DNA of 57,985 nt from a virus: positions 1 to 57,985 of IMG/VR virus record IMGVR_UViG_3300010397_000011; one strand, written 5' to 3'. The position numbers and the translations under genes were made by a program. How positions within the stretch are numbered: position 1 is the stretch's first letter; every line of letters starts with the position of its first letter. The notes under the pieces were generated by a model. It was not told the DNA's origin. It did not search any database and was given only the letters and a program-made list of their open reading frames with translations. Shown here piece after piece: positions 1 to 57,985 of the stretch.

Positions 1-123
1 GGGCCGATCGTGATCGGCACGAGCAGCGGGCGCGGCTGGTAGTGGTCGTTCTGCCCGACATCACCGTCAGCGTGACCACGCTCGACGTCGTTCGCCTTCA
101 CGTCGGGAATGCCCAGGCCAGAC
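1..123. repeat. Direct terminal repeat (circular overlap), left copy
   Basis: Bases 1-123 are identical to bases 57863-57985. The same minus-strand gene reads in frame across the join, so this looks like the overlap left when a circular or circularly permuted molecule was linearised by assembly. A true short terminal repeat cannot be excluded from sequence alone. The unique circle is about 57,862 bp. Confidence 0.93.
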
Positions 124-197
124 ACGTCACCGAGCCGGTACGGCGTGTCGTCACCGAGGAGCAGCCCGCGGATCAGGATCGTGCGGCACTGCGTCAC
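1..197 (-). CDS. Distal tail (Dit-like) protein, N-terminal part
   Basis: This is the 5' part of a 141-residue gene that continues at 57862 and stops at 57634. It starts at GTG 197, overlapping the tape measure stop as GTGA. The N-terminus reads VTQCRTILIRGLLLGDDTP and continues with YRLGDVSGLGIPDV, the form of actinophage minor tail proteins that follow the tape measure and join tube to hub. The role is inferred from that resemblance and from its place between tape measure and hub. The window edge splits the gene; its remainder is listed at 57634-57985. Confidence 0.7.
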   Translation of the reverse strand, partial: MTQCRTILIRGLLLGDDTPYRLGDVSGLGIPDVKANDVERGHADGDVGQNDHYQPRPLLVPITIG

Positions 198-2323
198 GCC
201 GCCTCCATCCCGAACCGCCAGGCGAAGTGCTCAGCAATCGTCGACGCGACCTCGAGTGGCGACGCGTCAGGCGGCGACGGCACGATGAGTTGTTCCACGT
301 GGAACGTCGAGCCTGCACCGACGCCGACCGTCGCACCGCCACGCGACAGGTTGGCGAGCCGGTCGTTCGGCGTGATCGACGCACCCGCAGGCAGGCGGAC
401 GATCTCAGGCCCGCGCTCACCGACGAGCAGCGAGCCGCCGCTCAGCACCGTGCCACCCGTCGCACCGCCGAACAGATGCTTGGCTCCGCTGATGACACCG
501 CCGACGACACCCGCGCCCTTCTTGAAGAAGTCCACGACGTCGCCCGGTGTCGGGATGAACGAGAGGATCGCCTTCGTGATCTGCTCGCCCGACGACGTGA
601 TGCCCCGCACGACGCCACCGACCATTGCCGAGCCCGCGTCCACGAGGTCGGTCGCCGCGCCAGCCGCCGCGCTCGACACGGTGGTAGCGAAGGCGTTGAC
701 CAGGTGCTCGCCCGCGTGCGCGATCGCGCCGGGTGTCGCGAGGATCGCGTCGATGCCCGCGCCCACACCGTTGACGATCGCGAGGAACGAGCCCGTCACG
801 CGTGTGACCACACCGCCGACCCCGGCTTGTACCAGCCCAGCCCCTAGGTCGAGTGCGTTCAGGACACCATTGCCGAGACCGTCGCGGATGTGCTGGAACA
901 GGTCGCCGGGGTTGTCACCGAGGAAGCGGTCGATCGCGCCGAACGCGTCACCGATGATCTGCCCTGCCTTCGGCACGACGGCCGCGGTTGCGTTGCCGAC
1001 ATCGAGGATCGCGTTGCCGAGTGCTTCGCCGCCATGCGACGAGAGGAACGACGCGACCTCTTGCGACCCGGTGATGAAGTTCGTCTTGATGACGTCGAAC
1101 CCAGCCTTGAAGTTCTGATCGATCTGCGAGGGATGCACCTCGATGCCGAGGTTGAAGACATCGCTGATCGTGTTCGCGACTTTCGCTGTGACCTTGTCGA
1201 GGTTCGACGCGTTCTCGTCAGCAATAGCGAGGATCGTCTTATCGTGCTGCACGTCAGCGAGCGTCACGCCGAGCAGGCCGCCTTGCTGCGGTGCCGCGGG
1301 ACCCGCGACGCGTTGCTCGGGGATGCCGAAGTTCTTCGCGACCTGCGCGGCTGTCGCTGCGTTCTTCGTGCTGCGGCCGAGGAGGAACGCGTCGAACTCG
1401 TTCTGCACGACTTCGAGCCCGCGCTGGAAGTTCGACTTGCCGAGAGCGCCCTTGTTCGGATCGAAAATCTCAGCGAACAGCCCACGAGCCCCCTGCGCGA
1501 TCGGCTCGAAGATCGCGCCCGCCCCGCGCAGCACACTGGCCGCCGCGTCGAGTGCGACAGGGATGCCTTGCATCAGGCCGGTCTCGATCGTGTCGATCAC
1601 CGGGAGGAGCCGCGCACCCAGGTCCTCTTGCAACTCGTGGATGAACTCGTGGAACTTCGCGCCCGCTGTCGCCTGCGCCTGCGCGCTGCCCGCGAACTCG
1701 CGGTTCAACTCAGCGAGGATCAGCTTCTGCGCGCCGACAAGATCGCCGCTCGCTTGCAGCGCCTTGATCTGTTCCTTCTGCTGAGCAGTGAACGAGACAC
1801 CAACACGCGTCAGCGCGAGCAGGCCCTTCGTCGGGTCGTTCAACGCCTTGCCCAACTGGATCGCCGCGCCCGGCGCGTCCTTGCCGAGCGCCACGCTCAT
1901 GTCGAGCAGCGTCGTCGTCGTCTGATCGAAGATGTCGTTGCCCTCACCCGCTCGGTTGCGGATGTTCGTGAACGTGAGGAGCAGGTTCTCGGCCTTCGCG
2001 ATCGTGTCGTCCTCAACGCCGCTCATGTGCGACAGCGACCGCGCCAGTTTCTCGACCTCTTCGGCGCCGACGTTCGCCACGCCCTGCGTGCTCTTGATGA
2101 CAGCACCGGTCTGCGCCGCGATCTTGCGAGCCTCGTCAGCCGCCTTCACCGACTCCTTGCCGAAGTCGAAAATCTTCTCCGCCGCGAACGTCGCGGCGAA
2201 CGCGCCAGCCGCGACCTTCGCGACGTCCTTCATCTGACCCTTGATGCCGCTCTCGGCCTCGCGCGAGAAGTTCTTCGACTCGGGCTTGATCTCGACGAAC
2301 GCGTCACCGATGATCGTCGGCAC
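194..2323 (-). CDS. Tail tape measure protein
   Basis: A 709-residue protein that should set tail length and fill the tube before DNA ejection. The N-terminal third is helical, with AEKIFDFGKESVKAADEARK and the TP901-type core (GLLALTRVGVSFTAQQKEQI). The middle and C-terminus hold long Ala/Gly/Val-rich hydrophobic stretches (about residues 430-620) typical of tape measures. At roughly 0.15 nm per residue it predicts a tail near 105 nm. I see no lysozyme or peptidase domain, unlike many actinophage tape measures. It follows the two chaperone frames and precedes the distal tail gene, the standard siphovirus order. ATG start at 2323. Confidence 0.92.
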   Translation of the reverse strand: MPTIIGDAFVEIKPESKNFSREAESGIKGQMKDVAKVAAGAFAATFAAEKIFDFGKESVKAADEARKIAAQTGAVIKSTQGVANVGAEEVEKLARSLSHMSGVEDDTIAKAENLLLTFTNIRNRAGEGNDIFDQTTTTLLDMSVALGKDAPGAAIQLGKALNDPTKGLLALTRVGVSFTAQQKEQIKALQASGDLVGAQKLILAELNREFAGSAQAQATAGAKFHEFIHELQEDLGARLLPVIDTIETGLMQGIPVALDAAASVLRGAGAIFEPIAQGARGLFAEIFDPNKGALGKSNFQRGLEVVQNEFDAFLLGRSTKNAATAAQVAKNFGIPEQRVAGPAAPQQGGLLGVTLADVQHDKTILAIADENASNLDKVTAKVANTISDVFNLGIEVHPSQIDQNFKAGFDVIKTNFITGSQEVASFLSSHGGEALGNAILDVGNATAAVVPKAGQIIGDAFGAIDRFLGDNPGDLFQHIRDGLGNGVLNALDLGAGLVQAGVGGVVTRVTGSFLAIVNGVGAGIDAILATPGAIAHAGEHLVNAFATTVSSAAAGAATDLVDAGSAMVGGVVRGITSSGEQITKAILSFIPTPGDVVDFFKKGAGVVGGVISGAKHLFGGATGGTVLSGGSLLVGERGPEIVRLPAGASITPNDRLANLSRGGATVGVGAGSTFHVEQLIVPSPPDASPLEVASTIAEHFAWRFGMEAA

Positions 2324-2679
2324 TACTCAGGTCTCCGTTCGGGCCGCTTCATGTTCGGGTCACGAGGTGGTGCGGGTGGCAGCGCCGTCATTCTGGCATC
2401 CCACTCGGCCTCGGTGATGCCCCACCGCTTGCGGCTCGCGATCAGCGGCTTGGCGAAGTGCTCGCTGTAAGCCTTCAGCGCCTCGTCGAGGTCGGCCAAC
2501 GGATGCCCGTCGACGCGAATCGCGAGCGTGACGTTGAGGAGTTCGCGCAGGGTGAGGTCGTCGAGCCGGTAGCCCGCGAGGAGGAGCCGCCCTTCCACGT
2601 ACTGCGTGTGGGCCAGAGCCCACGTCGCTAGGTGGAGAGCGGCGTCGAAGGGTGGCCTGACTGCAACGGCGCGAGCCAC
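2323..2679 (-). CDS. Tail assembly chaperone, second frame (GT-like extension)
   Basis: A 118-codon frame lying -1 relative to the upstream chaperone gene and overlapping its last 52 bases. In tailed phages the equivalent frame is usually made as a C-terminal extension by ribosomal frameshifting and helps load the tape measure for tube assembly. Here a GTG at 2679 could also start it independently; an in-frame TGA lies just upstream of that GTG, so any shift must occur in the final ~20 codons of the first frame. The product ends in a basic Pro-rich tail. It stops at 2323, on the first base of the tape measure start. Confidence 0.75.
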   Translation of the reverse strand: MARAVAVRPPFDAALHLATWALAHTQYVEGRLLLAGYRLDDLTLRELLNVTLAIRVDGHPLADLDEALKAYSEHFAKPLIASRKRWGITEAEWDARMTALPPAPPRDPNMKRPERRPE

Positions 2680-3017
2680 TGCACGACGTCACCGAGCAGC
2701 GACGCGCTCACCGCCTTGGTCCGGTCGCGTGCGAACCGCGCAAACCGTTCCTGGTCCTCGTCGACCACGACCGCTTGTAGGTATCCCATAAGGGCATCGG
2801 CGGGCCACACCTGATTGCCCTGCGCGTCGGTGAAGAACGTCGCCACGAAGTCAGCGGCGATGCCCGCAGGCACCGACGGGATCGCGGTGAACTCCTCGAT
2901 CCAGTCCACCTCTTTCGTCTCGCCGTTCTCGTCGACGACGCGCTGCTTGCCCTCGAGTACGAACACGAGCGGGTCGTCGTTCGGGACCAGCGGTTGCACG
3001 AACACTTTGCGGGGCAT
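2628..3017 (-). CDS. Tail assembly chaperone (G-like)
   Basis: A 129-residue acidic protein directly upstream of the tape measure, the usual place for the first tail assembly chaperone. It opens with MPRKVFVQPLVPNDDPLVFV and has a helical segment with ERFARFARDRTK. The C-terminus overlaps a -1 frame, as in lambda G/GT systems. Its ATG at 3017 overlaps the stop of the neck gene. Identification rests on position, size and the overlapping frame rather than on strong sequence identity. Confidence 0.75.
   Translation of the reverse strand: MPRKVFVQPLVPNDDPLVFVLEGKQRVVDENGETKEVDWIEEFTAIPSVPAGIAADFVATFFTDAQGNQVWPADALMGYLQAVVVDEDQERFARFARDRTKAVSASLLGDVVQWLAPLQSGHPSTPLST
2646..2652 (-). other. Candidate -1 frameshift site
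   Basis: On the minus strand the zero frame reads CAC CCT TCG here. Slipping back one base gives CCC TTC and enters the 2323-2679 frame. C CCT TCG is an imperfect X XXY YYZ heptamer: the P-site pairing is kept and the A-site pairing is weak. It falls inside the only overlap in which the second frame is open. Confidence 0.4.
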
Positions 3018-3487
3018 CAGTACCGACCTCTCAGGACTGCCAACGCTCGGATGAGGAAGCGGTTCGGCTTCGTGCCGGGATGCTGCACCGACTTGATGCG
3101 GATCAGCCGGTCGTACCGCTTCGAGAAGAACACGAGCATCGGCGCGCGGCGCGCGGTGATCGTGTGAGGGACGGTGCCCTCATGCACCCACAGGGAGACG
3201 GGATCGTCGGAGCCCACGAGCGCGGACGGCCCGCTCGGGCTGGTGACGATGCGCTTCACGATCGAGTTGCGCAGTTGCCCAGGCGGCCGTTGCCGATGCG
3301 ATGCCGTGTACGCGTCGGGCGGCACGAACACCGGGCACTCTTCCTTCGCCTTGATCTTCACGAGCTCCGCGTCCTCGATCAGTCGGCGCACGACGGGACC
3401 GCCCGGCCCGCGCAGCAGTTCGGCCAACTTCGTCGGGTTCATCACGACGCGCACACCGAACGTCCCGGCGCTCGACGTACTAGCCAC
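3017..3487 (-). CDS. HK97 gp10-like neck/tail completion protein
   Basis: 156 residues with the features of the HK97 gp10-like family: a basic middle, then WVHEGTVPHTITAR and QHPGTKPNRFLIRAL near the C-terminus. Such proteins sit at the head-tail interface and are needed to complete the neck. Its neighbours fit, with a tail-terminator-like gene upstream (overlapping by 8 bases) and chaperones downstream. Confidence 0.78.
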   Translation of the reverse strand: MASTSSAGTFGVRVVMNPTKLAELLRGPGGPVVRRLIEDAELVKIKAKEECPVFVPPDAYTASHRQRPPGQLRNSIVKRIVTSPSGPSALVGSDDPVSLWVHEGTVPHTITARRAPMLVFFSKRYDRLIRIKSVQHPGTKPNRFLIRALAVLRGRY

Positions 3488-3992
3488 TGACGAGGCCCAC
3501 CTTGACGCGCGTGTCGGAGCCCACGTGCCCGCCGCTCGGACCGACCACCGCCGCGGACTGGAACACGTACGAGTGGCAGGCGACCATGCCCGCCTGCACC
3601 GCGGCGACGAGCGCGTTGTGCACGCGGATCATGTCAGCGAACACCAACTCCGCGTCGCTCTGCTCCTCGCCCACTGACGGCACGAGCACCCGCTTGTTGC
3701 GCACCTTCGGCACTGCGTCCTGGCATCGCATCAGCCGGATGACGTACGTGCCCGACTGGCCGGCGAACGCGGCCGACGCGCTGTTCGAGTCGAACACGTC
3801 GATCGTCGGGTCGAGCGCGGACGGCGCTGTCGATTCGAGCCAGATCGCGAGCATCGGGCAGTCGTCGACGGCCTGGCCTGCCGACACGAACTGCCGCTCG
3901 GGGAGGTCGACGCCAGCGGTGTCGTACGCGTCGACGATCGCGTCGAGCATCGCTTCGGCAATGTCGAACGGTCGCTCAGGCGGGAGCGCCAC
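3480..3992 (-). CDS. Tail terminator-like protein
   Basis: A 170-residue protein between a small gene and the HK97 gp10-like gene, where siphoviruses encode the tail terminator that caps the tube. It begins MALPPERPFDIAEAMLDAI and has the mixed alpha/beta pattern with a conserved-looking YVIRLMRCQ strand in the middle. The assignment is by position, length and pattern; no diagnostic motif is visible. Confidence 0.55.
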   Translation of the reverse strand: MALPPERPFDIAEAMLDAIVDAYDTAGVDLPERQFVSAGQAVDDCPMLAIWLESTAPSALDPTIDVFDSNSASAAFAGQSGTYVIRLMRCQDAVPKVRNKRVLVPSVGEEQSDAELVFADMIRVHNALVAAVQAGMVACHSYVFQSAAVVGPSGGHVGSDTRVKVGLVSG

Positions 3993-4179
3993 GGTCGTCC
4001 TTCAGGAGCAGCGCGGCGCGGGGCTTCGGTCGTTGCGCCTCGATCGCCGCGACCCGTGCCGCGCGCTTCGGCCACGGGCCGATCCACTGCCCGATCGTCT
4101 CGACGCTGTTGGTCATCACGAACGACGTGAGCCAGGCGTCGTTCGTCTCGGACGCGATGCGGGTCCGCACGTCAGCCAT
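3976..4179 (-). CDS. Small neck-region protein, unknown
   Basis: 67 residues if started at ATG 4179, which overlaps the stop of the upstream glycosyltransferase by 8 bases (ATGGCTGA). It overlaps the tail-terminator-like gene by 17 bases at its end. It is helical and basic near the C-terminus (WPKRAARVAAIEAQRPKPR). I do not recognise it; its place between glycosyltransferase and neck genes suggests a small connector or assembly factor. Confidence 0.6.
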   Translation of the reverse strand: MADVRTRIASETNDAWLTSFVMTNSVETIGQWIGPWPKRAARVAAIEAQRPKPRAALLLKDDRGAPA

Positions 4180-5134
4180 CGAGGAGGTCGAGGATCTGTC
4201 GTGCTGCACGTCCAGCGGCGTGGTCGTCGTGGTACTCGTAGCACCGGGTCACGGCAGCCGAGCGTAGTGCGCAGTGCGCAGCGGGGTCCTCGATCGCTTC
4301 GAGCACCGCGTCGAGGAGGTCGTCGGGCTCGTCGACCTGGCGGCCCGGCACGTGCGACCAGAACCGCAGCCCGTGCTCGACGTCGCGTCGGTACCACGGC
4401 GCGTTGAGCACCACGACAGGGATGCCGAGCGCGGCCGCTTCGTACATCAGCGACGTGTTGTCCGCGACGAGGACGTCAGCCTTCGCCAGGACCTCGGCCC
4501 CGTCACGCCAGTACGGGGCGCCCACAGCCGCCCACACGCCCTCATACCTCCGTGCCCCACGGGGATGGGCATGCCCGACCAGGGAGCCCCCAGCGGCGCC
4601 CAGGGCCTGCCCTAGCGGACGCAGGGCCCGCAGGTGGTGGGGCATCGCGGACATGGTCTCGGGGATCGTCGGGCAGTCCCAGTGGAACGTCACCGCCACG
4701 ACCCCCGTGCGTTCACGCTGCACCTCGCGAAGTCGGTCGAGTTTCGGGCATCCGACCACCGCGACACGCGCCGACGGGTAGCGGCGCAGCCAGTTCTCAC
4801 CGACGACGCGGTTCGGGCAGAGGAACAGCACGACGTGATCGAGGTCGTCGCCGCCCGAGTACGACGGTGACGACGCGAGCCGCTTGTCGCCGTAGTACGT
4901 CTGCCCCGCGCCGTGCTCGACCATCACGAGCGGCAGCTTCGGCCAGCGGTACGCGTCGACAGCGCCAGCGATGATGACGGCCTCGGGCTTGTGCGTGCCG
5001 ACCCGCTCACCCCACGTCGTGCCGCGCGGTGCGAGGAACTTCCCGCGCCGCTCGGCGGGCAGCGCGTCCCACACCGGCCTGATGTGCTCGGCGTAATGCG
5101 GGAACGACGCGTACGCGTCGATGCGCTCGATCAC
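4172..5134 (-). CDS. GT-B fold glycosyl/glycerophosphotransferase-like protein
   Basis: About 320 residues from GTG 5134 (GTGA overlap with the upstream glycosyltransferase). It has the C-terminal half of CDP-glycerol:poly(glycerophosphate) glycerophosphotransferase and related GT-B enzymes: a VVGCPKLDRL strand-turn, VAVTFHWDCP, then LAKADVLVADNTSLMYEAAALG, close to the ADVLITDYSS-EAAALGIP nucleotide-binding motif. It is probably a transferase acting on cell-wall or virion glycans, with unknown donor. It is the last gene of the glycan cassette before the neck genes. A GC-rich GGCTCCCT-type island at about 4545-4640 lies inside it. Confidence 0.75.
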   Translation of the reverse strand: MIERIDAYASFPHYAEHIRPVWDALPAERRGKFLAPRGTTWGERVGTHKPEAVIIAGAVDAYRWPKLPLVMVEHGAGQTYYGDKRLASSPSYSGGDDLDHVVLFLCPNRVVGENWLRRYPSARVAVVGCPKLDRLREVQRERTGVVAVTFHWDCPTIPETMSAMPHHLRALRPLGQALGAAGGSLVGHAHPRGARRYEGVWAAVGAPYWRDGAEVLAKADVLVADNTSLMYEAAALGIPVVVLNAPWYRRDVEHGLRFWSHVPGRQVDEPDDLLDAVLEAIEDPAAHCALRSAAVTRCYEYHDDHAAGRAARQILDLLDG

Positions 5135-6147
5135 ACGGCCTCCAACGCGGCACGCCATGTCGGGAGCAGCGCGTCCCACGAGTGGTCCTCGGCCCACGCC
5201 GCGACCTTGCGACGGTGCAGTTCGAGTTGCCCACGATCGCGAGCGAGGAGGTCCATCGCCGCGGCGATACTCGAGGGAAGCGGCGTCGCGATCCGCAACG
5301 GCCCGGCCTGCGTGAACAGTCGCCCGTTGAGCGCGGACTGCGTGAGCAGCGCGGGGTACCAGTCGTTCGGTGGCACCTTCGGCATGATCGGCACGAGGCC
5401 CGCGCCGATCGCCTCCTGCACCGGCAGGCACAGCCCGCCGTAGCGGCGCGGCATGACGAGCACGTCCTGGTCCTCGTACATCTCCCAGTAGTTCTCGGCC
5501 GCGGGTCGGATCGTGAGCGACGCGTTCGGCCCGACCCGCGCTGTCTGCCACGGGCGGCAGTCCTGGTCGATGACCGTGATGTCGATGGCCTCGTGCAGGA
5601 TCGAGCAGGCCCGCAGGAACGGCACCGTGCCGTTCCGATCAGCGGCGGCCTGGTGGCCGGCGACGTGGAGGACGCGCAGTGGGCCGTCACGGTTGAGCGA
5701 CGGCCACCGCCAACGGTCGAGCGGGATCGGGATCGGGATCACCCGATGCGGGCCTGCGTGCTCGGCGCGCCACGGTGTCGGCAGCCACACCTCGGTCGGC
5801 CGTGGCGTCTCGGGGCCCAGGAACTCGGGCATCGCGTGCAGCACCGTCTTGACGCCAGCGAGGTTGGCCCATCCCACGATGCGCGGGTCGTAGAACGTCT
5901 CGGCCGTGTAGATCACGTCGAGGCCGTCGATCCACTCGCGCACCGCGAGTTCGGGCAGGCGCCCGTCGCGGAACAGCCCGATCGTCGTGCGGTCCAGGTC
6001 GAACCGATCGTGGTGCATCGGGAACCCGCGGCCGAGCACGCCCATGTCGACGAGCAGCACCCTGTCAGGGACCAGGTGCCGGGCGACTTCCCACGTGAGG
6101 ATGCCCAGCCCGCGGTTCTCCGCGCGGGCTATCAGCCCGACCTTCAT
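5131..6147 (-). CDS. Glycosyltransferase (GT-B, family 4-like)
   Basis: 338 residues from ATG 6147. The N-terminus MKVGLIARAENRGLGILTWE is a Rossmann entry. The middle has LRVLHVAGHQAAADRNGT (donor-domain start), and then DVLVMPRRYGGLCLPVQEAIGAGL, which matches the GT4 motif in which a Glu after a Gly-rich loop contacts the nucleotide-sugar (G-G-x-C-L-P-x-x-E-A). Probably adds sugars to a phage or cell-surface acceptor. It precedes another GT-B gene with a GTGA overlap and follows a secreted-protein gene on the other strand. Confidence 0.82.
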   Translation of the reverse strand: MKVGLIARAENRGLGILTWEVARHLVPDRVLLVDMGVLGRGFPMHHDRFDLDRTTIGLFRDGRLPELAVREWIDGLDVIYTAETFYDPRIVGWANLAGVKTVLHAMPEFLGPETPRPTEVWLPTPWRAEHAGPHRVIPIPIPLDRWRWPSLNRDGPLRVLHVAGHQAAADRNGTVPFLRACSILHEAIDITVIDQDCRPWQTARVGPNASLTIRPAAENYWEMYEDQDVLVMPRRYGGLCLPVQEAIGAGLVPIMPKVPPNDWYPALLTQSALNGRLFTQAGPLRIATPLPSSIAAAMDLLARDRGQLELHRRKVAAWAEDHSWDALLPTWRAALEAV

Positions 6148-6170
6148 CGGCACGGGTGCAGACTGCCGGT

Positions 6171-6431
6171 ATGCGCAGAGCACTGATCGTTCTCGCCGTC
6201 GCAGTGGCAGCCGCGATTCCGGCTGTCGCCGCGCAGGCAGGCACTACTCCACCCGAGCCGAAGACCTCGACCATCGCGGTCGCGATCGACTCGCACCTCG
6301 GTGACACGACGGCTGTCATCGACTGCGGTCCGTTCGGCGTGCAGACCGCACCGGCCGGTGACGGCACGCTGATCCTGGCGAACGTGTACGCGCCGTCGAA
6401 GGTGCGGTGCACGATCACGCTGAAGGGCTGA
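6171..6431 (+). CDS. Small secreted protein, unknown
   Basis: One of the very few plus-strand genes, placed inside the minus-strand late unit in a 286-base gap. 86 residues from ATG 6171: a clear signal peptide (MRRALIVLAVAVAAAIPAV, then AAQA just before the predicted cut) and a mature part of about 64 residues with two Cys (IDCGPFG and VRCTITLKG), probably one disulfide in a small beta fold. The upstream ribosome site is weak. Its coding-like composition, signal peptide and the lack of any minus gene here support it. Confidence 0.62.
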   Translation: MRRALIVLAVAVAAAIPAVAAQAGTTPPEPKTSTIAVAIDSHLGDTTAVIDCGPFGVQTAPAGDGTLILANVYAPSKVRCTITLKG

Positions 6432-6433
6432 CA

Positions 6434-6958
6434 TCACCGAACGCCGATGACGACGAACGACTCGGACGCGCGGGCGCCAGCCCAGGTCGAGGTTTCCAGA
6501 ATCTCCGAGGCGAGCAGGCCGCGACGGTGCAGCCGCTCGACGACTGACTCGCCCGACCACATCGAGCGTCGACTCCCGTGCCACGTCGCCCACCGCAGGA
6601 TCTTCCCCTCGTCAGTGGGCTCGACGTCATCGCTCACGAGGTCCTGCATCTCGGGCGCGAAGTACGAGCCGATGCGCCACGAGAAGATGACGTCGATGAT
6701 GTCTGCGTCGACAACGATCAGCGTGCCGCGCGGCTCAAGACACTTCGCGCACTCGTCGAGCACCTGGTCGGCGTCGTCGTAGGTGAACAGATGCAGCACG
6801 TGATTGAGCAGCACCGTCTCCGCGGAGCGGTGCCACCGTCGCAGGTCCCGCGCGCTGCCCTCGCTGACGTTCGGGCCGAAGTAGCGAGGGTCGGTGTCGA
6901 TGTTCACCCAGCCGTCGCGCACGTCCTCGCCGCATCCCACGTTCAGCCTCACGCCCAT
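6434..6958 (-). CDS. SAM-dependent methyltransferase
   Basis: 174 residues from ATG 6958, overlapping the upstream deacetylase stop by 10 bases. Motif I is LNVGCGEDVRDGWVNID, typical of small class I methyltransferases beside glycosyltransferases. A post-I region has LLNHVLHLFTYDDADQVLDE, and LEPRGTLIVVDADI matches motifs III-IV. The probable substrate is a sugar or sugar nucleotide, judging by its neighbours (PIG-L deacetylase, glycosyltransferases). Confidence 0.85.
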   Translation of the reverse strand: MGVRLNVGCGEDVRDGWVNIDTDPRYFGPNVSEGSARDLRRWHRSAETVLLNHVLHLFTYDDADQVLDECAKCLEPRGTLIVVDADIIDVIFSWRIGSYFAPEMQDLVSDDVEPTDEGKILRWATWHGSRRSMWSGESVVERLHRRGLLASEILETSTWAGARASESFVVIGVR

Positions 6959-7623
6959 TCCCAGTACCTCTCGGGTGTCATCACACAGTTGTGGCCGAGG
7001 CCGTTGCCCTCGTTGCCGATGACAGGCCACTGCGATCGGTACTGCTCGCACGCCTGAAGCTTCAGACCAGCCTCGCCCGTGCCGACGAACGTGCGCTGCA
7101 GCATCGCGTTGTGCCGCTTCGACTCAGCGGCGATCGACGCGTGACGGTACAAGATCGACTCGGGATCAGTCACCGAGCCGGGCAGGTCCGCGTAGAACCG
7201 GAGCCGGTCGGCGCTCACCGTCCGAATCGCGAGCGACGTCACGCGGTAGTGGTCGGGGTGCAGCACACCGAGCGGTGCGAGCACGTAGTCAGGGTTCACC
7301 GCCGCGACGATCGACGAGACCATGCTCGACGCGGCTTCCCAGTCGAACGCCTGCCCGTACTGCACGTCGCAGAACGGGAGGTGCATTGCCGCAGCGTTGA
7401 GGACCGAGAGCGCGGTGATGTCCTCCTCGCGCCGCGTCTTGATCGCATCAGCCGCGTGACGGAACCCGCAGTGCTCGTCGTACGGGGTCGTCACTCGGAA
7501 CGGGGCAGGCGGGTACCCGGCGAAGACGGTCGCCACCACGACGTCGGGTCGGCCCGCCATGAACTGCCCGCACGACAGCACCGCGTCGTCGAGGTGCGGA
7601 GAGAGGATCAGTACCGGGTCCAC
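6949..7623 (-). CDS. PIG-L family N-acetylglucosamine deacetylase-like
   Basis: 224 residues. SPHLDDAVLSCG near the N-terminus is the PHxDD zinc and catalytic motif of the PIG-L/MshB/LmbE family, and LHPDHYRV supplies the later HxDH-like motif. Family members remove an N-acetyl group from GlcNAc-containing molecules. The length is normal for the family, with no signal peptide, so it should act in the cytoplasm on sugar precursors. Together with the methyltransferase and glycosyltransferases it suggests an assembled, modified amino sugar. Confidence 0.9.
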   Translation of the reverse strand: MDPVLILSPHLDDAVLSCGQFMAGRPDVVVATVFAGYPPAPFRVTTPYDEHCGFRHAADAIKTRREEDITALSVLNAAAMHLPFCDVQYGQAFDWEAASSMVSSIVAAVNPDYVLAPLGVLHPDHYRVTSLAIRTVSADRLRFYADLPGSVTDPESILYRHASIAAESKRHNAMLQRTFVGTGEAGLKLQACEQYRSQWPVIGNEGNGLGHNCVMTPERYWEWA

Positions 7624-7838
7624 CGGCCCCGCATCTGCCGTTCCCTCACCCGACGCTGACGCTGGACGTACAGCGCGATCGACGAGCCCACGACCGTGGC
7701 GAACGCGACCGCGAGGACGAACGCGTTGTACGGCCCGAGCCCGTGCGTGCCGATGTCGCCCCCGACCATGACGAACGACAGCGCCCCCATCCCGAGGGCG
7801 CTGCCGAACATCACATCAGGGACGAGGTCGCCCCTCAC
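7608..7838 (-). CDS. Small membrane protein, two TM segments
   Basis: 76 residues from GTG 7838 (GTGA overlap with the LPxTG gene stop). Two hydrophobic segments, about residues 12-30 and 38-58 (NAFVLAVAFATVVGSSIALY), are followed by a strongly basic tail (QRQRRVRERQMRGR). It is translation-coupled to both the LPxTG gene and the deacetylase. It could be an accessory holin or a membrane partner of the glycan cassette; nothing decides between these. Confidence 0.6.
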   Translation of the reverse strand: MRGDLVPDVMFGSALGMGALSFVMVGGDIGTHGLGPYNAFVLAVAFATVVGSSIALYVQRQRRVRERQMRGRWTRY

Positions 7839-8596
7839 GCCGCCCGCATACGGCGGACCAGGAACGCGCCCACGCCGATGAGGCCGAGGCCCGCAGCGGT
7901 GAGCGGCACCGTGTCACTGCCGGTGTGCGGGAGTTCCGTCGGGGTCGCGACTGGCGCGGCCGGGGTGACGACCGGCGCGGCAGTCGTGGGCGGCGCGACC
8001 GTGGTCGTGCTCGCCGGGACTGTCGTGGCCACCACGGTCGTCGTGGCAGCGGTGGTCGCTGTCGTCTCGGGGATCGAGGTGCAGTTGTGCAACACGTCGC
8101 ACGGGACGGTCGTCGTGGTCTGCGGCACCGTCGTCGTGGCGGCCGTAGTGGTCGCACCTGTCGTGGTGGTCGCGATGGTCGTCGTGGCCGCGGTCGTCGT
8201 CGTGGCCAACGTGGTGGTCGCACCCGTTGTCGTCGGCGCGGTCGTCGTCGTGGTCGCGTAGCCGTAGCAGAGGATCGCGTGGCTCAGCGTCTTCCCCGAC
8301 GAGTGCGAGTACGACTCCCCGACCTCGGGGTTCGTGAACGTCTCGTTCTCGTGCTCGACCGACTGGTCACTGCCCGCCTTCAGCACGAGCAACGTCCACG
8401 TCTTCCCATCGGGAGGTGCAGGCACGGTGAACGACGTCGAGTTGAGGTTGTCGTACTTGACCCCCATGTCGGAGCCGCCGCACCAGTAGGCGACCTCGTT
8501 CGTGTTCGGGGGTGGACTGCCTGTCGCGCCCGCGGTGACCGCGAGCCCGAGCGTGAGTGCCACCGCACTCATCGCTATCAGTAGGAACCTTCGCAT
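7835..8596 (-). CDS. LPxTG-anchored, Thr-rich surface protein
   Basis: 253 residues from ATG 8596 with a strong ribosome site (GGAGAGAGACC). Layout: signal peptide (1-24, MRRFLLIAMSAVALTLGLAV), a globular region with Cys39 and Cys110, a Thr-rich mucin-like stalk (about 114-220, runs of TTTT with Ala/Pro), then a complete sortase signal: LPHTG at 222-226, a hydrophobic helix (about 230-246) and the basic tail RRMRAA. Sortase A would link it to host peptidoglycan, so it should act on the infected cell rather than in the virion. The Thr stalk is a natural O-glycosylation target and the gene sits among phage glycosyltransferases. A role in superinfection exclusion or cell-surface change is inference. 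Confidence 0.88.
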   Translation of the reverse strand: MRRFLLIAMSAVALTLGLAVTAGATGSPPPNTNEVAYWCGGSDMGVKYDNLNSTSFTVPAPPDGKTWTLLVLKAGSDQSVEHENETFTNPEVGESYSHSSGKTLSHAILCYGYATTTTTAPTTTGATTTLATTTTAATTTIATTTTGATTTAATTTVPQTTTTVPCDVLHNCTSIPETTATTAATTTVVATTVPASTTTVAPPTTAAPVVTPAAPVATPTELPHTGSDTVPLTAAGLGLIGVGAFLVRRMRAA

Positions 8597-8663
8597 GGTC
8601 TCTCTCCTTCGTGTTTGGGTGTTGGTGTCAATAGGGTGCCGCACTAGGGGGGTAAAGCGCACG
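8597..8663 (-). promoter_or_regulatory. Leader of the LPxTG gene with G-run motif
   Basis: A 67-base gap in an otherwise overlapping operon, suggesting separate control of the surface protein. It has the start-associated sequence GGAGAGAGACC next to the ATG and, at about 8645-8658, CTAGGGGGGTAAAG (plus-strand reading). Related words occur at 39761-39778 and about 51180-51200. A TTGACA at 8626-8631 (minus strand) has no matching -10 box. Confidence 0.4.
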
Positions 8664-9326
8664 TTAGTACCGCGACCAGTAGAGCAGCCCGCCACGCGCG
8701 GGATGGCCGAACGTCTCGACGCGACCAGCGTCAGCGAGCAGCATGAACAGCCGCGCCAACTCGTCGCCTTCGAGCCATGACAAATGCGGCGACGCGGGCC
8801 CGTGCCACTCCATCGCGATGTGCTCCACACGTCGCAACGCGTCGACGGGCACCGTTGCGAACGCTGAGAACTCGCCGCCCTCGATGTCCACCTTCAGCAT
8901 CTCGACCGGGCCGTACCTATCGAGGAGCTCGACGAGCGAGACGGTCTTCACGTCGCCCGCGCCAGCGACCTGCGCGCCACCGCCATCACCCACGATGCCG
9001 ACCGACGCGCCGCCCCTGCCCGTGACCGCGACGTCGAGCACGGTCACCTGGTCGGCCACGCCGTTCAACGCGACGTGATGCAGCAGCCGCTCACGGTTCG
9101 CCTCGGCTGGCTCGATCGCGATCACACGCTCAGCCCCGGCCTTCGCTGCCAGCACCGTGAACGCGCCGACGTTCGCGCCGACGTCGATCACCGTGCCCGA
9201 GAACCCGGTCACCCGGTAGTCGTTGCGGTCCCACACCTCGACGACGACCACGAAGTCGTCGCCTGCCATGTCGATGTCGCGTGGCTCGAACACGGCCGAC
9301 CAGTCACCGAGTTGCGCGTACGTCAC
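8664..9326 (-). CDS. FkbM family methyltransferase
   Basis: 220 residues from GTG 9326 (GTGA overlap with the upstream glycosyltransferase). Motif I is TVIDVGANVGAFTVLAAKAG with IAIEP as the acidic end of strand 2. LKVDIEGGEF and IAMEWHG are the FkbM signatures. FkbM enzymes O-methylate sugars or other hydroxyls, often on surface polysaccharides or flagellar glycans. Here it probably caps a glycan built by the neighbouring transferases. Confidence 0.88.
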   Translation of the reverse strand: MTYAQLGDWSAVFEPRDIDMAGDDFVVVVEVWDRNDYRVTGFSGTVIDVGANVGAFTVLAAKAGAERVIAIEPAEANRERLLHHVALNGVADQVTVLDVAVTGRGGASVGIVGDGGGAQVAGAGDVKTVSLVELLDRYGPVEMLKVDIEGGEFSAFATVPVDALRRVEHIAMEWHGPASPHLSWLEGDELARLFMLLADAGRVETFGHPARGGLLYWSRY

Positions 9327-10243
9327 GCTGCGACGGCCAGGTGCTCGAGGACGGACTGCATCCGATGGCGGTAGGTGTCACGGCCCAGCACGGTCGCCTG
9401 TCCCATCGCCGCGATGTAGCGGCGCTCCACGGGATGATCGAGCGCCCACCGCGCGACGTTCACCGCGCCTTCGGTCATGCCCGCCGTGTAGGTCATCAGG
9501 TGCTCGCCGTGCGCGTACCACTCGGGCATCCCGTCGACCTCGGGGTGGATCAGGAACGCGCCGCGCCCCAGCGTCTCGGGGATGCGATCGGACCAGTACC
9601 TCGACGGCGCGCCGATCAGGCACGAGTCACCGAGCACGACCGGCACCGTCGAGTACAGCGCCTGCAACGCTGGCCCGCGCAGCGGACGGTTCGGCGCGGG
9701 CAGCACAGCGAACCGCTTGCCGAACGCGCGCTTGAACGCGTCGATCAGCCGGGTGCGCACCGGCTCCCACTCCTTGTGCGGGTACGGGTGCGACCCGACG
9801 AACACCACATCCCACGGCCAGCGTCCCGGTCGTGCTGGCTTGCGGTCGCACTCGGCGTGATACACGCCAGGCGGCATCCACACGTGAGTGACCCCGTACT
9901 TCTCCCACGGCCCGTCGTCAGGGGAGAAGAGGACGTCGGTGCGGAAGAACGCCTCGGTGCCGATCAGGTACTCGCGGTCGAGGCCGTGGAAGCGGTCGAG
10001 GTGGAACGACGCTGACGGAACGCCGGCCGCGCGGAAGCGCGCGAGGCACGCGAGCGCCGCGTCGTTGTCGACCTCCCACGTGCGCGTCCACAGCAGCAGG
10101 TCGTAGCGGGGCTGCACCCGTCCGAAGTCGAGGCCGTTCTCTTGCAGCGGGATGACCTCGTGGCCGAGCGACGTGAGCGAGCCCGCGACGTGGACCTCGG
10201 TGCACCACGGTCGACTGAAGTTCCCGATGTAGCCGATCCGCAT
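9323..10243 (-). CDS. Glycosyltransferase (GT-B, CgeB-like)
   Basis: 306 residues from ATG 10243, overlapping the adaptor stop as TGATG. It starts MRIGYIGNFSRPWCTE and includes YDLLLWTRTWEVD, VVFVGSHPYPHKEW, LGDSCLIGAPSRYWSDRIPE and a late GRGAFLIHPEVDGMPEWY segment, as in CgeB/family-1-like GT-B enzymes, where a late Glu contacts the donor. It links the head-tail adaptor gene to the glycan cassette, so it should be expressed with virion proteins. Confidence 0.8.
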   Translation of the reverse strand: MRIGYIGNFSRPWCTEVHVAGSLTSLGHEVIPLQENGLDFGRVQPRYDLLLWTRTWEVDNDAALACLARFRAAGVPSASFHLDRFHGLDREYLIGTEAFFRTDVLFSPDDGPWEKYGVTHVWMPPGVYHAECDRKPARPGRWPWDVVFVGSHPYPHKEWEPVRTRLIDAFKRAFGKRFAVLPAPNRPLRGPALQALYSTVPVVLGDSCLIGAPSRYWSDRIPETLGRGAFLIHPEVDGMPEWYAHGEHLMTYTAGMTEGAVNVARWALDHPVERRYIAAMGQATVLGRDTYRHRMQSVLEHLAVAA

Positions 10244-10998
10244 CAGAGCACGCGCTGCGCCTGCCGAGCGGTGGGACGGGACGCGGTCGCCCGTCGAGCC
10301 TTCGCACCGAAGCGAAGAGATGCCAGCCACGAGTCCGTGATCCCGACACCGGTGAACCCCTCGGTGAGCAGGTCACGCGGGTTCGGCATCGTGATCGTCA
10401 GGCCCTGCCGCACGAGGGTCTGCACCTCGTCGGGGATCGAGCACGACGCGCACGTCCCGCCGTTGCACGCCATCGCGTAGTCGCGGGCGAGCATCACCGT
10501 GGGCAAGACCGAGCCCTCAGGCGGGAGGTTGCCGTACGCGTAGTCGAACCCGTAGGTGCCCTGTTCGGTGAGCGGCAGGTCGAGGTTCTGACAGCACAGC
10601 CACGCGCGGATCGGGTCGGCCGCGGTCGCACGCACGAACCCGACCTCGCGTCCTCTGAACAGGCCGATCTCGTCGTCGGGCACGACCTCGCCGTCGAGGT
10701 GCACGACCAGCGAGTCACGGTCGACGGGGCCGTTGCTGAGGCGCACCGTGCGGAGCGCGCAGCACCCGCAGTCAGCGTGCGAGTGCGGGCCGCACGGCCG
10801 CTCGCCTGTCACGGTGCAGAGGCCCGGCCAGCGGCGGCCCGTCAACTCGAACAGCACCTGCGACGCGAGCGTGATGGAGTACGCGCGGTCGGCCTCGGAG
10901 ATGGCCGTCAGGTCCGTGTCGCACGCAGCGCACCCGTCCGTTAGCTGCGCGTCCGTGATCCAGTCGGAGCAGAGGGACCAGGCGCGGACGGCGGGCAC
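10243..10998 (-). CDS. Head-to-tail adaptor
   Basis: 251 residues from GTG 10998. It matches the actinophage head-to-tail adaptor pattern: CSDWIT near the start, an ASQVLFELTGRRWPGLC helix, a Cys-rich segment (CGPHSHADCGCC), DGEVVPDDEIGLFRGREVGF, then CNGGTCASCSIP and RQGLTITMPNP before a C-terminal TGVGITDSWLASL helix. The protein should bind the portal and form the first neck ring. The Cys pairs may bind zinc. Confidence 0.8.
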   Translation of the reverse strand: MPAVRAWSLCSDWITDAQLTDGCAACDTDLTAISEADRAYSITLASQVLFELTGRRWPGLCTVTGERPCGPHSHADCGCCALRTVRLSNGPVDRDSLVVHLDGEVVPDDEIGLFRGREVGFVRATAADPIRAWLCCQNLDLPLTEQGTYGFDYAYGNLPPEGSVLPTVMLARDYAMACNGGTCASCSIPDEVQTLVRQGLTITMPNPRDLLTEGFTGVGITDSWLASLRFGAKARRATASRPTARQAQRVL

Positions 10999-11007
10999 GT
11001 GCGAACG

Positions 11008-11115
11008 CTAGTACGGCCGTCGCCGGTAGTAGTGCTTCGCCAGGTTCCACAACGCGAGGAGCACGACGGCGACCAGCGTCCACACCAGGAGGAACGCCAC
11101 GACCATCGGCCACAT
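11008..11115 (-). CDS. 35-residue single-pass membrane peptide
   Basis: Reads MWPMVVAFLLVWTLVAVVLL and then ALWNLAKHYYRRRPY before TAG. One transmembrane helix is followed by a basic tail. It fills the gap between the Ig-like protein and the adaptor. No ribosome site is obvious. It resembles the 23-residue peptide at 21538-21609. Function unknown. Confidence 0.5.
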   Translation of the reverse strand: MWPMVVAFLLVWTLVAVVLLALWNLAKHYYRRRPY

Positions 11116-11131
11116 GGTGTGCACCGTAGGG

Positions 11132-11443
11132 CTAGGCGAACACGCTTGCAGCCACGCACCACGTCACTGATTGCGCGCCCGTCGCGCCGCCCGAGACGAT
11201 CCACCGTCCGCGCCACACGCCGTCGTCGTCGGCGGGCACGATCGTCCGGTACAGGCCGGTCCCGTCGTGGAGGATCAGCGGGTCGCCAACAGGGATGACG
11301 ACGTGCGAGGTGTCGGGCTTGTAGTACTCGAACGAGACGGCAGGCGGGTCGGTCAGCGTCTTCACGCCGAGCGGGTACGTGTAGAACCGGCCGATCACCT
11401 CGGCCGCGCCGCCCACCTCGATCGGGTCAAGGACCGTCGTCAC
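11132..11443 (-). CDS. Ig-like fold virion-associated protein
   Basis: 103 residues from GTG 11443. The pattern of short beta strands, with VSFEYYKPD, HDGTGLYRTIVPADDDGVWRG and RWIVSGG, is that of small Ig-like proteins found near the connector genes of actinophages. It is probably a virion decoration or adaptor accessory. It lies between the repeat-rich fibre-like gene and the adaptor. Confidence 0.6.
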   Translation of the reverse strand: MTTVLDPIEVGGAAEVIGRFYTYPLGVKTLTDPPAVSFEYYKPDTSHVVIPVGDPLILHDGTGLYRTIVPADDDGVWRGRWIVSGGATGAQSVTWCVAASVFA

Positions 11444-11456
11444 GGACGCCAGTCTC

Positions 11457-13892
11457 TCATGCCCGCCGCGCGGTGGCCGCGATCGACCACATGTCCCGCA
11501 CCTCGGTCTCGATCGCGACCTGCGCTCGCACCCGCACGGTGATCGGCACCTGCGCGCGCACCTCGGCGTCGATCGTGAACGTCGTCGGCACGACGCCCGG
11601 CACCTTGACCGCGACCAGCGTGGCGGTCGGGTGCAGCACGGCGAGCAGGACCAGGCGCACGTTGTCGCTGACGACGCCACTCGAGGTGACCGTGCCAGTG
11701 AGGAGGAGCGTGTCGACGGTCGCCTGGCCCGAGCCGCCCGACGAGGACACGCTGCCGTCGAGGTTGAACCCGACGAGTTTCGCGATCGTGCCGTGCGGCG
11801 TGATCGCACCCGTCACCGTGCGGGTGACGAGCACGTCGAGGTTGCCTGCCGGTGCGACCGTCCCGCCGACCGTGATCGTGCTGCCCGTCTGCGCGTTCAG
11901 CGAACCCGTCGACGAGACGGAGCTCGTCAGTGTGCGCGTCACGAGACGGGTGACAGAACCGACAGAACTGACAGAACCCGTGAGCGACTTCGGCTGCTGA
12001 TGTGTGAGCGTGCCGGTCGGATGCTCCGTGGCCGTGAGCGTGCGGGTCACGAGGACGTGCAGGCTCCCGCTCGGCGTGATGTTCCCGGCGAGGGTGACCG
12101 TCGAGCCCGACTGTGTGCTCAGCGTCCCGGCCGGGGTCAGCGCGCCGCTCAACGCGTGGGTGACGAGCCGCGTCTCGGTACCCGCAGGAGTGAGGGCGCC
12201 GGCCAGCGCCTTCAGCACCCGTCTCGTGAGCGCGCCCGCCGTCGCGATCGTGCCAGTCAGCGTGCGAGGGAAGGTGCGGGCGACGGTGCCTGTCGGGGTC
12301 TCGCCCGCGGTGAGCGTCCGCGTGACGAGCCTGGTCTCGGCCCCGCTCGGGGTGAGGCCCCCGCCGACAGCCTTGATGACCAGCCGTGAGAGGGAGCCTG
12401 TAGGCGTCAGGGAGCCCGTGAGAGTCCTGGGGTGTGTGGCCCCCGTGGTAAGGGACCCCGTGGCCCCCAGCGAGCCCTGGGCCGCCTTCCCGACCACCTT
12501 GGCCACGGTGCCCGTGGGGGTGATGCCACCCGTGCGGGTGAGGAGCACCAGCCGCGCCAGGGCGCCCGTCGGGGTGATCGCACCGTCGACCGACTTGTTC
12601 GTCGTGTGACTGCCCGCGATGAACGACGTGGAGAGCGACCCCGCAGGTGTGAGCCCGCCCGTCAGCGCCTTCAGCGTGAGCCGTGCGACGGTGCCGGTCG
12701 GGTGCTCGGTGCCCGACAGCGCGACCTGGTCGCCGTACACCAGCGTGCCCGACGGGGTGAGCCCGCCCGTGAGGGTCTTCGTCACGAACTTGCTGAGCGT
12801 GCCCGCAGGAGTGAGCGAGCCGGTCAGCAGCTTCGCGTCGCCCTCGGACTCTGTGCCGGTCGGCGTGATCGAGCCAGCCGGGTTCTTGTTCGTCCGCTTC
12901 GCGATCGTGCCGCCAGGCGTGAGGCTCCCCGTGAACGTCCGCGGGATCGACTTCGTGAGCGTGCCCGCAGGCGTCAGGCCACCGGCCACCGCCTTGATCA
13001 CGAGCCGTGTCAGCGTGCCCGCGGGGGTGATCGCACCCGACGCGGCGACGTTCTTGATCAGCGCCGTCGTCAGCGTCCCGACGATCATGTGTGTCCCGCC
13101 GCCGCCACCGATGAACAGCGTCGAAAGCGCACCCGCAGGAGTCAGACCTCCGGCTGGAGCCTTGGTCGTGAGTCGTGTCTCCGTGCCCGCGGGGGTGATC
13201 GCTCCGGAGACCGACTTCGGGGTGGTCGTGCCCGACGCTTCCTTGAACGTGGCGAACGCCTGAGCGCCGAACGACCCGCCAGCATCCGACCACGAGGTGG
13301 ACGGTGTCGGGGTGCCGGTCTCGTTGATCTTGTAGGCGGAGAAGATGTCGGCACCGGCGATCGCGCCGCCCGCGTCGAAGATGACCGAGTAGCCGGTAGG
13401 CGGCGTGTACGTCCCGCCGTTGCCGTTGTCGTCAGGGCTGACGCCGACGATCGCGATCTGATTACCGCTGATCGCTGCCGCCGCGGTGACGGTGTATGGC
13501 GATGACGCGTCGTTGTTGTTCGCGTGCGTCGTCGCGTCCGCCGCTGCACCCGCGTTCTGCCCGGTGATCTCGCACACGGCGACGGAGCAGCAGCCGAACC
13601 CGGTGCCGCCGGGGGTGATCGTGCCGGTGATGATGTGCCCAGCGCCGCGGGTGCCGCCGTCGTTGTACCAGATGCCAACCCCGCCCGAGGCGGGACCGAG
13701 GTAGCGGGATTCGAGCAGCGTGTACGTGTTGCCCTTGTTGTCGGTGATGTCGCCGTTGGCAGGTGTGTTCGTCGCGTCGTAATGCGTGAGGATGACGACG
13801 AGCAACGAACCGGAGACCGTCGTGATCGACGGAGCCGCCGTCGACGCGGTGCCAGCCTGCGTGCCGGTGACCTGATTGACAGCGAGGCTCAC
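11457..13892 (-). CDS. Repeat-rich surface/fibre-like protein
   Basis: 811 residues from GTG 13892 (GTGA overlap). Residues 1-215 form a beta-rich domain (MSLAVNQVTGTQ, GVGIWYNDGGTRGAGH, TGYSVIFDAGG). From about residue 222 come roughly 27 copies of an 18-residue repeat with consensus [KR]-x-L-T-G-x-L-T-P-x-G-T-L-x-R-L-V-x, interrupted in places by Gly-rich insertions. The C-terminal 60 residues are non-repeat (AEVRAQVPITVRV). Regular 18-residue Gly/Pro/Thr repeats suggest an extended beta-solenoid or fibre. The upstream gene ends in the same repeat, so the two products may assemble together. Host-surface binding is inference. Confidence 0.75.
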   Translation of the reverse strand: MSLAVNQVTGTQAGTASTAAPSITTVSGSLLVVILTHYDATNTPANGDITDNKGNTYTLLESRYLGPASGGVGIWYNDGGTRGAGHIITGTITPGGTGFGCCSVAVCEITGQNAGAAADATTHANNNDASSPYTVTAAAAISGNQIAIVGVSPDDNGNGGTYTPPTGYSVIFDAGGAIAGADIFSAYKINETGTPTPSTSWSDAGGSFGAQAFATFKEASGTTTPKSVSGAITPAGTETRLTTKAPAGGLTPAGALSTLFIGGGGGTHMIVGTLTTALIKNVAASGAITPAGTLTRLVIKAVAGGLTPAGTLTKSIPRTFTGSLTPGGTIAKRTNKNPAGSITPTGTESEGDAKLLTGSLTPAGTLSKFVTKTLTGGLTPSGTLVYGDQVALSGTEHPTGTVARLTLKALTGGLTPAGSLSTSFIAGSHTTNKSVDGAITPTGALARLVLLTRTGGITPTGTVAKVVGKAAQGSLGATGSLTTGATHPRTLTGSLTPTGSLSRLVIKAVGGGLTPSGAETRLVTRTLTAGETPTGTVARTFPRTLTGTIATAGALTRRVLKALAGALTPAGTETRLVTHALSGALTPAGTLSTQSGSTVTLAGNITPSGSLHVLVTRTLTATEHPTGTLTHQQPKSLTGSVSSVGSVTRLVTRTLTSSVSSTGSLNAQTGSTITVGGTVAPAGNLDVLVTRTVTGAITPHGTIAKLVGFNLDGSVSSSGGSGQATVDTLLLTGTVTSSGVVSDNVRLVLLAVLHPTATLVAVKVPGVVPTTFTIDAEVRAQVPITVRVRAQVAIETEVRDMWSIAATARRA
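11640..13230 (-). repeat. 54-bp coding repeat array
   Basis: About 27 degenerate copies of a 54-bp unit encoding the 18-residue repeat. The DNA has diverged more than the protein, with only the ACNCCNGCNGGNAC core (TPAGT) well kept, so the array is old and under protein-level selection. Unequal recombination could still change copy number. Confidence 0.8.
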
Positions 13893-14854
13893 GTGAAGAC
13901 CCCCGTCACGGTCTTACCGATCACTCGAGTCTCAGCACCCGTGGGCGTGGAGCCCCCGCCCTTCGGCGCGGTGCGCTGCTTCACGAGCGTCCCGCCAGGA
14001 GTCATCGCCGCGGTGATCGCCTTCAGCGCAGGCTTCGACAGCGTGCCGCTCGGGGTCATCGCACCGGCCGGAGTCTTGTTCGTCTGCTCCGCCTCGACAC
14101 CCGCAGGGGTCAACGCACCCGACGGCGTAGCCAGGTTCAGGGTGCTCGCCTTGCGTGTAGCGACGACCGCCTGCACCGCGCGCAGACCCGATGCGATCGG
14201 CGGGTCCTCGACAAGATCAGGGGTGCCCGTGATCACCCAGTTCACAGCGAGGCCGAGGTCGCGCAGGCCCGCGCCGCCCGCCTCCATCGGCACGAAGAAG
14301 TTCGGGATGCCGCCACGCCACAGCACCGACCAATCGCCCTGACGGAACCGCTCCACCTCGTCCGCAGTCATCGCGAACGGGACGCTGAACGCCTGCGCTA
14401 TGTCGCCGTTCACGGCGCTCGTCGCGGTGCCGGACTTGCCGATCTGACCGGAACTGTTGGTGGTCGCGGCGCCGACACCGTTCGTGTCGGACTGGTGCGT
14501 CTGCGCCGCCATCGCTGACGACTGCGAGCCGGTGTAAATCTTGTTGTTCGCCGCTGTCAGGTTGTCCGTGCACACGCCGACAACACAGATCCACGCGCCC
14601 GTAGCGGGGGCGGTTACCTCGCACACCATGTGCGTCGTCGCGTTCAAGCAGCGCAGACCGAACCGCTGCGCGGTCGACGCTCCCGTCTGAAGACCAGAGT
14701 GCGACGAGTTCGTCGTGCCCGCACCGGCGATGATCCTGCCGGTCGCGTAGGCAATCATCTTGATCCAGCAGCCGATCGAGAACGGCGGGACTGTGGAGCC
14801 GCTGACGGTCGCGATCTTGTCGGTCGCGCTCCCGCCGTCGAAACGCCGGGCCAT
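13889..14854 (-). CDS. LamG-like lectin domain protein with TPxGT repeats
   Basis: 321 residues from ATG 14854. The first 230 residues have a concanavalin/LamG-like pattern (MARRFDGGSATDKIATV, FSIGCWIKMIAYATG, the QAFSVPFAMTADEVERFRQG tail typical of phage LamG proteins). The last 80 residues carry about five copies of the 18-residue repeat seen in the next gene (ALTPAGVEAEQTNK, AMTPSGTLSKPALK). It is probably a virion surface protein that binds glycans and packs against the repeat protein. Confidence 0.72.
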   Translation of the reverse strand: MARRFDGGSATDKIATVSGSTVPPFSIGCWIKMIAYATGRIIAGAGTTNSSHSGLQTGASTAQRFGLRCLNATTHMVCEVTAPATGAWICVVGVCTDNLTAANNKIYTGSQSSAMAAQTHQSDTNGVGAATTNSSGQIGKSGTATSAVNGDIAQAFSVPFAMTADEVERFRQGDWSVLWRGGIPNFFVPMEAGGAGLRDLGLAVNWVITGTPDLVEDPPIASGLRAVQAVVATRKASTLNLATPSGALTPAGVEAEQTNKTPAGAMTPSGTLSKPALKAITAAMTPGGTLVKQRTAPKGGGSTPTGAETRVIGKTVTGVFT

Positions 14855-14856
14855 CG

Positions 14857-15387
14857 TTACGTCGTCGTGTACTCGAAGGTCGCGGCGATGAGGCACGCGT
14901 CCGACGCGTTGGTGTCCGACGCGTTGTCCGCGTCGCGGCCCACCATGATGATGATCGGCCGGTTCGCCGCAGCGTTCGTCATCGTCAACGCGAGCGTCGT
15001 CTGCGTCGTCACGCCCTGCGTCGCGTTGCCGTTACCCGACCCGGTGACCACCGTGTCGAACACGATCGCGTCCATGTCGGTCGTGCCGACCACGCCGATC
15101 GCAGCCGCGCCCTTCCAGAACACAGCGTTCGTGCTCGTGCCCTTCGTCGCCCACGTGAGCCGCAACGTCCCGCCCGACGAGTAGTCCGACGGGAGCGTGA
15201 AGTCCCACAGCCAATGCTCGTCCGTGGACGGGTCGAACAGCAGCCAGACCGTCGACGCCTTCGCTGAGTTCGTCGTCTGCGTGCCCGACGAGACCATCAT
15301 CTCAGGGGTCGCCGGGTTGTTCCCCGTACCCGACCCGTCAGGTGCGACGCCACCGGGGATCGGCAGCACGACGTGCCCGGTAGTCAT
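14857..15387 (-). CDS. Virion surface protein, beta-rich, unknown
   Basis: 176 residues from ATG 15387: MTTGHVVLPIPGGVAPDGSG, then WLLFDPSTDEHWLWDFTLP and LRLTWATKGTSTNAVFWKG. The pattern is a jelly-roll-like beta sandwich, often found in phage decoration or fibre genes. It is immediately upstream of the LamG gene. Function inferred only from composition and place. Confidence 0.55.
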   Translation of the reverse strand: MTTGHVVLPIPGGVAPDGSGTGNNPATPEMMVSSGTQTTNSAKASTVWLLFDPSTDEHWLWDFTLPSDYSSGGTLRLTWATKGTSTNAVFWKGAAAIGVVGTTDMDAIVFDTVVTGSGNGNATQGVTTQTTLALTMTNAAANRPIIIMVGRDADNASDTNASDACLIAATFEYTTT

Positions 15388-15396
15388 GCGCCGATC

Positions 15397-15858
15397 CTAA
15401 GCCGCAGGCCGACCACGTTCTCGGACCCGCTCGAGGAGCTGCGTGACACGTGCGGGGTCCACGTGCAGTTCAGCGGCGATGGCGCGCAGCATGACGCCCT
15501 GCGCGGCGCGGCGGATGATGAGTGCGCGGCGCTCGTCGAACTGCGCGGCGTATCGGTCCACCTGGTCGGCGTCGTCGACCGCGTCGAGGTCGGAGCGTGA
15601 CGGCGGCTCGTGCTCCTCGGAGAGCGGCACCTGCCGCACGCCAGCACCGTGCGAGCGCCACGCCGTGAGCCGTCGGAGTTCGTCGATCGCAGCCGACCGT
15701 CCCTGCCGGTACGCGACAGCAGTCGTGAGGCAGGGCCTCGTGACCAGCCGCTCGACGGCGGCCTGCTCCACCTCCTCGCGGTGCCAGCCGAGCGCGTGGA
15801 TCGAACGGGCCCCGGCGATGGTCGCGGCCAGCATCTGGCTGTCGACGTCACTCGGCAT
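15397..15858 (-). CDS. RNA polymerase sigma factor-like protein
   Basis: 153 residues. Residues about 30-65 (VEQAAVERLVTRPCL, then YRQGRSAAIDELRRLTAWR) resemble sigma region 2, with the RxAAIDELRR helix. Residues about 112-148 (RRAAQGVMLRAIAAELHV, then DPARVTQLLERVRER) form a helix-turn-helix like sigma region 4. A charged linker joins them. It could redirect host polymerase to late or cassette promoters, or only be a DNA-binding relative. It lies inside the structural operon, overlapping the membrane-coil gene by 11 bases. Confidence 0.6.
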   Translation of the reverse strand: MPSDVDSQMLAATIAGARSIHALGWHREEVEQAAVERLVTRPCLTTAVAYRQGRSAAIDELRRLTAWRSHGAGVRQVPLSEEHEPPSRSDLDAVDDADQVDRYAAQFDERRALIIRRAAQGVMLRAIAAELHVDPARVTQLLERVRERGRPAA

Positions 15859-16432
15859 CGTCGCTCTCGTCGTGGCCGTTCGCTTGCTCGATCTGCGCGC
15901 GCAGCGCCTCGACGGTGTGCCCGCCGTCGAGTTCGTCGAGCCGAGCGAGGACGTTCAGGGCGCCGGCCGCGACGACCTGCGCGAACTGCTGGCCTCCCGC
16001 CACCTGCTTGTCGAGGATGTCAGCGAGCCGGTCCCGTTCGGCCTTCGCTTCGGCAAAGCCTTTCTCGACTGACTGGGCCAGCGCCTCGGTCTTGATCTCG
16101 TGCGCCTTGATCGCAGCACGAGCGAGGACTGCCTGCGCTGCCGCCTCGCGCGCCTCGGCTGCCGCGGCGTGGAGTTGGCCGATGATGTACTCGTGCGACC
16201 GCACGAGGGTGTCGTACGGCGACGGCGGTGTCGGCTCACCCGTCGCGGTGTCCACGTGGCCGTTGGGCTGGGTGTTGTGCACGGCAGCCTCGGCCGCGGC
16301 GCGAATCCGCTTCAGCGACGAGACGAGGAGCAGCACCACCGGGCCGATGATCGCGGCGAACGCGGAGATGAGCGCCACGAGGACCGCCGCATCCCCAGCG
16401 GAGAAGGTGGCGATGACCGATGCCATCGCCAC
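15848..16432 (-). CDS. Membrane-anchored coiled-coil protein (DUF2746/holin-like)
   Basis: 194 residues from GTG 16432; ATG 16426 is an alternative. One N-terminal transmembrane segment (LVALISAFAAIIGPVVLLLV, about residues 18-37) is followed by a basic stop and a long Ala/Glu-rich coiled coil (about 80-190). This is the layout of DUF2746-type actinophage proteins. It may be a second holin or an envelope anchor. Confidence 0.55.
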   Translation of the reverse strand: MAMASVIATFSAGDAAVLVALISAFAAIIGPVVLLLVSSLKRIRAAAEAAVHNTQPNGHVDTATGEPTPPSPYDTLVRSHEYIIGQLHAAAAEAREAAAQAVLARAAIKAHEIKTEALAQSVEKGFAEAKAERDRLADILDKQVAGGQQFAQVVAAGALNVLARLDELDGGHTVEALRAQIEQANGHDESDDAE

Positions 16433-16436
16433 CGGC

Positions 16437-17153
16437 TCAGCCGCCCGACGTGAACGTCAACTGGTACGTGAACTGGATGCCGTCACCCGACGCGAGGTTG
16501 ATCGCGCTGAACACCGAACGGTCGAGCATGGTGCCGCCGCCCGTCGCGGCCTGGCTGAAGATGCCGTGCTCGGTGACCGCGGGCGTGCCGCTGTCGATCG
16601 TGTTCGTGCCGACCGTCTGATACACGTTCGTCGGGCTGGTCTGAACTCCCGTCGCACGGGTGCTGTTCGGGTTGTACTCAGTCGTCAACTCGGTCGTCAA
16701 GGCAGTCTGCGACGCGGCCTCAGCGGTCGTGCCGGTGCCCATGCCGTGGAAGTTCATGTTCTCGGCTTCGACGGTGTTCGTGAACGCGTCAGCGATGAAC
16801 GCGACACCCGCGTCTGTAACGACGCGCAGTGACGCCAGCCCGAGCTCTTCGACGTCGCCGCACGCGTGAATCTTCGCGACGTACAGCGCGCCGAAGTGGG
16901 TCGGGATGCCGTGCATGTCCGCGATCGCGACGCGGTCCAGGCCACGGTGGAAGTTCTTGCTGTTCGCCGCGCGCCACGCGTTGACCGCGTCGGACAGTCC
17001 ACGTCGGGGCTCGGCGTGCTCGCGCACGAGGGCCAGGTCGACGCGGCGCCGGTCGTTGATAACGGGCTCCCACGCGCGGACGATCTCGGGCTGCCTCCGC
17101 ACAACACGGGTGAGGAGGTCGCCGCTCGGCTGTGACGTGTGCATGGTCTGCAT
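16437..17153 (-). CDS. Virion structural protein, unknown (head/tail fibre-like)
   Basis: 238 residues from ATG 17153 with AAGGAG seven bases upstream. The C-terminal half is beta-rich with a recognisable phage pattern: NMNFHGMGTGTTAEAASQTAL, TVGTNTIDSGTPAVTEHGIF and GGGTMLDRSVFSAI, ending IQFTYQLTFTSGG. This domain occurs in phage structural proteins next to tail or capsid genes. Probably a decoration or short fibre protein. Confidence 0.6.
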   Translation of the reverse strand: MQTMHTSQPSGDLLTRVVRRQPEIVRAWEPVINDRRRVDLALVREHAEPRRGLSDAVNAWRAANSKNFHRGLDRVAIADMHGIPTHFGALYVAKIHACGDVEELGLASLRVVTDAGVAFIADAFTNTVEAENMNFHGMGTGTTAEAASQTALTTELTTEYNPNSTRATGVQTSPTNVYQTVGTNTIDSGTPAVTEHGIFSQAATGGGTMLDRSVFSAINLASGDGIQFTYQLTFTSGG

Positions 17154-17162
17154 GTTGGCTCC

Positions 17163-17813
17163 TTATGAAGCGACGAGCGCCTGCGGACCGCAGACAGCCT
17201 CGGGGATCGTGTTCGTCGGCACCCATTGGAACGCCGACGATGACGTCGACGGCCAGTCGTTGAGCGGGCCGTCGAACCAGTTCGGGTTCTCGAACGCCTG
17301 CCCCACGTACTCGGGGAGCAGCGCGCCCGCGCTGTGCTCGTAGGGGTTCAACTTCAGGTTCTTGACCTTCGGATAGGCCCACCACGCGTACGGCGAGTCT
17401 GAGTCCTTGTCGCCCGCGTTGATGCGCCACTCCCACAACTCGATGCTCACACCGTTGCCGCTGATGACACCGAGCCGAGGAGCAGCGAACCCGACGCGTG
17501 CACCGTCGAACCCCGACAGCACCGACCCCTGCGACAGCATCGCCGCGAGGTACGGGTCGGGCGTCGTGAACCGGAGCGTGACGTCAAACCACTTCAGTGT
17601 CGGGTCGCCCTTCAGCGACACCTGCACCTCGCCGCACCCGTTCTTCTCCTCGATCTCGTCACCGTCGGTGTAGTTCGGGCTCACCGACATGATCACGAGC
17701 GCGTTGCTGACGTACACGTTGTCCGAGCCGGGCAACGGCACGCCGTCAGTGTCGAGGTCGGCCAGCCGCACGCGGCACGCGTGGGCCTGCGCCAGACATG
17801 CGTTCTCAGCCAT
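17163..17813 (-). CDS. Major tail protein-like
   Basis: 216 residues from ATG 17813 (AAGGAG ahead). It fits an actinophage tube protein pattern: PNYTDGDEIEEKNGCGEV, TLKWFDVTLRFTTPDPYLAAML, GFAAPRLGVISGNGVSIELWEW, then AYPKVKNLKLNPYEHSAGA, FENPNWFDGPLNDWP. Its place upstream of the adaptor is unusual for a tube protein, so a capsid-associated relative is possible. It forms a block with the lectin-like gene and the capsid gene. Confidence 0.6.
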   Translation of the reverse strand: MAENACLAQAHACRVRLADLDTDGVPLPGSDNVYVSNALVIMSVSPNYTDGDEIEEKNGCGEVQVSLKGDPTLKWFDVTLRFTTPDPYLAAMLSQGSVLSGFDGARVGFAAPRLGVISGNGVSIELWEWRINAGDKDSDSPYAWWAYPKVKNLKLNPYEHSAGALLPEYVGQAFENPNWFDGPLNDWPSTSSSAFQWVPTNTIPEAVCGPQALVAS

Positions 17814-17831
17814 TGGTCACTCCTTCGTTGG

Positions 17832-18695
17832 TCATGTCGTGAACACGTGCGCGGTCCCGAACGAGGTCGCGTCGTGCAGTGCTTCGGTGATGGTCTGAAT
17901 CTCGGCAACCGTGAGCCCGCGGTCGAACAGCGCGAAGTCCGACATCGAGTGGACCGCGTACCCCCAGAACCCGTCGTCGCTCGCGCCGAGCGTCAGGTTC
18001 GACGGACCGATGAGCCCGCCGTTCTGACAGGCGCCGACGACGACTCCGTCGAGGAACAGCCGTGGCTGGGTCTGCACCAGACCGGAGATTGCAGGGACGC
18101 ACGTGCGGCCGATGATCGCAGCGTCGGCCGCGTACATCGCGTGATTGATCGCGGACTCTTGCCCGACGATGGTGTAGAAGTCGCCGGCCACCGTGTTGCA
18201 GATCACGAGCGGCGAACCGACACCACCCGTCGTCTCGCCCACGAGCACCGACGCCTGCGCTGGCGAACCGGAGCCGTGGAACGTCGTCACGTGCTCCAGC
18301 CAGATGATCGCCCAGTCGTTGCCGCTGTCGAGTTGGAACGGCTTGGGGATGACGAAGTACTTGCCCTCGAACTTGATCGACTTCGACCGCTTCGACGTGA
18401 GGCCCGGCTGGCTGTAGGTGATCGTGCCCGCGCCGCCCGTCGATGTCGCGTGACGCCCGTTCCCCGACGCGTCCTGGATCAGCCCCGACGCGTCGTCCAT
18501 CGGGTAGTAGGACCAGGGGCCGAGCCCATTGATGACCGTCGCCACGACGCTCGCGTTCGCGTCGAACGCGTACGGCTCGTAGTCGTGCGAGCCGCCAGGC
18601 GCTGGGCCGCCCGAGCCCGACCAGTCGTCGCCGGTGAAGTCGGCCTGCACACCCGTCGCGGCCTCGACCTCGTAGTCCACGTTGACGATGCTCAC
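17832..18695 (-). CDS. Concanavalin/LamG-like lectin protein
   Basis: 287 residues from GTG 18695 (GTGA overlap). The core WSYYPMDDASGLIQDASGN (entry strand) and the late RLFLDGVVVGACQNGG, NLTLGASDDGFWGYAVHSMSDFALF, RGLTVAEIQTITEAL segments are the classic LamG/laminin-like fold of phage surface proteins. Probably a virion decoration that binds carbohydrate. It is the second LamG-like gene in the window. Confidence 0.78.
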   Translation of the reverse strand: MSIVNVDYEVEAATGVQADFTGDDWSGSGGPAPGGSHDYEPYAFDANASVVATVINGLGPWSYYPMDDASGLIQDASGNGRHATSTGGAGTITYSQPGLTSKRSKSIKFEGKYFVIPKPFQLDSGNDWAIIWLEHVTTFHGSGSPAQASVLVGETTGGVGSPLVICNTVAGDFYTIVGQESAINHAMYAADAAIIGRTCVPAISGLVQTQPRLFLDGVVVGACQNGGLIGPSNLTLGASDDGFWGYAVHSMSDFALFDRGLTVAEIQTITEALHDATSFGTAHVFTT

Positions 18696-19555
18696 GAGTT
18701 ACCGCCCAGCACGCAGACCGGCACGTCGACCTCGGCCGCGAGGTGGCAGCAGTTGTCCCACTGCACAGCGACGACCTGATACGCGGTGACGAGCAGGTCG
18801 TTCACCGAGCGGTCCATCTGCATCTGCATGTCCTCGTCCGACGCGGGGATCGTGAGGATGTCCGACGAGCGCAGGCCCATCATCGAGGTGCCGTACATCC
18901 ACTGCGTGTCGCCCGCTGGGGTGCCGCCTGGGCCGCTGCCGTCGTACCCCGCGTCAGGGATCACCACGTGACCGTTCGCGGTCACCCACGTGCCGCCGCT
19001 GAGCATCACCGCGTTCGGGAACGCCGACAACTCCGACAGCAGCTGCGGCGTCATGTGGATCAGCCCGACGCATCCCTGGCAGCACTGCCCGAGCGCGCCT
19101 TCGAGACACGCGAGCGCGTGCCGTACTGCCATCGGTCCCGTGCCCACCGTCGTCGAGGTCGGGTCCGTCAGCGGGATGTTCGACAGGCCCGCCGACGTCG
19201 TGAGGACACCGGACCACACTTCCTTCGCGATCTGATACGAGCGCGTCGCGATCAGTTGCCGCTTCGCCCTGCCCTGCCAGTCGCGTGCCTGCCAGCCGAA
19301 CGACGAGCAGCGGTCCTCGCTGAACACGACGAACGGGTCACCCTCGACGACGGACGGGCCCGTCAAGTCGGGCGCGTCGGGCGTCGTGCCCGCGCACTCC
19401 AACTCGAGCGCGCCGCTGATGCCGCACGCTTCGGGCAGGAACTTGAACCCGAACTCCCACCGCCCATCGGTGAGTGCCTGCGCACCGCCGAGCGCGGCGA
19501 AGATGCCGAACTTCGGAGGCTTGGCCGGTACCGCTGCGACAGGCTCGTGGATCAT
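18692..19555 (-). CDS. Capsid-proximal structural protein, unknown
   Basis: 287 residues from ATG 19555 (AAGGAGAACCC ahead), directly after the major capsid gene. It is Cys-rich (CGISGALELEC, LGQCCQGCVGLIHMTPQL). A similar protein follows the capsid gene in many actinophages and contains the DPFVVFSEDRCSSFGW and LIHMTP-type segments seen here. The function is not known; capsid vertex or head completion is possible. Confidence 0.62.
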   Translation of the reverse strand: MIHEPVAAVPAKPPKFGIFAALGGAQALTDGRWEFGFKFLPEACGISGALELECAGTTPDAPDLTGPSVVEGDPFVVFSEDRCSSFGWQARDWQGRAKRQLIATRSYQIAKEVWSGVLTTSAGLSNIPLTDPTSTTVGTGPMAVRHALACLEGALGQCCQGCVGLIHMTPQLLSELSAFPNAVMLSGGTWVTANGHVVIPDAGYDGSGPGGTPAGDTQWMYGTSMMGLRSSDILTIPASDEDMQMQMDRSVNDLLVTAYQVVAVQWDNCCHLAAEVDVPVCVLGGNS

Positions 19556-19625
19556 GCGGGTTCTCCTTGTGGGGTGAGGGCTGGGCTAGTCCGAGCGACA
19601 CGCCCAGCCCTCACGACCAGTGGGG

Positions 19626-21374
19626 TTAGGAGCCGACGGTGCAGGGCTGGATGTCGATCAGCGCCGACGCCGAGCCGTCAGGGCAGACGTCCGACTCGAT
19701 GCGCATCGTCGTGTCGGGGTCACCGTGGAAGTGGGTGCCCTCGAACGACTCAGCGAACAGTTGGAAGTCGTTCGTCGAGTTGAGCGTCGAGTCGCGCACG
19801 ATGCCGAGGTCGAGCATCCCGCCGTCGAGGAACAGCCACGAGCCCGTCGGGAACAGGTACTGCACCACGTGGTCGGGCCACCCGAGCGCAGGGCCGTCAC
19901 CCTGCGGACCGAAGATCTGGCCGTCCGCGGTCTCGCCGTCGTACAGCCACACCGGCGTGAGACCACGCACCGCGAACCAGCGGCCGATCGACGCGTCAGC
20001 GAGCGCCAGGGTCTCGTCGAGCGTGCCGACAGGCATCTGCCGCGCGATGTCCGTGCGGATCATGTCGAGCAGCCAGTACGGCGCCGCGTAGGTCCAGCCG
20101 ATCGAGTAGTCACGGTGGTAGGACCGGCGCGCCGCGAGGATGCGGTCGAGCGTGGTGAGGATGTCGCGTGACGTGCCGAGGATCTGGCCCGCCGACACCT
20201 GCGTCGAGTCTGTGCCGACACGAGTGATGTGCTTGATCTCGGCCTCACGCGCCCACTGCACAGCAGCGAGACGCATCCACGCTTCCAACTGCTCGGGGAA
20301 GAAGCGCGCACGGAAGTTGCCGGTCTTCAAGCAGCGCACGATCGCGTCGACGAGGTCTTCGTCCTCCTCGGGGCACGTGATCGTGAGGCACGGCTTCGTC
20401 GTCGGTGACGACGGGTTCCGGTCGTTCGCCTCGGTCCACACGCTGATCGCGCCGTCGAGGTCCGTGAGCGTGGGCGGCGGGATCGTCGCGACGCCACCGC
20501 GCTCGGCGCCGAAGCGGGTCAGCGCCCGGTCACGGAACGGGCGGCCGTCGTCGCCCAGGGTCGGGAGGTCGTACGACACATTGATCGGCGCGCAGATGCC
20601 GCCCGACGCCTGCACCGAACGGAACGACTGCGACCGTGCGTTGACGACCTCACGGATCTTCTTCTCGTTCGCCTTCGCGTTATCGGTGAGCGTGCGTGCC
20701 TCGCCGTACATCGCCTGCGGCGTGTTCCACCCGCGGCGGGCGAGTTTCATCTGCATCCCCTGGCCGCTGAACCCGCGCGTCGCCTGCCATGCGGACTCCA
20801 ACAGATCGCACAACTGCTCGGGCCGATTGATGCGCGCACCGGCCTGCACGCCCGGCGCGTTCGCCGCGGCCACGAGGCCCCAGTCCGCGAACGTGTCAGG
20901 GAGCCCGCCAGTGGGACGGGGCTGGGTCGAAGCGGGCCGACGAGCGTTGACCCTGCTCACCCGTGCGGGCGGCGTGGCCGTCGCGGCGATGGGCTCGGCG
21001 GTGTCCTCAGCCTCCGCCTCATCGACGACCTCGGTCTCCTCGTCGGCCTGGTCCTCGTCGGTCGCGTCGTCAGCCTCGTCGGCCTCGGACGTCTCCTCCT
21101 CGGTCGCCTCGTCGGTCGTACCGGCGAGCCGGTCGAGCGCGTCCTGCTGGCGAGCCGTGCGCTCGGCGGCCTCGGTCTCGCGTGCCGTCTGCATCGCGCG
21201 CACCTGGTCGGCCGCGTCGGCGGCCTGCACGATGAGGTCGACGGTCGCGTCGTCGGGGTTGTCGGCAGCCGCGGCCTGCGCCGCGCTCTGCAAGTCGGAC
21301 AGGTAGTCGGCCAACTCGGCGTCGGTCATCGACTCGATGTTGGCGAGTAGTGCGAGCAGCTCCTCGAGCGTCAC
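19626..21374 (-). CDS. Major capsid protein with N-terminal acidic delta/scaffold domain
   Basis: 582 residues from GTG 21374 with GAAGGAG ahead. Residues 1-160 are helical and extremely acidic (DEADDATDEDQADEETEVVDE), like a built-in scaffold that the protease would remove. The rest fits HK97-fold capsid proteins: FRSVQASGGICAPINVSYDLP, EIKHITRVGTDSTQVSAG, YHRDYSIGWTYAAPYWLLDM and a C-terminal SWLFLDGGMLDLGIVRDSTL strand set. Gene order protease then capsid supports the assignment. The 163-base gap upstream may hold extra control signals. Confidence 0.88.
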   Translation of the reverse strand: MTLEELLALLANIESMTDAELADYLSDLQSAAQAAAADNPDDATVDLIVQAADAADQVRAMQTARETEAAERTARQQDALDRLAGTTDEATEEETSEADEADDATDEDQADEETEVVDEAEAEDTAEPIAATATPPARVSRVNARRPASTQPRPTGGLPDTFADWGLVAAANAPGVQAGARINRPEQLCDLLESAWQATRGFSGQGMQMKLARRGWNTPQAMYGEARTLTDNAKANEKKIREVVNARSQSFRSVQASGGICAPINVSYDLPTLGDDGRPFRDRALTRFGAERGGVATIPPPTLTDLDGAISVWTEANDRNPSSPTTKPCLTITCPEEDEDLVDAIVRCLKTGNFRARFFPEQLEAWMRLAAVQWAREAEIKHITRVGTDSTQVSAGQILGTSRDILTTLDRILAARRSYHRDYSIGWTYAAPYWLLDMIRTDIARQMPVGTLDETLALADASIGRWFAVRGLTPVWLYDGETADGQIFGPQGDGPALGWPDHVVQYLFPTGSWLFLDGGMLDLGIVRDSTLNSTNDFQLFAESFEGTHFHGDPDTTMRIESDVCPDGSASALIDIQPCTVGS

Positions 21375-21537
21375 GTCTTGGCTCCTTCGATCACACGGTG
21401 AGTGGGTGTGAGCGCAGTGGTGCGGAGCCTCGAACTAGGGCGAGGACAACATCGGCGGCTATGACGTCGACGGCCTGACTGGCTTCTGGCCGGGCATCTT
21501 AGACACGAGGTACGCGCGTGGGGCGCGGATGTACCGC

Positions 21538-21609
21538 TCAGATCCGTTTCGCGAGGTAGACGATCGCGAGGATCACGAGGATCAAGAGCAGCACCGCCCA
21601 CACGGTCAC
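21538..21609 (-). CDS. 23-residue membrane peptide
   Basis: GTG 21609 overlaps the protease stop (GTGA). It reads MTVWAVLLLILVILAIVYL and ends AKRI before TGA: one transmembrane helix with a basic end. Translational coupling and the absence of other coding here support a real gene. Function unknown. Confidence 0.5.
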   Translation of the reverse strand: MTVWAVLLLILVILAIVYLAKRI

Positions 21610-23213
21610 GACGCGAGATCACCCCGCAGCGAACGCCACGCTTCGAGGTAGTGGTCCTCGTCGATCTGTGCTTGGTCGACCATGCGCGAGAGGGCCGCGG
21701 TCATGGCTTCCTTGCCGAGCGAACGGGTGCGCCGTTCCAGCACGTTGAGGATGCGCAGCACCTCATCGTCGCTCCGAGCGTTGGCAGCAGTGAGCGAGCC
21801 GCCGAGCCGCTGGCGCTGCTCGCACTCGGGGCACGCCGCGTGCACGACGTTGAGCGCCGACGCCCGCAGCACACGGCCCTGCTCGTCGTACTGCACGAAG
21901 GGCTGGGGTGCCGCCACGGTGAGCCCTGAGGCCGCGAGGGCGTGGCGGGCGATGGGGAACCCCGGCCGTGAGACCGTGAGGACAGCGACGAACTGGGCGC
22001 CTTGCTCGCCGGGCACTTCGCGCCAGTCGCCCGACAGGGCCGAGGCGCGCAGCACGCGCAGTTGCTCGGGTGTGATGTCGGGGTTGAGCGCGCCCGCGAC
22101 CCACACGCCGATCGGTGACTGCGTGACGCGGCACTGCCCCCACTGCAAGCCGGTGTGCGCGTACTCGTCCTGCGCGTCAGCCGAGAACATCCACCCGTCG
22201 GGATGGTCAGCCGACAGCACGACGGGCATGACAGGCACGTCGGTCCCGTCGTCGACGCGCAGCACACCCGTCAACGCGCCGTGCGTCTTCACGTCGCCGT
22301 GCTCGTCGAGCACACGAGCTCGTGCCAGGAACTCGTCGCTTGAGAGCGGCGGGCTCACGCAGTCGTCGAGGTAGCCGATGTGGCACTGGCCGAAGTAACA
22401 GGCGTGCCCGTAGAACTGTCCGCTGTCGAGGATCGTGAGCGGCACGGCCCACGACTGCCCGTCGGGCTGTAGCACCCACAGGTCCGACGAGTCGTCGGGC
22501 TCGGGCATGAACAGCCACGAGCGGGGCGGTGCGAGCGGGAACGATGCCGACGCGATGACAGGCTCGGCCGGTGCGGCCTCCGACGCGCCGAGTTCGATGC
22601 GCGCGTCGACGAACGCTGGGACGTCCACGAGCGTGATCGCGCGGAGGCGACTGCGCGTGTAGCGGTAGATCAGCGAGTCCGACGAGTCCTCGAAGAGGAC
22701 GTCGCCGGCGTCGGGTGCAGGGTCGCCGGCCGCGGCGAGGAGGACGCCACCGTTGCGGGTGAGGAGCCTGGCGATGTGCGGCGGTGCGTTCACGACGGTC
22801 GTGCCGCGATGGTCGAGGCGCAGGGTCGCGGACGCCATGACCACGACCGACTCCTCGGCGCCGTCAGGTGACGTGCCCGAGTTGTCGACGATCTCGACCG
22901 TCACGTCGTCGTACACGACCGACACGCCAGACGCGAGGCCCTGCTCCATCCGCTGCACGAGTTCGTCCGCGCGGGGCAGCGAGTCGTCGAACGGGCCCTC
23001 GGCCTCGATGCGGTTATCGACCCGCTCGATGCGGTCCGCGTTGCCGAACGTCAGCGTGCCCTCGTGCGAGGAGTTGTCGTCGGGGTTCCACTGCAACGGC
23101 ACGTCAGCGGGGTTCTCCCACGACCAGGCGCCATCGGTCCACACGCGGCCGTCGCCGGTCTGCACGTTCTCGAAGACGATGCCGCCGTTGTTGACGGTCT
23201 TCCATCGGCGCAT
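21606..23213 (-). CDS. Capsid maturation protease
   Basis: 535 residues from ATG 23213. It has the actinophage capsid protease layout: an early MRRWKTVNNGGIVFENVQTG, a middle acidic part, then FYGHACYFGQCHIGY, CRVTQSPIGVWVAGALNPDI and TPEQLRVLRASALSGDWREV, which is the conserved motif of this family. It should cleave the capsid scaffold domain during head maturation. It sits between portal and capsid genes. The catalytic residues are not certain by eye. Confidence 0.82.
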   Translation of the reverse strand: MRRWKTVNNGGIVFENVQTGDGRVWTDGAWSWENPADVPLQWNPDDNSSHEGTLTFGNADRIERVDNRIEAEGPFDDSLPRADELVQRMEQGLASGVSVVYDDVTVEIVDNSGTSPDGAEESVVVMASATLRLDHRGTTVVNAPPHIARLLTRNGGVLLAAAGDPAPDAGDVLFEDSSDSLIYRYTRSRLRAITLVDVPAFVDARIELGASEAAPAEPVIASASFPLAPPRSWLFMPEPDDSSDLWVLQPDGQSWAVPLTILDSGQFYGHACYFGQCHIGYLDDCVSPPLSSDEFLARARVLDEHGDVKTHGALTGVLRVDDGTDVPVMPVVLSADHPDGWMFSADAQDEYAHTGLQWGQCRVTQSPIGVWVAGALNPDITPEQLRVLRASALSGDWREVPGEQGAQFVAVLTVSRPGFPIARHALAASGLTVAAPQPFVQYDEQGRVLRASALNVVHAACPECEQRQRLGGSLTAANARSDDEVLRILNVLERRTRSLGKEAMTAALSRMVDQAQIDEDHYLEAWRSLRGDLAS

Positions 23214-23224
23214 GGCCGCGCAGC

Positions 23225-23440
23225 CTACGCCGTGACGATCCCGTCGGCCGTGAACCTCACGTCCACGTCGACGCGACCCTGCTGCTTGCGCGCGTAGTTC
23301 AGGTAGCCCAGCGCCCACGGCGGCAGGTCTTTCCTCGCCTGGGCCGTCTCGACAGCGCCGAGGATCAGCGCCTTCTCGAACGGGCGCAACGGCACGAGAT
23401 TGAACGCACGTGCCGTTTCACGGCTGAGTTCGACGAGCAT
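23225..23440 (-). CDS. Small conserved-looking protein, unknown
   Basis: 71 residues from ATG 23440, directly abutting the portal stop (TGAATG). It contains LVPLRPFEKALILGAVETAQ and YLNYARKQQGRVDVDV. It is helical and charged. The place between portal-MuF and protease suggests a head assembly accessory. Confidence 0.55.
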   Translation of the reverse strand: MLVELSRETARAFNLVPLRPFEKALILGAVETAQARKDLPPWALGYLNYARKQQGRVDVDVRFTADGIVTA

Positions 23441-26400
23441 TCACACCTCCCACGCGGCACGCTCGTAGACGGTCGCGCCGCGGTTGAGAATCACCTTGTA
23501 GGTCGAGGTCGCGTCGATGCCGTCGTAGCCCATCGCCACGGCCAGCCGCCCCTCGTCGTAGATCAGGTTCCGCAGGTACGTCGCACGGTCGATGATCGCC
23601 CGGCTGACTTCCTTGCGCGTCTCCATGTCGAGCGCGCTGTTCAACTGCACGTCGTAGCCCATCCCCTCCCACTTGCTCAGCAGCTTCGTCAGTGACTGCT
23701 GCACGTTGCGCAGGAGGTCGTGTTCGACGAAGCGCGCGTCGGGGCTCATGGCGAGATGCATCACCTGATGCTCCTTCATGCCCGCGTAGCCCAGCGCCTC
23801 GTCGAACACCGTCGAGGAGTAGGTGCCGTTGCCGTACACGCCCTCACCAGCGAAGTACGGCCCCTCACGGAAGTCCGCGATCAGTTGGTCCGACGCCTCG
23901 CCCGCATTGATGCCACGGTGCAGTTCGAGCCACCCGTCCTGCTTCAACGCGTCGATGCCGCCGGGGTCGACGACCTCGGGTAGCGCGTCGAACCCGCGGT
24001 TCTTGTAGAGCATCGACAGCGCGCCGTCGGCTTGCTTGTACCCGTCGACCTCACCCATGCGCTGGATGAAGTACCAGTCCTTCAGGTCCTGCGTGCTGAT
24101 CGTGTCGAGCGAGCGCAGCGCCTCGGCCGTGAGGTGCTGTTCGTACTCGGCCTGCGACGAGAACTGGCGACCGCTCAACTCGAGGTCGGGCAACGCGCCC
24201 GTCGTGGACGGCCCGACCAGCAGGTCCATCTGTGACCGATTGATCGGGATGCCATCGGGCAGCGACAGCACCTCACCGAGCGACCCTGCGTTGGCGATGA
24301 TGTCAGCGGGCGGCAGGTACTCCATGCGCACGAACGGCAGGGCGCCTCTCGGCGTCTCGACCATCTCCCACGACGAGACCCGCCAGTTCGTGCCGCGCGT
24401 GACGACGAAGTCCGTCTCGTTGAGGAACGCGGCGGGCGCGCCTTTCGGCACGACGAACTGCATCACCGCGTTCGGCTTCCCACCGAGCGCGTACTGCGGG
24501 TCGAGCACGGGTTCGAGGTAGCCCTTGTATTGGATCGAGTCACCGATCGTCGGCACCGACGACACGGGCATGTACGCGAACACCGGCTCCTCGGGGCCAC
24601 CGGCACGCGCCATCACCGCGTCGAAGTCGTCCGCGTACTGGCCGACGACCGAGTCGAGTTTCCCGTACTGGTTGAGGGTTCGATTGATGTAGTTCTTGCG
24701 TGACGTGAACTCGTCGACGATCGCCTGGTCCGCGTCGCTCAGCAGCCCGTACTGCGTGGCGAGAGCCTGCTCCGACTCGCCAGCCAGCACGCCCATCGCG
24801 TCGTACACCGCGGTCTGCGACACGGCGGGCGGCGCGAGGATGTCGGCCGCCATCCGAGAGAACGGGTCATCCTCGGCTGCCACGGCTGGCGACTCACCCG
24901 CCGGTGGCCCAGCGAGGAAGTCCTCGACCTCGACCTGGGTCGGCTCCTCGATGACGGCCTGCTCCGTCGCCACGCCCGCGTCGGCCGCGCTGAGGATCAC
25001 CGGCTCGAAGTCGCAGATGCATCCGTTGTGATCGCCGGGAAAGTAGAAGTCCGTCTCAGGGAACGAGTCGCCGTTCGCCAACACGTCGTCGTCGAAGTTC
25101 ACGAACTCGATGCCGTCGAGCTCCACGTGCGGCTCGAAGTTCGTCTTGCGCCGAGCGGGTCCGTACACCCACACGTACCCCTCGATGCCAGCGCCACCGT
25201 CGGACAGCACCTCGTTCACGAGCACGCCCGTGCCGATCCCACCGTCGGGCGCGCCGTCCGTGCCGCGCAGTGCGACGAACGCAGACTGTCCCGTGTTGCC
25301 GATCTGCCCGGTCGGCCCGGTGCTGATGCCCGTGCTGCCGCCCGCGCGTTGGATCGCCTGGCGCACGAGGCCGGTCGGCACCGTCGCGTTCGGGTCGAAC
25401 TCACCGATGCCCGGCTCGGTCGGGTTCGGGTTGAACAGCCGCTCGCCGCCCAGCGCGGACAGCGACCCCTTCATCCAGTCCCACGCCTGGTCGAGGTCAC
25501 CCGCCTGCCGTAGCGACAGCGCCTCGCGCTCGGCCGTGCTGAGCCCGCTCGTCACCTCGGCCGCGACGTCGAGGGCCTGCGCCTGCGCCGCGCCGCCCCA
25601 GTCCTTGAACTGCTTCTCAAGCGAGTCCCATGCCCCCTCGAACAGATCACCGTCGTCGCCGGCCGCGGCCAGGACCGTCGTGCGCCCGAGCACCGACGCC
25701 ACCTCGCGTCGAGGGACGTCACGTGTGATCGCACGGTGCGCGGACGCCTTCGTCCGCAGCACGTTCCCGATCTTCTCCAGCGCCCGCTCCATCGCCGCCG
25801 ACGAGGCGACGGTCAGCCTGACGAGAAGGTCACGGTCGATCGCGGCGAGCCGCTTGCCCGCGTCCGTTCGGTGACGGCCCCGCGTGCGCGGCGGGCTGCC
25901 AGCCCCTAGGGCTCCCTGGGCCGTGATCGACGCTCCCCCTGGCCCCTGGGGGGCGCCCTCCGTAGGGCGGCCTGGGGGGCTCCCTGGCGGTTCCCCTGCC
26001 TGCCCTGGGGGTAGGGCCGCGGGCTCGGTGGCCGCGATCAGGGCGAGCACCCGGCCCAGCGCGTCGAACAGCGTCGAGGCGGGCGGTGCCTGGTCCTGCT
26101 GGTCCTGCTGCGACTGGCCGTCGATCGGGTTGCCCTGCGCGTCGACGGCCTGCTTCGCGGGCAGCGCCTCGATCTGAATGTCCGGTGCCTCTGGCATCAG
26201 GCGCAGGAGTGCGAGCGTCAGGTCGGCCGTGAGGATGCCTCGGCGCAGGCCCGCCGACACCAGCAACTCGAGGGCGTCGGGCGCGTCGTCCTCGGTCCAG
26301 TTCTTCGCGCGCCGCCACGCCTCGCCGGAGATGAGGCCCTTCTCCACGCCGTAGTCCGCGGACTCCTCGGGGTCGGGCTGTGCGATCAGCGCCGACGGGT

Positions 26401-27604
26401 CGTAGCCGATCACGAGCCTGTCGGCCCACGGCTTCGTCGTCGGGTTATCGAGCAGCTGCGGTCGGTAGTACGCGTAGAGCAACGCGTCCATCAGGATGTC
26501 CGCGCGTGGGCCGAGGTAGTCCTCGAACTCGTCCTCGTCGATCTGCGCCGCGTTCGCGAACGTGGTCTGCATGTGGCCCATCGTCTTCTCGACGGGCAGC
26601 GGCAGGCCGCGTGCGATGCGTGCGATGCACCCCTCGATGCGGGTGAAGATCTCGGGGTCGGTCGTGCGGCCGTACGCGAGGAACTTCACCTTCTCGATCA
26701 GTTCGGCCATCATCCGCACGACCATCGGCTGGACCTGCGCGCTCGACGAGTTGTCGGTGATCGGGTCGAGGATCGACGCCTCGAACTCTTCGAGGAAGAC
26801 GTCGCGCTTCTCCTCCTCGCCGCCTTCCGATTCGGTCTCGTTGTCGGGACCGAACGACGCCTCGATCGGGAGGAGCAACATGCCCGCGCCGTGCCGTGAC
26901 AGGGCCTCCGCGTACACCTGCTGCGACAGCGCCGACGCGGTGCGCCCGTCGACGATCAGCGCGCGCATGAGCGAGTCGGCCAGCATCTGATGGCGGGGAT
27001 GTTCGAGCCACACGCGGATGATCGTGTCCTCGGTCGTGACCTCACGGCCCTTGCCGCTCGTGTCGGTCGGGTCGTCGGTCACCCAGTACGTGCCGCTCTT
27101 GTTCTCGACCTCGTCGATCGACCGGACCTGCCAGTCCTCGGGGATGTCCACCGTGGACGTGACGCCCTTGTCGTCGGTCGTCGTGATCGTCGTCGCGTGC
27201 CACCCGACGATGTAGCACTCGCCTACGACTTCGAGGTTCATGTCGAGTTTGCGGAGGATGTCGGCCTGCCCGCCGCGCGCGGACTTCAGCCGGGCCAACT
27301 CCTCCTCGGCCGCGGTCGCAACGTTCGACGGCACACCCGAGTCCGCGTCGAACGCTGACACGACGACGCCCTCGACGATCACACCGGGGAACAGCCGCAA
27401 CTTCGCGAACTGGTTGCCGAGGTACCAGATCGCTTCCTTGACCTCAGGCACCTCGTCGAACACTTCCCACGCGTCGGGCTGCCACGCCTGCGGGCGGGCT
27501 CCCTGCTTCGCCGCGATCTTCCGCTCAGCGAGATTGATGCGCGTGGCCGACGCGATGAACGCCCGCGTCTTCACCGGCCGTGGTGTGTCTTGGCGCCCTG
27601 CCAT
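23441..27604 (-). CDS. Portal-MuF-ADP-ribosyltransferase fusion
   Basis: 1,387 residues, far longer than a normal portal (about 450-550). Residues 1-480: portal (EAIWYLGNQFAKLRLFPGV, DWQVRSIDEVENKSG, FTRIEGCIARIARGLPLPVEK). Residues 480-580: Gln/Pro/Gly linker, partly a GGCTCCCT-type island. Residues 580-870: MuF-like head morphogenesis domain, ending TDFYFPGDHNGCICDFEPV, the usual MuF finish. Residues 960-1098: ART-like fold with VVPKGAPAAFLNETDFVVT and RGTNWRV, resembling the ExE-RGT end of such toxins. Residues 1170-1387: a second ART-like domain with HRG (Arg1230), GNGTYSST (Ser1264) and a late GYDGIDATSTYKVILN. Portal and MuF go into the virion, so the enzyme domains may be injected. Activity is inference; the catalytic Glu of the second domain is not clear. 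Confidence 0.85.
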   Translation of the reverse strand: MAGRQDTPRPVKTRAFIASATRINLAERKIAAKQGARPQAWQPDAWEVFDEVPEVKEAIWYLGNQFAKLRLFPGVIVEGVVVSAFDADSGVPSNVATAAEEELARLKSARGGQADILRKLDMNLEVVGECYIVGWHATTITTTDDKGVTSTVDIPEDWQVRSIDEVENKSGTYWVTDDPTDTSGKGREVTTEDTIIRVWLEHPRHQMLADSLMRALIVDGRTASALSQQVYAEALSRHGAGMLLLPIEASFGPDNETESEGGEEEKRDVFLEEFEASILDPITDNSSSAQVQPMVVRMMAELIEKVKFLAYGRTTDPEIFTRIEGCIARIARGLPLPVEKTMGHMQTTFANAAQIDEDEFEDYLGPRADILMDALLYAYYRPQLLDNPTTKPWADRLVIGYDPSALIAQPDPEESADYGVEKGLISGEAWRRAKNWTEDDAPDALELLVSAGLRRGILTADLTLALLRLMPEAPDIQIEALPAKQAVDAQGNPIDGQSQQDQQDQAPPASTLFDALGRVLALIAATEPAALPPGQAGEPPGSPPGRPTEGAPQGPGGASITAQGALGAGSPPRTRGRHRTDAGKRLAAIDRDLLVRLTVASSAAMERALEKIGNVLRTKASAHRAITRDVPRREVASVLGRTTVLAAAGDDGDLFEGAWDSLEKQFKDWGGAAQAQALDVAAEVTSGLSTAEREALSLRQAGDLDQAWDWMKGSLSALGGERLFNPNPTEPGIGEFDPNATVPTGLVRQAIQRAGGSTGISTGPTGQIGNTGQSAFVALRGTDGAPDGGIGTGVLVNEVLSDGGAGIEGYVWVYGPARRKTNFEPHVELDGIEFVNFDDDVLANGDSFPETDFYFPGDHNGCICDFEPVILSAADAGVATEQAVIEEPTQVEVEDFLAGPPAGESPAVAAEDDPFSRMAADILAPPAVSQTAVYDAMGVLAGESEQALATQYGLLSDADQAIVDEFTSRKNYINRTLNQYGKLDSVVGQYADDFDAVMARAGGPEEPVFAYMPVSSVPTIGDSIQYKGYLEPVLDPQYALGGKPNAVMQFVVPKGAPAAFLNETDFVVTRGTNWRVSSWEMVETPRGALPFVRMEYLPPADIIANAGSLGEVLSLPDGIPINRSQMDLLVGPSTTGALPDLELSGRQFSSQAEYEQHLTAEALRSLDTISTQDLKDWYFIQRMGEVDGYKQADGALSMLYKNRGFDALPEVVDPGGIDALKQDGWLELHRGINAGEASDQLIADFREGPYFAGEGVYGNGTYSSTVFDEALGYAGMKEHQVMHLAMSPDARFVEHDLLRNVQQSLTKLLSKWEGMGYDVQLNSALDMETRKEVSRAIIDRATYLRNLIYDEGRLAVAMGYDGIDATSTYKVILNRGATVYERAAWEV

Positions 27605-27642
27605 CCCGCCGCAGCGTAGACGGGATGGCAGACGTCAACGTG

Positions 27643-28098
27643 TTACGGGGTCGGCGTGCCGCCGTCGCCCGTGTCGGCCGGAGGCGTGGCGCTCGGCGTG
27701 TTGTCGACGACGGCCTGCGCGAGCCGCGCAGTGTTCGCGTCGAGCGAGTCGGCCAGGGCCTGCAACGCGGCAGGGTCCGTCGACAGGTCGCGAATCTGCT
27801 GCGACAGCGAGGAGAGCAGCGTGACGGCGCTGTCGACAGCATCGCCGTTCTCGGAGACTTCGTTCGTGAGTGCGGTCAGGTCGGTTGCCACTGTGTCCTC
27901 CAACGTGTTGACGGATTGAGCGAGCGCGAACGTACCGATGCGCAGAGCCGTGATCGAGTCTGTGTTGGCGTCGAGCCCGGCAGTGTTCGCATCGAGTCGT
28001 GCGTTGAACTCGTCGAGGCGCGCCAGCACGTCGCCGTTCGGTGCCTCGTGGAAGTGGAAGTGAATCTCCGGCCAGCGGTGCTGCGGGTGATCGTCCAC
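27643..28098 (-). CDS. Coiled-coil protein, unknown
   Basis: 151 residues from GTG 28098. It starts with a His-rich stretch (EIHFHFHEAPNGD) and continues as a heptad-patterned helix with repeated LDANTAxLDANTD units, ending in a Thr/Pro-rich tail. It lies between DUF1360 and the portal gene, so it may be a head assembly or scaffold-like factor. Confidence 0.5.
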   Translation of the reverse strand: MDDHPQHRWPEIHFHFHEAPNGDVLARLDEFNARLDANTAGLDANTDSITALRIGTFALAQSVNTLEDTVATDLTALTNEVSENGDAVDSAVTLLSSLSQQIRDLSTDPAALQALADSLDANTARLAQAVVDNTPSATPPADTGDGGTPTP

Positions 28099-28128
28099 GA
28101 GGCGGACACTACCCCGGCTGAAGGTTGC

Positions 28129-28533
28129 CTACTCGTGAACGGCGAGGAGCCCAGCGGCCTCGGACATCGCGAGGACGCGGGCGACGCGGTTCCATGCGTG
28201 AGGTGCGATGCCCCGCATGATGACCACGCCGCCCGCGATCCACACACCAGCACACCACGGGCACGTGATGAGCCGGGCGACCTTCGGCGGATGCTCGTCG
28301 GTGCGCACCACCTCGGCGGGCGGTGGCGCGTCACGTGTCGCTGAGCGCGGGTCGCCCGACGGGTCGTACTCCCAGTCACCCTCGAGTTCGTGCCCTCGCC
28401 CGTCACGGCGGTACGACCAGCGGATCACCGCGTCGCGTGGCCCGACCGTGATGATGTCCTTCGTCACGAGCCGTGCGAGGCGTGCGACTGCGAGCGCGTC
28501 GACGACGAGCTCCGTCTCGTTCACCGCTGGCAT
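28129..28533 (-). CDS. DUF1360-like membrane protein
   Basis: 134 residues from ATG 28533. It has the DUF1360 pattern found in actinophages: an early ALAVARLARLVTKDII helix, LITCPWCAGVWIAGGVVIM (a membrane helix beginning with CPWC) and a final RVLAMSEAAGLLAV helix. The function of the family is unknown. ATG overlaps the upstream 55-residue gene stop. Confidence 0.72.
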   Translation of the reverse strand: MPAVNETELVVDALAVARLARLVTKDIITVGPRDAVIRWSYRRDGRGHELEGDWEYDPSGDPRSATRDAPPPAEVVRTDEHPPKVARLITCPWCAGVWIAGGVVIMRGIAPHAWNRVARVLAMSEAAGLLAVHE

Positions 28534-28688
28534 CCGATGTGGGTGAGGTGGCCGTCGGACCACACGTGCACGACGTGCCCGCGCTCGTGGTCACCGTACT
28601 GGATCGGCGGGAGCAGCCCGCCGCACACGACGCACGTCTCGTCGGTGTCGCGGCCTGCGCGGGTCTGCACGATGCACAGCGTCGTCAT
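28521..28688 (-). CDS. 55-residue Cys/His protein, unknown
   Basis: Starts at ATG 28688 (ATGA overlap with the upstream gene) and stops inside the DUF1360 start region. It reads MTTLCIVQTRAGRDTDETC, then CVVCGG and later HxxHxGC, a likely small zinc-binding fold. Confidence 0.55.
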   Translation of the reverse strand: MTTLCIVQTRAGRDTDETCVVCGGLLPPIQYGDHERGHVVHVWSDGHLTHIGCQR

Positions 28689-28909
28689 GCTCCACCGCCT
28701 AGTAGCGCGGTGACGGTCGCGGACGTGCAGCGGTCAGCCTCGGAATCCCACTGTTTGCCGCACTCAGCGCAGTGCTCGAAGCCGTGCGTGATGAAACTTC
28801 GGTCCTTGCCGCGCGTGTGGCAGGCGAGGGCGGCGGCGATGTGAGCACGGGCAGCGTCACGCTCGGCGATGGCCTCATCGAGCACGGCCTGCATCTTCTC
28901 GTCGCTCAT
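28685..28909 (-). CDS. Small zinc-finger-like protein
   Basis: 74 residues from ATG 28909 with GGAGACGGC ahead. An N-terminal helix (MSDEKMQAVLDEAIAERDAA) is followed by CHTRGKDRSFITHGFEHCAEC, a possible Cys/His metal site. Coupled by overlap to genes on both sides. Function unknown. Confidence 0.55.
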   Translation of the reverse strand: MSDEKMQAVLDEAIAERDAARAHIAAALACHTRGKDRSFITHGFEHCAECGKQWDSEADRCTSATVTALLGGGA

Positions 28910-29220
28910 GCCGTCTCCGTCACGAGGCAGATCACGACCGTGCCCTGCTCGATCACCCGGCAGTCGTTCCCGATCCACGTCACCCCGTGGTACTCGTGCC
29001 GTTCCTCGCTCGCCGCACGAGCCGGTCGCAGCAACGCCACGGCTGCCAGCGCGATCAGCGCGAGCAGAGCGATAGCGACCAACAACGCGACAGTGGGTGA
29101 GGACGCCCTGGGGTTCGCGCCCTCACCCACGATGTCGTCGAACGAGCGGTGCGGTCCGTCGTGGGGCTCCGGTCTGAAGCACCACGACGGGCACTGCTCT
29201 GTGTCCTCGGTAGGTGTCAT
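28906..29220 (-). CDS. Single-pass membrane protein with CPSWC motif
   Basis: 104 residues from ATG 29220. The short N-terminal Cys motif (QCPSWC) with His/Glu-rich flank is followed by a transmembrane helix (VALLVAIALLALIALAAVAL) and a C-terminal domain with two Cys (NDCRVIEQGTVVICL). Unknown function; possibly envelope-facing. Confidence 0.55.
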   Translation of the reverse strand: MTPTEDTEQCPSWCFRPEPHDGPHRSFDDIVGEGANPRASSPTVALLVAIALLALIALAAVALLRPARAASEERHEYHGVTWIGNDCRVIEQGTVVICLVTETA

Positions 29221-29268
29221 GCCGCGCACCGTACTGCTGTAGGGCACTACGTGCGAGCCATCAAGACG

Positions 29269-29616
29269 TCAGTCCTCGACGGTCACGCGCCAGTCGCCAG
29301 GAGTCGACTCGACGACGTACGACGCGCCACCGGGGTCCATGTACATCACGTACTTGCCAGCAGCCCGGGCCTCGTCGATGCGGGCCAGCGCCTCGCCCTC
29401 GGTGTTGTAGCCGTACTGCGTCCCGACGAACTCCTTGGTCGGGCTGACTGCGTCGTCGACCCAGCGGGTGTGCGGGCTGAACTCGCGCGGGTAGGTCGCG
29501 GATGCTGACGCGGCAGCGGCGCGCTCGGCCTCTGCCTTCGCCTCTGCCGCGGCCTCCTCCTGCTGGTGCTTCGTGAACTCGGCGCCGCCCTCGACGGCCT
29601 TCTCCATGTCCGACAT
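29269..29616 (-). CDS. Unknown protein with charged N-terminal helix
   Basis: 115 residues from ATG 29616 with GGAGAG ahead. A Glu/Ala/Lys-rich helix (about 8-40) precedes a small alpha/beta domain (WVDDAVSPTKEFVGTQYGYN, YVMYMDPGGASYVVEST). Not recognised. Confidence 0.5.
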   Translation of the reverse strand: MSDMEKAVEGGAEFTKHQQEEAAAEAKAEAERAAAASASATYPREFSPHTRWVDDAVSPTKEFVGTQYGYNTEGEALARIDEARAAGKYVMYMDPGGASYVVESTPGDWRVTVED

Positions 29617-29623
29617 GTCTCTC

Positions 29624-29872
29624 CTATCCAGTGCAGCCGCAGCCGCGGTCGAAGATCAGGTACGTGCCGTGAGCCGTGTCAACGGCCCACCTCTGCTGGC
29701 TGATGTAGCGCACACCAGCAACGTTCTCCTCGAGCACCACGGTCTGTGCGGTGCGACCACGACCCTGCCGTGCGAGGAACGTCTGGCGCTTCGTCGTCAC
29801 GACCAGGTGCTGGTGCACCACGCCTTCAGGGTCGGTGACGTCTGCGTCGACGATGCTCAATGCTCGGGCCAC
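29624..29872 (-). CDS. Unknown small beta-rich protein
   Basis: 82 residues from GTG 29872, with VHQHLVVTTKRQTFLARQG, GVRYISQQRWAVDTAH and a CGCTG end. Likely a compact beta fold. The position after a helix-turn-helix gene gives no clear role. Confidence 0.45.
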   Translation of the reverse strand: MARALSIVDADVTDPEGVVHQHLVVTTKRQTFLARQGRGRTAQTVVLEENVAGVRYISQQRWAVDTAHGTYLIFDRGCGCTG

Positions 29873-29881
29873 GACGTGAGG

Positions 29882-30193
29882 CTAGACCGCGCGGCACTTC
29901 ACTGTGAGGGTGACGTCCTCGGTGACGTCGAGCGTCAGCGTCTCGGGCCACCACGTGAGGGGCAGGCGGCGAAGCTGATCGAGCGCGTCCTCGACGATCG
30001 GCCGGTACCCGCCGCCGACCGCGTGCATGATGCGCGCTGCGACAACGACGAGCGCGACGTCCTCGGCTGACCAGCGGCGCGCGCTACCCGACCCGCGTGC
30101 GTCGACGGTGGGCTCGACGAGGTGGGTGCGCACGAGGTAGTCCAGGGTCCGGTAGGAGATCGACGCCTCACGTGCGACTTCGAGGGACGTCAT
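29882..30193 (-). CDS. MerR-like helix-turn-helix protein
   Basis: About 103 residues from ATG 30193; GTG 30217 or 30241 are alternatives. MTSLEVAREASISYRTLDYL is a MerR/excisionase-type DNA-binding entry, with a wing-like GSGSARRWSAEDV segment and a helical middle. It is divergent from the plus-strand lytic gene, so it may control that promoter region. It could equally be a small terminase-like or excisionase-like factor. Confidence 0.6.
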   Translation of the reverse strand: MTSLEVAREASISYRTLDYLVRTHLVEPTVDARGSGSARRWSAEDVALVVVAARIMHAVGGGYRPIVEDALDQLRRLPLTWWPETLTLDVTEDVTLTVKCRAV

Positions 30194-30320
30194 CGTCTTA
30201 ACGGTGGTGCCGTTCACCCCTGTAACGCTATCGCCGCGCACGCTGCCGCCTGCGGTTATGCCGACCGCGCGTCACATGAACTGTGCGTGGCGCGCGGGTG
30301 CCCGTAAGGTTCACGGCCCT
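30194..30320. promoter_or_regulatory. Divergent intergenic region
   Basis: The only place in the late region where a minus-strand gene (helix-turn-helix) and a plus-strand gene (lytic protein) diverge, so promoters on both strands are expected here. I see no convincing -35/-10 pair by eye. Confidence 0.35.
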
Positions 30321-30872
30321 ATGAACCGATGCGCCCTTGTGGCGTGCGTGTTCGTGGCGACCCTTGCGGGTCCGTCGAGCGGTGCCGCTGCTGAGGCAGT
30401 GGAACCGCCGAACGCGCGCGTCCACATCATCTTCGGTGAGTACGACGCATCACCGCCGAGCGAGGAGGCCCAGCCCGATCCACCACCTGATGTCACACCG
30501 GCGCCTGTACCCATCGCGCCGGTGGTCGATCCGTCAGTCGTGAACTACATCCTGCGCACGACACCGCCCGACGAACTGATCCGCTACTACTTCCGTGACA
30601 CGCCCGTCGTCGACAGGATGCTGGCGATCGCGCGGCGTGAGAGCGGGCTCGGCAAGCGAGGGACCGCGGTGCCGTTCGACCCTGCGTGCAGCGCGGACAA
30701 CCCGCACTCCTCAGCGGCCGGTCTGTTCCAGACGTTGAGCGGCTGGTCGGGCCTCGCCTCGACGCTCGACCCGCCCGTCACCTGGGCCGAGGTCGCAGGC
30801 CCTGACTGCCTGGGCGACGTGCGCCTTGCACGAGCGATCTACGCGAGGTCAGGGCTCGCCCCTTGGCAGTAG
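30321..30872 (+). CDS. Secreted lytic transglycosylase-like protein
   Basis: 183 residues from ATG 30321. A signal peptide (CALVACVFVATLAGPSSGAA) is followed by a Pro-rich spacer and a compact C-terminal domain: MLAIARRESGLGKRGTAVPF has the catalytic-type IARRESG of goose-lysozyme/transglycosylase folds, then SSAAGLFQTLSGW (GLFQ motif) and RLARAIYARSGLAPW. It should cleave peptidoglycan outside the membrane. It is on the plus strand, away from the endolysin-holin pair, and its 3' end overlaps the terminase 3' end by 95 bases. Confidence 0.8.
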   Translation: MNRCALVACVFVATLAGPSSGAAAEAVEPPNARVHIIFGEYDASPPSEEAQPDPPPDVTPAPVPIAPVVDPSVVNYILRTTPPDELIRYYFRDTPVVDRMLAIARRESGLGKRGTAVPFDPACSADNPHSSAAGLFQTLSGWSGLASTLDPPVTWAEVAGPDCLGDVRLARAIYARSGLAPWQ

Positions 30873-32508
30873 ACGTTGCCTTACGCGGCAGCGCGGCCTT
30901 CGGTGCTGACACCGTGGCCGCGCTGTTGCTGAGGCGCTTCAACGCCTGACTGCACGCGTCGATCCAGTCGTCGTGCGATCCGTTCGGGAACGCCGACGCC
31001 TGGTCGAGGAAGTGGGGCACCCACGCTCGGCGCCCATCGAGGTGGACGTCGCCCGCCTCGATGCGGCCCGAGTACGCGCGCATCCGCACGGGCTTCGAGC
31101 CCTTCGGTGTTTCCTTCAGCAGTCCCGACATGCCGCGGCGCATCTGCTTCTCGACGGCGGCGCGTTCGTCGACTGCCACGCCGACACGCGCGGCCATCTC
31201 GTCGGAGCACGTCCAGCCGGGCTGTGGCCGGCGCAGTTCGGTGTAGACCTCGGGGCCGTAGCCCGCGTTCTCGATGACGTGCTTCTCGACCCACGGGTAG
31301 CGCACCTTCATCAGACACATCGCGACGCGGGTCTCGACCTGATTCCACTGCCCGCTGATCGCGTCGAGGAACCAGAACTGCGAGCCGACACGCGTCCACA
31401 GTTCGCCGACGCACCAGTCGCCGGCCTCCTTCTCTTTCAACTTCATGTCCCACGACGTGAGCGCGTCGTCGAACCGTTCGGGCACGACGTCGTCGACGCG
31501 CCACCACGCGCGCTTCAACTCGGTGCCCTCCTCGGGTGCGGGCTTCTGCTGCTCCATCGCTGACGCGAGGTACGAGCCCATCTCCCGATGCGCGTCGAGG
31601 ACGATGTGTTTCGGGAACCGCTCCTCCTCGATGACGTCACCGAGCGCGCGGCCGAGCGGGTCGTTCGCCTCGGCCAGCGCGGGGATGCGCACGACGTCCC
31701 ACGCCATGCCCGTCTCGTCCTCGGACTGCTTGACGAGGCGGCCGGTGAGGTCGTCCTCGTGCCAGCGGGTGTGCACGACGATGATCCACGCGTCGGGGTC
31801 GTCGAGGCGACGGCGCAGCACCGAGCGGTACTGGTTCCACACGTGGTCACGGCCGTGCGCCGAGTGCGCGTCTTGCCAGCCCTTGAACGGGTCGTCGATG
31901 AGGAGCCCGCCGCCGTGCCCGCAGCCGAACCCGGTGATCGCGGAGTTGATGCCAGCGGCGAGGAGCCCGCCGCCCTGCTGCGTGACGAAGCGGTCCATCT
32001 TCTGCCGGTCCACTCGGAGCTGCGTGCGCAGTTCGTCGCGGTGCTCACGCAGACGGTCACGCACGAAGATCGCGTCCTCGTTCGCGAGGTCGTCGCCGTA
32101 CGACGCGATGATGATGCGGGCCTCGGGTCGACGGTCGAACACCCACACGAGACCCCAGCCGCCGAACAGCAGGCTCTTGCCGAAGCGGGCGGGCATGTTG
32201 ACGATCAGCCGCGCGCCTTTGCCCTCGACGGCCTCTCGCAGTTTCGCTGAGAGGTAGCGGACGTACGGCCAGAGTTTGTACTCGCCCTTCGTGAGGTGAT
32301 GGGCCATGAGCGCGGGGTCGGACCGCCAGCCGACCGAGTACGCGTCGGCCATGACACCCTCGACGGTCTGCGCATCCTGCCGAGCCAACTGCGCGGACCA
32401 GCCTTCGAGGATGTCGACGCGGTCCTTCAGCGCGAGTGCGAGTTGTGCGAGGTCGGCTGGCCCGTCGTCGAGCGCGGGCGGGACGATCAGCCGGGGTCGG
32501 CGCGCCAC
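30778..32508 (-). CDS. Terminase large subunit
   Basis: About 576 residues from GTG 32508 (GTG 32514 possible). ATPase: LIVNMPARFGKSLLF (Walker A at about 104-112), GGGLLIDDPFKG (Walker B, about 199-207) and WIIVVHTRWHEDDLTGRL (coupling motif). Nuclease: LTSWDMKLKEKEAGDWCVGE (first Asp) and HDDWIDACSQAL late. It cuts and pumps DNA into the prohead. Its last 32 codons are antisense to the plus-strand lytic gene and look like a basic tail (RSLVQGARRPGSQGLRPRPR). Confidence 0.94.
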   Translation of the reverse strand: MARRPRLIVPPALDDGPADLAQLALALKDRVDILEGWSAQLARQDAQTVEGVMADAYSVGWRSDPALMAHHLTKGEYKLWPYVRYLSAKLREAVEGKGARLIVNMPARFGKSLLFGGWGLVWVFDRRPEARIIIASYGDDLANEDAIFVRDRLREHRDELRTQLRVDRQKMDRFVTQQGGGLLAAGINSAITGFGCGHGGGLLIDDPFKGWQDAHSAHGRDHVWNQYRSVLRRRLDDPDAWIIVVHTRWHEDDLTGRLVKQSEDETGMAWDVVRIPALAEANDPLGRALGDVIEEERFPKHIVLDAHREMGSYLASAMEQQKPAPEEGTELKRAWWRVDDVVPERFDDALTSWDMKLKEKEAGDWCVGELWTRVGSQFWFLDAISGQWNQVETRVAMCLMKVRYPWVEKHVIENAGYGPEVYTELRRPQPGWTCSDEMAARVGVAVDERAAVEKQMRRGMSGLLKETPKGSKPVRMRAYSGRIEAGDVHLDGRRAWVPHFLDQASAFPNGSHDDWIDACSQALKRLSNSAATVSAPKAALPRKATSTAKGRALTSRRSLVQGARRPGSQGLRPRPR

Positions 32509-32888
32509 TGCCACACGGTCCGCCGCGTGATGAGGACTTCGTCGCCCGCGTCGAGGAGTTCGACGTCGAGCCGCCACTGGCCGGCGCCCGCGCCACGGGC
32601 GACGCGTCGCACGACGGACAGCGACCCGAGCGCGACGAGGTCTCCGACCTGCGGGCAGGGGCCGTCCCACTCCGTCGACCGCAGGGTCCGGCGCTCGGGC
32701 TGGGCCGGGTCTTCCCACTGGGCTGGCTGGGCAGGGGCCAGGGCGCCGCCTGGGGCTCCGTACGCTCCCGCCCCTCCAACCCCTACCGGGCCGGGGTTCG
32801 GGGGCCCTGGGGCCACCTGGGCGGCTCCCTGGGCGGCCTCGGGCTGAGGCTCCTCGGGTGGCCTGCGGAGCCAGCCGCCGCCCGTCAC
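32487..32888 (-). CDS. Unknown protein with Pro/Gly-rich N-terminus
   Basis: 133 residues from GTG 32888 (GTGA overlap). The first 65 residues are Pro/Ala/Gly-rich (PPEEPQPEAAQGAAQVAPG) and coincide with a GGCTCCCT-type DNA island. The C-terminal half is a small beta domain (VGDLVALGSLSVVRRVARG, WRLDVELLDAGDEVLITRR). It overlaps the terminase start, suggesting co-translation. Confidence 0.6.
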   Translation of the reverse strand: MTGGGWLRRPPEEPQPEAAQGAAQVAPGPPNPGPVGVGGAGAYGAPGGALAPAQPAQWEDPAQPERRTLRSTEWDGPCPQVGDLVALGSLSVVRRVARGAGAGQWRLDVELLDAGDEVLITRRTVWQWRADPG

Positions 32889-33097
32889 CGGAGCCCCCTG
32901 CGGAGCGAGCGGCGACTGGTCACCACAGTCGCGACCGACGGACGCGCGTGCGCGGGCTCGGGCTCCTCGCCCGGCTCGTCGAACGTCGCGTGCCAGTCAG
33001 CGATGATGTGCGAGGCGGCCTGCGCGTAGGACACCTCGTGGTCCGCGGCGAACTGCTTGACGATCACCTCGGCCTCGTCGTCGAGGCGGCACTGCAT
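32885..33097 (-). CDS. 70-residue small helical protein, unknown
   Basis: From ATG 33097, overlapping the upstream stop as TGATG. MQCRLDDEAEVIVKQFAADH and SYAQAASHIIADW suggest a small helical, perhaps ribbon-helix-helix-like DNA-binding fold, with a basic C-terminal tail (SRRSLRRGLR). It sits between the two terminase genes. Confidence 0.5.
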   Translation of the reverse strand: MQCRLDDEAEVIVKQFAADHEVSYAQAASHIIADWHATFDEPGEEPEPAHARPSVATVVTSRRSLRRGLR

Positions 33098-33222
33098 CAC
33101 TGCTCGTCGTCCGTCCACGGCACGCGGGTCGGCTTGCCATGCGGGCCGTCGTGTCCCTCGTCGAGCCCGCATCGGTACGCGTGCTTCACCACCGGCAGCC
33201 GGATCACGTGCGCGCACCTCAT
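33097..33222 (-). CDS. 41-residue Cys/His peptide, unknown
   Basis: ATG 33222 overlaps the small-terminase stop (ATGA), and TGA overlaps the next ATG. It reads MRCAHVIRLPVVKHAYRCG then LDEGHDGPHGKP. Two Cys and several His suggest a metal site. Tight coupling on both sides supports it. Confidence 0.5.
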   Translation of the reverse strand: MRCAHVIRLPVVKHAYRCGLDEGHDGPHGKPTRVPWTDDEQ

Positions 33223-33872
33223 CGGTGGCCGTTGCCGTTCGTCTTCGCCTTCCGGTCCTGCGCGTCCTCCGCGTCAGCGATCCCTTGCATGTACGCGCGC
33301 AGCGAGTCGGCCAGGTCGCGTGCCCGCTCCTCGGCAGACACACCAGCCGAGTCGGACGTCTCCAACTCGTAGCGCCTGCGGTACTTCTCGGGGAAGCGCC
33401 GCTCGAGGAACCACGCAGCTGCCGTCCACTGCGGAGCCAGCGTCTCGGTCCGCTCGATCTCCTCGACGACGACCATGCGCGGCCGGTTCGGGTCCGACGT
33501 GTCGAGCCTGCGCTTGACCAACCGCTTCGTCACGACCGCGCCGCCCTCGCCAGCACGGGTCACGACGAACAGACGCGACGCCTCGACCTCGGCCTCGGCT
33601 GTTTCAAGTGCGTCAAGAAAATCTGCGTACCGCTGTTCGCGTTCGTCGAGGTCGTGGCCGTTGGCTTGCTTGGCGCGTGCGTTGCCGCCTGCTCGTCGCC
33701 AGTTCCAGAGTGTTTGGCGGGTGATGTCTGCGCCGGCGGTGGCGTCGTCGAAGTCGGCGCCGAGTCTGATGCGGTCGAGGATGTGGTCGGCGGCTGTGAC
33801 GGGTGTGCCGTCCTTGCGGGTGCGGATGACGCGGTCGAGGGTGGGGGGTACTCCGCGGCGGCCGTCGGGCAT
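33219..33872 (-). CDS. Terminase small subunit
   Basis: 217 residues from ATG 33872. An N-terminal helix-turn-helix (ADFDDATAGADITRQTLWNW) follows a short lead. It continues with a long charged helix (DEREQRYADFLDALETAEAE), then VEEIERTETLAPQWTAAAWF and LERRFPEKYRRRYE, the common C-terminal motif of small terminases. It should recognise the packaging site, plausibly in or near its own gene or the 33873-34121 gap. First gene of the late unit. Confidence 0.85.
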   Translation of the reverse strand: MPDGRRGVPPTLDRVIRTRKDGTPVTAADHILDRIRLGADFDDATAGADITRQTLWNWRRAGGNARAKQANGHDLDEREQRYADFLDALETAEAEVEASRLFVVTRAGEGGAVVTKRLVKRRLDTSDPNRPRMVVVEEIERTETLAPQWTAAAWFLERRFPEKYRRRYELETSDSAGVSAEERARDLADSLRAYMQGIADAEDAQDRKAKTNGNGHR

Positions 33873-34121
33873 GGAGGGGGAGCGTAGTCAGGGGTGCGGG
33901 GTGGGGGTGATACGGGGTGGGGCCTGGGTGCTCTGTGGGGGCCGGTGGCGTCAGGGGTGGCCGGGGGTGGGTCGGGTGGAGTGGGGGCCCCTGGGCGGCT
34001 CCTGGGCCTGTCCTGGGACGCGAGGACGCCCGGCCCCTGGGGGCCCTCGGGGGTGAGGGGCCAGGGGCCGGGCGCGTGGGGCGCTGGCTGGGCTAGGTGA
34101 GAGTGAGCGTGGCGTCTCGGT
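33873..34121. other. Non-coding GC-rich gap between early and late units
   Basis: No gene on either strand. The plus strand is G-rich (runs such as GGGGTGGGGCCTGGG). It holds the hairpin at 34027-34074 and must hold the promoter for the terminase unit and perhaps the packaging site. The runs could form quadruplexes. Confidence 0.6.
34027..34074 (-). terminator. Strong hairpin at the end of the early unit
   Basis: CGCCCGGCCCCTGG (34027-34040) pairs perfectly with CCAGGGGCCGGGCG (34061-34074): a 14-bp G+C stem with a 20-base loop, 48 bases past the last early gene stop. There is no T-run, as is common for actinobacterial terminators. Confidence 0.65.
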
Positions 34122-34565
34122 TCAGTCGAGTGGGGTGCGCAGGTACTCGGACACTTTCGCGGGTGACAGGCCGGTCGCCTTGATGATGAGGCGGGGTGTC
34201 TTCCCTTCGGCGTGGAGTGTGTGGACTCGGGCGTGGTCGCGTCGTTGGGAGGCGAGGGTCATCGCGTACTCCGAGGGGCGCATCCCCGCGCCGGGCCTGC
34301 CTTGCGGGATGACGTCCATGTCGATGACGTCGGCGGGTCGGGGTTCGGGTTCGGTGACACCGGCGAGGAGTTGCGCGAGACGGTAGGCCGAGTCGCGGGC
34401 CTCCTCACGGGTGGTGTGCTGGTCGGGCAGGTGGTGCATCGCGCCGTCGACGGTATGCACTCGCACCTGCCAGCCTCCCGCGACCTGCACGGGAAGGAGG
34501 GCGGTGATGTGGCGCGCGGAGACGTAGCCGTTGCGCACCTCCACCCAGTCTTTGAGCGTGGTCAT
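34122..34565 (-). CDS. Helix-turn-helix-containing protein, unknown
   Basis: 147 residues from ATG 34565 with AAGGGA ahead. The N-terminal half is a small beta domain (MTTLKDWVEVRNGYVSARH, WQVRVHTVDGAMHHLP). The C-terminus has a helix-turn-helix (TPRLIIKATGLSPAKVSEYL). Possibly a regulator at the end of the early unit. Confidence 0.6.
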   Translation of the reverse strand: MTTLKDWVEVRNGYVSARHITALLPVQVAGGWQVRVHTVDGAMHHLPDQHTTREEARDSAYRLAQLLAGVTEPEPRPADVIDMDVIPQGRPGAGMRPSEYAMTLASQRRDHARVHTLHAEGKTPRLIIKATGLSPAKVSEYLRTPLD

Positions 34566-34786
34566 TGTCGTGTCCCTTCGAGTCGGGCCAGAGCCCTGAG
34601 GGCCTGGTCGTGTGTGTTGTCGGTTGCGAGGTGCAGGAGTGACGGCTCCCACACGACCCGGTGCTCGGGGTGCCAGCCGGGCACGGTGGCGATCACTCGC
34701 CACATCCCGTCGTGGTCGCCGCGCACGACGCAGAGCTCCGTCACGAGGTGAGCGGGGATGGGCTCGGTGGTGCGGTAGTCCATCAT
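34562..34786 (-). CDS. Small unknown protein
   Basis: 74 residues from ATG 34786 (ATGA overlap), stop overlapping the next ATG. MMDYRTTEPIPAHLVTELC, then a short alpha/beta pattern (WRVIATVPGWHPEH). Not recognised. Confidence 0.5.
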   Translation of the reverse strand: MMDYRTTEPIPAHLVTELCVVRGDHDGMWRVIATVPGWHPEHRVVWEPSLLHLATDNTHDQALRALARLEGTRQ

Positions 34787-35040
34787 CGCTCGGCCTCCTC
34801 GTCGTAGCGGGCCTCGGCCGTGATGCCGTGGACCATCTGTCGGGCGAACGTCTGTGCCGTGAGGAGGTCGTCGATCGCGAGGCCGAGGTACGTGTCGACC
34901 GCGGCCCACGACGACGCGTTCATCGGCTGGGCGCGTCGGCGGTTGAGTGTCGTGGTCGCGCGGCGCAGGGAGGCCGAGGCTCCCTGCATCCGCTCGATCG
35001 TCTGGACGTGGGCTCGGTGGGTTGTGAGTTCGTCAGGCAT
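34783..35040 (-). CDS. Small helical protein, unknown
   Basis: 85 residues from ATG 35040, which carries the start-associated sequence GAGAGAGACC. The helices (MPDELTTHRAHVQTIERMQG, WAAVDTYLGLAIDDLLTAQ) have no recognisable motif. Confidence 0.55.
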   Translation of the reverse strand: MPDELTTHRAHVQTIERMQGASASLRRATTTLNRRRAQPMNASSWAAVDTYLGLAIDDLLTAQTFARQMVHGITAEARYDEEAER

Positions 35041-35377
35041 GGTCTCTCTCTTCCTTCTCGGTGACGATGTCCATGAGGGCATCGAGGATGTCGTGGGGGT
35101 CGACGTCGTGGGGCCAGCCCTGCCGTTCGAGCGGGGTCGGTCCGTGCGTCGACAGTTCGGGGTCTTGCTCCCAGTCGTAGGGGGCTGGGGTCGGGGTGAC
35201 GATGCGGAGGTGGGATCGCGGGAAGGTGGTCGTCGCGTTCCGCTCCATCAACGCGAGCGGCGTGGGCCGGTGGGCCTCGCACGAGTACCACACCTTCGGT
35301 CCCGTGTTCGGCGCGTCGGCCTGCTCGATGTGGACTGCGGGCTCGTCGCAGCCGGGGTAGTCACAGAGGCGAGTCAT
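35033..35377 (-). CDS. Small zinc-ribbon-like protein
   Basis: 114 residues from ATG 35377. MTRLCDYPGCDEPAVHIEQ and later WYSCEAHRP form a Cys-x4-Cys ... Cys-x2-His metal-binding pattern. Unknown function. Its end overlaps the next start. Confidence 0.6.
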   Translation of the reverse strand: MTRLCDYPGCDEPAVHIEQADAPNTGPKVWYSCEAHRPTPLALMERNATTTFPRSHLRIVTPTPAPYDWEQDPELSTHGPTPLERQGWPHDVDPHDILDALMDIVTEKEERDHA

Positions 35378-35526
35378 CGTCCGCCCTCCCACACGAGGGC
35401 GCAGTCAGCGCACGGGCACGTCACGTGGAACGGGTGGACCGGCGGCAGTAGTCGCGGCCGGACCGAGTTGTCGAAGCGGACTTCGACGCCGCGCTCGAGG
35501 GCGGAGAGAAGGTCGGTGAGTGTCAT
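35374..35526 (-). CDS. 50-residue protein with CPCADC
   Basis: ATG 35526 with AAGGGACC ahead. MTLTDLLSALERGVEVRFD is followed by VTCPCADCALVW. Stop overlaps the next start (ATGA). Function unknown; probably metal-binding. Confidence 0.55.
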   Translation of the reverse strand: MTLTDLLSALERGVEVRFDNSVRPRLLPPVHPFHVTCPCADCALVWEGGR

Positions 35527-35540
35527 GGTCGTGGTCCCTT

Positions 35541-35849
35541 TCAGATCGGGTTCCCGGCTGAGCCGGTGAGGTCATGGACGAACACGAGGTCGCGGTCGCA
35601 GACCTCGTGGCACTCGGCAACGTGGACGGTCATGCCCGTGGTGTTGCGCACACGGTCGGCCCACTGCTCCGCGGCCCGCCTGCCCATGTGAGCGGCGGCC
35701 CTCGGGTTCGCGGTCCACGCGAAGTCACCGACGGACGGGTAGTGCTTGACGAGGTACCGCTCGGGCCACACGCGCCGTTGCAACGTGTAGGCGGGGTACT
35801 GGACGACTTCGTCGAGGACGACGATGTAGGGGTTCTTCGGCTTGGTCAC
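35541..35849 (-). CDS. Unknown small protein
   Basis: 102 residues from GTG 35849 (GTGA overlap). VTKPKNPYIVVLDEVVQYPA and AAAHMGRRAAEQWADRVRN, ending CDRDLVFVHDLTGSAGNPI. No family recognised. Confidence 0.5.
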   Translation of the reverse strand: MTKPKNPYIVVLDEVVQYPAYTLQRRVWPERYLVKHYPSVGDFAWTANPRAAAHMGRRAAEQWADRVRNTTGMTVHVAECHEVCDRDLVFVHDLTGSAGNPI

Positions 35850-36196
35850 GACTGCACCTCCTCGTCTGCGAGCAACGGGTTCGGCACCCACTCGCCGTCG
35901 ATCTTCACCTCGGGTTCCAGCACGACCGGCCTGGCCGCGTGCTGCTCGTCGAACTGCGCGGCGCGGGCGCCGTCACCCTTCGATGTCAGGCGCGTCTTGC
36001 GGGTGCGCACCGGCTTGACGTGCTCGACGGTCATCGTCGCGTCGACGACTTCGTACTCCCCCTCGTCGACGGTGATCGCGTCGAGGTTGTCGATGTCGAT
36101 CGCGTTCTCGATCTGTTCCGCGATCGCGTCGTTGCTCGCGAACTTGCCGGAGGTGAACTGCACCTCGATGTCGATGGTCACTGTGAACCTGGGCAT
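35846..36196 (-). CDS. Unknown small acidic protein
   Basis: 116 residues from ATG 36196. A short beta-strand/acidic helix start (MPRFTVTIDIEVQFTSGKFA, AIAEQIENAIDIDNLDAIT) with a more basic tail. Coupled to the upstream 55-residue gene by a one-base gap. Confidence 0.5.
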   Translation of the reverse strand: MPRFTVTIDIEVQFTSGKFASNDAIAEQIENAIDIDNLDAITVDEGEYEVVDATMTVEHVKPVRTRKTRLTSKGDGARAAQFDEQHAARPVVLEPEVKIDGEWVPNPLLADEEVQS

Positions 36197-36197
36197 C

Positions 36198-36365
36198 TCA
36201 TTCTCCTGTCTCTGTCGTGATCGTGTTCTCGGTGAGGATGCGGTCGCACGCGTCGAGGAAGACGTCGGCAGCTACGACCAGCGGGTGAGGTGGACGGGTG
36301 GACTTCACCAGCGGCTCGACCCGTTCGGTCGCGCGCGCGGTCGGGGTGATGGTCGGTGATGGCAT
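36198..36365 (-). CDS. 55-residue protein behind RNA element A
   Basis: ATG 36365 with the start-associated sequence GAGAGAGAGACC. MPSPTITPTARATERVEPLV then a hydrophobic helix (PLVVAADVFLDACDRIL). It is the first gene downstream of the structured element at 36380-36450, so may be its regulated target. Confidence 0.55.
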   Translation of the reverse strand: MPSPTITPTARATERVEPLVKSTRPPHPLVVAADVFLDACDRILTENTITTETGE

Positions 36366-36379
36366 GGTCTCTCTCTCTT

Positions 36380-36450
36380 TCCAGAGCCTGAGGGCTCCGT
36401 GCGGGGCACCGATCCCGAGGAGGGACCGATGCCCCGAGGCGCAACCTTCA
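36380..36450 (-). ncRNA. Structured RNA element, copy A
   Basis: Minus strand, 5' to 3': TGAAGG, TGCGCCT, a 15-bp hairpin (36402-36436, loop of five, with G-U pairs), GCAC, then GAGCC-loop-GGCTC. The loop CCCTCA (36389-36394) can pair with TGAAGG (36445-36450) except for one mismatch. Same plan as copies B, C and D. It lies ahead of the 55-residue gene with a GAGAGAGACC ribosome site. Confidence 0.75.
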
Positions 36451-36494
36451 GGGGCGCCCAGGGGTGCCGCTAGGGCGCCGCTGGGGGGGCCGAA

Positions 36495-37451
36495 CTACAG
36501 CCCACGGACAAGGGCCACTGCCTTCGCCTTCAGGGGCTCAGGGCGCAGCAGGGTCCGACCGAGGTAGGTGTCGGAGTTCCGGTAGCCACGGGCGTGGTCG
36601 AGGTACTCGACGGCCGCGTCCACGAGGCCGAGCCCCGTGCCGCGGTGCCCGTCCGTCGTCAGGCTGTCCATGTAGATGTGGCGGAAGATCGAGCGGGCCT
36701 CCTCGATGTTGTCGCGGACCCGATCCGAGAACGTGCCCTCAGGCGGGGCGGGGATGAAGTCGCTGACGAAGTGGTTGAACTTCACCTCGTCGATCTTCAT
36801 CCCGAACAACTCGGTGGCCAACTCCTGCCACGCCTTGAACTCGTCGCGCACACCGGCCATCGCCGCCTTCGCCTCGTCGATCCGACCGAGGACGTCGCCG
36901 GTGTGGCGGAACACGAACTGGCGGCCCGTGCGGTCGCCCTCCATGCTGGCGGCCTGGTAGGTGTTCCAGCAGACGACGCGCACTGAGGTCGGGAGGACCT
37001 TGCACGCGCCCTCGCCGTTGTGGGAGTTGAGGAACGCGATGAACGGGTAGGTCTCGGTGTCGTCACCGCAGATGACTTCGGGCTCGTCGAGGTAGGCGAC
37101 GGCCCACACCTGCGCTCCACCCTTGCATGAGCCGGCGGTCTCGAACTTCGCGCCGAGGCCGAGGATGACCTCGATCACTTCGCCCATCACTCGGTTGGGC
37201 ACGAGGCCGAACGTGTCGGACACGGGGCCGAGGGGTGCTTGCGTGTCGTCACGCACGACGACCTGATGGTCGGTGAGGGCGACGAAGTCGTCGCCGATCT
37301 TGTGGTACAGGGGCCGGAGTTCCGGCTCCCACGTCAGGCCAGCCTTGACCCTGGCGTCTTCCCAGTCGGTCGGGTAGTCGTCGAGCACGAGCCCTTCGCC
37401 GTGCCACATCGGCTGACGAACGCTGAATCCGGTGTCGAAGTATGCGGGCAT
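36495..37451 (-). CDS. DUF932 family (phage/plasmid-like TIGR03299) protein
   Basis: 318 residues from ATG 37451 with start-associated sequence GGAGAGAGACC. It begins MPAYFDTGFSVRQPMWHGEG, typical of this family, with LGPVSDTFGLVPNRVMGEVI (the VSxxYxxxxN-like core), GAQVWAVAYLDEP and LPTSVRVVCWNTYQAA. The family is common in phages and plasmids, with unknown function, perhaps in DNA protection. Element B precedes it. Confidence 0.85.
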   Translation of the reverse strand: MPAYFDTGFSVRQPMWHGEGLVLDDYPTDWEDARVKAGLTWEPELRPLYHKIGDDFVALTDHQVVVRDDTQAPLGPVSDTFGLVPNRVMGEVIEVILGLGAKFETAGSCKGGAQVWAVAYLDEPEVICGDDTETYPFIAFLNSHNGEGACKVLPTSVRVVCWNTYQAASMEGDRTGRQFVFRHTGDVLGRIDEAKAAMAGVRDEFKAWQELATELFGMKIDEVKFNHFVSDFIPAPPEGTFSDRVRDNIEEARSIFRHIYMDSLTTDGHRGTGLGLVDAAVEYLDHARGYRNSDTYLGRTLLRPEPLKAKAVALVRGL

Positions 37452-37469
37452 GGTCTCTCTCCTTTTCGG

Positions 37470-37534
37470 TGGAGCCTGATTGCTCCGTGCGTGGCACCGA
37501 CCGATCAGGCCGGTGCCACGAGGCGCAACAATCA
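37470..37534 (-). ncRNA. Structured RNA element, copy B
   Basis: Minus strand: TGATTG (37529-37534, containing the stop codon of the upstream gene), TTGCGCCT, a 13-bp hairpin (37490-37520: CGTGGCACCGGCC/GGUCGGUGCCACG with loop TGATC), then GGAGC-loop-GCTCC. The loop CAATCA (37477-37482) is the exact complement of TGATTG. Placed 19 bases ahead of the DUF932 start. Confidence 0.8.
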
Positions 37535-38116
37535 CGCGGTCTTCTTCGCTGCTCCCTTCTTCGGAATCGGGGTGACCTCGCGCTTGCTGGCCGGGGTCTT
37601 CTTCGCCGCGGCCTTCGCCGGGGTCTTCTTCGCCGTCTGCTTCGCGGCGGGCTTGCGGGTGACCTTCTTGACCGGCTCGGCCTCGGTGGTCTCGGCGCTG
37701 GTCGCCTCGTCGGTGGAGGGCTCCTCAACCTTCTGACCCTTCACCGTCGCGATCCCGTGGGCCGCGTTGATCGCGTCCAGGTTCGGGGTGTCGGGCAGGG
37801 GCTCGCCGTTCGCCTTCGCGGTCTTCAGTGCGCGGGCCTCGGCCATCGCGAGGTTGAGCACCTCGACCGGCGCGACCTTCCGTGCCTTCTTGCCACCGCT
37901 GCTCTTGCGGCCCTCGCCGCGGGGTGCGGGCTCGGGCAGATCGATCGGGGTCCACTTCTTCCCGTCGCGGACGAACATCTCCCGCATCGGCTTCTGGACC
38001 TTCTTGCCGGTTGCCTCACGGCACTCGTAGCAGTGGGGGGTCCGACTGGCCGGAGGCTGGTCGGCCTCGACCTCACGGGAGTGTCCGCACGTCATGGTGA
38101 ATCGGTAGGTGGGCAT
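37532..38116 (-). CDS. Zinc-ribbon protein with histone H1-like tail
   Basis: 194 residues from ATG 38116 with GAGAGAGACC. N-terminus: MPTYRFTMTCGHSREVEADQ and PHCYECREATGKKVQKPMRE give Cys-x-His ... Cys-x2-Cys. The C-terminal third is Lys/Ala/Pro-rich (VTRKPAAKQTAKKTPAKAAA, KKTPASKR), like bacterial histone H1 homologues, so it should bind nucleic acid non-specifically. The stop codon forms part of RNA element B. Confidence 0.65.
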   Translation of the reverse strand: MPTYRFTMTCGHSREVEADQPPASRTPHCYECREATGKKVQKPMREMFVRDGKKWTPIDLPEPAPRGEGRKSSGGKKARKVAPVEVLNLAMAEARALKTAKANGEPLPDTPNLDAINAAHGIATVKGQKVEEPSTDEATSAETTEAEPVKKVTRKPAAKQTAKKTPAKAAAKKTPASKREVTPIPKKGAAKKTA

Positions 38117-38151
38117 GGTCTCTCTCTTTCGTAAGCCGTCACTGTGACGGT

Positions 38152-38215
38152 CGGAGCCTGAGTGCTCCGTGCGTGGCGCGGACCCGAGGGCCCGTGCCAC
38201 GAGGCGCACCACTCA
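38152..38215 (-). ncRNA. Structured RNA element, copy C
   Basis: Minus strand: TGAGTG (38210-38215, containing the stop codon of the upstream gene), GTGCGCCT, a 13-to-14-bp hairpin (38172-38201, one A-C mismatch), GCAC, GGAGC-loop-GCTCC. The loop CACTCA (38159-38164) is the exact complement of TGAGTG. A further perfect hairpin (CCGTCAC/GTGACGG, about 38137-38151) follows before the zinc-ribbon gene start. Confidence 0.8.
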
Positions 38216-38728
38216 AGCGAGGGTGTCGGTGGAGGGGTCGTACGTCGTGGAGCCCACGACTTCGAACATCGGGGCTCGGACGATGGGCTCGAATCGGTTC
38301 GGGTACAGCCGCTTCACTTCGGCCTCAGCCTCGGCCCGTGTCGCGTGGGTCGCGATGTGCAACTTCCTCCACACAACCCTGGTCGAGGAGAGCCGACCCG
38401 ACGCGTACCACGCGGCGGTCTCGTCGTCGTCGTCTCGGCCGAGGATCTTCACTGCTCGCACCGTGGTCTCGGTGGCGGCGCGGACTTGCATCGGGTTGCG
38501 CCGCACCTCCTCTTCCCGATGCTTGCTCGCCGTCATCAGGCCGACGAGGAGGACGTGGACTTCACGCTTCGTCAGGACCAGGGGCTCACGGGTTGAGTAG
38601 TCCGCGATCCACACGACCCACCGCTGGGCTCCCGACCTCGTGGTGCGCGGGAACCACTGGTCGATCTGCCCCGCGTCCACCGCTAGGTCCAGTCCGTTGC
38701 TTACAGATTCGTTCGTCAGATTCGGCAT
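38213..38728 (-). CDS. Unknown protein
   Basis: 171 residues from ATG 38728 with GGAGAGAGACC. MPNLTNESVSNGLDLAVDAG, RWVVWIADYSTREPLVLTK, ATHATRAEAEAEVKRLYPNRF. Mixed alpha/beta, probably soluble. Its stop TGA is the first half of the pairing in element C. Confidence 0.55.
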   Translation of the reverse strand: MPNLTNESVSNGLDLAVDAGQIDQWFPRTTRSGAQRWVVWIADYSTREPLVLTKREVHVLLVGLMTASKHREEEVRRNPMQVRAATETTVRAVKILGRDDDDETAAWYASGRLSSTRVVWRKLHIATHATRAEAEAEVKRLYPNRFEPIVRAPMFEVVGSTTYDPSTDTLA

Positions 38729-38738
38729 GGTCTCTCTC

Positions 38739-39215
38739 CTATCGGTTGCGCCGCTGTGCTGCGCGGCGGGCTTTCGCGTCTGCTGCCACTCTGTCCTTGC
38801 GGTTCTGAATCATCGCGGCGGCCTCCTCGGCCACTGCCCTGAACGCGTCATCGACCGAGACCTCCTCGTCTCCGATGAACGCACGGATCGAGGTGATCTC
38901 CCCGCTGTCGATGTCCCGCTCAAGGGAGTCGAGGGCGTCAGCCTTCGCGGCCCGCTCGACGAGGGACCGAAGGATGCGGTGCTCCCTCGCCAGGTTCTGC
39001 CGCTCTGCCGCGAACGCCGCGGCCTCAGCCGCGTGCCGGGCAATGAATGCGGGGTCGGTGGTGATGTTGAACCCGCCCTCGACTTCGGTGAGGGTGCGCT
39101 CGGCAATGCTGATGACCTCTCGGAGCTCCCGCTTCAGGGAGTCCTCGCTCGCCGCTTGCTCGGTCGCCATTGCGTCGAGCCGTTCGGCAATCAGTCGGTC
39201 GGTGTTGGTCGTCAT
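38739..39215 (-). CDS. Unknown coiled-coil protein
   Basis: 158 residues from ATG 39215 with AAAGGAC ahead. Almost all helix: MTTNTDRLIAERLDAMATEQ, LKRELREVISIAERTLTEVE, AAEAAAFAAERQNLAREHR, and a basic end (ARRAAQRRNR). Possibly a scaffold or nucleoprotein partner. First large gene downstream of the structured RNA. Confidence 0.55.
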   Translation of the reverse strand: MTTNTDRLIAERLDAMATEQAASEDSLKRELREVISIAERTLTEVEGGFNITTDPAFIARHAAEAAAFAAERQNLAREHRILRSLVERAAKADALDSLERDIDSGEITSIRAFIGDEEVSVDDAFRAVAEEAAAMIQNRKDRVAADAKARRAAQRRNR

Positions 39216-39228
39216 GGTCGTTGTCCTT

Positions 39229-39306
39229 TCAGAACAGGTTGCCCACCACGATGTGGTGGACGAGGTGGACGGTCAGGGCCAGGCGGTGCAGGGCGCACTG
39301 AAACAT
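39229..39306 (-). CDS. 25-residue leader peptide (candidate)
   Basis: ATG 39306 has GGAGAG seven bases upstream. It reads MFQCALHRLALTVHLVHHIV and ends VGNLF. Hydrophobic with several His. It ends 13 bases ahead of the next start, so it could be a leader peptide or small membrane protein between the structured RNA and the 38739-39215 gene. Confidence 0.4.
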   Translation of the reverse strand: MFQCALHRLALTVHLVHHIVVGNLF

Positions 39307-39349
39307 TGGTGCTCTCCGATCGGGTGGTCGTGGTCGTGGTCGTGGTCTC

Positions 39350-39780
39350 TGTCGTGGAGTGGAAGCACTCCGTGCGAGGCACCGACTGGGCGCAGCACAC
39401 GGTCACTGGGAATCGGGGCTCTCTTGTTTCAGCCCATCTGCCGGTCGCCCGGTTTCTTCTCCGTCCCTACGTGTGCTGCACCCAGCCGATGCCCCGAGGC
39501 GCAGGGCTTCACTGGTGTTGCAGCGGGAGTGTCGTGACGTTCGGGGTCACACACACTCTCGACTTGCTCGACTCCGCCCCTCACGGGACTTCGGGTAACA
39601 CGTGCACCCCGTCGCTCGGCTGCACTTCCCCGGACCTCCTGCACTTCGGCTCAGCCCTTGCATCACGCTCGGCCTTCGCAGGTCCCAGTCCGCTCTCAGT
39701 AGGTGGACTTCCCTTTGGGGGCTCCATCCCTACCTACCTCTTTAGTTTTCAAGGTTCTTTACCCCCCTAAAGGTAGGGTC
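39350..39780 (-). ncRNA. Large structured noncoding RNA including element D
   Basis: No open frame fits here; instead the minus strand folds repeatedly. A 12-base helix lies at 39767-39778/39733-39745. GNRA-type hairpins: CCT-GCGA-AGG (39673-39682), CCC-GTGA-GGG (39578-39587), CCGG-GCGA-CCGG (39441-39452). A hairpin at 39527-39558 (GAGTGT/ACACTC plus GTGAC/GTCAC) and GGGCT/AGCCC (39416-39435) follow. A 26-bp helix (39470-39495 with 39376-39401) contains four G-U pairs that would be A-C mismatches on the plus strand. Its 3' end has GGAGTG-CTTC-CACTCC and a GAAGC/GCTTC tie, the plan of copies A-C. Boundaries are approximate; function unknown. Confidence 0.75.
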
Positions 39781-39828
39781 GGGGCTGGGGCGATGCCACC
39801 ACAGACGCACATCCCGAGGACTTTGTTT

Positions 39829-39841
39829 GGCAGCAGCTGCC
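39829..39841. promoter_or_regulatory. Operator-like palindrome, copy 1
   Basis: GGCAGC-A-GCTGCC, a perfect 6+1+6 inverted repeat inside TTTGGCAGCAGCTGCCGAAA. The second copy is 114 bases away with the same flanks (TTGGCAGC-N-GCTGCCGA), which fits a dimeric repressor site pair. Confidence 0.5.
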
Positions 39842-39942
39842 GAAAGTTCGCGGCGCTCTGAGCAGGGGAAACGACCCAAAACGCCCAGCCCAGGGAGACC
39901 AACTTGACAGTTATCGGCGCCAGCGGAGAGCGGCTACAACTT

Positions 39943-39955
39943 GGCAGCCGCTGCC
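39943..39955. promoter_or_regulatory. Operator-like palindrome, copy 2
   Basis: GGCAGC-C-GCTGCC within CTTGGCAGCCGCTGCCGAGA, the partner of the palindrome at 39829-39841. Confidence 0.5.
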
Positions 39956-39995
39956 GAGAGCGACGAGCCCGGCAGATAGCGGGTGCTGTCTTTAA

Positions 39996-40478
39996 TCAGA
40001 CCGGAGTGAGGACCGCGGCGAGGAGCCCGCGCAGCGCGTCCATGTCGACGGCCCACGCCGCGCACGCGAGCGCGGACGTCGGCCAGTCGTCGTGCTTCCC
40101 GTAACCGATGATCGGCACGTCACGCTCGACCATCACGCTGGCCTCTTGCATCGTGCCGTCCGAGCCGGGGAGCACCACGCCGACCTCGGCCACTGACCCG
40201 ACGAGCGCGTTGCGAAACGGGATCGTCAGGCCCGTGCGGAGTGCGATCGACAGTCCGCTCGACGGCGGCTGATACGGAGACGCGGGGATCAGTCCGATCG
40301 CGAGCCCACCGACCGACGTCGCTCCTCGAGCAGCCGCGTCCATCACGCCGCCGAGCCCGCCGCACACGAGGGCCAGGTCGTCGCGCTCACCGACCACTCG
40401 GCCGACGTCGTACGCGTCGAGCTCTATCTCAGGGGGGCAGTTCTTCCCCTTGCCGATCACGCACACGACGCGCCTCAT
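39996..40478 (-). CDS. LOG/TIGR00725-like nucleotide-binding protein
   Basis: 160 residues from ATG 40478 (ATGA overlap). Rossmann start MRRVVCVIGKGKNCPPE, then LALVCGGLGGVMDAAARGA (the GGGxxGxM-like motif) and VVLPGSDGTMQEASV (PGGxGTxxE-like). It resembles TIGR00725/LOG SLOG-fold proteins, which bind nucleotides or cleave nucleoside phosphates. It closes the DpdA operon, so nucleotide or base handling for DNA modification is a reasonable guess. The LOG Gly-Gly is Gly-Ser here. Confidence 0.7.
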   Translation of the reverse strand: MRRVVCVIGKGKNCPPEIELDAYDVGRVVGERDDLALVCGGLGGVMDAAARGATSVGGLAIGLIPASPYQPPSSGLSIALRTGLTIPFRNALVGSVAEVGVVLPGSDGTMQEASVMVERDVPIIGYGKHDDWPTSALACAAWAVDMDALRGLLAAVLTPV

Positions 40479-40744
40479 GCGAGACACCCTGCGTGGCTGA
40501 GGAGCGCGTAGCAGAACGCGAACGTGAGTACCTCTTTGCGGATGCGAGGATCGTCGAGCGGGACTCCCTCCGCGCTCATGGCGGTGATCTTGTCAGAGCA
40601 CTTCGTCTGGATGATGGCGAGCACGGCCGCCTCGACGCCAGCGTCAGCAATCGCGGACCAGGCTTGCACCGGGCCGTGGATGTGCAGCGTGCATCCCTGC
40701 ACGCTCTGCCTCAGCCGATCGGCAAGGGCCTCGGCGTCAGGCAC
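40475..40744 (-). CDS. Unknown small protein
   Basis: About 89 residues from GTG 40744, overlapping the FolE stop by 8 bases. VPDAEALADRLRQSVQGCTL and HIHGPVQAWSAIADAGVEA, ending in a hydrophobic helix (VLTFAFCYALLSHAGC). Unknown; in the modification operon. Confidence 0.5.
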   Translation of the reverse strand: MPDAEALADRLRQSVQGCTLHIHGPVQAWSAIADAGVEAAVLAIIQTKCSDKITAMSAEGVPLDDPRIRKEVLTFAFCYALLSHAGCLA

Positions 40745-41372
40745 CGAACACGTGAGGCTTCGAGGTGGCGAGGGACTGGAACTCCCGCCGCCACGGGTCA
40801 TCGCGCAGGATGCCCCGATACCCGGTGACGACGACGACCTCCTGGCTCGGCGCGTTGGACTTGCAGATCAGACACATGTGGATCGACGCGAGGGAGAGCG
40901 CGACGCCCTTCGGTTCGAGCACCGCTTCGAGCGCGTCGAGGGTGTCGACGAGCAGACGCTCGTTCAACTGCGGCTGGCGTGCGAGGTAGTTCAGTCCCTT
41001 CTTCACCTTCGAGTACCCCGTGATCTTCTGGTCGGGCACGTACGCGAAGTGGGCCACGCCGAGAGCGGGCATCAGGTGGTGCTCGCACATCGACACGTAG
41101 TGGCAGTCCGTCACGGTGATGAGGACGTCGTCCTTCGCTGGGTTCGGGAACGTCTTCCACGGGATCTCGATGTCGCACCACGCCGCGTTGATGATGTCGC
41201 CGTACATCTCCGCGATGCGCCGTGGAGTGTTCGCCATCACCTCGGCCTTGTCGGACTGGCCGAGCCCTTGAAGCAGCAGGGTCACGCCACGCTCAAGCGT
41301 GTCGAGGTCGACCGGCTTCGGCGGGAGCGGCGCGCCGACGGGGGCGTGGTCGTTGTTCGTGACGGTGGTCAT
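40737..41372 (-). CDS. folE: GTP cyclohydrolase I
   Basis: 211 residues from ATG 41372. It opens the guanine ring of GTP to give 7,8-dihydroneopterin triphosphate, the first step to 7-deazaguanines. ANTPRRIAEMYGDI and ITVTDCHYVSMCEHHLMPA are diagnostic; zinc ligands are Cys96, His99 and Cys167 (HMC), and KITGYSKVKKGLNYLARQ is the family core. The usual RGV after the last Cys is replaced by KSN. In phages folE is usually joined by queD, queE and queC; these are absent here, so the host would supply later steps. Confidence 0.94.
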   Translation of the reverse strand: MTTVTNNDHAPVGAPLPPKPVDLDTLERGVTLLLQGLGQSDKAEVMANTPRRIAEMYGDIINAAWCDIEIPWKTFPNPAKDDVLITVTDCHYVSMCEHHLMPALGVAHFAYVPDQKITGYSKVKKGLNYLARQPQLNERLLVDTLDALEAVLEPKGVALSLASIHMCLICKSNAPSQEVVVVTGYRGILRDDPWRREFQSLATSKPHVFGA

Positions 41373-42143
41373 TCAGGTTCCTTTCACCATTGCGTCGAGG
41401 GTGTCGGTCCAGAGTTGACGTCGAGCCATGACGGCCGCGACCGCGGCGCGCCGGGCTGACGTCCAGTCCTCCTCGGTTTCGCACACGGCCTCGACCAGCC
41501 CGCGGGCCAGCGGCCCGTGGCTCTCACCGTCGAGTTCGATGTGCCTGTCGAGGTAGTGGCGCAGGGTCGCGCCACCGTTGCTGAGCCCAGCGAGGAGGGG
41601 CTCGAACATGGCGGGGATCAGTTGCTCGCGTCCGAGCGTGAACGCCGCGGCGATGGCGGGCAGGTTGCCCGTGCCGATGATCCCGAACGTGGTCGTGAGG
41701 AACCGCTCGGCGCCCGGCGGTGCGCCGAACTTCCGTGCGATGCGGGGCACCTCGGGGAGATGCCACTGCTGGCCTGGCGCGTGGAGGTGGCGAAGGGTCG
41801 CGTCGATGGCGGTGAGGTTCGCACCGGCCTCGACCATCGCCAGCCGGTACATCGACACGTGGTCGATGAACCCCTCGCCGTAGGTGTCGCACTCCTCGCC
41901 GGTCTTGATCTCGTTCACGAAGCGGGCCGCGGCCGGCGACCGTGACGGGAGCCACGGGACGGACGTGCACGTCGTGCGCAGCTGCAACGCAGTGAGCAGA
42001 GACATGAAGTCCCACACGGCCCACACGTGGTGCTCCATGAACAGGCGCAGGCGGGGCAGGGAGTCGAGCGCGTAGTAGAGCGGGTGCCCGACCACCTCGG
42101 CGCGTGTCGGTGCGACCGCTTCGGCCAGGTCGTCGAACGTCAC
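41373..42143 (-). CDS. DUF3050 family (haem-oxygenase-like diiron fold) protein
   Basis: 256 residues from GTG 42143 (GTGA overlap). It matches DUF3050: LRLFMEHHVWAVWDFMSLLT, VNEIKTGEECDTYGEGFIDH, AAFTLGREQLIPAMF and HYLDRHIELDGESHGPLA. The Glu/His spacing in those helices (E-H, E-H, D/E-H) fits haem-oxygenase-like diiron oxidases, so an oxidase or oxygenase role is possible. I know no phage role for the family. Coupled between DpdA and FolE, it may act on the modified base or its precursor. Confidence 0.82.
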   Translation of the reverse strand: MTFDDLAEAVAPTRAEVVGHPLYYALDSLPRLRLFMEHHVWAVWDFMSLLTALQLRTTCTSVPWLPSRSPAAARFVNEIKTGEECDTYGEGFIDHVSMYRLAMVEAGANLTAIDATLRHLHAPGQQWHLPEVPRIARKFGAPPGAERFLTTTFGIIGTGNLPAIAAAFTLGREQLIPAMFEPLLAGLSNGGATLRHYLDRHIELDGESHGPLARGLVEAVCETEEDWTSARRAAVAAVMARRQLWTDTLDAMVKGT

Positions 42144-43030
42144 GCCGCTGCCCTCCGTTCGGCCAGGACCTGCACCGCGTTCTGTGGGAGGTCGAACCCG
42201 CCGCCGCTCACCGCGTACATCCGCAGGCCGGGTTCGTCGTCGGGCCTGTCGGCGCGCACGACGGGGCCGTGCCGTTCACGTGCCCACGCCTCGACCTCGC
42301 TGTAGGTCGCGAGGCCCAGCGCGTCACGCACGGGCAACGGTGGCCCGCCGCGTCGGCCGCCGTACAACTCGCGTGGCTCGAACCCGAGGCGGCGCAGGAG
42401 ACGGCCGTGCTTCGCCATGCTCACGTTGTCACCGATGCGGACCTGCTCGCTCCGTCCCGTCGTGGAGTCGAACAGCGGGTAGTAGCCCCAGCGTCGACCG
42501 GCCAGCCACGACGAGGAGTCCACGCTGTAGAGCGGGAGCCCGCCGAGCACCGCGTCACCCGTCGCGCCGAGCCCGTGCCACACGATCTCGCTGCCCTTCA
42601 CCCGCATCATCGAGTCGACCATCCACCGCATACACACCGACGGCGGGACACCCGTGCCAGCCATCCCACCGAGACAGCCGTACGGGTACTCGGCCGCGAT
42701 CTTGCGCAGCACCTTCGGGTCCTCGTCGCGCATGTGGTAGACGGGCAGCACCGCGCAGCCCAGCCGTTCGAGCGTGCGCTGGTTCGCCATCGTCCCTTTC
42801 GAGTTGCCGATGACGTCGAGGTTGCACGCCGCGCTGAACAGGTGCTCCCACTTGTGGAGCCAGGCCGCGTACTCGTCGCACGTGATGACCGCGCCCTTCG
42901 TCATCGCTGAGTAGGCGCCCGAGTCCGCCCACATGTCGGGAGGCTCCCCGTCGATCGAGCAGCGGCGCGCGAACTCGTCGAGGTCGTGGTCGCGGTAGTA
43001 CCAGTACGAGAGCAGCAGCCGAACCCTCAC
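42140..43030 (-). CDS. dpdA: DpdA-like DNA guanine transglycosylase
   Basis: 296 residues from GTG 43030. Phage DpdA proteins are TGT-fold enzymes that swap guanine in DNA for a 7-deazaguanine base. Visible motifs: WADSGAYSAMTKGAVITCDEY (TGT DSGG-type acid), NLDVIGNSKGTMANQRTLE, IVWHGLGATG, and PLYSVDSSSWLAGRRWG (conserved Asp). ARERHGPVV precedes a short C-terminal region. It is coupled to a ParB-like gene upstream and DUF3050 downstream, forming a modification operon with folE. Confidence 0.85.
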   Translation of the reverse strand: MRVRLLLSYWYYRDHDLDEFARRCSIDGEPPDMWADSGAYSAMTKGAVITCDEYAAWLHKWEHLFSAACNLDVIGNSKGTMANQRTLERLGCAVLPVYHMRDEDPKVLRKIAAEYPYGCLGGMAGTGVPPSVCMRWMVDSMMRVKGSEIVWHGLGATGDAVLGGLPLYSVDSSSWLAGRRWGYYPLFDSTTGRSEQVRIGDNVSMAKHGRLLRRLGFEPRELYGGRRGGPPLPVRDALGLATYSEVEAWARERHGPVVRADRPDDEPGLRMYAVSGGGFDLPQNAVQVLAERRAAA

Positions 43031-43656
43031 GACGTCAGCGCCTCAGCCTTTGCTACGTCGTCGGCGCCCTCGAGTGAGGACCACCACGCGTTCATCCGGT
43101 CGAGGAGGTGGGGCGGGAGACGCAGGCGGAACGCGGGCCACGCGTCGGCGGGGTCGTGCTTGCCGACCTTGTCCGCGAGGTCGTCGAGGATCGGCGGTGC
43201 GATCGACAGGCGCAGGTCGTCGAGGTCCATCGCCGTGAACCCGATCGCCTCGCCGTACTTCTCCACGAGGTCGTCGAGCGCGTCGGCCAACGTGCCCCGC
43301 TCCCACACTCCCTCACCGACACGGTTCAACGCGATGCCCGCGGCCTCGGCGTGCGCGTCGTCGACAGACGCCCAGCCGACAACGACGGGTGTGCACCACC
43401 GCCCGTCGATGATGCGCAGCGAGTCGTCGGCCAGGAACGGTGACGGGTCCGCGTCGTGGAGCTCTGCGTCGAGGAGATGGTCACGTCGGCCGTGGCCGCT
43501 GACGATCATGCCCGTGCGGTCGTCGAGCACGACGGGCTCGATCCACCCGAACGCGTCGACGGACTTCTCCATCGCTTCGGCGTCGTGGCCCTTCGCGTTG
43601 CGTGGCGCGGACACGAGGTCAGCGACGGGTAGGTAGACGATCCGCCGTTCGGCCAT
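43027..43656 (-). CDS. ParB-like N-terminal domain protein
   Basis: 209 residues from ATG 43656. VYLPVADLVSAPRNAKGHDA, VDAFGWIEPVVLDDRTGMIV, SGHGRRDHLLDAE are the ParB/Srx box with GHGR. The rest is helical. Such proteins bind DNA or nucleotides; in phages a partner role for base modification or a nuclease is possible. Coupled to DpdA by GTGA. Confidence 0.78.
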   Translation of the reverse strand: MAERRIVYLPVADLVSAPRNAKGHDAEAMEKSVDAFGWIEPVVLDDRTGMIVSGHGRRDHLLDAELHDADPSPFLADDSLRIIDGRWCTPVVVGWASVDDAHAEAAGIALNRVGEGVWERGTLADALDDLVEKYGEAIGFTAMDLDDLRLSIAPPILDDLADKVGKHDPADAWPAFRLRLPPHLLDRMNAWWSSLEGADDVAKAEALTS

Positions 43657-43668
43657 TGGGCGGGAACC

Positions 43669-45306
43669 CTAGCCCCGACGCTTGCGCTGGGCGATGTGCC
43701 TGTCGAGCGCGTCGGACAACTCGCCGGCCGTCCAGTTCGGGTCGATGCGCAGGCGCCACTTCAACGCGGCCGCGATCTGCCGGTCGCTCGGTTCGCGGTG
43801 TCGCCACGGCGCGTCGAGGCTGACGAGCGCGCCGACGTTCTGCTTGCGGATGAAGTCCTCGGCCACGCCCTGCGCGGTTTCGAGTGCGACGTCCGCGATC
43901 AGGGTCTTCGGTCGTCCCTCGTGCGGGGCCACCTCCGCGATCCAGCCCCTGATGTCGTGGCGCACCACGACGCGGGGTCGGTTCTTCCCGCCGAGCGACC
44001 GTTCGTAGGAGACGACGTTGCCGGTGCGCCGATCGGTGATCCGCACCCACGCGATGCCCGTCCCTCGCAACTGCCTGAACATGTCGGCCTCGACCGCGGT
44101 GAGCCTGCCCAGCGCGACCAGTCTGTCGTCGCGTTCCTGAAGCACAACGCTCAGCGGTGTCGTCTCGGCCCGCTTGCGGTCCTCCTCCTCCTCGATCCCG
44201 AACAGCGACGGCACCGTGACGAGGGAGTGGGCGAGCGTGGCACCGACGACATCGAGGACCAGCAGGTCGTCCTTCTCGGGATGACGGCGCGTGCCACGGC
44301 CGACCATCTGCGCGTACAACGCGCGGCTCTTCGTCGGGCGGGCCACGACGATGCAGTCCGTGCGCGGGTCGTCGTACCCCTCGGTGAGCACCGCGCAGTT
44401 CGCGAGCACCTGCACCTCGCCGTTCGCGTACTGGCGAAGCAGAGCCCGCCGCTGGTCGAGCGGGGTCTCGCCCGACACCCACTCGGCTCGCACGCCGCAC
44501 CGCACGAAGTAGTTCGCGACCATCGCCGCGGTCGCGACGGTCGGGGTGAACACGAGGGTCTGCCTGTCCGACGCGTGCTGACGCCACGCGCGGTAGACGA
44601 ACTGGTCGACGTTGCCGTCCTCGAGTGCGGCGCCGACCTGGCCCTGGTCGTAGTCACCGTGCCGTGTGCGCACCGACCCGAGGTCGAGGCTGTCCATGTG
44701 GACGCGCAGCCCGCGCACGTCAGCGAGGTACCCGGCGCGGATGCCCCACAGCATGTCGGCCGTGAACGTGATCTCGTCGAACAGGTCGTCGAGGCCCTTG
44801 CCGTCGCCACGGTCGGGTGTCGCGGTCACGCCGAGGAGGAGCGGGCCGTTCACCTTCCCTGCGCCGAACGCGTCGAGCACACGGCGGTACGTCGCGGCCG
44901 CGGTGTGGTGGGCCTCGTCGACGACGACGAGGTTGAACAGCGGGGTCGCCGCCAGCCGTGCAAGCCGTGGCTGACGAGCGAGGGTCTGCACGGAGGCGAC
45001 GACCACCTGACTGTGAACGTAGTCGAGGTCTGCCTTGACGATCCCGACATCCACGCCGGGCCACACCTCGCGCACCTTCGCCGCGGCCTGCGCGACCAAC
45101 TCGTCGCGGTGGGCGAGGATCAGCGTGCGACCTCCTCGCCGCTCGGCCAGCGCCGCGAAGATGATGGTCTTGCCGAGCCCGGTCGCGGCGACGACCAACT
45201 GCTTGCGGCACCCGCGTTCCTCGGCAGCCGCGATGCGGTCGAGCGCGTCGACCTGGTAGTCGCGCAACTCGAAGCGCACGTGCGGTCCGAACGTCAGCGT
45301 GCTCAC
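43669..45306 (-). CDS. SF2 DEAD/DEAH-type DNA helicase
   Basis: 545 residues from GTG 45306 with GGAGGAACC ahead. VVAATGLGKTIIFAALAE (motif I), LILAHRDELVAQA (Ia), LVVVDEAHHTAA (II), LLLGVTATPDRGDG (III), VLTEGYDDPRTDCIVVARPT and YAQMVGRGTRRHPEK (V/VI). A C-terminal domain of about 150 residues follows. It probably unwinds DNA in replication or recombination. Confidence 0.93.
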   Translation of the reverse strand: MSTLTFGPHVRFELRDYQVDALDRIAAAEERGCRKQLVVAATGLGKTIIFAALAERRGGRTLILAHRDELVAQAAAKVREVWPGVDVGIVKADLDYVHSQVVVASVQTLARQPRLARLAATPLFNLVVVDEAHHTAAATYRRVLDAFGAGKVNGPLLLGVTATPDRGDGKGLDDLFDEITFTADMLWGIRAGYLADVRGLRVHMDSLDLGSVRTRHGDYDQGQVGAALEDGNVDQFVYRAWRQHASDRQTLVFTPTVATAAMVANYFVRCGVRAEWVSGETPLDQRRALLRQYANGEVQVLANCAVLTEGYDDPRTDCIVVARPTKSRALYAQMVGRGTRRHPEKDDLLVLDVVGATLAHSLVTVPSLFGIEEEEDRKRAETTPLSVVLQERDDRLVALGRLTAVEADMFRQLRGTGIAWVRITDRRTGNVVSYERSLGGKNRPRVVVRHDIRGWIAEVAPHEGRPKTLIADVALETAQGVAEDFIRKQNVGALVSLDAPWRHREPSDRQIAAALKWRLRIDPNWTAGELSDALDRHIAQRKRRG

Positions 45307-45662
45307 GGTTCCTCCCGTGCGTGTAGTTGTCGGGTCTCGAAGATGCCGTCGAGGTCGGGCTCGTGCAGCATGATGAGCCGCGCGTAGTACGACGTGTAGT
45401 TGTTGTTCAACTTGAAGTCGTCGCCTCCGGTGCGCAGCGCGACGTTCCACCGCAGCACCTCGAACAGCATCTTCATGCCGATGCGTCGCACGCCGCGCGC
45501 GTGGGCCTGGCGGGCGAGCGCGACCAGTTCCCGGTACACGTGCGGGTTGTCTTGGTGGAACGCGAGGAACGCCTGCTCGATCGTCAGTCCGTCAGGCGGG
45601 CCGACGTGCCCGGTCGGGTAGTCCACGACGGGGTACGAGGCGAAGTCCAGTTGCTCGTTCAC
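45303..45662 (-). CDS. Unknown phage protein (helicase-linked)
   Basis: 119 residues from GTG 45662 (GTGA overlap). Core: LTIEQAFLAFHQDNPHVYRE, RRIGMKMLFEVLRWNVALR and FKLNNNYTSYYARLIM. This pattern is familiar from small phage proteins of unknown function. Its stop overlaps the helicase start, so joint action is likely. Confidence 0.6.
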   Translation of the reverse strand: MNEQLDFASYPVVDYPTGHVGPPDGLTIEQAFLAFHQDNPHVYRELVALARQAHARGVRRIGMKMLFEVLRWNVALRTGGDDFKLNNNYTSYYARLIMLHEPDLDGIFETRQLHAREEP

Positions 45663-45883
45663 GTGCGCTCGACGTTCAACGTCCACTGCTGCCCGACGAG
45701 GGCCCCGGTCTCGGGGTCGTACACGTACAGGATCGTCATGCCGTGGATCGGGTTGTTGGCGAGGATGTTCACGTCGCCAGCCGGAAGGCGCTGGCCCTTG
45801 CGGTCGTGGACCGATTGCACGAAGTGCCCTTCGGTCTCGATCTCACGCATCGGGTGGAACTCGGTACGGCGCTCGACGGTCAT
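45659..45883 (-). CDS. Unknown small protein
   Basis: 74 residues from ATG 45883. MTVERRTEFHPMREIETEGH and NNPIHGMTILYVYDPETGAL, a small beta-rich fold. Coupled on both sides. Confidence 0.5.
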   Translation of the reverse strand: MTVERRTEFHPMREIETEGHFVQSVHDRKGQRLPAGDVNILANNPIHGMTILYVYDPETGALVGQQWTLNVERT

Positions 45884-46107
45884 GCGGTGGACTCCTTCAG
45901 CGGGGTGTCACGGTCGGGGCGCAGCGCCAGTGAGACCGCGCCCTCCGACACACCGGCAGCCTGCGCGATCAGCCGGAGCGGGATGCCCTTCGCTCGGGCC
46001 TGCGCGTACAGCTTCCGTCGTACGTTGAACTCGGCGCGTTGCGTGCGCTCGATCTGCGCGAGCCGCAGGCGCGACTCTCGGATCTTGGTGAGCACGGGGT
46101 CTTTCAC
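45880..46107 (-). CDS. Helix-turn-helix protein
   Basis: 75 residues from GTG 46107. A basic helical N-terminus (RRKLYAQARAKGIPLRLIAQ) and the classical AAGVSEGAVSLALRPDR recognition segment. Likely a small DNA-binding regulator. Confidence 0.65.
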   Translation of the reverse strand: MKDPVLTKIRESRLRLAQIERTQRAEFNVRRKLYAQARAKGIPLRLIAQAAGVSEGAVSLALRPDRDTPLKESTA

Positions 46108-46490
46108 AGTTCCTCCTCGATCGTGTTGATGTAGGCGGGGATGTCCCGCCAGCCGTAGGCCGCCTGGCCGAGCAGCGCGGGCAGTCGGTCAGTGATGTCG
46201 TCCGGTCGGATGACGTGCGCCTCGATGCCCGACGCGGCCAGGTCGCGCAGCACAGCGCGTTGCGCGTTGCTCGGCTTGTCGGGTGGCACCTTCAGTTCCA
46301 ACGCGAGGATGCGGCCCGGCTGGCGTGGCGACCAGCACGGCGCGAGGTCGGGCCAGCCGAGCACGTTCGTCGCGGTCAGATGTTGGTAGTGGCCGTGGAC
46401 CTTGCCGAGGGTCGTGCGCACGTGGAGGTGTTGCCAGCCGAAGATGCCGAGCAACGCGACCACCTGCTCCTGCAACTCGGCGTGCGTCAC
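46104..46490 (-). CDS. VRR-NUC-type nuclease
   Basis: 128 residues from GTG 46490. NVLGWPDLAPCWSPRQPGRI and LALELKVPPDKPSNAQRAVL give the D-ExK-Q core of VRR-NUC, followed by LAASGIEAHVIRPDD. Probably a structure-specific nuclease in replication or repair. Confidence 0.82.
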   Translation of the reverse strand: MTHAELQEQVVALLGIFGWQHLHVRTTLGKVHGHYQHLTATNVLGWPDLAPCWSPRQPGRILALELKVPPDKPSNAQRAVLRDLAASGIEAHVIRPDDITDRLPALLGQAAYGWRDIPAYINTIEEEL

Positions 46491-46681
46491 CAGCGATACA
46501 CCGTCTCGATGTCGAGGTTCGGGTTGACCACCTTGTCGGCCTCGGCCGCGCAGTCGATCTTGCGCGCGTACCCCTCGCCTGCACCCGCGACCTTCTTGCC
46601 GTTCGGCGCGACGAGCCGCCACGAGAACTGCTGCGAGGGCTTCTTCGAGCGGGTCCGGTAGAACTGCAACTCGTACGTCAC
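46487..46681 (-). CDS. DUF1508 (YegP-like) protein
   Basis: 64 residues from GTG 46681. FYRTRSKKPSQQFSWRLVAP and NGKKVAGAGEGYARKIDCAA follow the YegP repeat pattern (F-W-R-L-x-A-x-N-G). One repeat only. Function unknown. Confidence 0.7.
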   Translation of the reverse strand: MTYELQFYRTRSKKPSQQFSWRLVAPNGKKVAGAGEGYARKIDCAAEADKVVNPNLDIETVYRW

Positions 46682-47100
46682 TGCTCGACTGCCTTCAGCG
46701 CGCGCTTCGACGTCTTCTTCGCCGGTGCCTTCGTCGGCTTCTTCGGCAACTTCGGTCGCGTGCCTTCGAGGGTGAGGATGCCCGCTGCGTCTTCCTTCGC
46801 CTGCTTGATCCGCTCGGCCTGCTCGTCGAGCATCGCCGCCACGAGGTCACGCTCCACCACGATCGCGGTGCCCGCCTTCAGTTTGTGAATGCGCGTCGCC
46901 GCGTCGGGCATGTCGCCATCCCCGAACGTCACATCAGTCACCACACAGTCGAGGACCAGGACCAGCCGCTCGTGCCGCTTATACGCGACCGGCTCGATCT
47001 TCATCGCCTGCGACAGACCGTCGCCCGCGTTCGTCACCTTCACCGTCGAGGTCGTGACCTTCGACCCCTCGAACTCACCGAGGTTCGCCATCTTCACCAT
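46678..47100 (-). CDS. Unknown protein with Lys/Pro-rich tail
   Basis: 140 residues from ATG 47100 with AAGGAG ahead. KIEPVAYKRHERLVLVLDCV and KAGTAIVVERDLVAAMLDEQ suggest a beta domain and a helix. The C-terminal 30 residues (PKLPKKPTKAPAKKTSKR) resemble a nucleic-acid-binding tail. Confidence 0.55.
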   Translation of the reverse strand: MVKMANLGEFEGSKVTTSTVKVTNAGDGLSQAMKIEPVAYKRHERLVLVLDCVVTDVTFGDGDMPDAATRIHKLKAGTAIVVERDLVAAMLDEQAERIKQAKEDAAGILTLEGTRPKLPKKPTKAPAKKTSKRALKAVEQ

Positions 47101-47419
47101 GTCGCTCCTTCTTCAGCAGACCGACCACGTCGGCCAGCAGCGGGTTCCCGTGCGCCCACTCGTGATGTGCACGGCACACCATGCGGACGTTCTCGGGATC
47201 GAGGTGCCCGCCCGGCCGTCGACCGCGGGGCACGATCTCATGGGGGTCCAGAGGACCGAAGCAGTGGAGCATCGGGAGCACCTCGTGGCCGTAGCACACG
47301 GCACCGTCACGCTCGATCACCTGCGCTACGACTTTACGCCGCTGCGCGACCTGGCTGCGTGCCTTCACCGACTGCTGTCGCAGCGGGGTCTTCCGCTTGA
47401 GCGGACCGCCCCGCTTCAC
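47075..47419 (-). CDS. HNH endonuclease
   Basis: 114 residues from GTG 47419. A basic start (VKRGGPLKRKTPLRQQSVKA), then VIERDGAVCYGHE, FGPLDPHEIVPRGRRPGGHL, DPENVRMVCRAHHEWAHGNP: H, N and H of the HNH core with a Cys pair. May act in recombination, packaging or host DNA cleavage. Confidence 0.85.
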   Translation of the reverse strand: MKRGGPLKRKTPLRQQSVKARSQVAQRRKVVAQVIERDGAVCYGHEVLPMLHCFGPLDPHEIVPRGRRPGGHLDPENVRMVCRAHHEWAHGNPLLADVVGLLKKERHGEDGEPR

Positions 47420-47739
47420 TCGGTGTCCTTGTAGGGCATCGAAGTCGTGACGGGCACGGCACGCTTCCGCCGGCGCACGAAGGACGGGAACCTCGTCGAG
47501 CACTCGGCGCACTCGGCCTCGTCGTGGTCCCGCTCGTAGTGCCCGCCAGCCCACCGGCCGAACCGTCTGCTGTTGTGGAACTTGCACGGGTACACGCTGT
47601 TGCGGAGCCCAGCCGCGCGCACCTCGTCGTCGGGGTTCTTCACGTGAGCACGGACGTACCCCTCGAGTACGAAGATCCAGCCGGTGCCTCCGCACCTGCA
47701 CTCGGATGGCTTCGGCGGGTCGTCGAGTTCGTCGGTCAT
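47416..47739 (-). CDS. Zinc-binding protein, unknown
   Basis: 107 residues from ATG 47739. CRCGGTGWIFVLEGYVRAHV and YPCKFHNSRRFGRW, then CAECSTRFPSFVRRRKR. Several Cys pairs. Small, basic C-terminus. Confidence 0.6.
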   Translation of the reverse strand: MTDELDDPPKPSECRCGGTGWIFVLEGYVRAHVKNPDDEVRAAGLRNSVYPCKFHNSRRFGRWAGGHYERDHDEAECAECSTRFPSFVRRRKRAVPVTTSMPYKDTE

Positions 47740-48023
47740 CGGCCCTCGATCCACATCGCCCACGTCTCTTTCCATCGGTTCGGGTTCTTCACCTCGTGCT
47801 GCTTGCGCTCCGGCTCGATCACCCTCGTCATCTGCACGAGCGACACGAGGTCTTGCAGTTCGAAGTTCGGCGCACGTCGAGCTCTGTTCGTGATCGTGTT
47901 GCGGTTGTGGTCCTTGTCGCAGTCCCACGCCCACGCGATGAGGGCTCGTTGCTCGGCGTCGTCGCGGTCCTCGGTGATGCAGGCGAGTTGGATCACCAGC
48001 GCGAGTTCTTCGTTGCGGGTCAT
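47736..48023 (-). CDS. Unknown helical protein
   Basis: 95 residues from ATG 48023, overlapping the loader stop (ATGA). MTRNEELALVIQLACITEDR, FELQDLVSLVQMTRVIEPER and WKETWAMWIEGR. No family recognised. Confidence 0.5.
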   Translation of the reverse strand: MTRNEELALVIQLACITEDRDDAEQRALIAWAWDCDKDHNRNTITNRARRAPNFELQDLVSLVQMTRVIEPERKQHEVKNPNRWKETWAMWIEGR

Positions 48024-48682
48024 GGCTGCTTCCTCCTCCTGTCGGGTCCGTTCAACCTGATGCCCACAGCGTCCGAGCCCACGATCCGACTGAACATCCG
48101 TGCGCCCACCTCTGCGGCGAGGTCCTTCGATTCGAGGTTCGTCGTCACTACTGTCGGCCGTTCGTCGAGCCACCTCCGGTTGACCACGAGGTACAGCCGC
48201 TCGGCGGTCCAGTCGGTCGGCCGTTCCACACCGAGGTCGTCGATGATGAGCCGGTCGCACTCGCACAGATCGTCGAGCGCGTCCTCCGGTCCGCCTGGTC
48301 GGAGCCGGTCGAACATCTCCACCGCTGGCACGAACTCGACGGTGAGCCCACGCTCTGCCGCGGGTCGGCAGGCCGCGACCGCCAGGTGGGTCTTGCCGAC
48401 ACCGACCGCGCCGAACAGGACGAGGTTGCGGCCGCCCGCGTGGTCGGCCCACTCGGTCGCCATCGCGTGCACCCGCTCGTCGGTCGCGAAGTCGTCGAGC
48501 GAGGCCCGCACGAACCGTTGCGGGACCATCGCCGCCCACCGCGCCCGTGCCAGCCCGGCGAGGTCGCGGACCTGCATCGCGTCGGCCTCCTCGGGAAACA
48601 GGTCATCCGTGTCGTCGACGGTGCCGTACTTCTCGCGGATCCGTTCGAGGTGCTTCGAGAGTTTCGAGGGCTCGTCACTCAT
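48020..48682 (-). CDS. DnaC/IstB-like helicase loader
   Basis: 220 residues from ATG 48682. LVLFGAVGVGKTHLAVAACR (Walker A), RLIIDDLGVERPTDWTAERL (Walker B and the DnaC signature), PTVVTTNLESKDLAAEVGAR and MFSRIVGSD (sensor/Arg-finger). It should load the host replicative helicase, in keeping with the absence of a phage helicase of that type or a polymerase. Confidence 0.9.
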   Translation of the reverse strand: MSDEPSKLSKHLERIREKYGTVDDTDDLFPEEADAMQVRDLAGLARARWAAMVPQRFVRASLDDFATDERVHAMATEWADHAGGRNLVLFGAVGVGKTHLAVAACRPAAERGLTVEFVPAVEMFDRLRPGGPEDALDDLCECDRLIIDDLGVERPTDWTAERLYLVVNRRWLDERPTVVTTNLESKDLAAEVGARMFSRIVGSDAVGIRLNGPDRRRKQP

Positions 48683-48860
48683 CGTCGACGTCTACCCGTA
48701 GGACGATCCTGCGGTGCTGGACAACACCGCACTTCGGGCACGGCTCGAAGGCCGCCCACTCGCTGCGGTGCAGCCCCGGCTCAAAGGGTCCGGTGTCCTT
48801 CAGGACGGGTGAGTCGTCGAGGAAGACTGAGACCGTCGTCGTTCGATCAAACCCGTGCAT
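48675..48860 (-). CDS. Small zinc-binding protein
   Basis: 61 residues from ATG 48860. PFEPGLHRSEWAAFEPCPKC and a beta tail (HRRIVLRVDVDDE). One CPKC pair. Confidence 0.5.
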   Translation of the reverse strand: MHGFDRTTTVSVFLDDSPVLKDTGPFEPGLHRSEWAAFEPCPKCGVVQHRRIVLRVDVDDE

Positions 48861-49072
48861 CACTTCTCCTTCCGATGGTCGGCCGCGTTCGGGCACGTAG
48901 CAAAGTGGGACGTGTAGCGGTCCAGGTTCTTCGCGTCGATCACGCTGACTGCCACACCGCGTTCAAGGACGAACCGCCCCTCGGGGTCGGGCTCAGCGTT
49001 CAGTGGCATCCGCGCTCCGGTCGTCGTGCGGCACCACAGCACCTCGGCCCCGCACGACCTGCACCGGCTCAC
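48860..49072 (-). CDS. Small zinc-ribbon protein
   Basis: 70 residues from GTG 49072. MSRCRSCGAEVLWCRTTTGA and later HFATCPNAADH give a four-Cys/His ribbon. This pattern is common in small actinophage proteins. Confidence 0.65.
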   Translation of the reverse strand: MSRCRSCGAEVLWCRTTTGARMPLNAEPDPEGRFVLERGVAVSVIDAKNLDRYTSHFATCPNAADHRKEK

Positions 49073-49785
49073 AGTTCAACCTTGCCCGCAGGCAGCGCGC
49101 GCTGCGCACTGTCATCGACCACCGGCTTGCCACGCTTGCCTGGCCCGCCGTTGAGCATGAAGTCGAACGCGTTCTGAGAGAAGACCTTCATCGTCGGGAG
49201 CACACGTCGCAGCTCCTCCTCGGTGTGCCCGGCATCGAGGCACTCGATGATCCGCGCGCGCATCGCCATGAACCCAGCGACTGGCTTCACCTTGCGGCGC
49301 TCCCACTCGTCGCGCGCGATCGAGTCTGCGAGCGCAGTGATGGGATCGGGTGCTGGCCCGTCAGCGGCGGCAGCCGCAAGGGGGATACCGGGTAGGGATG
49401 GGATAGATCGGGTTTTCCTCTTACTAAGAGGGGTGCCACTGTGGCGCCCCTGCCGTGCCGTGGTGGTGGGGGCTGGGGTGTCACCGTGGCACCCCTGCCC
49501 TGCCATCGCGTCGAGGCCCGGCAGGACGATCGCGTACGAAGACACCGTGCGCCCGGTCCCTCGTTCGGTCACGACGAGTTCGCCGAGGGCGACAAGGTCC
49601 GCGATCGCCCGTGTCACCTGCCGCTCGCTCACCAACGTCTTCGCCATCAGATGTGCGCGGCTCCGCTTGTAGTGGTCGACGAGCCCTTCGCTCGATGCCT
49701 CGTCGGCCAACGCGAGGAGCACGAGCCGGGCAGCCCCCGTTGCCCGGCTGTGCTTCCACACCGCTGTCGTCGCGTAGACGCTCAC
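49069..49785 (-). CDS. Winged-helix replication initiator-like protein
   Basis: 238 residues from GTG 49785 (GTGA overlap). A winged helix near the N-terminus: TTAVWKHSRATGAARLVLLA, LMAKTLVSERQVTRAIADLV, ALGELVVTERGTGR. A low-complexity linker follows, then a helical C-terminal region (VLPTMKVFSQNAFDFMLNGG). The arrangement with a DnaC-like loader downstream resembles replisome organiser modules. Confidence 0.72.
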   Translation of the reverse strand: MSVYATTAVWKHSRATGAARLVLLALADEASSEGLVDHYKRSRAHLMAKTLVSERQVTRAIADLVALGELVVTERGTGRTVSSYAIVLPGLDAMAGQGCHGDTPAPTTTARQGRHSGTPLSKRKTRSIPSLPGIPLAAAAADGPAPDPITALADSIARDEWERRKVKPVAGFMAMRARIIECLDAGHTEEELRRVLPTMKVFSQNAFDFMLNGGPGKRGKPVVDDSAQRALPAGKVEL

Positions 49786-51152
49786 TCGCCCAGCACGTGA
49801 TTCGCGAGGCGGGTGATCCGCACGTCCACCGACCCGCCCACCGGCAGCCCGGCCTCTTTCAGCGCGGCCGTCAGGTCGACGGGAGGCAGGGCACGCAGGG
49901 TCTCGACGTACGCGGCGCGCACGTCCGCTGCGGTGTGCTCGGGCGTGGGCTCCCCCTCCTCGGATGGCCTCGGGGCAGGCTCCTCTTCGGGCGGGGCCTG
50001 GGGCTCGCTGGGGGGGCCGGGGTCCGGTTCGGGGCCAGGGGTAGGGCCTGCCTCGGTCGGCGGTTCCTGGGGCTCCTGGGCGGCCTCCCTGGGGGCACCT
50101 TGCGGGGCCGCCGCATCGTGCCACCGCGCGGCCTCCGTCAGCCCGCACACAGCGCAGGTGGTCGGCGCGTCCTCCTCGACGGGAGGCTCCGGCTTGAACG
50201 GGTGAGGATCGACACCCACCGTGCCGCTCAGCCACGACCACGCCGCGGCCAGACGATCCTCCACGAGGAACGACGGATGCCCGAACTCGTTGAGCCACGC
50301 CTGTTTCGCCGCGGCCCTCGCCTCACCCGGCACCGTGTTCAGCGCGTCGCGGATCAGGTCGGCGTCAGCCTGGCGGACCAGCACCTCGCCCGCTTCGAGC
50401 CACTGCTTGTAGATCGCCGCGAACTCGCCCTGATGGTCCGCCTTGAACGCCATGCCCGCGAGGGCCTGGCACCGCGTCTTGCCGATCGACATCACGTGGT
50501 CCTGGTCCATCATCACGACGACCTGGAACTCGTACTCCAGGTCGGCGCGTTGGATCGGGGCCATGCCCAACTTCACGACCTCTTGCTTCGTGCGGCCGTC
50601 CTTCACGACCTCGTTCACTTCGTAGGCTTGCTTCGCCCGCGTGCAGAAGATCATGTGCATCGGTGAGCGGAGGATCGCGTCGATCAAGTCCTGCTGCACC
50701 GGGCTCGCGACCTTCCACCCGCTGAACCGCTGATCCGCGATGTCGAGCGTCCCGCCGTCGCCCTGCCAGAAGTGGGAGCCGCTGTCGACGACGCACACCT
50801 CGTAGCCAGGCTCGCCGGGCCAGAACCCGTCGGCCGGGCACGGCAACGTCGCCAACTCCTTGATCGTCAACGTCAGGTCACGCGGGTCGTACGGCGCGGC
50901 CCACTCGATCACGTCGAAGCGGAACGCATCCGAGTAGTAGCTAGACGCGGTCTGTCCCGCGTCGCCGGGCTCCGTGTCGATGAACACGACCCGCTGGCCC
51001 AACTGCTCAGCCACACTCAGAGCCGTCCAGGTCTTCCCCGAACCGGACGGCCCTGAGAGGGCCAACCGCGCGGAGCCCTGCTTGCGGACTGCGCGGCGGG
51101 GTTGACGGGCACGGCTCGTCGCGGTGCCCGTCGTGGTGTCTTGATTCGGCAT
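49782..51152 (-). CDS. Sak4-like RecA-fold recombinase/ATPase with SAP-like end
   Basis: 456 residues from ATG 51152 with GGAGAGACC. RLALSGPSGSGKTWTALSVA (Walker A), VCVVDSGSHFWQGDGGTLDI (Walker B region) and MHMIFCTRAKQAYEVNEVV define an AAA_24/Sak4-type ATPase. A long Pro/Glu-rich linker (about 340-400), partly a GGCTCCCT-type DNA island, leads to a short DLTAALKEAGLPVGGSVDVR SAP-like motif. Likely a single-strand annealing recombinase. Confidence 0.8.
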   Translation of the reverse strand: MPNQDTTTGTATSRARQPRRAVRKQGSARLALSGPSGSGKTWTALSVAEQLGQRVVFIDTEPGDAGQTASSYYSDAFRFDVIEWAAPYDPRDLTLTIKELATLPCPADGFWPGEPGYEVCVVDSGSHFWQGDGGTLDIADQRFSGWKVASPVQQDLIDAILRSPMHMIFCTRAKQAYEVNEVVKDGRTKQEVVKLGMAPIQRADLEYEFQVVVMMDQDHVMSIGKTRCQALAGMAFKADHQGEFAAIYKQWLEAGEVLVRQADADLIRDALNTVPGEARAAAKQAWLNEFGHPSFLVEDRLAAAWSWLSGTVGVDPHPFKPEPPVEEDAPTTCAVCGLTEAARWHDAAAPQGAPREAAQEPQEPPTEAGPTPGPEPDPGPPSEPQAPPEEEPAPRPSEEGEPTPEHTAADVRAAYVETLRALPPVDLTAALKEAGLPVGGSVDVRITRLANHVLGE

Positions 51153-51179
51153 GGTCTCTCCTATCGGTTGAGGTCGGTA

Positions 51180-51587
51180 CTACAGGGGGGTAACGGTAGG
51201 GCACACCGCGGGTGCAGTGTGCGTTCGCTGAAGTCGCTCGGGCAGGTGCAGCACCTGCCGTTCGGAGATAGGCGGGAGCATCACGTGCACACCGATCTTC
51301 CAGCCCTCGACGTCCACAAGGTTGAACTGGTCGAGCCGCTTCAGTGTGCGTTGCACGACGGCCTGCTTGCCCGTCCCGCCGTGCAAGCCCACCATCCGGC
51401 CGACCTCCTCGATGTCGACGGTGAGCCCATCGGGCTCGGCTGCCAGCCACTGCACGAACCGTCGGTACAGCCACACACACGACGGCCCGACGGTCGGCAG
51501 CCAGTAGGTCTCCACGTACGGGGAGAACGGCGCGATCACGTCGATCGCTCGGACGGGTAGCGCCTCGACCCAGCGGTCCTCACTCAT
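51180..51587 (-). CDS. Winged-helix-like phage protein, unknown
   Basis: 135 residues from ATG 51587. WLYRRFVQWLAAEPDGLTVD, LHGGTGKQAVVQRTLKRLDQ and a late MLPPISERQVLHLPERLQ stretch match a DNA-binding-like family frequent in actinophages. Coupled to the next upstream gene by overlap. Confidence 0.62.
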   Translation of the reverse strand: MSEDRWVEALPVRAIDVIAPFSPYVETYWLPTVGPSCVWLYRRFVQWLAAEPDGLTVDIEEVGRMVGLHGGTGKQAVVQRTLKRLDQFNLVDVEGWKIGVHVMLPPISERQVLHLPERLQRTHTAPAVCPTVTPL

Positions 51588-51945
51588 CGGACGCCTCCGT
51601 CAAGAACGCACCGACGCGCAGTTCCGCGACGGGCACGTCACGGCCGGGAGGCACCAGCACGATCAGCCGCTCCGTGAGCGCGTTCAACGTGAGCATCCCG
51701 AGGAGCATCACCTGCTCGCCCGCTTGCATCACCGCCTCGTCGCCGGGCTGCGTGAGGCCCTCGTCAACGAGCGCCGCTTCGATCGCGCCGCCCAGGTCGG
51801 CCGCCGCGTTGCACACACTCAGACACGCGGACAACGCACCGATGACCCGGTCGGGATGCTCGCTCAGCACCTCGACGATGACGCCGGCGATGGCCTGCGC
51901 CGCTCGCTCGATGTTGTTCGTCGGCTCCATGAGGAAGTCGCTCAT
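51580..51945 (-). CDS. Unknown helical protein
   Basis: 121 residues from ATG 51945 (ATGA overlap). MSDFLMEPTNNIERAAQAIA, DRVIGALSACLSVCNAAADL, QVMLLGMLTLNALTERLIVL. Hydrophobic helices may be buried rather than membrane-spanning. Not recognised. Confidence 0.5.
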   Translation of the reverse strand: MSDFLMEPTNNIERAAQAIAGVIVEVLSEHPDRVIGALSACLSVCNAAADLGGAIEAALVDEGLTQPGDEAVMQAGEQVMLLGMLTLNALTERLIVLVPPGRDVPVAELRVGAFLTEASDE

Positions 51946-52673
51946 CGGGTCACCACCGTCGCCTCGGTGTGCGGCGGGACAACCTCGACGCCAGGCACGA
52001 CGACGTGGCTCTTGCCGAGGTACGCGGTCCACTGCTCGTGCGCGATGACCTCCTGCTCCATCACCGCGCCCTCGACGCCACACATCCGGCAGAACCGGAC
52101 GTCGGGCTCCGTCGTGTCGAACGTGTCACCGCAGTCCATGTGGACCGTGTAGATCGCGGGGTCACGCTCGACGCGCACCGCGTCCTTCAGCGTGGAGACC
52201 AGCACGTCTTCCTTCTTGCGGATCAAGTCCTCACGCTTCATAAAGTGCAGGTGCTGGATCAGGGCCGGCTCGTCGGTGATCTTGATCGTCGGCTTGTGGC
52301 CGGTCGTCTTCACGTCACCGGACGGCAGGCGCAGGGTCTTCGCGTCGTCGTCGATGGCGCGCCTCGCCAACGCGTAGGTGCGGAGCTGCCCGTCGAAGTA
52401 GTTCGACGCGCGGGACAGGGGCTTCTCCTCGTGTTCGAGCCAGTCGACGATCTGCTGCATCCACGCGGCGGCCTGCGTGCGCACGCCCTCGCGCTTCAAC
52501 TCGATGCTGACCAGCATCCGCATCGCCCACTCGGCACCACGGTCATCGCTGATCTGCCACCGGCTCGGGAGGTCGGTGCCCACCTCGACGACCTCGTCAC
52601 GCATGATGTCGCCGAGGGATGGCGCGTCCATAGGCGCCGTGAAATGGGCAGGTAGGGGAAGGATCTCAGGCAT
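51942..52673 (-). CDS. Gam/Gp157-like host-nuclease inhibitor
   Basis: 243 residues from ATG 52673 with GGAGAGACC. WQISDDRGAEWAMRMLVSIE, QQIVDWLEHEEKPLSRASNY, FDGQLRTYALARRAIDDDAK and TLRLPSGDVKTTGHKPTIKI fit Gam/Gp157 proteins, which block RecBCD-type nucleases. A Cys-pair zinc-like end (VRFCRMCGVEG) is added. First gene of the early unit. Confidence 0.72.
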   Translation of the reverse strand: MPEILPLPAHFTAPMDAPSLGDIMRDEVVEVGTDLPSRWQISDDRGAEWAMRMLVSIELKREGVRTQAAAWMQQIVDWLEHEEKPLSRASNYFDGQLRTYALARRAIDDDAKTLRLPSGDVKTTGHKPTIKITDEPALIQHLHFMKREDLIRKKEDVLVSTLKDAVRVERDPAIYTVHMDCGDTFDTTEPDVRFCRMCGVEGAVMEQEVIAHEQWTAYLGKSHVVVPGVEVVPPHTEATVVTR

Positions 52674-52888
52674 GGTCTCTCCGTTCTTGCACCGCACCGC
52701 GCGGTGCTGCCGTAACCCTACCGCAGGGGTGTGACATACCCCGCTAAAGCAGACGCGAGGCGGCCCCGCTACCACGCACCCGAGAGACCATGCCTAGTCA
52801 ACCGAAGGTGCGTAGGAACGGGGCCACCCGTGAGGTGCCGCCCCGGCCAAGGGGAAGGCACGCCCACGGTACCGCACTGCGCGTGCTG
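52674..52888. promoter_or_regulatory. Early/late boundary with early promoter region
   Basis: 215 bases without a credible gene between the holin stop and the first early gene. It has a terminator-like hairpin (52762-52825), a perfect palindrome GCACCGCGCGGTGC (52694-52707) and the word CTGCGGTAGGGTTACG (minus), related to the CCCCTAAAGGTAGGGT at 39765. The early promoter should be here. Confidence 0.5.
52762..52825 (-). terminator. Interrupted hairpin at the end of the late unit
   Basis: GGCCCCG (52762-52768) pairs with CGGGGCC (52819-52825), and ACGCACC (52774-52780) with GGTGCGT (52807-52813); five-base internal loops lie between and the apical loop is 26 bases. It lies downstream of the holin on the minus strand, ahead of the early promoter region. 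There is no T-run. Confidence 0.5.
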
Positions 52889-53236
52889 CTACGGGCCAGG
52901 CGGACCGACGAGCGGTGGCTGCTTGTTCGAGTCGGTGTTGTCGATCGACTTCGTGAGTTTGTAGAACGTGCTCCCGAGCGACGCGATCGACAGGCCGACG
53001 ATGATCTTCGTCGCGGTGTCGGCGTGGTCGAGCGTCGTCTTGCCGATCGTGATCGTGTCGCCCAACTGCGACTCGCCGTAGAGGAACACGGCCACGAGCC
53101 CGGCGACCCACGCGACCAACTGCGTGATGGCCGAGTTGTAGTCGTGGTCGGGCGGCGTGAGGTTCTTCAGGAAGTCGACGAACGTGAGTGTCAGAGCGGC
53201 GAGGCCGACGACGCCCATGATTCCGGTGAGGTCCAT
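52889..53236 (-). CDS. Holin-like membrane protein
   Basis: 115 residues from ATG 53236. Three hydrophobic segments: MGVVGLAALTLTFVDFL, LVAWVAGLVAVFLYG and TKIIVGLSIASLGSTFY, with a charged C-terminal tail (KLTKSIDNTDSNK). Adjacent to the endolysin gene, so a pore-forming holin timing lysis. Confidence 0.82.
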   Translation of the reverse strand: MDLTGIMGVVGLAALTLTFVDFLKNLTPPDHDYNSAITQLVAWVAGLVAVFLYGESQLGDTITIGKTTLDHADTATKIIVGLSIASLGSTFYKLTKSIDNTDSNKQPPLVGPPGP

Positions 53237-53261
53237 GACGGACGATTCCTTTCGCTGGGTG

Positions 53262-53951
53262 TTAGGTGATCGTGATCCCGAGGTGCGCGATGACCGCGTC
53301 CATCTTCTCCTCGAGTGAGAGGACGCGTCCGGCCACGAGGTCGGCGTGGTCGTCGCCGTAGAGCCCGATGTAGTTCGCGTCGATCTTCGCTCTGATGTCG
53401 AGCGCCTTGCCCGTCGTCTTGTCGATCCCGAAGTAGCCGTCGAGGGTCGCCTGAAGATGGTCGATCTTCGCTTCCTGAGCAGGGGTCATGTCGTCTCCTG
53501 TCCCGCCCGCGAGGACGGCACTGATGTGGGAGGTGGTCAGCGTGAGCGCAGACGCTCGGGTCAACTCGACGTGCATGTGATTCTGGTGAAGCTTCGCGAG
53601 TGACACCGACACCGTTCGCCAGCCCGTGTCGCACCGCCACTCGTCGGACTTGTAAAGGATGCGCTGCACGCCCAAGTCGACGTGGTGCCAGATCAGGTCT
53701 TCGCGCCACCGCTTGATCGCGACGTCTGCCGGTGAGCCGACAGGGATCGCGTTCGACGAGACGGGCATCGCGGTGATGTCGAGCGCGCGCCCTTCGGCGT
53801 GCGTCGAGTAGCCCGACACCTGGAGCCGCGGCGGACGGCAGTTGTAGATGCCGAGCCCGGCGAGCGCGTGGTCACGGAGGATGTAGTCGTACAGCGCCCT
53901 CGCGCCCGGCTGCTCGTGCGAGCATCCCGTCGCCTTCTCGTAGCAACTCAC
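53262..53951 (-). CDS. Endolysin, M15-type peptidase
   Basis: 229 residues from GTG 53951 (GTGA overlap). GYSTHAEGRALDITAM carries the His51 and Asp58 zinc ligands; HQNHMHVEL carries His127: the M15 (VanY/L-Ala-D-Glu peptidase) fold. It cleaves peptide cross-links of peptidoglycan. A C-terminal helical part (MTPAQEAKIDHLQATLDGYF, about 155-229) may bind the wall or multimerise. No signal peptide, so the holin is needed. Confidence 0.88.
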   Translation of the reverse strand: MSCYEKATGCSHEQPGARALYDYILRDHALAGLGIYNCRPPRLQVSGYSTHAEGRALDITAMPVSSNAIPVGSPADVAIKRWREDLIWHHVDLGVQRILYKSDEWRCDTGWRTVSVSLAKLHQNHMHVELTRASALTLTTSHISAVLAGGTGDDMTPAQEAKIDHLQATLDGYFGIDKTTGKALDIRAKIDANYIGLYGDDHADLVAGRVLSLEEKMDAVIAHLGITIT

Positions 53952-54715
53952 GCGAGCCTCCTCAACACGGCACAGAAGTCTGTCACGTGGTCCTCGGGCT
54001 GGGCCGTATGACCCGGCGACAGGTCGGCCAGCGTCACGGCGCTCACCGCCTCGCGTGCCTCGTCGAACGTGTGCGTGGCGCGGCGCGGCTGGTCGGGACC
54101 GCCCACGTCGACGAGCACGTACGGCACGCCCGACCAGCGGGCCTCCCACGACGACGCCCAGCCCGCGCTCGTCACCACGAGGTCCGCGCCGACCATGCGG
54201 CGAGCGACGAACGGGCCGTGCAGGCTCACCACCACGGCGTGCGACGGCGCCCACCGCGCGACCGCGTTCTCGATCACGTTCACACGGGTCGCGTTCGACA
54301 TGATCGCCACGACCGGCACGTCCTCGGGCACGTCGAACAGGGCACGCACATCGACCCGTCGAGGGAGCGCCTGCCACGTCCACGGGTGAAGCGGCATCGA
54401 GTCGAGGTCCCACTCGCCGGCACCGTGCATCCCGAGCGTGATGTACGGCCGCCCGTCCGCAGCTGCCAGCGGCGCCCAGCACGCGTCAGCGACGAGCACG
54501 TCGGCCTCGGTCCGCGCGAGGTGGTGCTCCATCGAGTCGTCACCGCAGCACCCGACATGCACGAACGGCACCCGCTCCGCGATCAGCACTTCGTTGTCCA
54601 CCTCGGATCGCTGGCCCAGCACCACGCCCTCGACGTCCGTCCCTGGTCCCAGCACCGCCAGCGCCCGCATCGCCGGGCCCCACGTCGGCGCCTCGCACAG
54701 CCACGCGACGCGCAT
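53948..54715 (-). CDS. Glycosyltransferase (GT-B, MGT-like)
   Basis: 255 residues from ATG 54715 (TGATG overlap). MRVAWLCEAPTWGPAMRALA, DVLVADACWAPLAAADGRPY, DVPVVAIMSNATRV, then ADLVVTSAGWASSWEARWSG, the MGT-like end (AG...SSWEA) that holds the donor. A fourth GT-B enzyme, placed between tail and lysis genes, away from the main cassette. Likely modifies a tail or surface glycan. Confidence 0.75.
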   Translation of the reverse strand: MRVAWLCEAPTWGPAMRALAVLGPGTDVEGVVLGQRSEVDNEVLIAERVPFVHVGCCGDDSMEHHLARTEADVLVADACWAPLAAADGRPYITLGMHGAGEWDLDSMPLHPWTWQALPRRVDVRALFDVPEDVPVVAIMSNATRVNVIENAVARWAPSHAVVVSLHGPFVARRMVGADLVVTSAGWASSWEARWSGVPYVLVDVGGPDQPRRATHTFDEAREAVSAVTLADLSPGHTAQPEDHVTDFCAVLRRLA

Positions 54716-55257
54716 CACACACCCGTCCCGCCGATGGGCGGCGAGCAGCCCAGCGAACCCGACCGTGTGTAGAACACGTGCGCGAGGAGCGCGCCGCTCA
54801 GCCAGGTCAGCGTGCCGCCCGCGTGATTCGCCACCTCGAGTGTGACTGCCATGTCGGAGCCCATCGAGAAGTCGACAGCGACCATCGGCGCGACGCTCAC
54901 CCGGTCGCCAACCGCCGCGGCCTGGCTCCGCTCCGTGATGCGCGGGTCGTAGAACGTCCCGCCGACACTGATCCGCCCGCCGAAGAACAGATCGGTGTCG
55001 GCCGCGAGCATCGCCGCTGCCGTGCCCCACACGAGCACCCGGCCTCGCATCGCCCGCTTGATGTTGAACGTCAACGTGCCCGTCGCGCCGGGGGTCAGCG
55101 TCGAGGACCCCGACTTGAAGGCGCAGTACGTCATGCAGCACCCGTCCTGCACCGCTGCGTCGTCGTCGAGCCGCGACTTCCGCTCGAGTTCGTACAGCCG
55201 CTCGTTCTGCTTCGCCTGCTCCTTCACGTCAGACGGCATCCCGCGGTGGTCACTCAT
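54715..55257 (-). CDS. Tail-associated protein with N-terminal helix
   Basis: 180 residues from ATG 55257 (overlap with the hub gene). A coil (MSDHRGMPSDVKEQAKQNER) leads to a beta domain (TLTFNIKRAMRGRVLVWGTA, RISVGGTFYDPRITERSQ, ALLAHVFYTRSGS). The pattern is of small tail-tip or receptor-binding proteins. Confidence 0.6.
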   Translation of the reverse strand: MSDHRGMPSDVKEQAKQNERLYELERKSRLDDDAAVQDGCCMTYCAFKSGSSTLTPGATGTLTFNIKRAMRGRVLVWGTAAAMLAADTDLFFGGRISVGGTFYDPRITERSQAAAVGDRVSVAPMVAVDFSMGSDMAVTLEVANHAGGTLTWLSGALLAHVFYTRSGSLGCSPPIGGTGV

Positions 55258-56998
55258 CGCTCTCGGCCTCCTCGATCGCGGTGATGGGGATGACGTCGAT
55301 CGCCGCGACGCAGGTGTTCGGCGTGGCTTCGACGGCAACGATGAGGCAGACCTCGTGCACGTGGATCGGGCCGAAGTCGATGTTCACCATGACCTGTCGG
55401 CACGGGAGCAGATCACCGATCCACAGCGACTCGATCGGGTCGAACACGAACGCGCCATCCCACGCACGATGCGCGAAGAGACGGAGCACCCGTGCCCGCT
55501 TGATGACGGCCAGCACACCGTCGGCCGCGTCCTGCGTGGCGATGCTCGCCTCGATCGTGGCGAAGATCACCTTCTCCCAGCCGACGTCGGTGTCGGGGTC
55601 GTTCGCGAACGCCTCGTTCACGAGGTCGCCCGAGCCACGCCCGAGGTAAGCGACGATGTCCGCGCGGCGCGGCGTGTCCCACACCCACTGGAACTGGTTG
55701 ACGTTGTGCCCGTACGTCAGCGTCTTCATGTTGCCGGTGTCGAACCCGCGACGCGGGTACGTCGTGAGCACCGCCTGGCCGAGGGCGGGCTCTTCGAGAT
55801 GCCAGTCAACCGACCTGTTCAACTGGCTGATCTCCTGGATCGCGGTGAGGATGTTCGCCCGCTCCGCGTACTTGTACCCACGCGCCAGCGCGACCTCGCC
55901 CGAGGAGTTCGTCGAGTCGACGGTGATGCCCACGTTGGTCTTGCCGATGCTCTCGTCCTGTGCGTGGCGCACGAGCGCGCCGATGATCTCCTCGGGTCCG
56001 CCCGTCGCGTACAGCCGCTCCTCGCGCCTGATGTAGACGTCGTCGTACAGCACCGACTCGGTGACGGGTGAGTGCAGTTGCACGTTCAGCACCGAGGTCT
56101 GCCCGCCAGGGATGTAGACCTTCAGCACGACGCGCTGCCACACGCCGCTGCGCTTCCAGTCGAGTTGCGTGCCGTCGATGAAGACGTTGACGCCGCTCAC
56201 GCTCGCGACGACCTTGATGGCGAGCTCCTCGCCGGGCATGTGCCCGTCAGCAACAGCGGCCGGCAGACGCGCCCACACCTCGATCCACACGAACGTGTCG
56301 AACGGCTGGCTCGGCACGGTGATGTTCTGCTGCATGTAGTTGTCGCCCGTCGACGACGCGACGAGGCTCGCTGCGCCAGGCTTCGCGTGGCCCTCGGTCG
56401 GTGCCCACGTCAGGCCCGCCGACCCGACGACGGTCCACCCGTCGACGTCGGTGTCGAACGCGCCGTTGGTCGCGAGGTTCGGCTGCGCGTTGTTCCGCCC
56501 GACGAACTTGCGGGACAGGTCGTACGCGCGGCCAGCGCCGTCGATGTCGAGCGTGTGCGCGTCAGCGTGCGGTGACGGCACGAAGGTCTTGATGAAGTTC
56601 GTTCCCCGGTAGACAGCGACGAGCCGGTTGTCGATCCAGTTCCCCTGCGCGTCGAAGAACGCGTGCAGCAACGGTGACGTGATCGGCCCCGCGATCGTGC
56701 CGCCACCGAGGCCGTTGCGTTCCCATCGCAGCGACGTGCAGGTGAAGTCGGGAGTCAGCGTCTCGTGTGTCGCGCCCAGCCTGTCGACGACGGTGATGAC
56801 GTACTCGTCGATCTGGAACATCGGCTGAGGGAGGATGCCCTGCACGATGGGACCAGGACCGTCGAACGACGGAGCCGTGTTCGCGCGGAAGTCGAACCCG
56901 AGGTCGACGGGTTGGATGCGCACCGACTGCGGCGTCATCTTCCCGCGCAGTGCGGGCTCGTCGAACCCGATGTCGATGGGCGAGAGGCGAAGGTCCAC
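55250..56998 (-). CDS. Tail hub/baseplate (Tal-like) protein with CBM-like insertion
   Basis: 582 residues from GTG 56998. N-terminal hub part: FTCTSLRWERNGLGGGTIAG, VAVYRGTNFIKTFVPSPHAD, IDGAGRAYDLSRKFVGRNN. Residues about 170-320 look like a carbohydrate-binding module (NLATNGAFDTDVDGWTVVGS, GDNYMQQNITVPSQ, SVLYDDVYIRREERL). The remainder returns to the hub (GVLAVIKRARVLRLFAH, DPIESLWIGDLLP). It joins tube to tip; the CBM-like insert could contact the host glycan. Confidence 0.75.
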   Translation of the reverse strand: MDLRLSPIDIGFDEPALRGKMTPQSVRIQPVDLGFDFRANTAPSFDGPGPIVQGILPQPMFQIDEYVITVVDRLGATHETLTPDFTCTSLRWERNGLGGGTIAGPITSPLLHAFFDAQGNWIDNRLVAVYRGTNFIKTFVPSPHADAHTLDIDGAGRAYDLSRKFVGRNNAQPNLATNGAFDTDVDGWTVVGSAGLTWAPTEGHAKPGAASLVASSTGDNYMQQNITVPSQPFDTFVWIEVWARLPAAVADGHMPGEELAIKVVASVSGVNVFIDGTQLDWKRSGVWQRVVLKVYIPGGQTSVLNVQLHSPVTESVLYDDVYIRREERLYATGGPEEIIGALVRHAQDESIGKTNVGITVDSTNSSGEVALARGYKYAERANILTAIQEISQLNRSVDWHLEEPALGQAVLTTYPRRGFDTGNMKTLTYGHNVNQFQWVWDTPRRADIVAYLGRGSGDLVNEAFANDPDTDVGWEKVIFATIEASIATQDAADGVLAVIKRARVLRLFAHRAWDGAFVFDPIESLWIGDLLPCRQVMVNIDFGPIHVHEVCLIVAVEATPNTCVAAIDVIPITAIEEAESDE

Positions 56999-57424
56999 CT
57001 ACGTGATGCGCCACCAGCCGTCGGGCGCGGTGACCACGAGGTCTTCGCCCGTCAGCGTGAGGAGCGACCCGAGGTCGTGCCACGTCAGGATGCGGTCGCC
57101 GGCCACGGTGTCATCCCACATGAGCGCGTAGCGCACCGTGTCAGTGAGGCCCGTGATCGTCGGCATCGACGCGGCGAAGACGATGCGGTTCGAGACGATC
57201 GTCAACGTCTTGCTCGTCAACGTCGGCCCGCCCGCGGCGTACGACCCACCTGCGAGTTCGCCCGCGTTCCACGGTGCGACGTTGAACGCGGTGTCGGTGC
57301 TCTTCGTCGGAGTCACGGTGTCGTCGAACCACGCGACCTTGATCGTGTCGGCCAGCGGCGCGACCGCGAGTTGCGTGGCGTCGAGGATGTCGAGCCACGT
57401 CGTCAGTGCCGGGTCGCTGCTCAA
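56999..57424 (-). CDS. Minor tail protein, unknown
   Basis: 141 residues from TTG 57424, overlapping the upstream stop as TTGA. ATQLAVAPLADTIKVAWFDD, NVAPWNAGELAGGSYAAGG, MPTITGLTDTVRYALMW, beta-rich. Lies between distal tail and hub genes, typical of small tip proteins. Confidence 0.6.
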   Translation of the reverse strand: MSSDPALTTWLDILDATQLAVAPLADTIKVAWFDDTVTPTKSTDTAFNVAPWNAGELAGGSYAAGGPTLTSKTLTIVSNRIVFAASMPTITGLTDTVRYALMWDDTVAGDRILTWHDLGSLLTLTGEDLVVTAPDGWWRIT

Positions 57425-57624
57425 CGCTCTCCCTTGATGTCGACGGGTGCGAGCGTGACGTGCACCTCGGACTTGCCATCGGGATGCACGTGCCGCTCGG
57501 TCACCGCGTGCTCGCTCTCCGACAGCTTCGTCACGCGTGTCTTACCGCCAGCGATGACGCCGACGGACAACAGGTCCTCGCGGTTCTTCGCCTTGCCGTG
57601 CTCGTCGAACAGAGGCTCGCGCAC
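57421..57624 (-). CDS. Small tail-region protein, unknown
   Basis: 67 residues from GTG 57624. MREPLFDEHGKAKNREDLLS, RVTKLSESEHAVTERHVHPD, ending DIKGER. Charged, beta-prone. Coupled to the next gene. Confidence 0.5.
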   Translation of the reverse strand: MREPLFDEHGKAKNREDLLSVGVIAGGKTRVTKLSESEHAVTERHVHPDGKSEVHVTLAPVDIKGER

Positions 57625-57633
57625 GGGCGCAGG

Positions 57634-57985
57634 CTAGTAGCGGGTCGGGTCGAGGCAGCGGAACGACGCCTGGATGCGCAGGAGCGCCTTGCCCTCCGCC
57701 GCTTGCGAGTCGTCGACGATCGCCCCACGAGGACGGCCCAGGAAGGTCCACACGCGGCCTGGCAGGGTGATGACGATCGGGATGTCGATCGACGACTTCG
57801 CCCACGCGACCTCGAAGTCATCCCACCTGTCCCACGCCTCCTCGACGGTCGGTGTCGTCGGCGGGCCGATCGTGATCGGCACGAGCAGCGGGCGCGGCTG
57901 GTAGTGGTCGTTCTGCCCGACATCACCGTCAGCGTGACCACGCTCGACGTCGTTCGCCTTCACGTCGGGAATGCCCAGGCCAGAC
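57634..57985 (-). CDS. Distal tail (Dit-like) protein, C-terminal part
   Basis: The continuation of the gene whose start is at 197. It reads on through LLVPITIGPP and then DRWDDFEVAWAKSSIDIPIV, GRVWTFLGRPRGAIVDDSQA, ending FRCLDPTRY. This last part is the standard end of actinophage distal tail proteins (FRCLDP). Bases 57863-57985 duplicate bases 1-123, so this copy includes repeated coding sequence. Confidence 0.75.
   Translation of the reverse strand, partial: SGLGIPDVKANDVERGHADGDVGQNDHYQPRPLLVPITIGPPTTPTVEEAWDRWDDFEVAWAKSSIDIPIVITLPGRVWTFLGRPRGAIVDDSQAAEGKALLRIQASFRCLDPTRY
57863..57985. repeat. Direct terminal repeat (circular overlap), right copy
   Basis: Identical to bases 1-123. See the left copy. 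Confidence 0.93.

What the first reader, a model, noticed from the sequence alone, without database searches (positions are those of the whole stretch)
36380..39512. Four-copy, covarying, pseudoknot-capable RNA element ahead of early genes
Minus strand, each copy has the plan TGAnnn - TGCGCCT - CG-rich hairpin 1 - GCAC - GGAG-nnnTCA-(g)GCTCC. The loop nnn of hairpin 2 tracks the nnn after TGA: TGATTG/CAATCA (37529-37534, 37477-37482), TGAGTG/CACTCA (38210-38215, 38159-38164), TGAAGG/CCCTCA (36445-36450, 36389-36394, one mismatch) and GAAGC/GCTTC in copy D. Hairpin 1 also covaries (GGGGC/GCCCC against GTGGC/GCCAC), and the hairpin 2 stem is GGAGC/GCTCC against GGAGTG/CACTCC. In copies B and C the TGA is the stop codon of the gene upstream, so translation termination could compete with the fold. 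Three copies lead directly into GAGAGAGACC-ATG starts. I cannot name a known RNA family for it.
Basis: seen in the sequence. Interest (0 to 1): 0.93.

Follow-up and report, generated by a model that had tools for sequence, protein, structure and literature searches.

The report
Repeated stem-loop between phage early genes
An uncultured phage carries four copies of one folded RNA element between its neighbouring genes; it is a real, new, conserved stem-loop rather than the proposed pseudoknot, and most likely marks where a long multi-gene message is cut or controlled.

Summary
The four copies are real, on the sense strand, and match no Rfam family. Near-relative contigs add eight more: twelve copies at five gene junctions in three phage genomes, none elsewhere in my scans. 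A model trained only on window copies A-C finds the others at E 3e-8 to 7e-19. TGAnnn/nnnTCA covariation is genuine (43 of 48 cells paired; 16 of 40,320 permutations do as well). The pseudoknot reading is not supported: these bases form the foot of one long nested stem (TGANNGTTGCG/CGGAGCNNTCA) below an internal loop and hairpin 1. That fold keeps 14 of 22 pairs through two-sided changes and is the more stable in every aligned copy; the helices unique to the pseudoknot show none. 'Hairpin 2' (GGAG/CTCC) is a competing or post-cleavage fold. The TGA is the upstream stop in only about half of the copies, and GAGAGACC-ATG is a genome-wide start motif, six of whose nine copies lack the element. 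Best explanation: an intergenic mRNA-processing stem-loop laid out like T7's RNase III sites. A sequence-specific protein operator is the main rival. Nothing about transcription or cleavage could be tested here.

The parts
36383..36452 (-). Copy A: lower stem CCTGAAGGTTGCG (36452-36440) with CGGAGCCCTCAGG (36399-36387), internal loop CCTC / GCA, hairpin 1 (36435-36403), tail CTCT (36386-36383). Upstream stop is TAG at 36495, so the TGA here is not a stop codon in use.
37471..37536 (-). Copy B, ahead of the DUF932/TIGR03299 gene. TGATTGTTGCG pairs with CGGAGCAATCA; TGA (37534-37532) is the stop codon of the upstream gene; tail CTCC 37474-37471.
   Evidence: (83.3 bits)
38153..38217 (-). Copy C. 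TGAGTGGTGCG pairs with CGGAGCACTCA; TGA (38215-38213) is the stop codon of the upstream gene; tail CTCC 38156-38153.
   Evidence: (81.1 bits)
39356..39513 (-). Copy D at the 3' end of a noncoding leader. GAAGCC (39510-39505) pairs with TGCTTC (39367-39362); tail CTCC 39359-39356.
   Evidence: (found only in pieces, best 18.7 bits, because of the insertion); orthologs in L028 and L029 intact
39391..39480 (-). 90-nt structured insertion at the tip of hairpin 1 in copy D (TGCAGCACACG...CGTGTGCTGCG), absent from the orthologous copies in L028 and L029.
39515..39770 (-). Conserved noncoding leader upstream of copy D, with shared blocks ACCTGCGAAG..AAGGGCTGAG.CGAAG.GCAGGAG and TGCAACAC, in all three genomes.
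   Evidence: (z = -4.0 for 39342-39770)
38213..38728 (-). 171-aa gene upstream of C, no known family; starts with GAGAGAGACC-ATG and has no element in front.
37532..38116 (-). 194-aa gene between C and B (Cys-containing N-terminus, Lys/Ala-rich tail), no known family.
36495..37451 (-). DUF932 / TIGR03299 phage-plasmid protein between B and A.
36198..36365 (-). 55-aa ORF after copy A.

Best explanation
Each copy is a roughly 65-70 nt stem-loop in the polycistronic sense transcript: a lower stem of about 10-12 pairs with a constant G.G mismatch, an asymmetric internal loop (CCTC(G) against GCA), and an upper stem of 9-15 pairs. I propose that it works as mRNA punctuation like the T7 early-region RNase III signals. 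A host double-strand endonuclease would cut on the 3' side of the internal loop. The upstream message would keep hairpin 1 as a protective 3' end. The downstream message would start near CGGAG...CTCC, which can then fold into 'hairpin 2' as a 5'-terminal hairpin just before the start region. At D the same cut would free the leader RNA. Shown: the fold, its covariation, sense strandedness, junction location and gain or loss at junctions. Inferred: transcription as one unit, cleavage, the enzyme, and any effect on stability.
For: Fold: 22-pair nested structure with 92% of cells paired, 14 pairs with two-sided changes, 0 of 500 shuffles as good, far above slid controls; found without constraint by RNAalifold. 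Sense strand favoured. Between orthologous C copies TGAGTG/CACTCA became TGAGCG/CGCTCA, and D of L029 changed G15 and C56 together. Folded side by side, five of the six T7 stretches that I placed around recalled RNase III cut positions give a similar layout of lower stem with mismatches, small internal loop and upper stem of 9 bp or more; the sixth, R0.7, did not fold so, probably because my recalled position is off. [quoted passage not shown] The element sits only at gene junctions, and no sigma-70-like promoter was found in 35000-40600. It appears or is missing at orthologous junctions (A missing in L029, E only in L028). The model accounts for both alternative folds, precursor and products.
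Against: No transcript or cleavage data. RNase III needs little sequence, yet TGCGC and GCACGGAG are almost invariant, which suggests a more specific partner. The internal-loop asymmetry (longer on the 5' side) is the reverse of the predicted fold of T7 R1.1. Only three related genomes; copies are not independent, and two copies in L028 resemble each other more than their orthologs in hairpin 1, so common descent or gene conversion explains part of the likeness. The annotated T7 record used here does not mark the RNase III sites, so their positions come from memory except R1.1.
Confidence: 0.42

Rival explanations
1. A sequence-specific RNA-binding protein (phage translational repressor, stabiliser or antiterminator) recognises the internal loop and the flanking invariant TGCGC / GCACGGAG, so that several early genes are controlled together.
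For: Near-invariant internal-loop flanks while hairpin 1 pairs vary freely. In L028 hairpin 1 of both B and C changed to the same GAAGGCAGGG form while their lower-stem bases stayed site-specific, as expected if one partner reads several sites.
Against: No candidate RNA-binding protein identified. The sequence likeness is also explained by common descent or gene conversion. No promoter or terminator signal ties it to antitermination.
Confidence: 0.27
2. A translation-coupled switch: the ribosome ending at TGA opens the lower stem, GGAG then pairs with CTCC, and access to the downstream start changes.
For: TGA is the upstream stop in B, C (two genomes) and E; the lower stem and GGAG/CTCC are mutually exclusive; blocking the first 12 nt shifts A, D (L028) and C (L029) to GGAG/CTCC.
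Against: TGA is not the stop in A, D and C of L028. Predicted start-region access does not change in one direction across copies (some registers in that script were off by a few bases, so it is weak evidence). Pseudoknot-only helices lack covariation.
Confidence: 0.12
3. A DNA-level feature: inverted-repeat protein-binding sites near starts, as proposed for ESAS of Cluster K mycobacteriophages.
For: Repeated inverted repeats upstream of start codons in an actinophage-like genome, with presence or absence at orthologous genes, as for ESAS (PMC3203893).
Against: G-U pairs and compensatory changes favour the sense RNA; the antisense folds are weaker. The ESAS authors found that departures there do not support RNA pairing.
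Confidence: 0.08
4. A small dispersed repeat that spreads between junctions without a regulatory role.
For: Copies gained or lost at junctions; within-genome similarity of hairpin 1.
Against: Site-specific compensatory changes in the lower stem imply selection on pairing; always the same orientation and position relative to genes.
Confidence: 0.07

Closest known systems
Bacteriophage T7 early-mRNA RNase III processing signals (R0.3, R0.5, R1, R1.1, R1.3)
   Same: Several copies at junctions of one early transcript; about 50-60 nt irregular stem-loop with mismatched lower stem, small internal loop and upper stem of 9 bp or more; copies share sequence.
   Different: No sequence relationship; loop asymmetry reversed relative to R1.1; here a conserved downstream CTCC offers a competing hairpin; cleavage untested; unrelated phage and host.
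SAS / ESAS of Cluster K mycobacteriophages (PMC3203893)
   Same: Start-associated short repeat at many genes plus a longer inverted repeat upstream of some; here GAGAGACC-ATG at nine starts, the stem at three of them; loss at single orthologous genes.
   Different: Motif sequences differ (GGGATAGGAGCCC there); ESAS departures do not support RNA pairing, here compensatory changes do.
Repeated intergenic regions of Gordonia phages CaiB (DR) and Vardy (DJ)
   Same: Repeats ahead of a subset of genes in actinophages; CaiB copies end with GAGAGGAC before the start (PMC9302106).
   Different: The CaiB blocks quoted in the paper do not resemble this stem; the Vardy motif is promoter-like with TATAAT (PMC9671010).
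HK022 put RNA
   Same: Phage early-operon structured RNA acting in cis, more than one copy per phage (recalled knowledge).
   Different: Recalled as two separate hairpins acting on RNA polymerase; no direct comparison was made here.

Membership tests
T7-type RNase III processing signal | Irregular stem-loop: lower stem, internal loop, upper stem totalling about two helical turns | tested here: met
   10-12 + 9-15 pairs around an internal loop.
T7-type RNase III processing signal | Location between genes of a polycistronic phage transcript | tested here: inconclusive
   Junction location met; single transcript not shown.
T7-type RNase III processing signal | Cleaved by RNase III inside the internal loop | not testable with these tools
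   Needs enzyme or transcript ends.
   no two-sided changes in either helix; TGC/GCA never varies.
   nested lower in energy in all 11 copies with usual penalties (rough estimate; margin near zero for D of L029 at the smaller penalty).
SAS/ESAS of Cluster K | GGGATAGGAGCCC next to the start codon | tested here: not met
   Start motif here is GAGAGACC.
SAS/ESAS of Cluster K | Inverted repeat whose variation does not support RNA pairing | tested here: not met
   variation supports RNA pairing.
Any Rfam 15 family | Score above the curated threshold | tested here: not met
   none in the whole window; only unrelated sub-threshold matches.

The most novel reading that the evidence does not exclude
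A new class of phage cis-regulatory RNA that switches between a long nested stem and a 3' GGAG/CTCC hairpin at several gene junctions, read by one trans-acting phage or host factor that recognises the invariant internal loop, so that one signal sets the expression of a whole early operon.
Probability: 0.17. Interest if true: 0.7.

Novelty: new variant of a known kind. Interest (0 to 1): 0.45.

Why it matters
Multi-copy, site-specifically covarying stems at gene junctions would give actinophages a T7-like way of cutting or tuning a long early message, for which I found no description in the papers searched. The compensatory changes supply ready pairs of mutants for testing. The case also shows how a loop-strand complementarity that looks like a pseudoknot can be the foot of an ordinary stem.

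Tried and rejected
Pseudoknot: rejected as main fold. Shine-Dalgarno sequestration by CTCC: not consistent across copies. Known RNA family: none. Presence in bacterial genomes or prophages: pattern scan of genome contigs gave only chance-like matches; 297 genomes of one actinobacterial order gave nothing with the model, but the tool notes that an empty answer there shows little. Presence in Microbacterium phages that carry DUF932 relatives, and in more distant DUF932 contigs L030-L032: no convincing copy; the 17.5-bit match in the contig of L031 lies in what looks like coding sequence. A look-alike ahead of DUF932 in L032 (TGCGCC...GCACG) was not recognised by the model. Resemblance of copy D's insertion to an L032 leader: only second of 2,548 compared stretches, so inconclusive.

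Full report
What the window is. The window is a 57,985-base virus record in IMG/VR, a dsDNA tailed phage with nearly all genes on the minus strand. It encodes a terminase, a DUF932/TIGR03299 protein, a helicase, a Gam-like protein and a FolE-like enzyme. Its closest named relatives are remote: terminase about 31% identical to Microbacterium phages, DUF932 about 38%. An actinobacterial host is an inference.

The copies. Two IMG/VR contigs carry orthologous regions: 3300035073_000021 (loci L003, L007, L028) and 3300044728_000132 (L013, L029). L028 has five copies (A to E), L029 three (B, C, D). At the A junction L029 has instead a simple perfect hairpin; at the E junction the window and L029 have no element. 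Strict pattern scans of viral contigs found true copies only in these genomes, and 73 matches in genome contigs looked like chance. A model built from window copies A-C alone finds all eight copies in the two relatives at E 3e-8 to 7e-19, so the family is real.

Pairing. The bases TGANNG and CNNTCA match in 43 of 48 cells over eight distinct versions; only 16 of 40,320 re-pairings do as well. In D the TGA/TCA part itself has changed together (GAAGCC/TGCTTC), and between orthologous C copies TGAGTG/CACTCA became TGAGCG/CGCTCA. Copies A, B of L028, D and E each keep one mismatch.

Which fold. RNAalifold without constraint places these bases at the foot of a nested stem that continues through TTGCG/CGGAG, with a constant G.G mismatch, up to an internal loop and hairpin 1. 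Counted on alignment A4, this 22-pair stem has 14 pairs with two-sided changes, 0 of 500 shuffles as good, covariation score 0.440 against 0.174 shuffled and at most 0.125 for slid versions. The pseudoknot alternative shares the TGANNG pairs and hairpin 1, so it scores well too (0.372), but its own helices TGC/GCA and GGAG/CTCC add no two-sided change. Pairs special to the nested stem do: 15-56 (G-C to A-U in D of L029), 3-68 and 4-67 (the last two weakly, with several mismatches). A rough energy comparison favours the nested fold in all 11 aligned copies. I therefore read GGAG/CTCC as a competing or later fold. Its CTCC is kept in 9 of 11 copies, so it may still matter.

RNA, not DNA. Sense folds are more stable than antisense by 5.2 kcal/mol on average (Wilcoxon p = 0.0024; 12 non-independent copies), and copies lie 3-7 SD below shuffles.

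Surroundings. GAGAGACC-ATG precedes nine ORF starts, chance expectation 0.05; six of the nine have no element. It is a start-associated motif of this phage, not part of the element. TGA doubles as the upstream stop in B, in C of the window and L029, and in E, but not in A, D or C of L028, so stop-codon overlap is not essential. Copy D ends a conserved structured leader of about 250 nt or more.

How it may work. The layout, repetition at junctions and gain or loss resemble T7's RNase III signals, whose R1.1 member is cut on one strand and drives maturation and protection of T7 messages (PMC8708148). I folded T7 stretches around cut positions recalled from memory; five of six gave a similar layout, while R0.7 did not, probably because of a wrong position. 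In this model the precursor is the nested stem and the products are hairpin 1 at the upstream 3' end and GGAG/CTCC at the downstream 5' end. This explains both folds, but cleavage is inferred. The strongest point against it is the near-invariance of TGCGC and GCACGGAG, which an operator for a specific protein would explain better. Hairpin 1 of B and C changed alike in L028 while lower stems stayed site-specific, which fits either such a partner or gene conversion.

Known kinds. ESAS of Cluster K mycobacteriophages are the nearest actinophage parallel, but their variation does not support RNA pairing and their start motif differs (PMC3203893). CaiB and Vardy repeats differ in sequence.

Limits. 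Three genomes, copies related by descent, no expression data, host unknown, no metagenome scan available. Register errors of a few bases in the script make its switch test weak for B and C of L028 and B of L029.

Noticed in passing
window 39515-39770 (-); L028 3268-3663; L029 4150-4533: Conserved, highly structured noncoding leader (window 39342-39770 folds at z = -4.0) with shared blocks such as ACCTGCGAAG and AAGGGCTGAG, no Rfam match; may be a new phage leader RNA.
   Followed up: partly
window 39391-39480 (-); L032 4420-4520: Insertion in copy D shares GGAGAAGAAACC, AGGGACGGA and GGCAGAT with an L032 leader in permuted order, as if a three-way junction had been circularly permuted; only second-best of 2,548 control stretches, so a lead.
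   Followed up: partly
window 8594, 35038, 36363, 37449, 38114, 38726, 51150, 52671 (-) and 52782 (+): GAGAGACC-ATG precedes nine ORF starts, 0.05 expected: a start-associated motif like the SAS of Cluster K phages.
   Followed up: yes
L028 5221-5287 and 5920-5986 versus window and L029 copies B and C: Within-genome likeness of hairpin 1 between B and C (GAAGGCAGGG in L028, CTCGTGGCAC in the others), as in gene conversion or co-evolution with one partner.
   Followed up: partly
window 39996-43030 (-): Cluster with GTP cyclohydrolase I (weak QueF similarity), DUF3050, a SLOG/TIGR00725 protein and an unassigned 296-aa protein; possibly a nucleotide or 7-deazaguanine modification pathway, not shown.
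   Followed up: partly
L028 3769-4173: L028 carries one or two extra small genes between D and E; copy E follows them directly, as if gene and element were gained or lost together.
   Followed up: no
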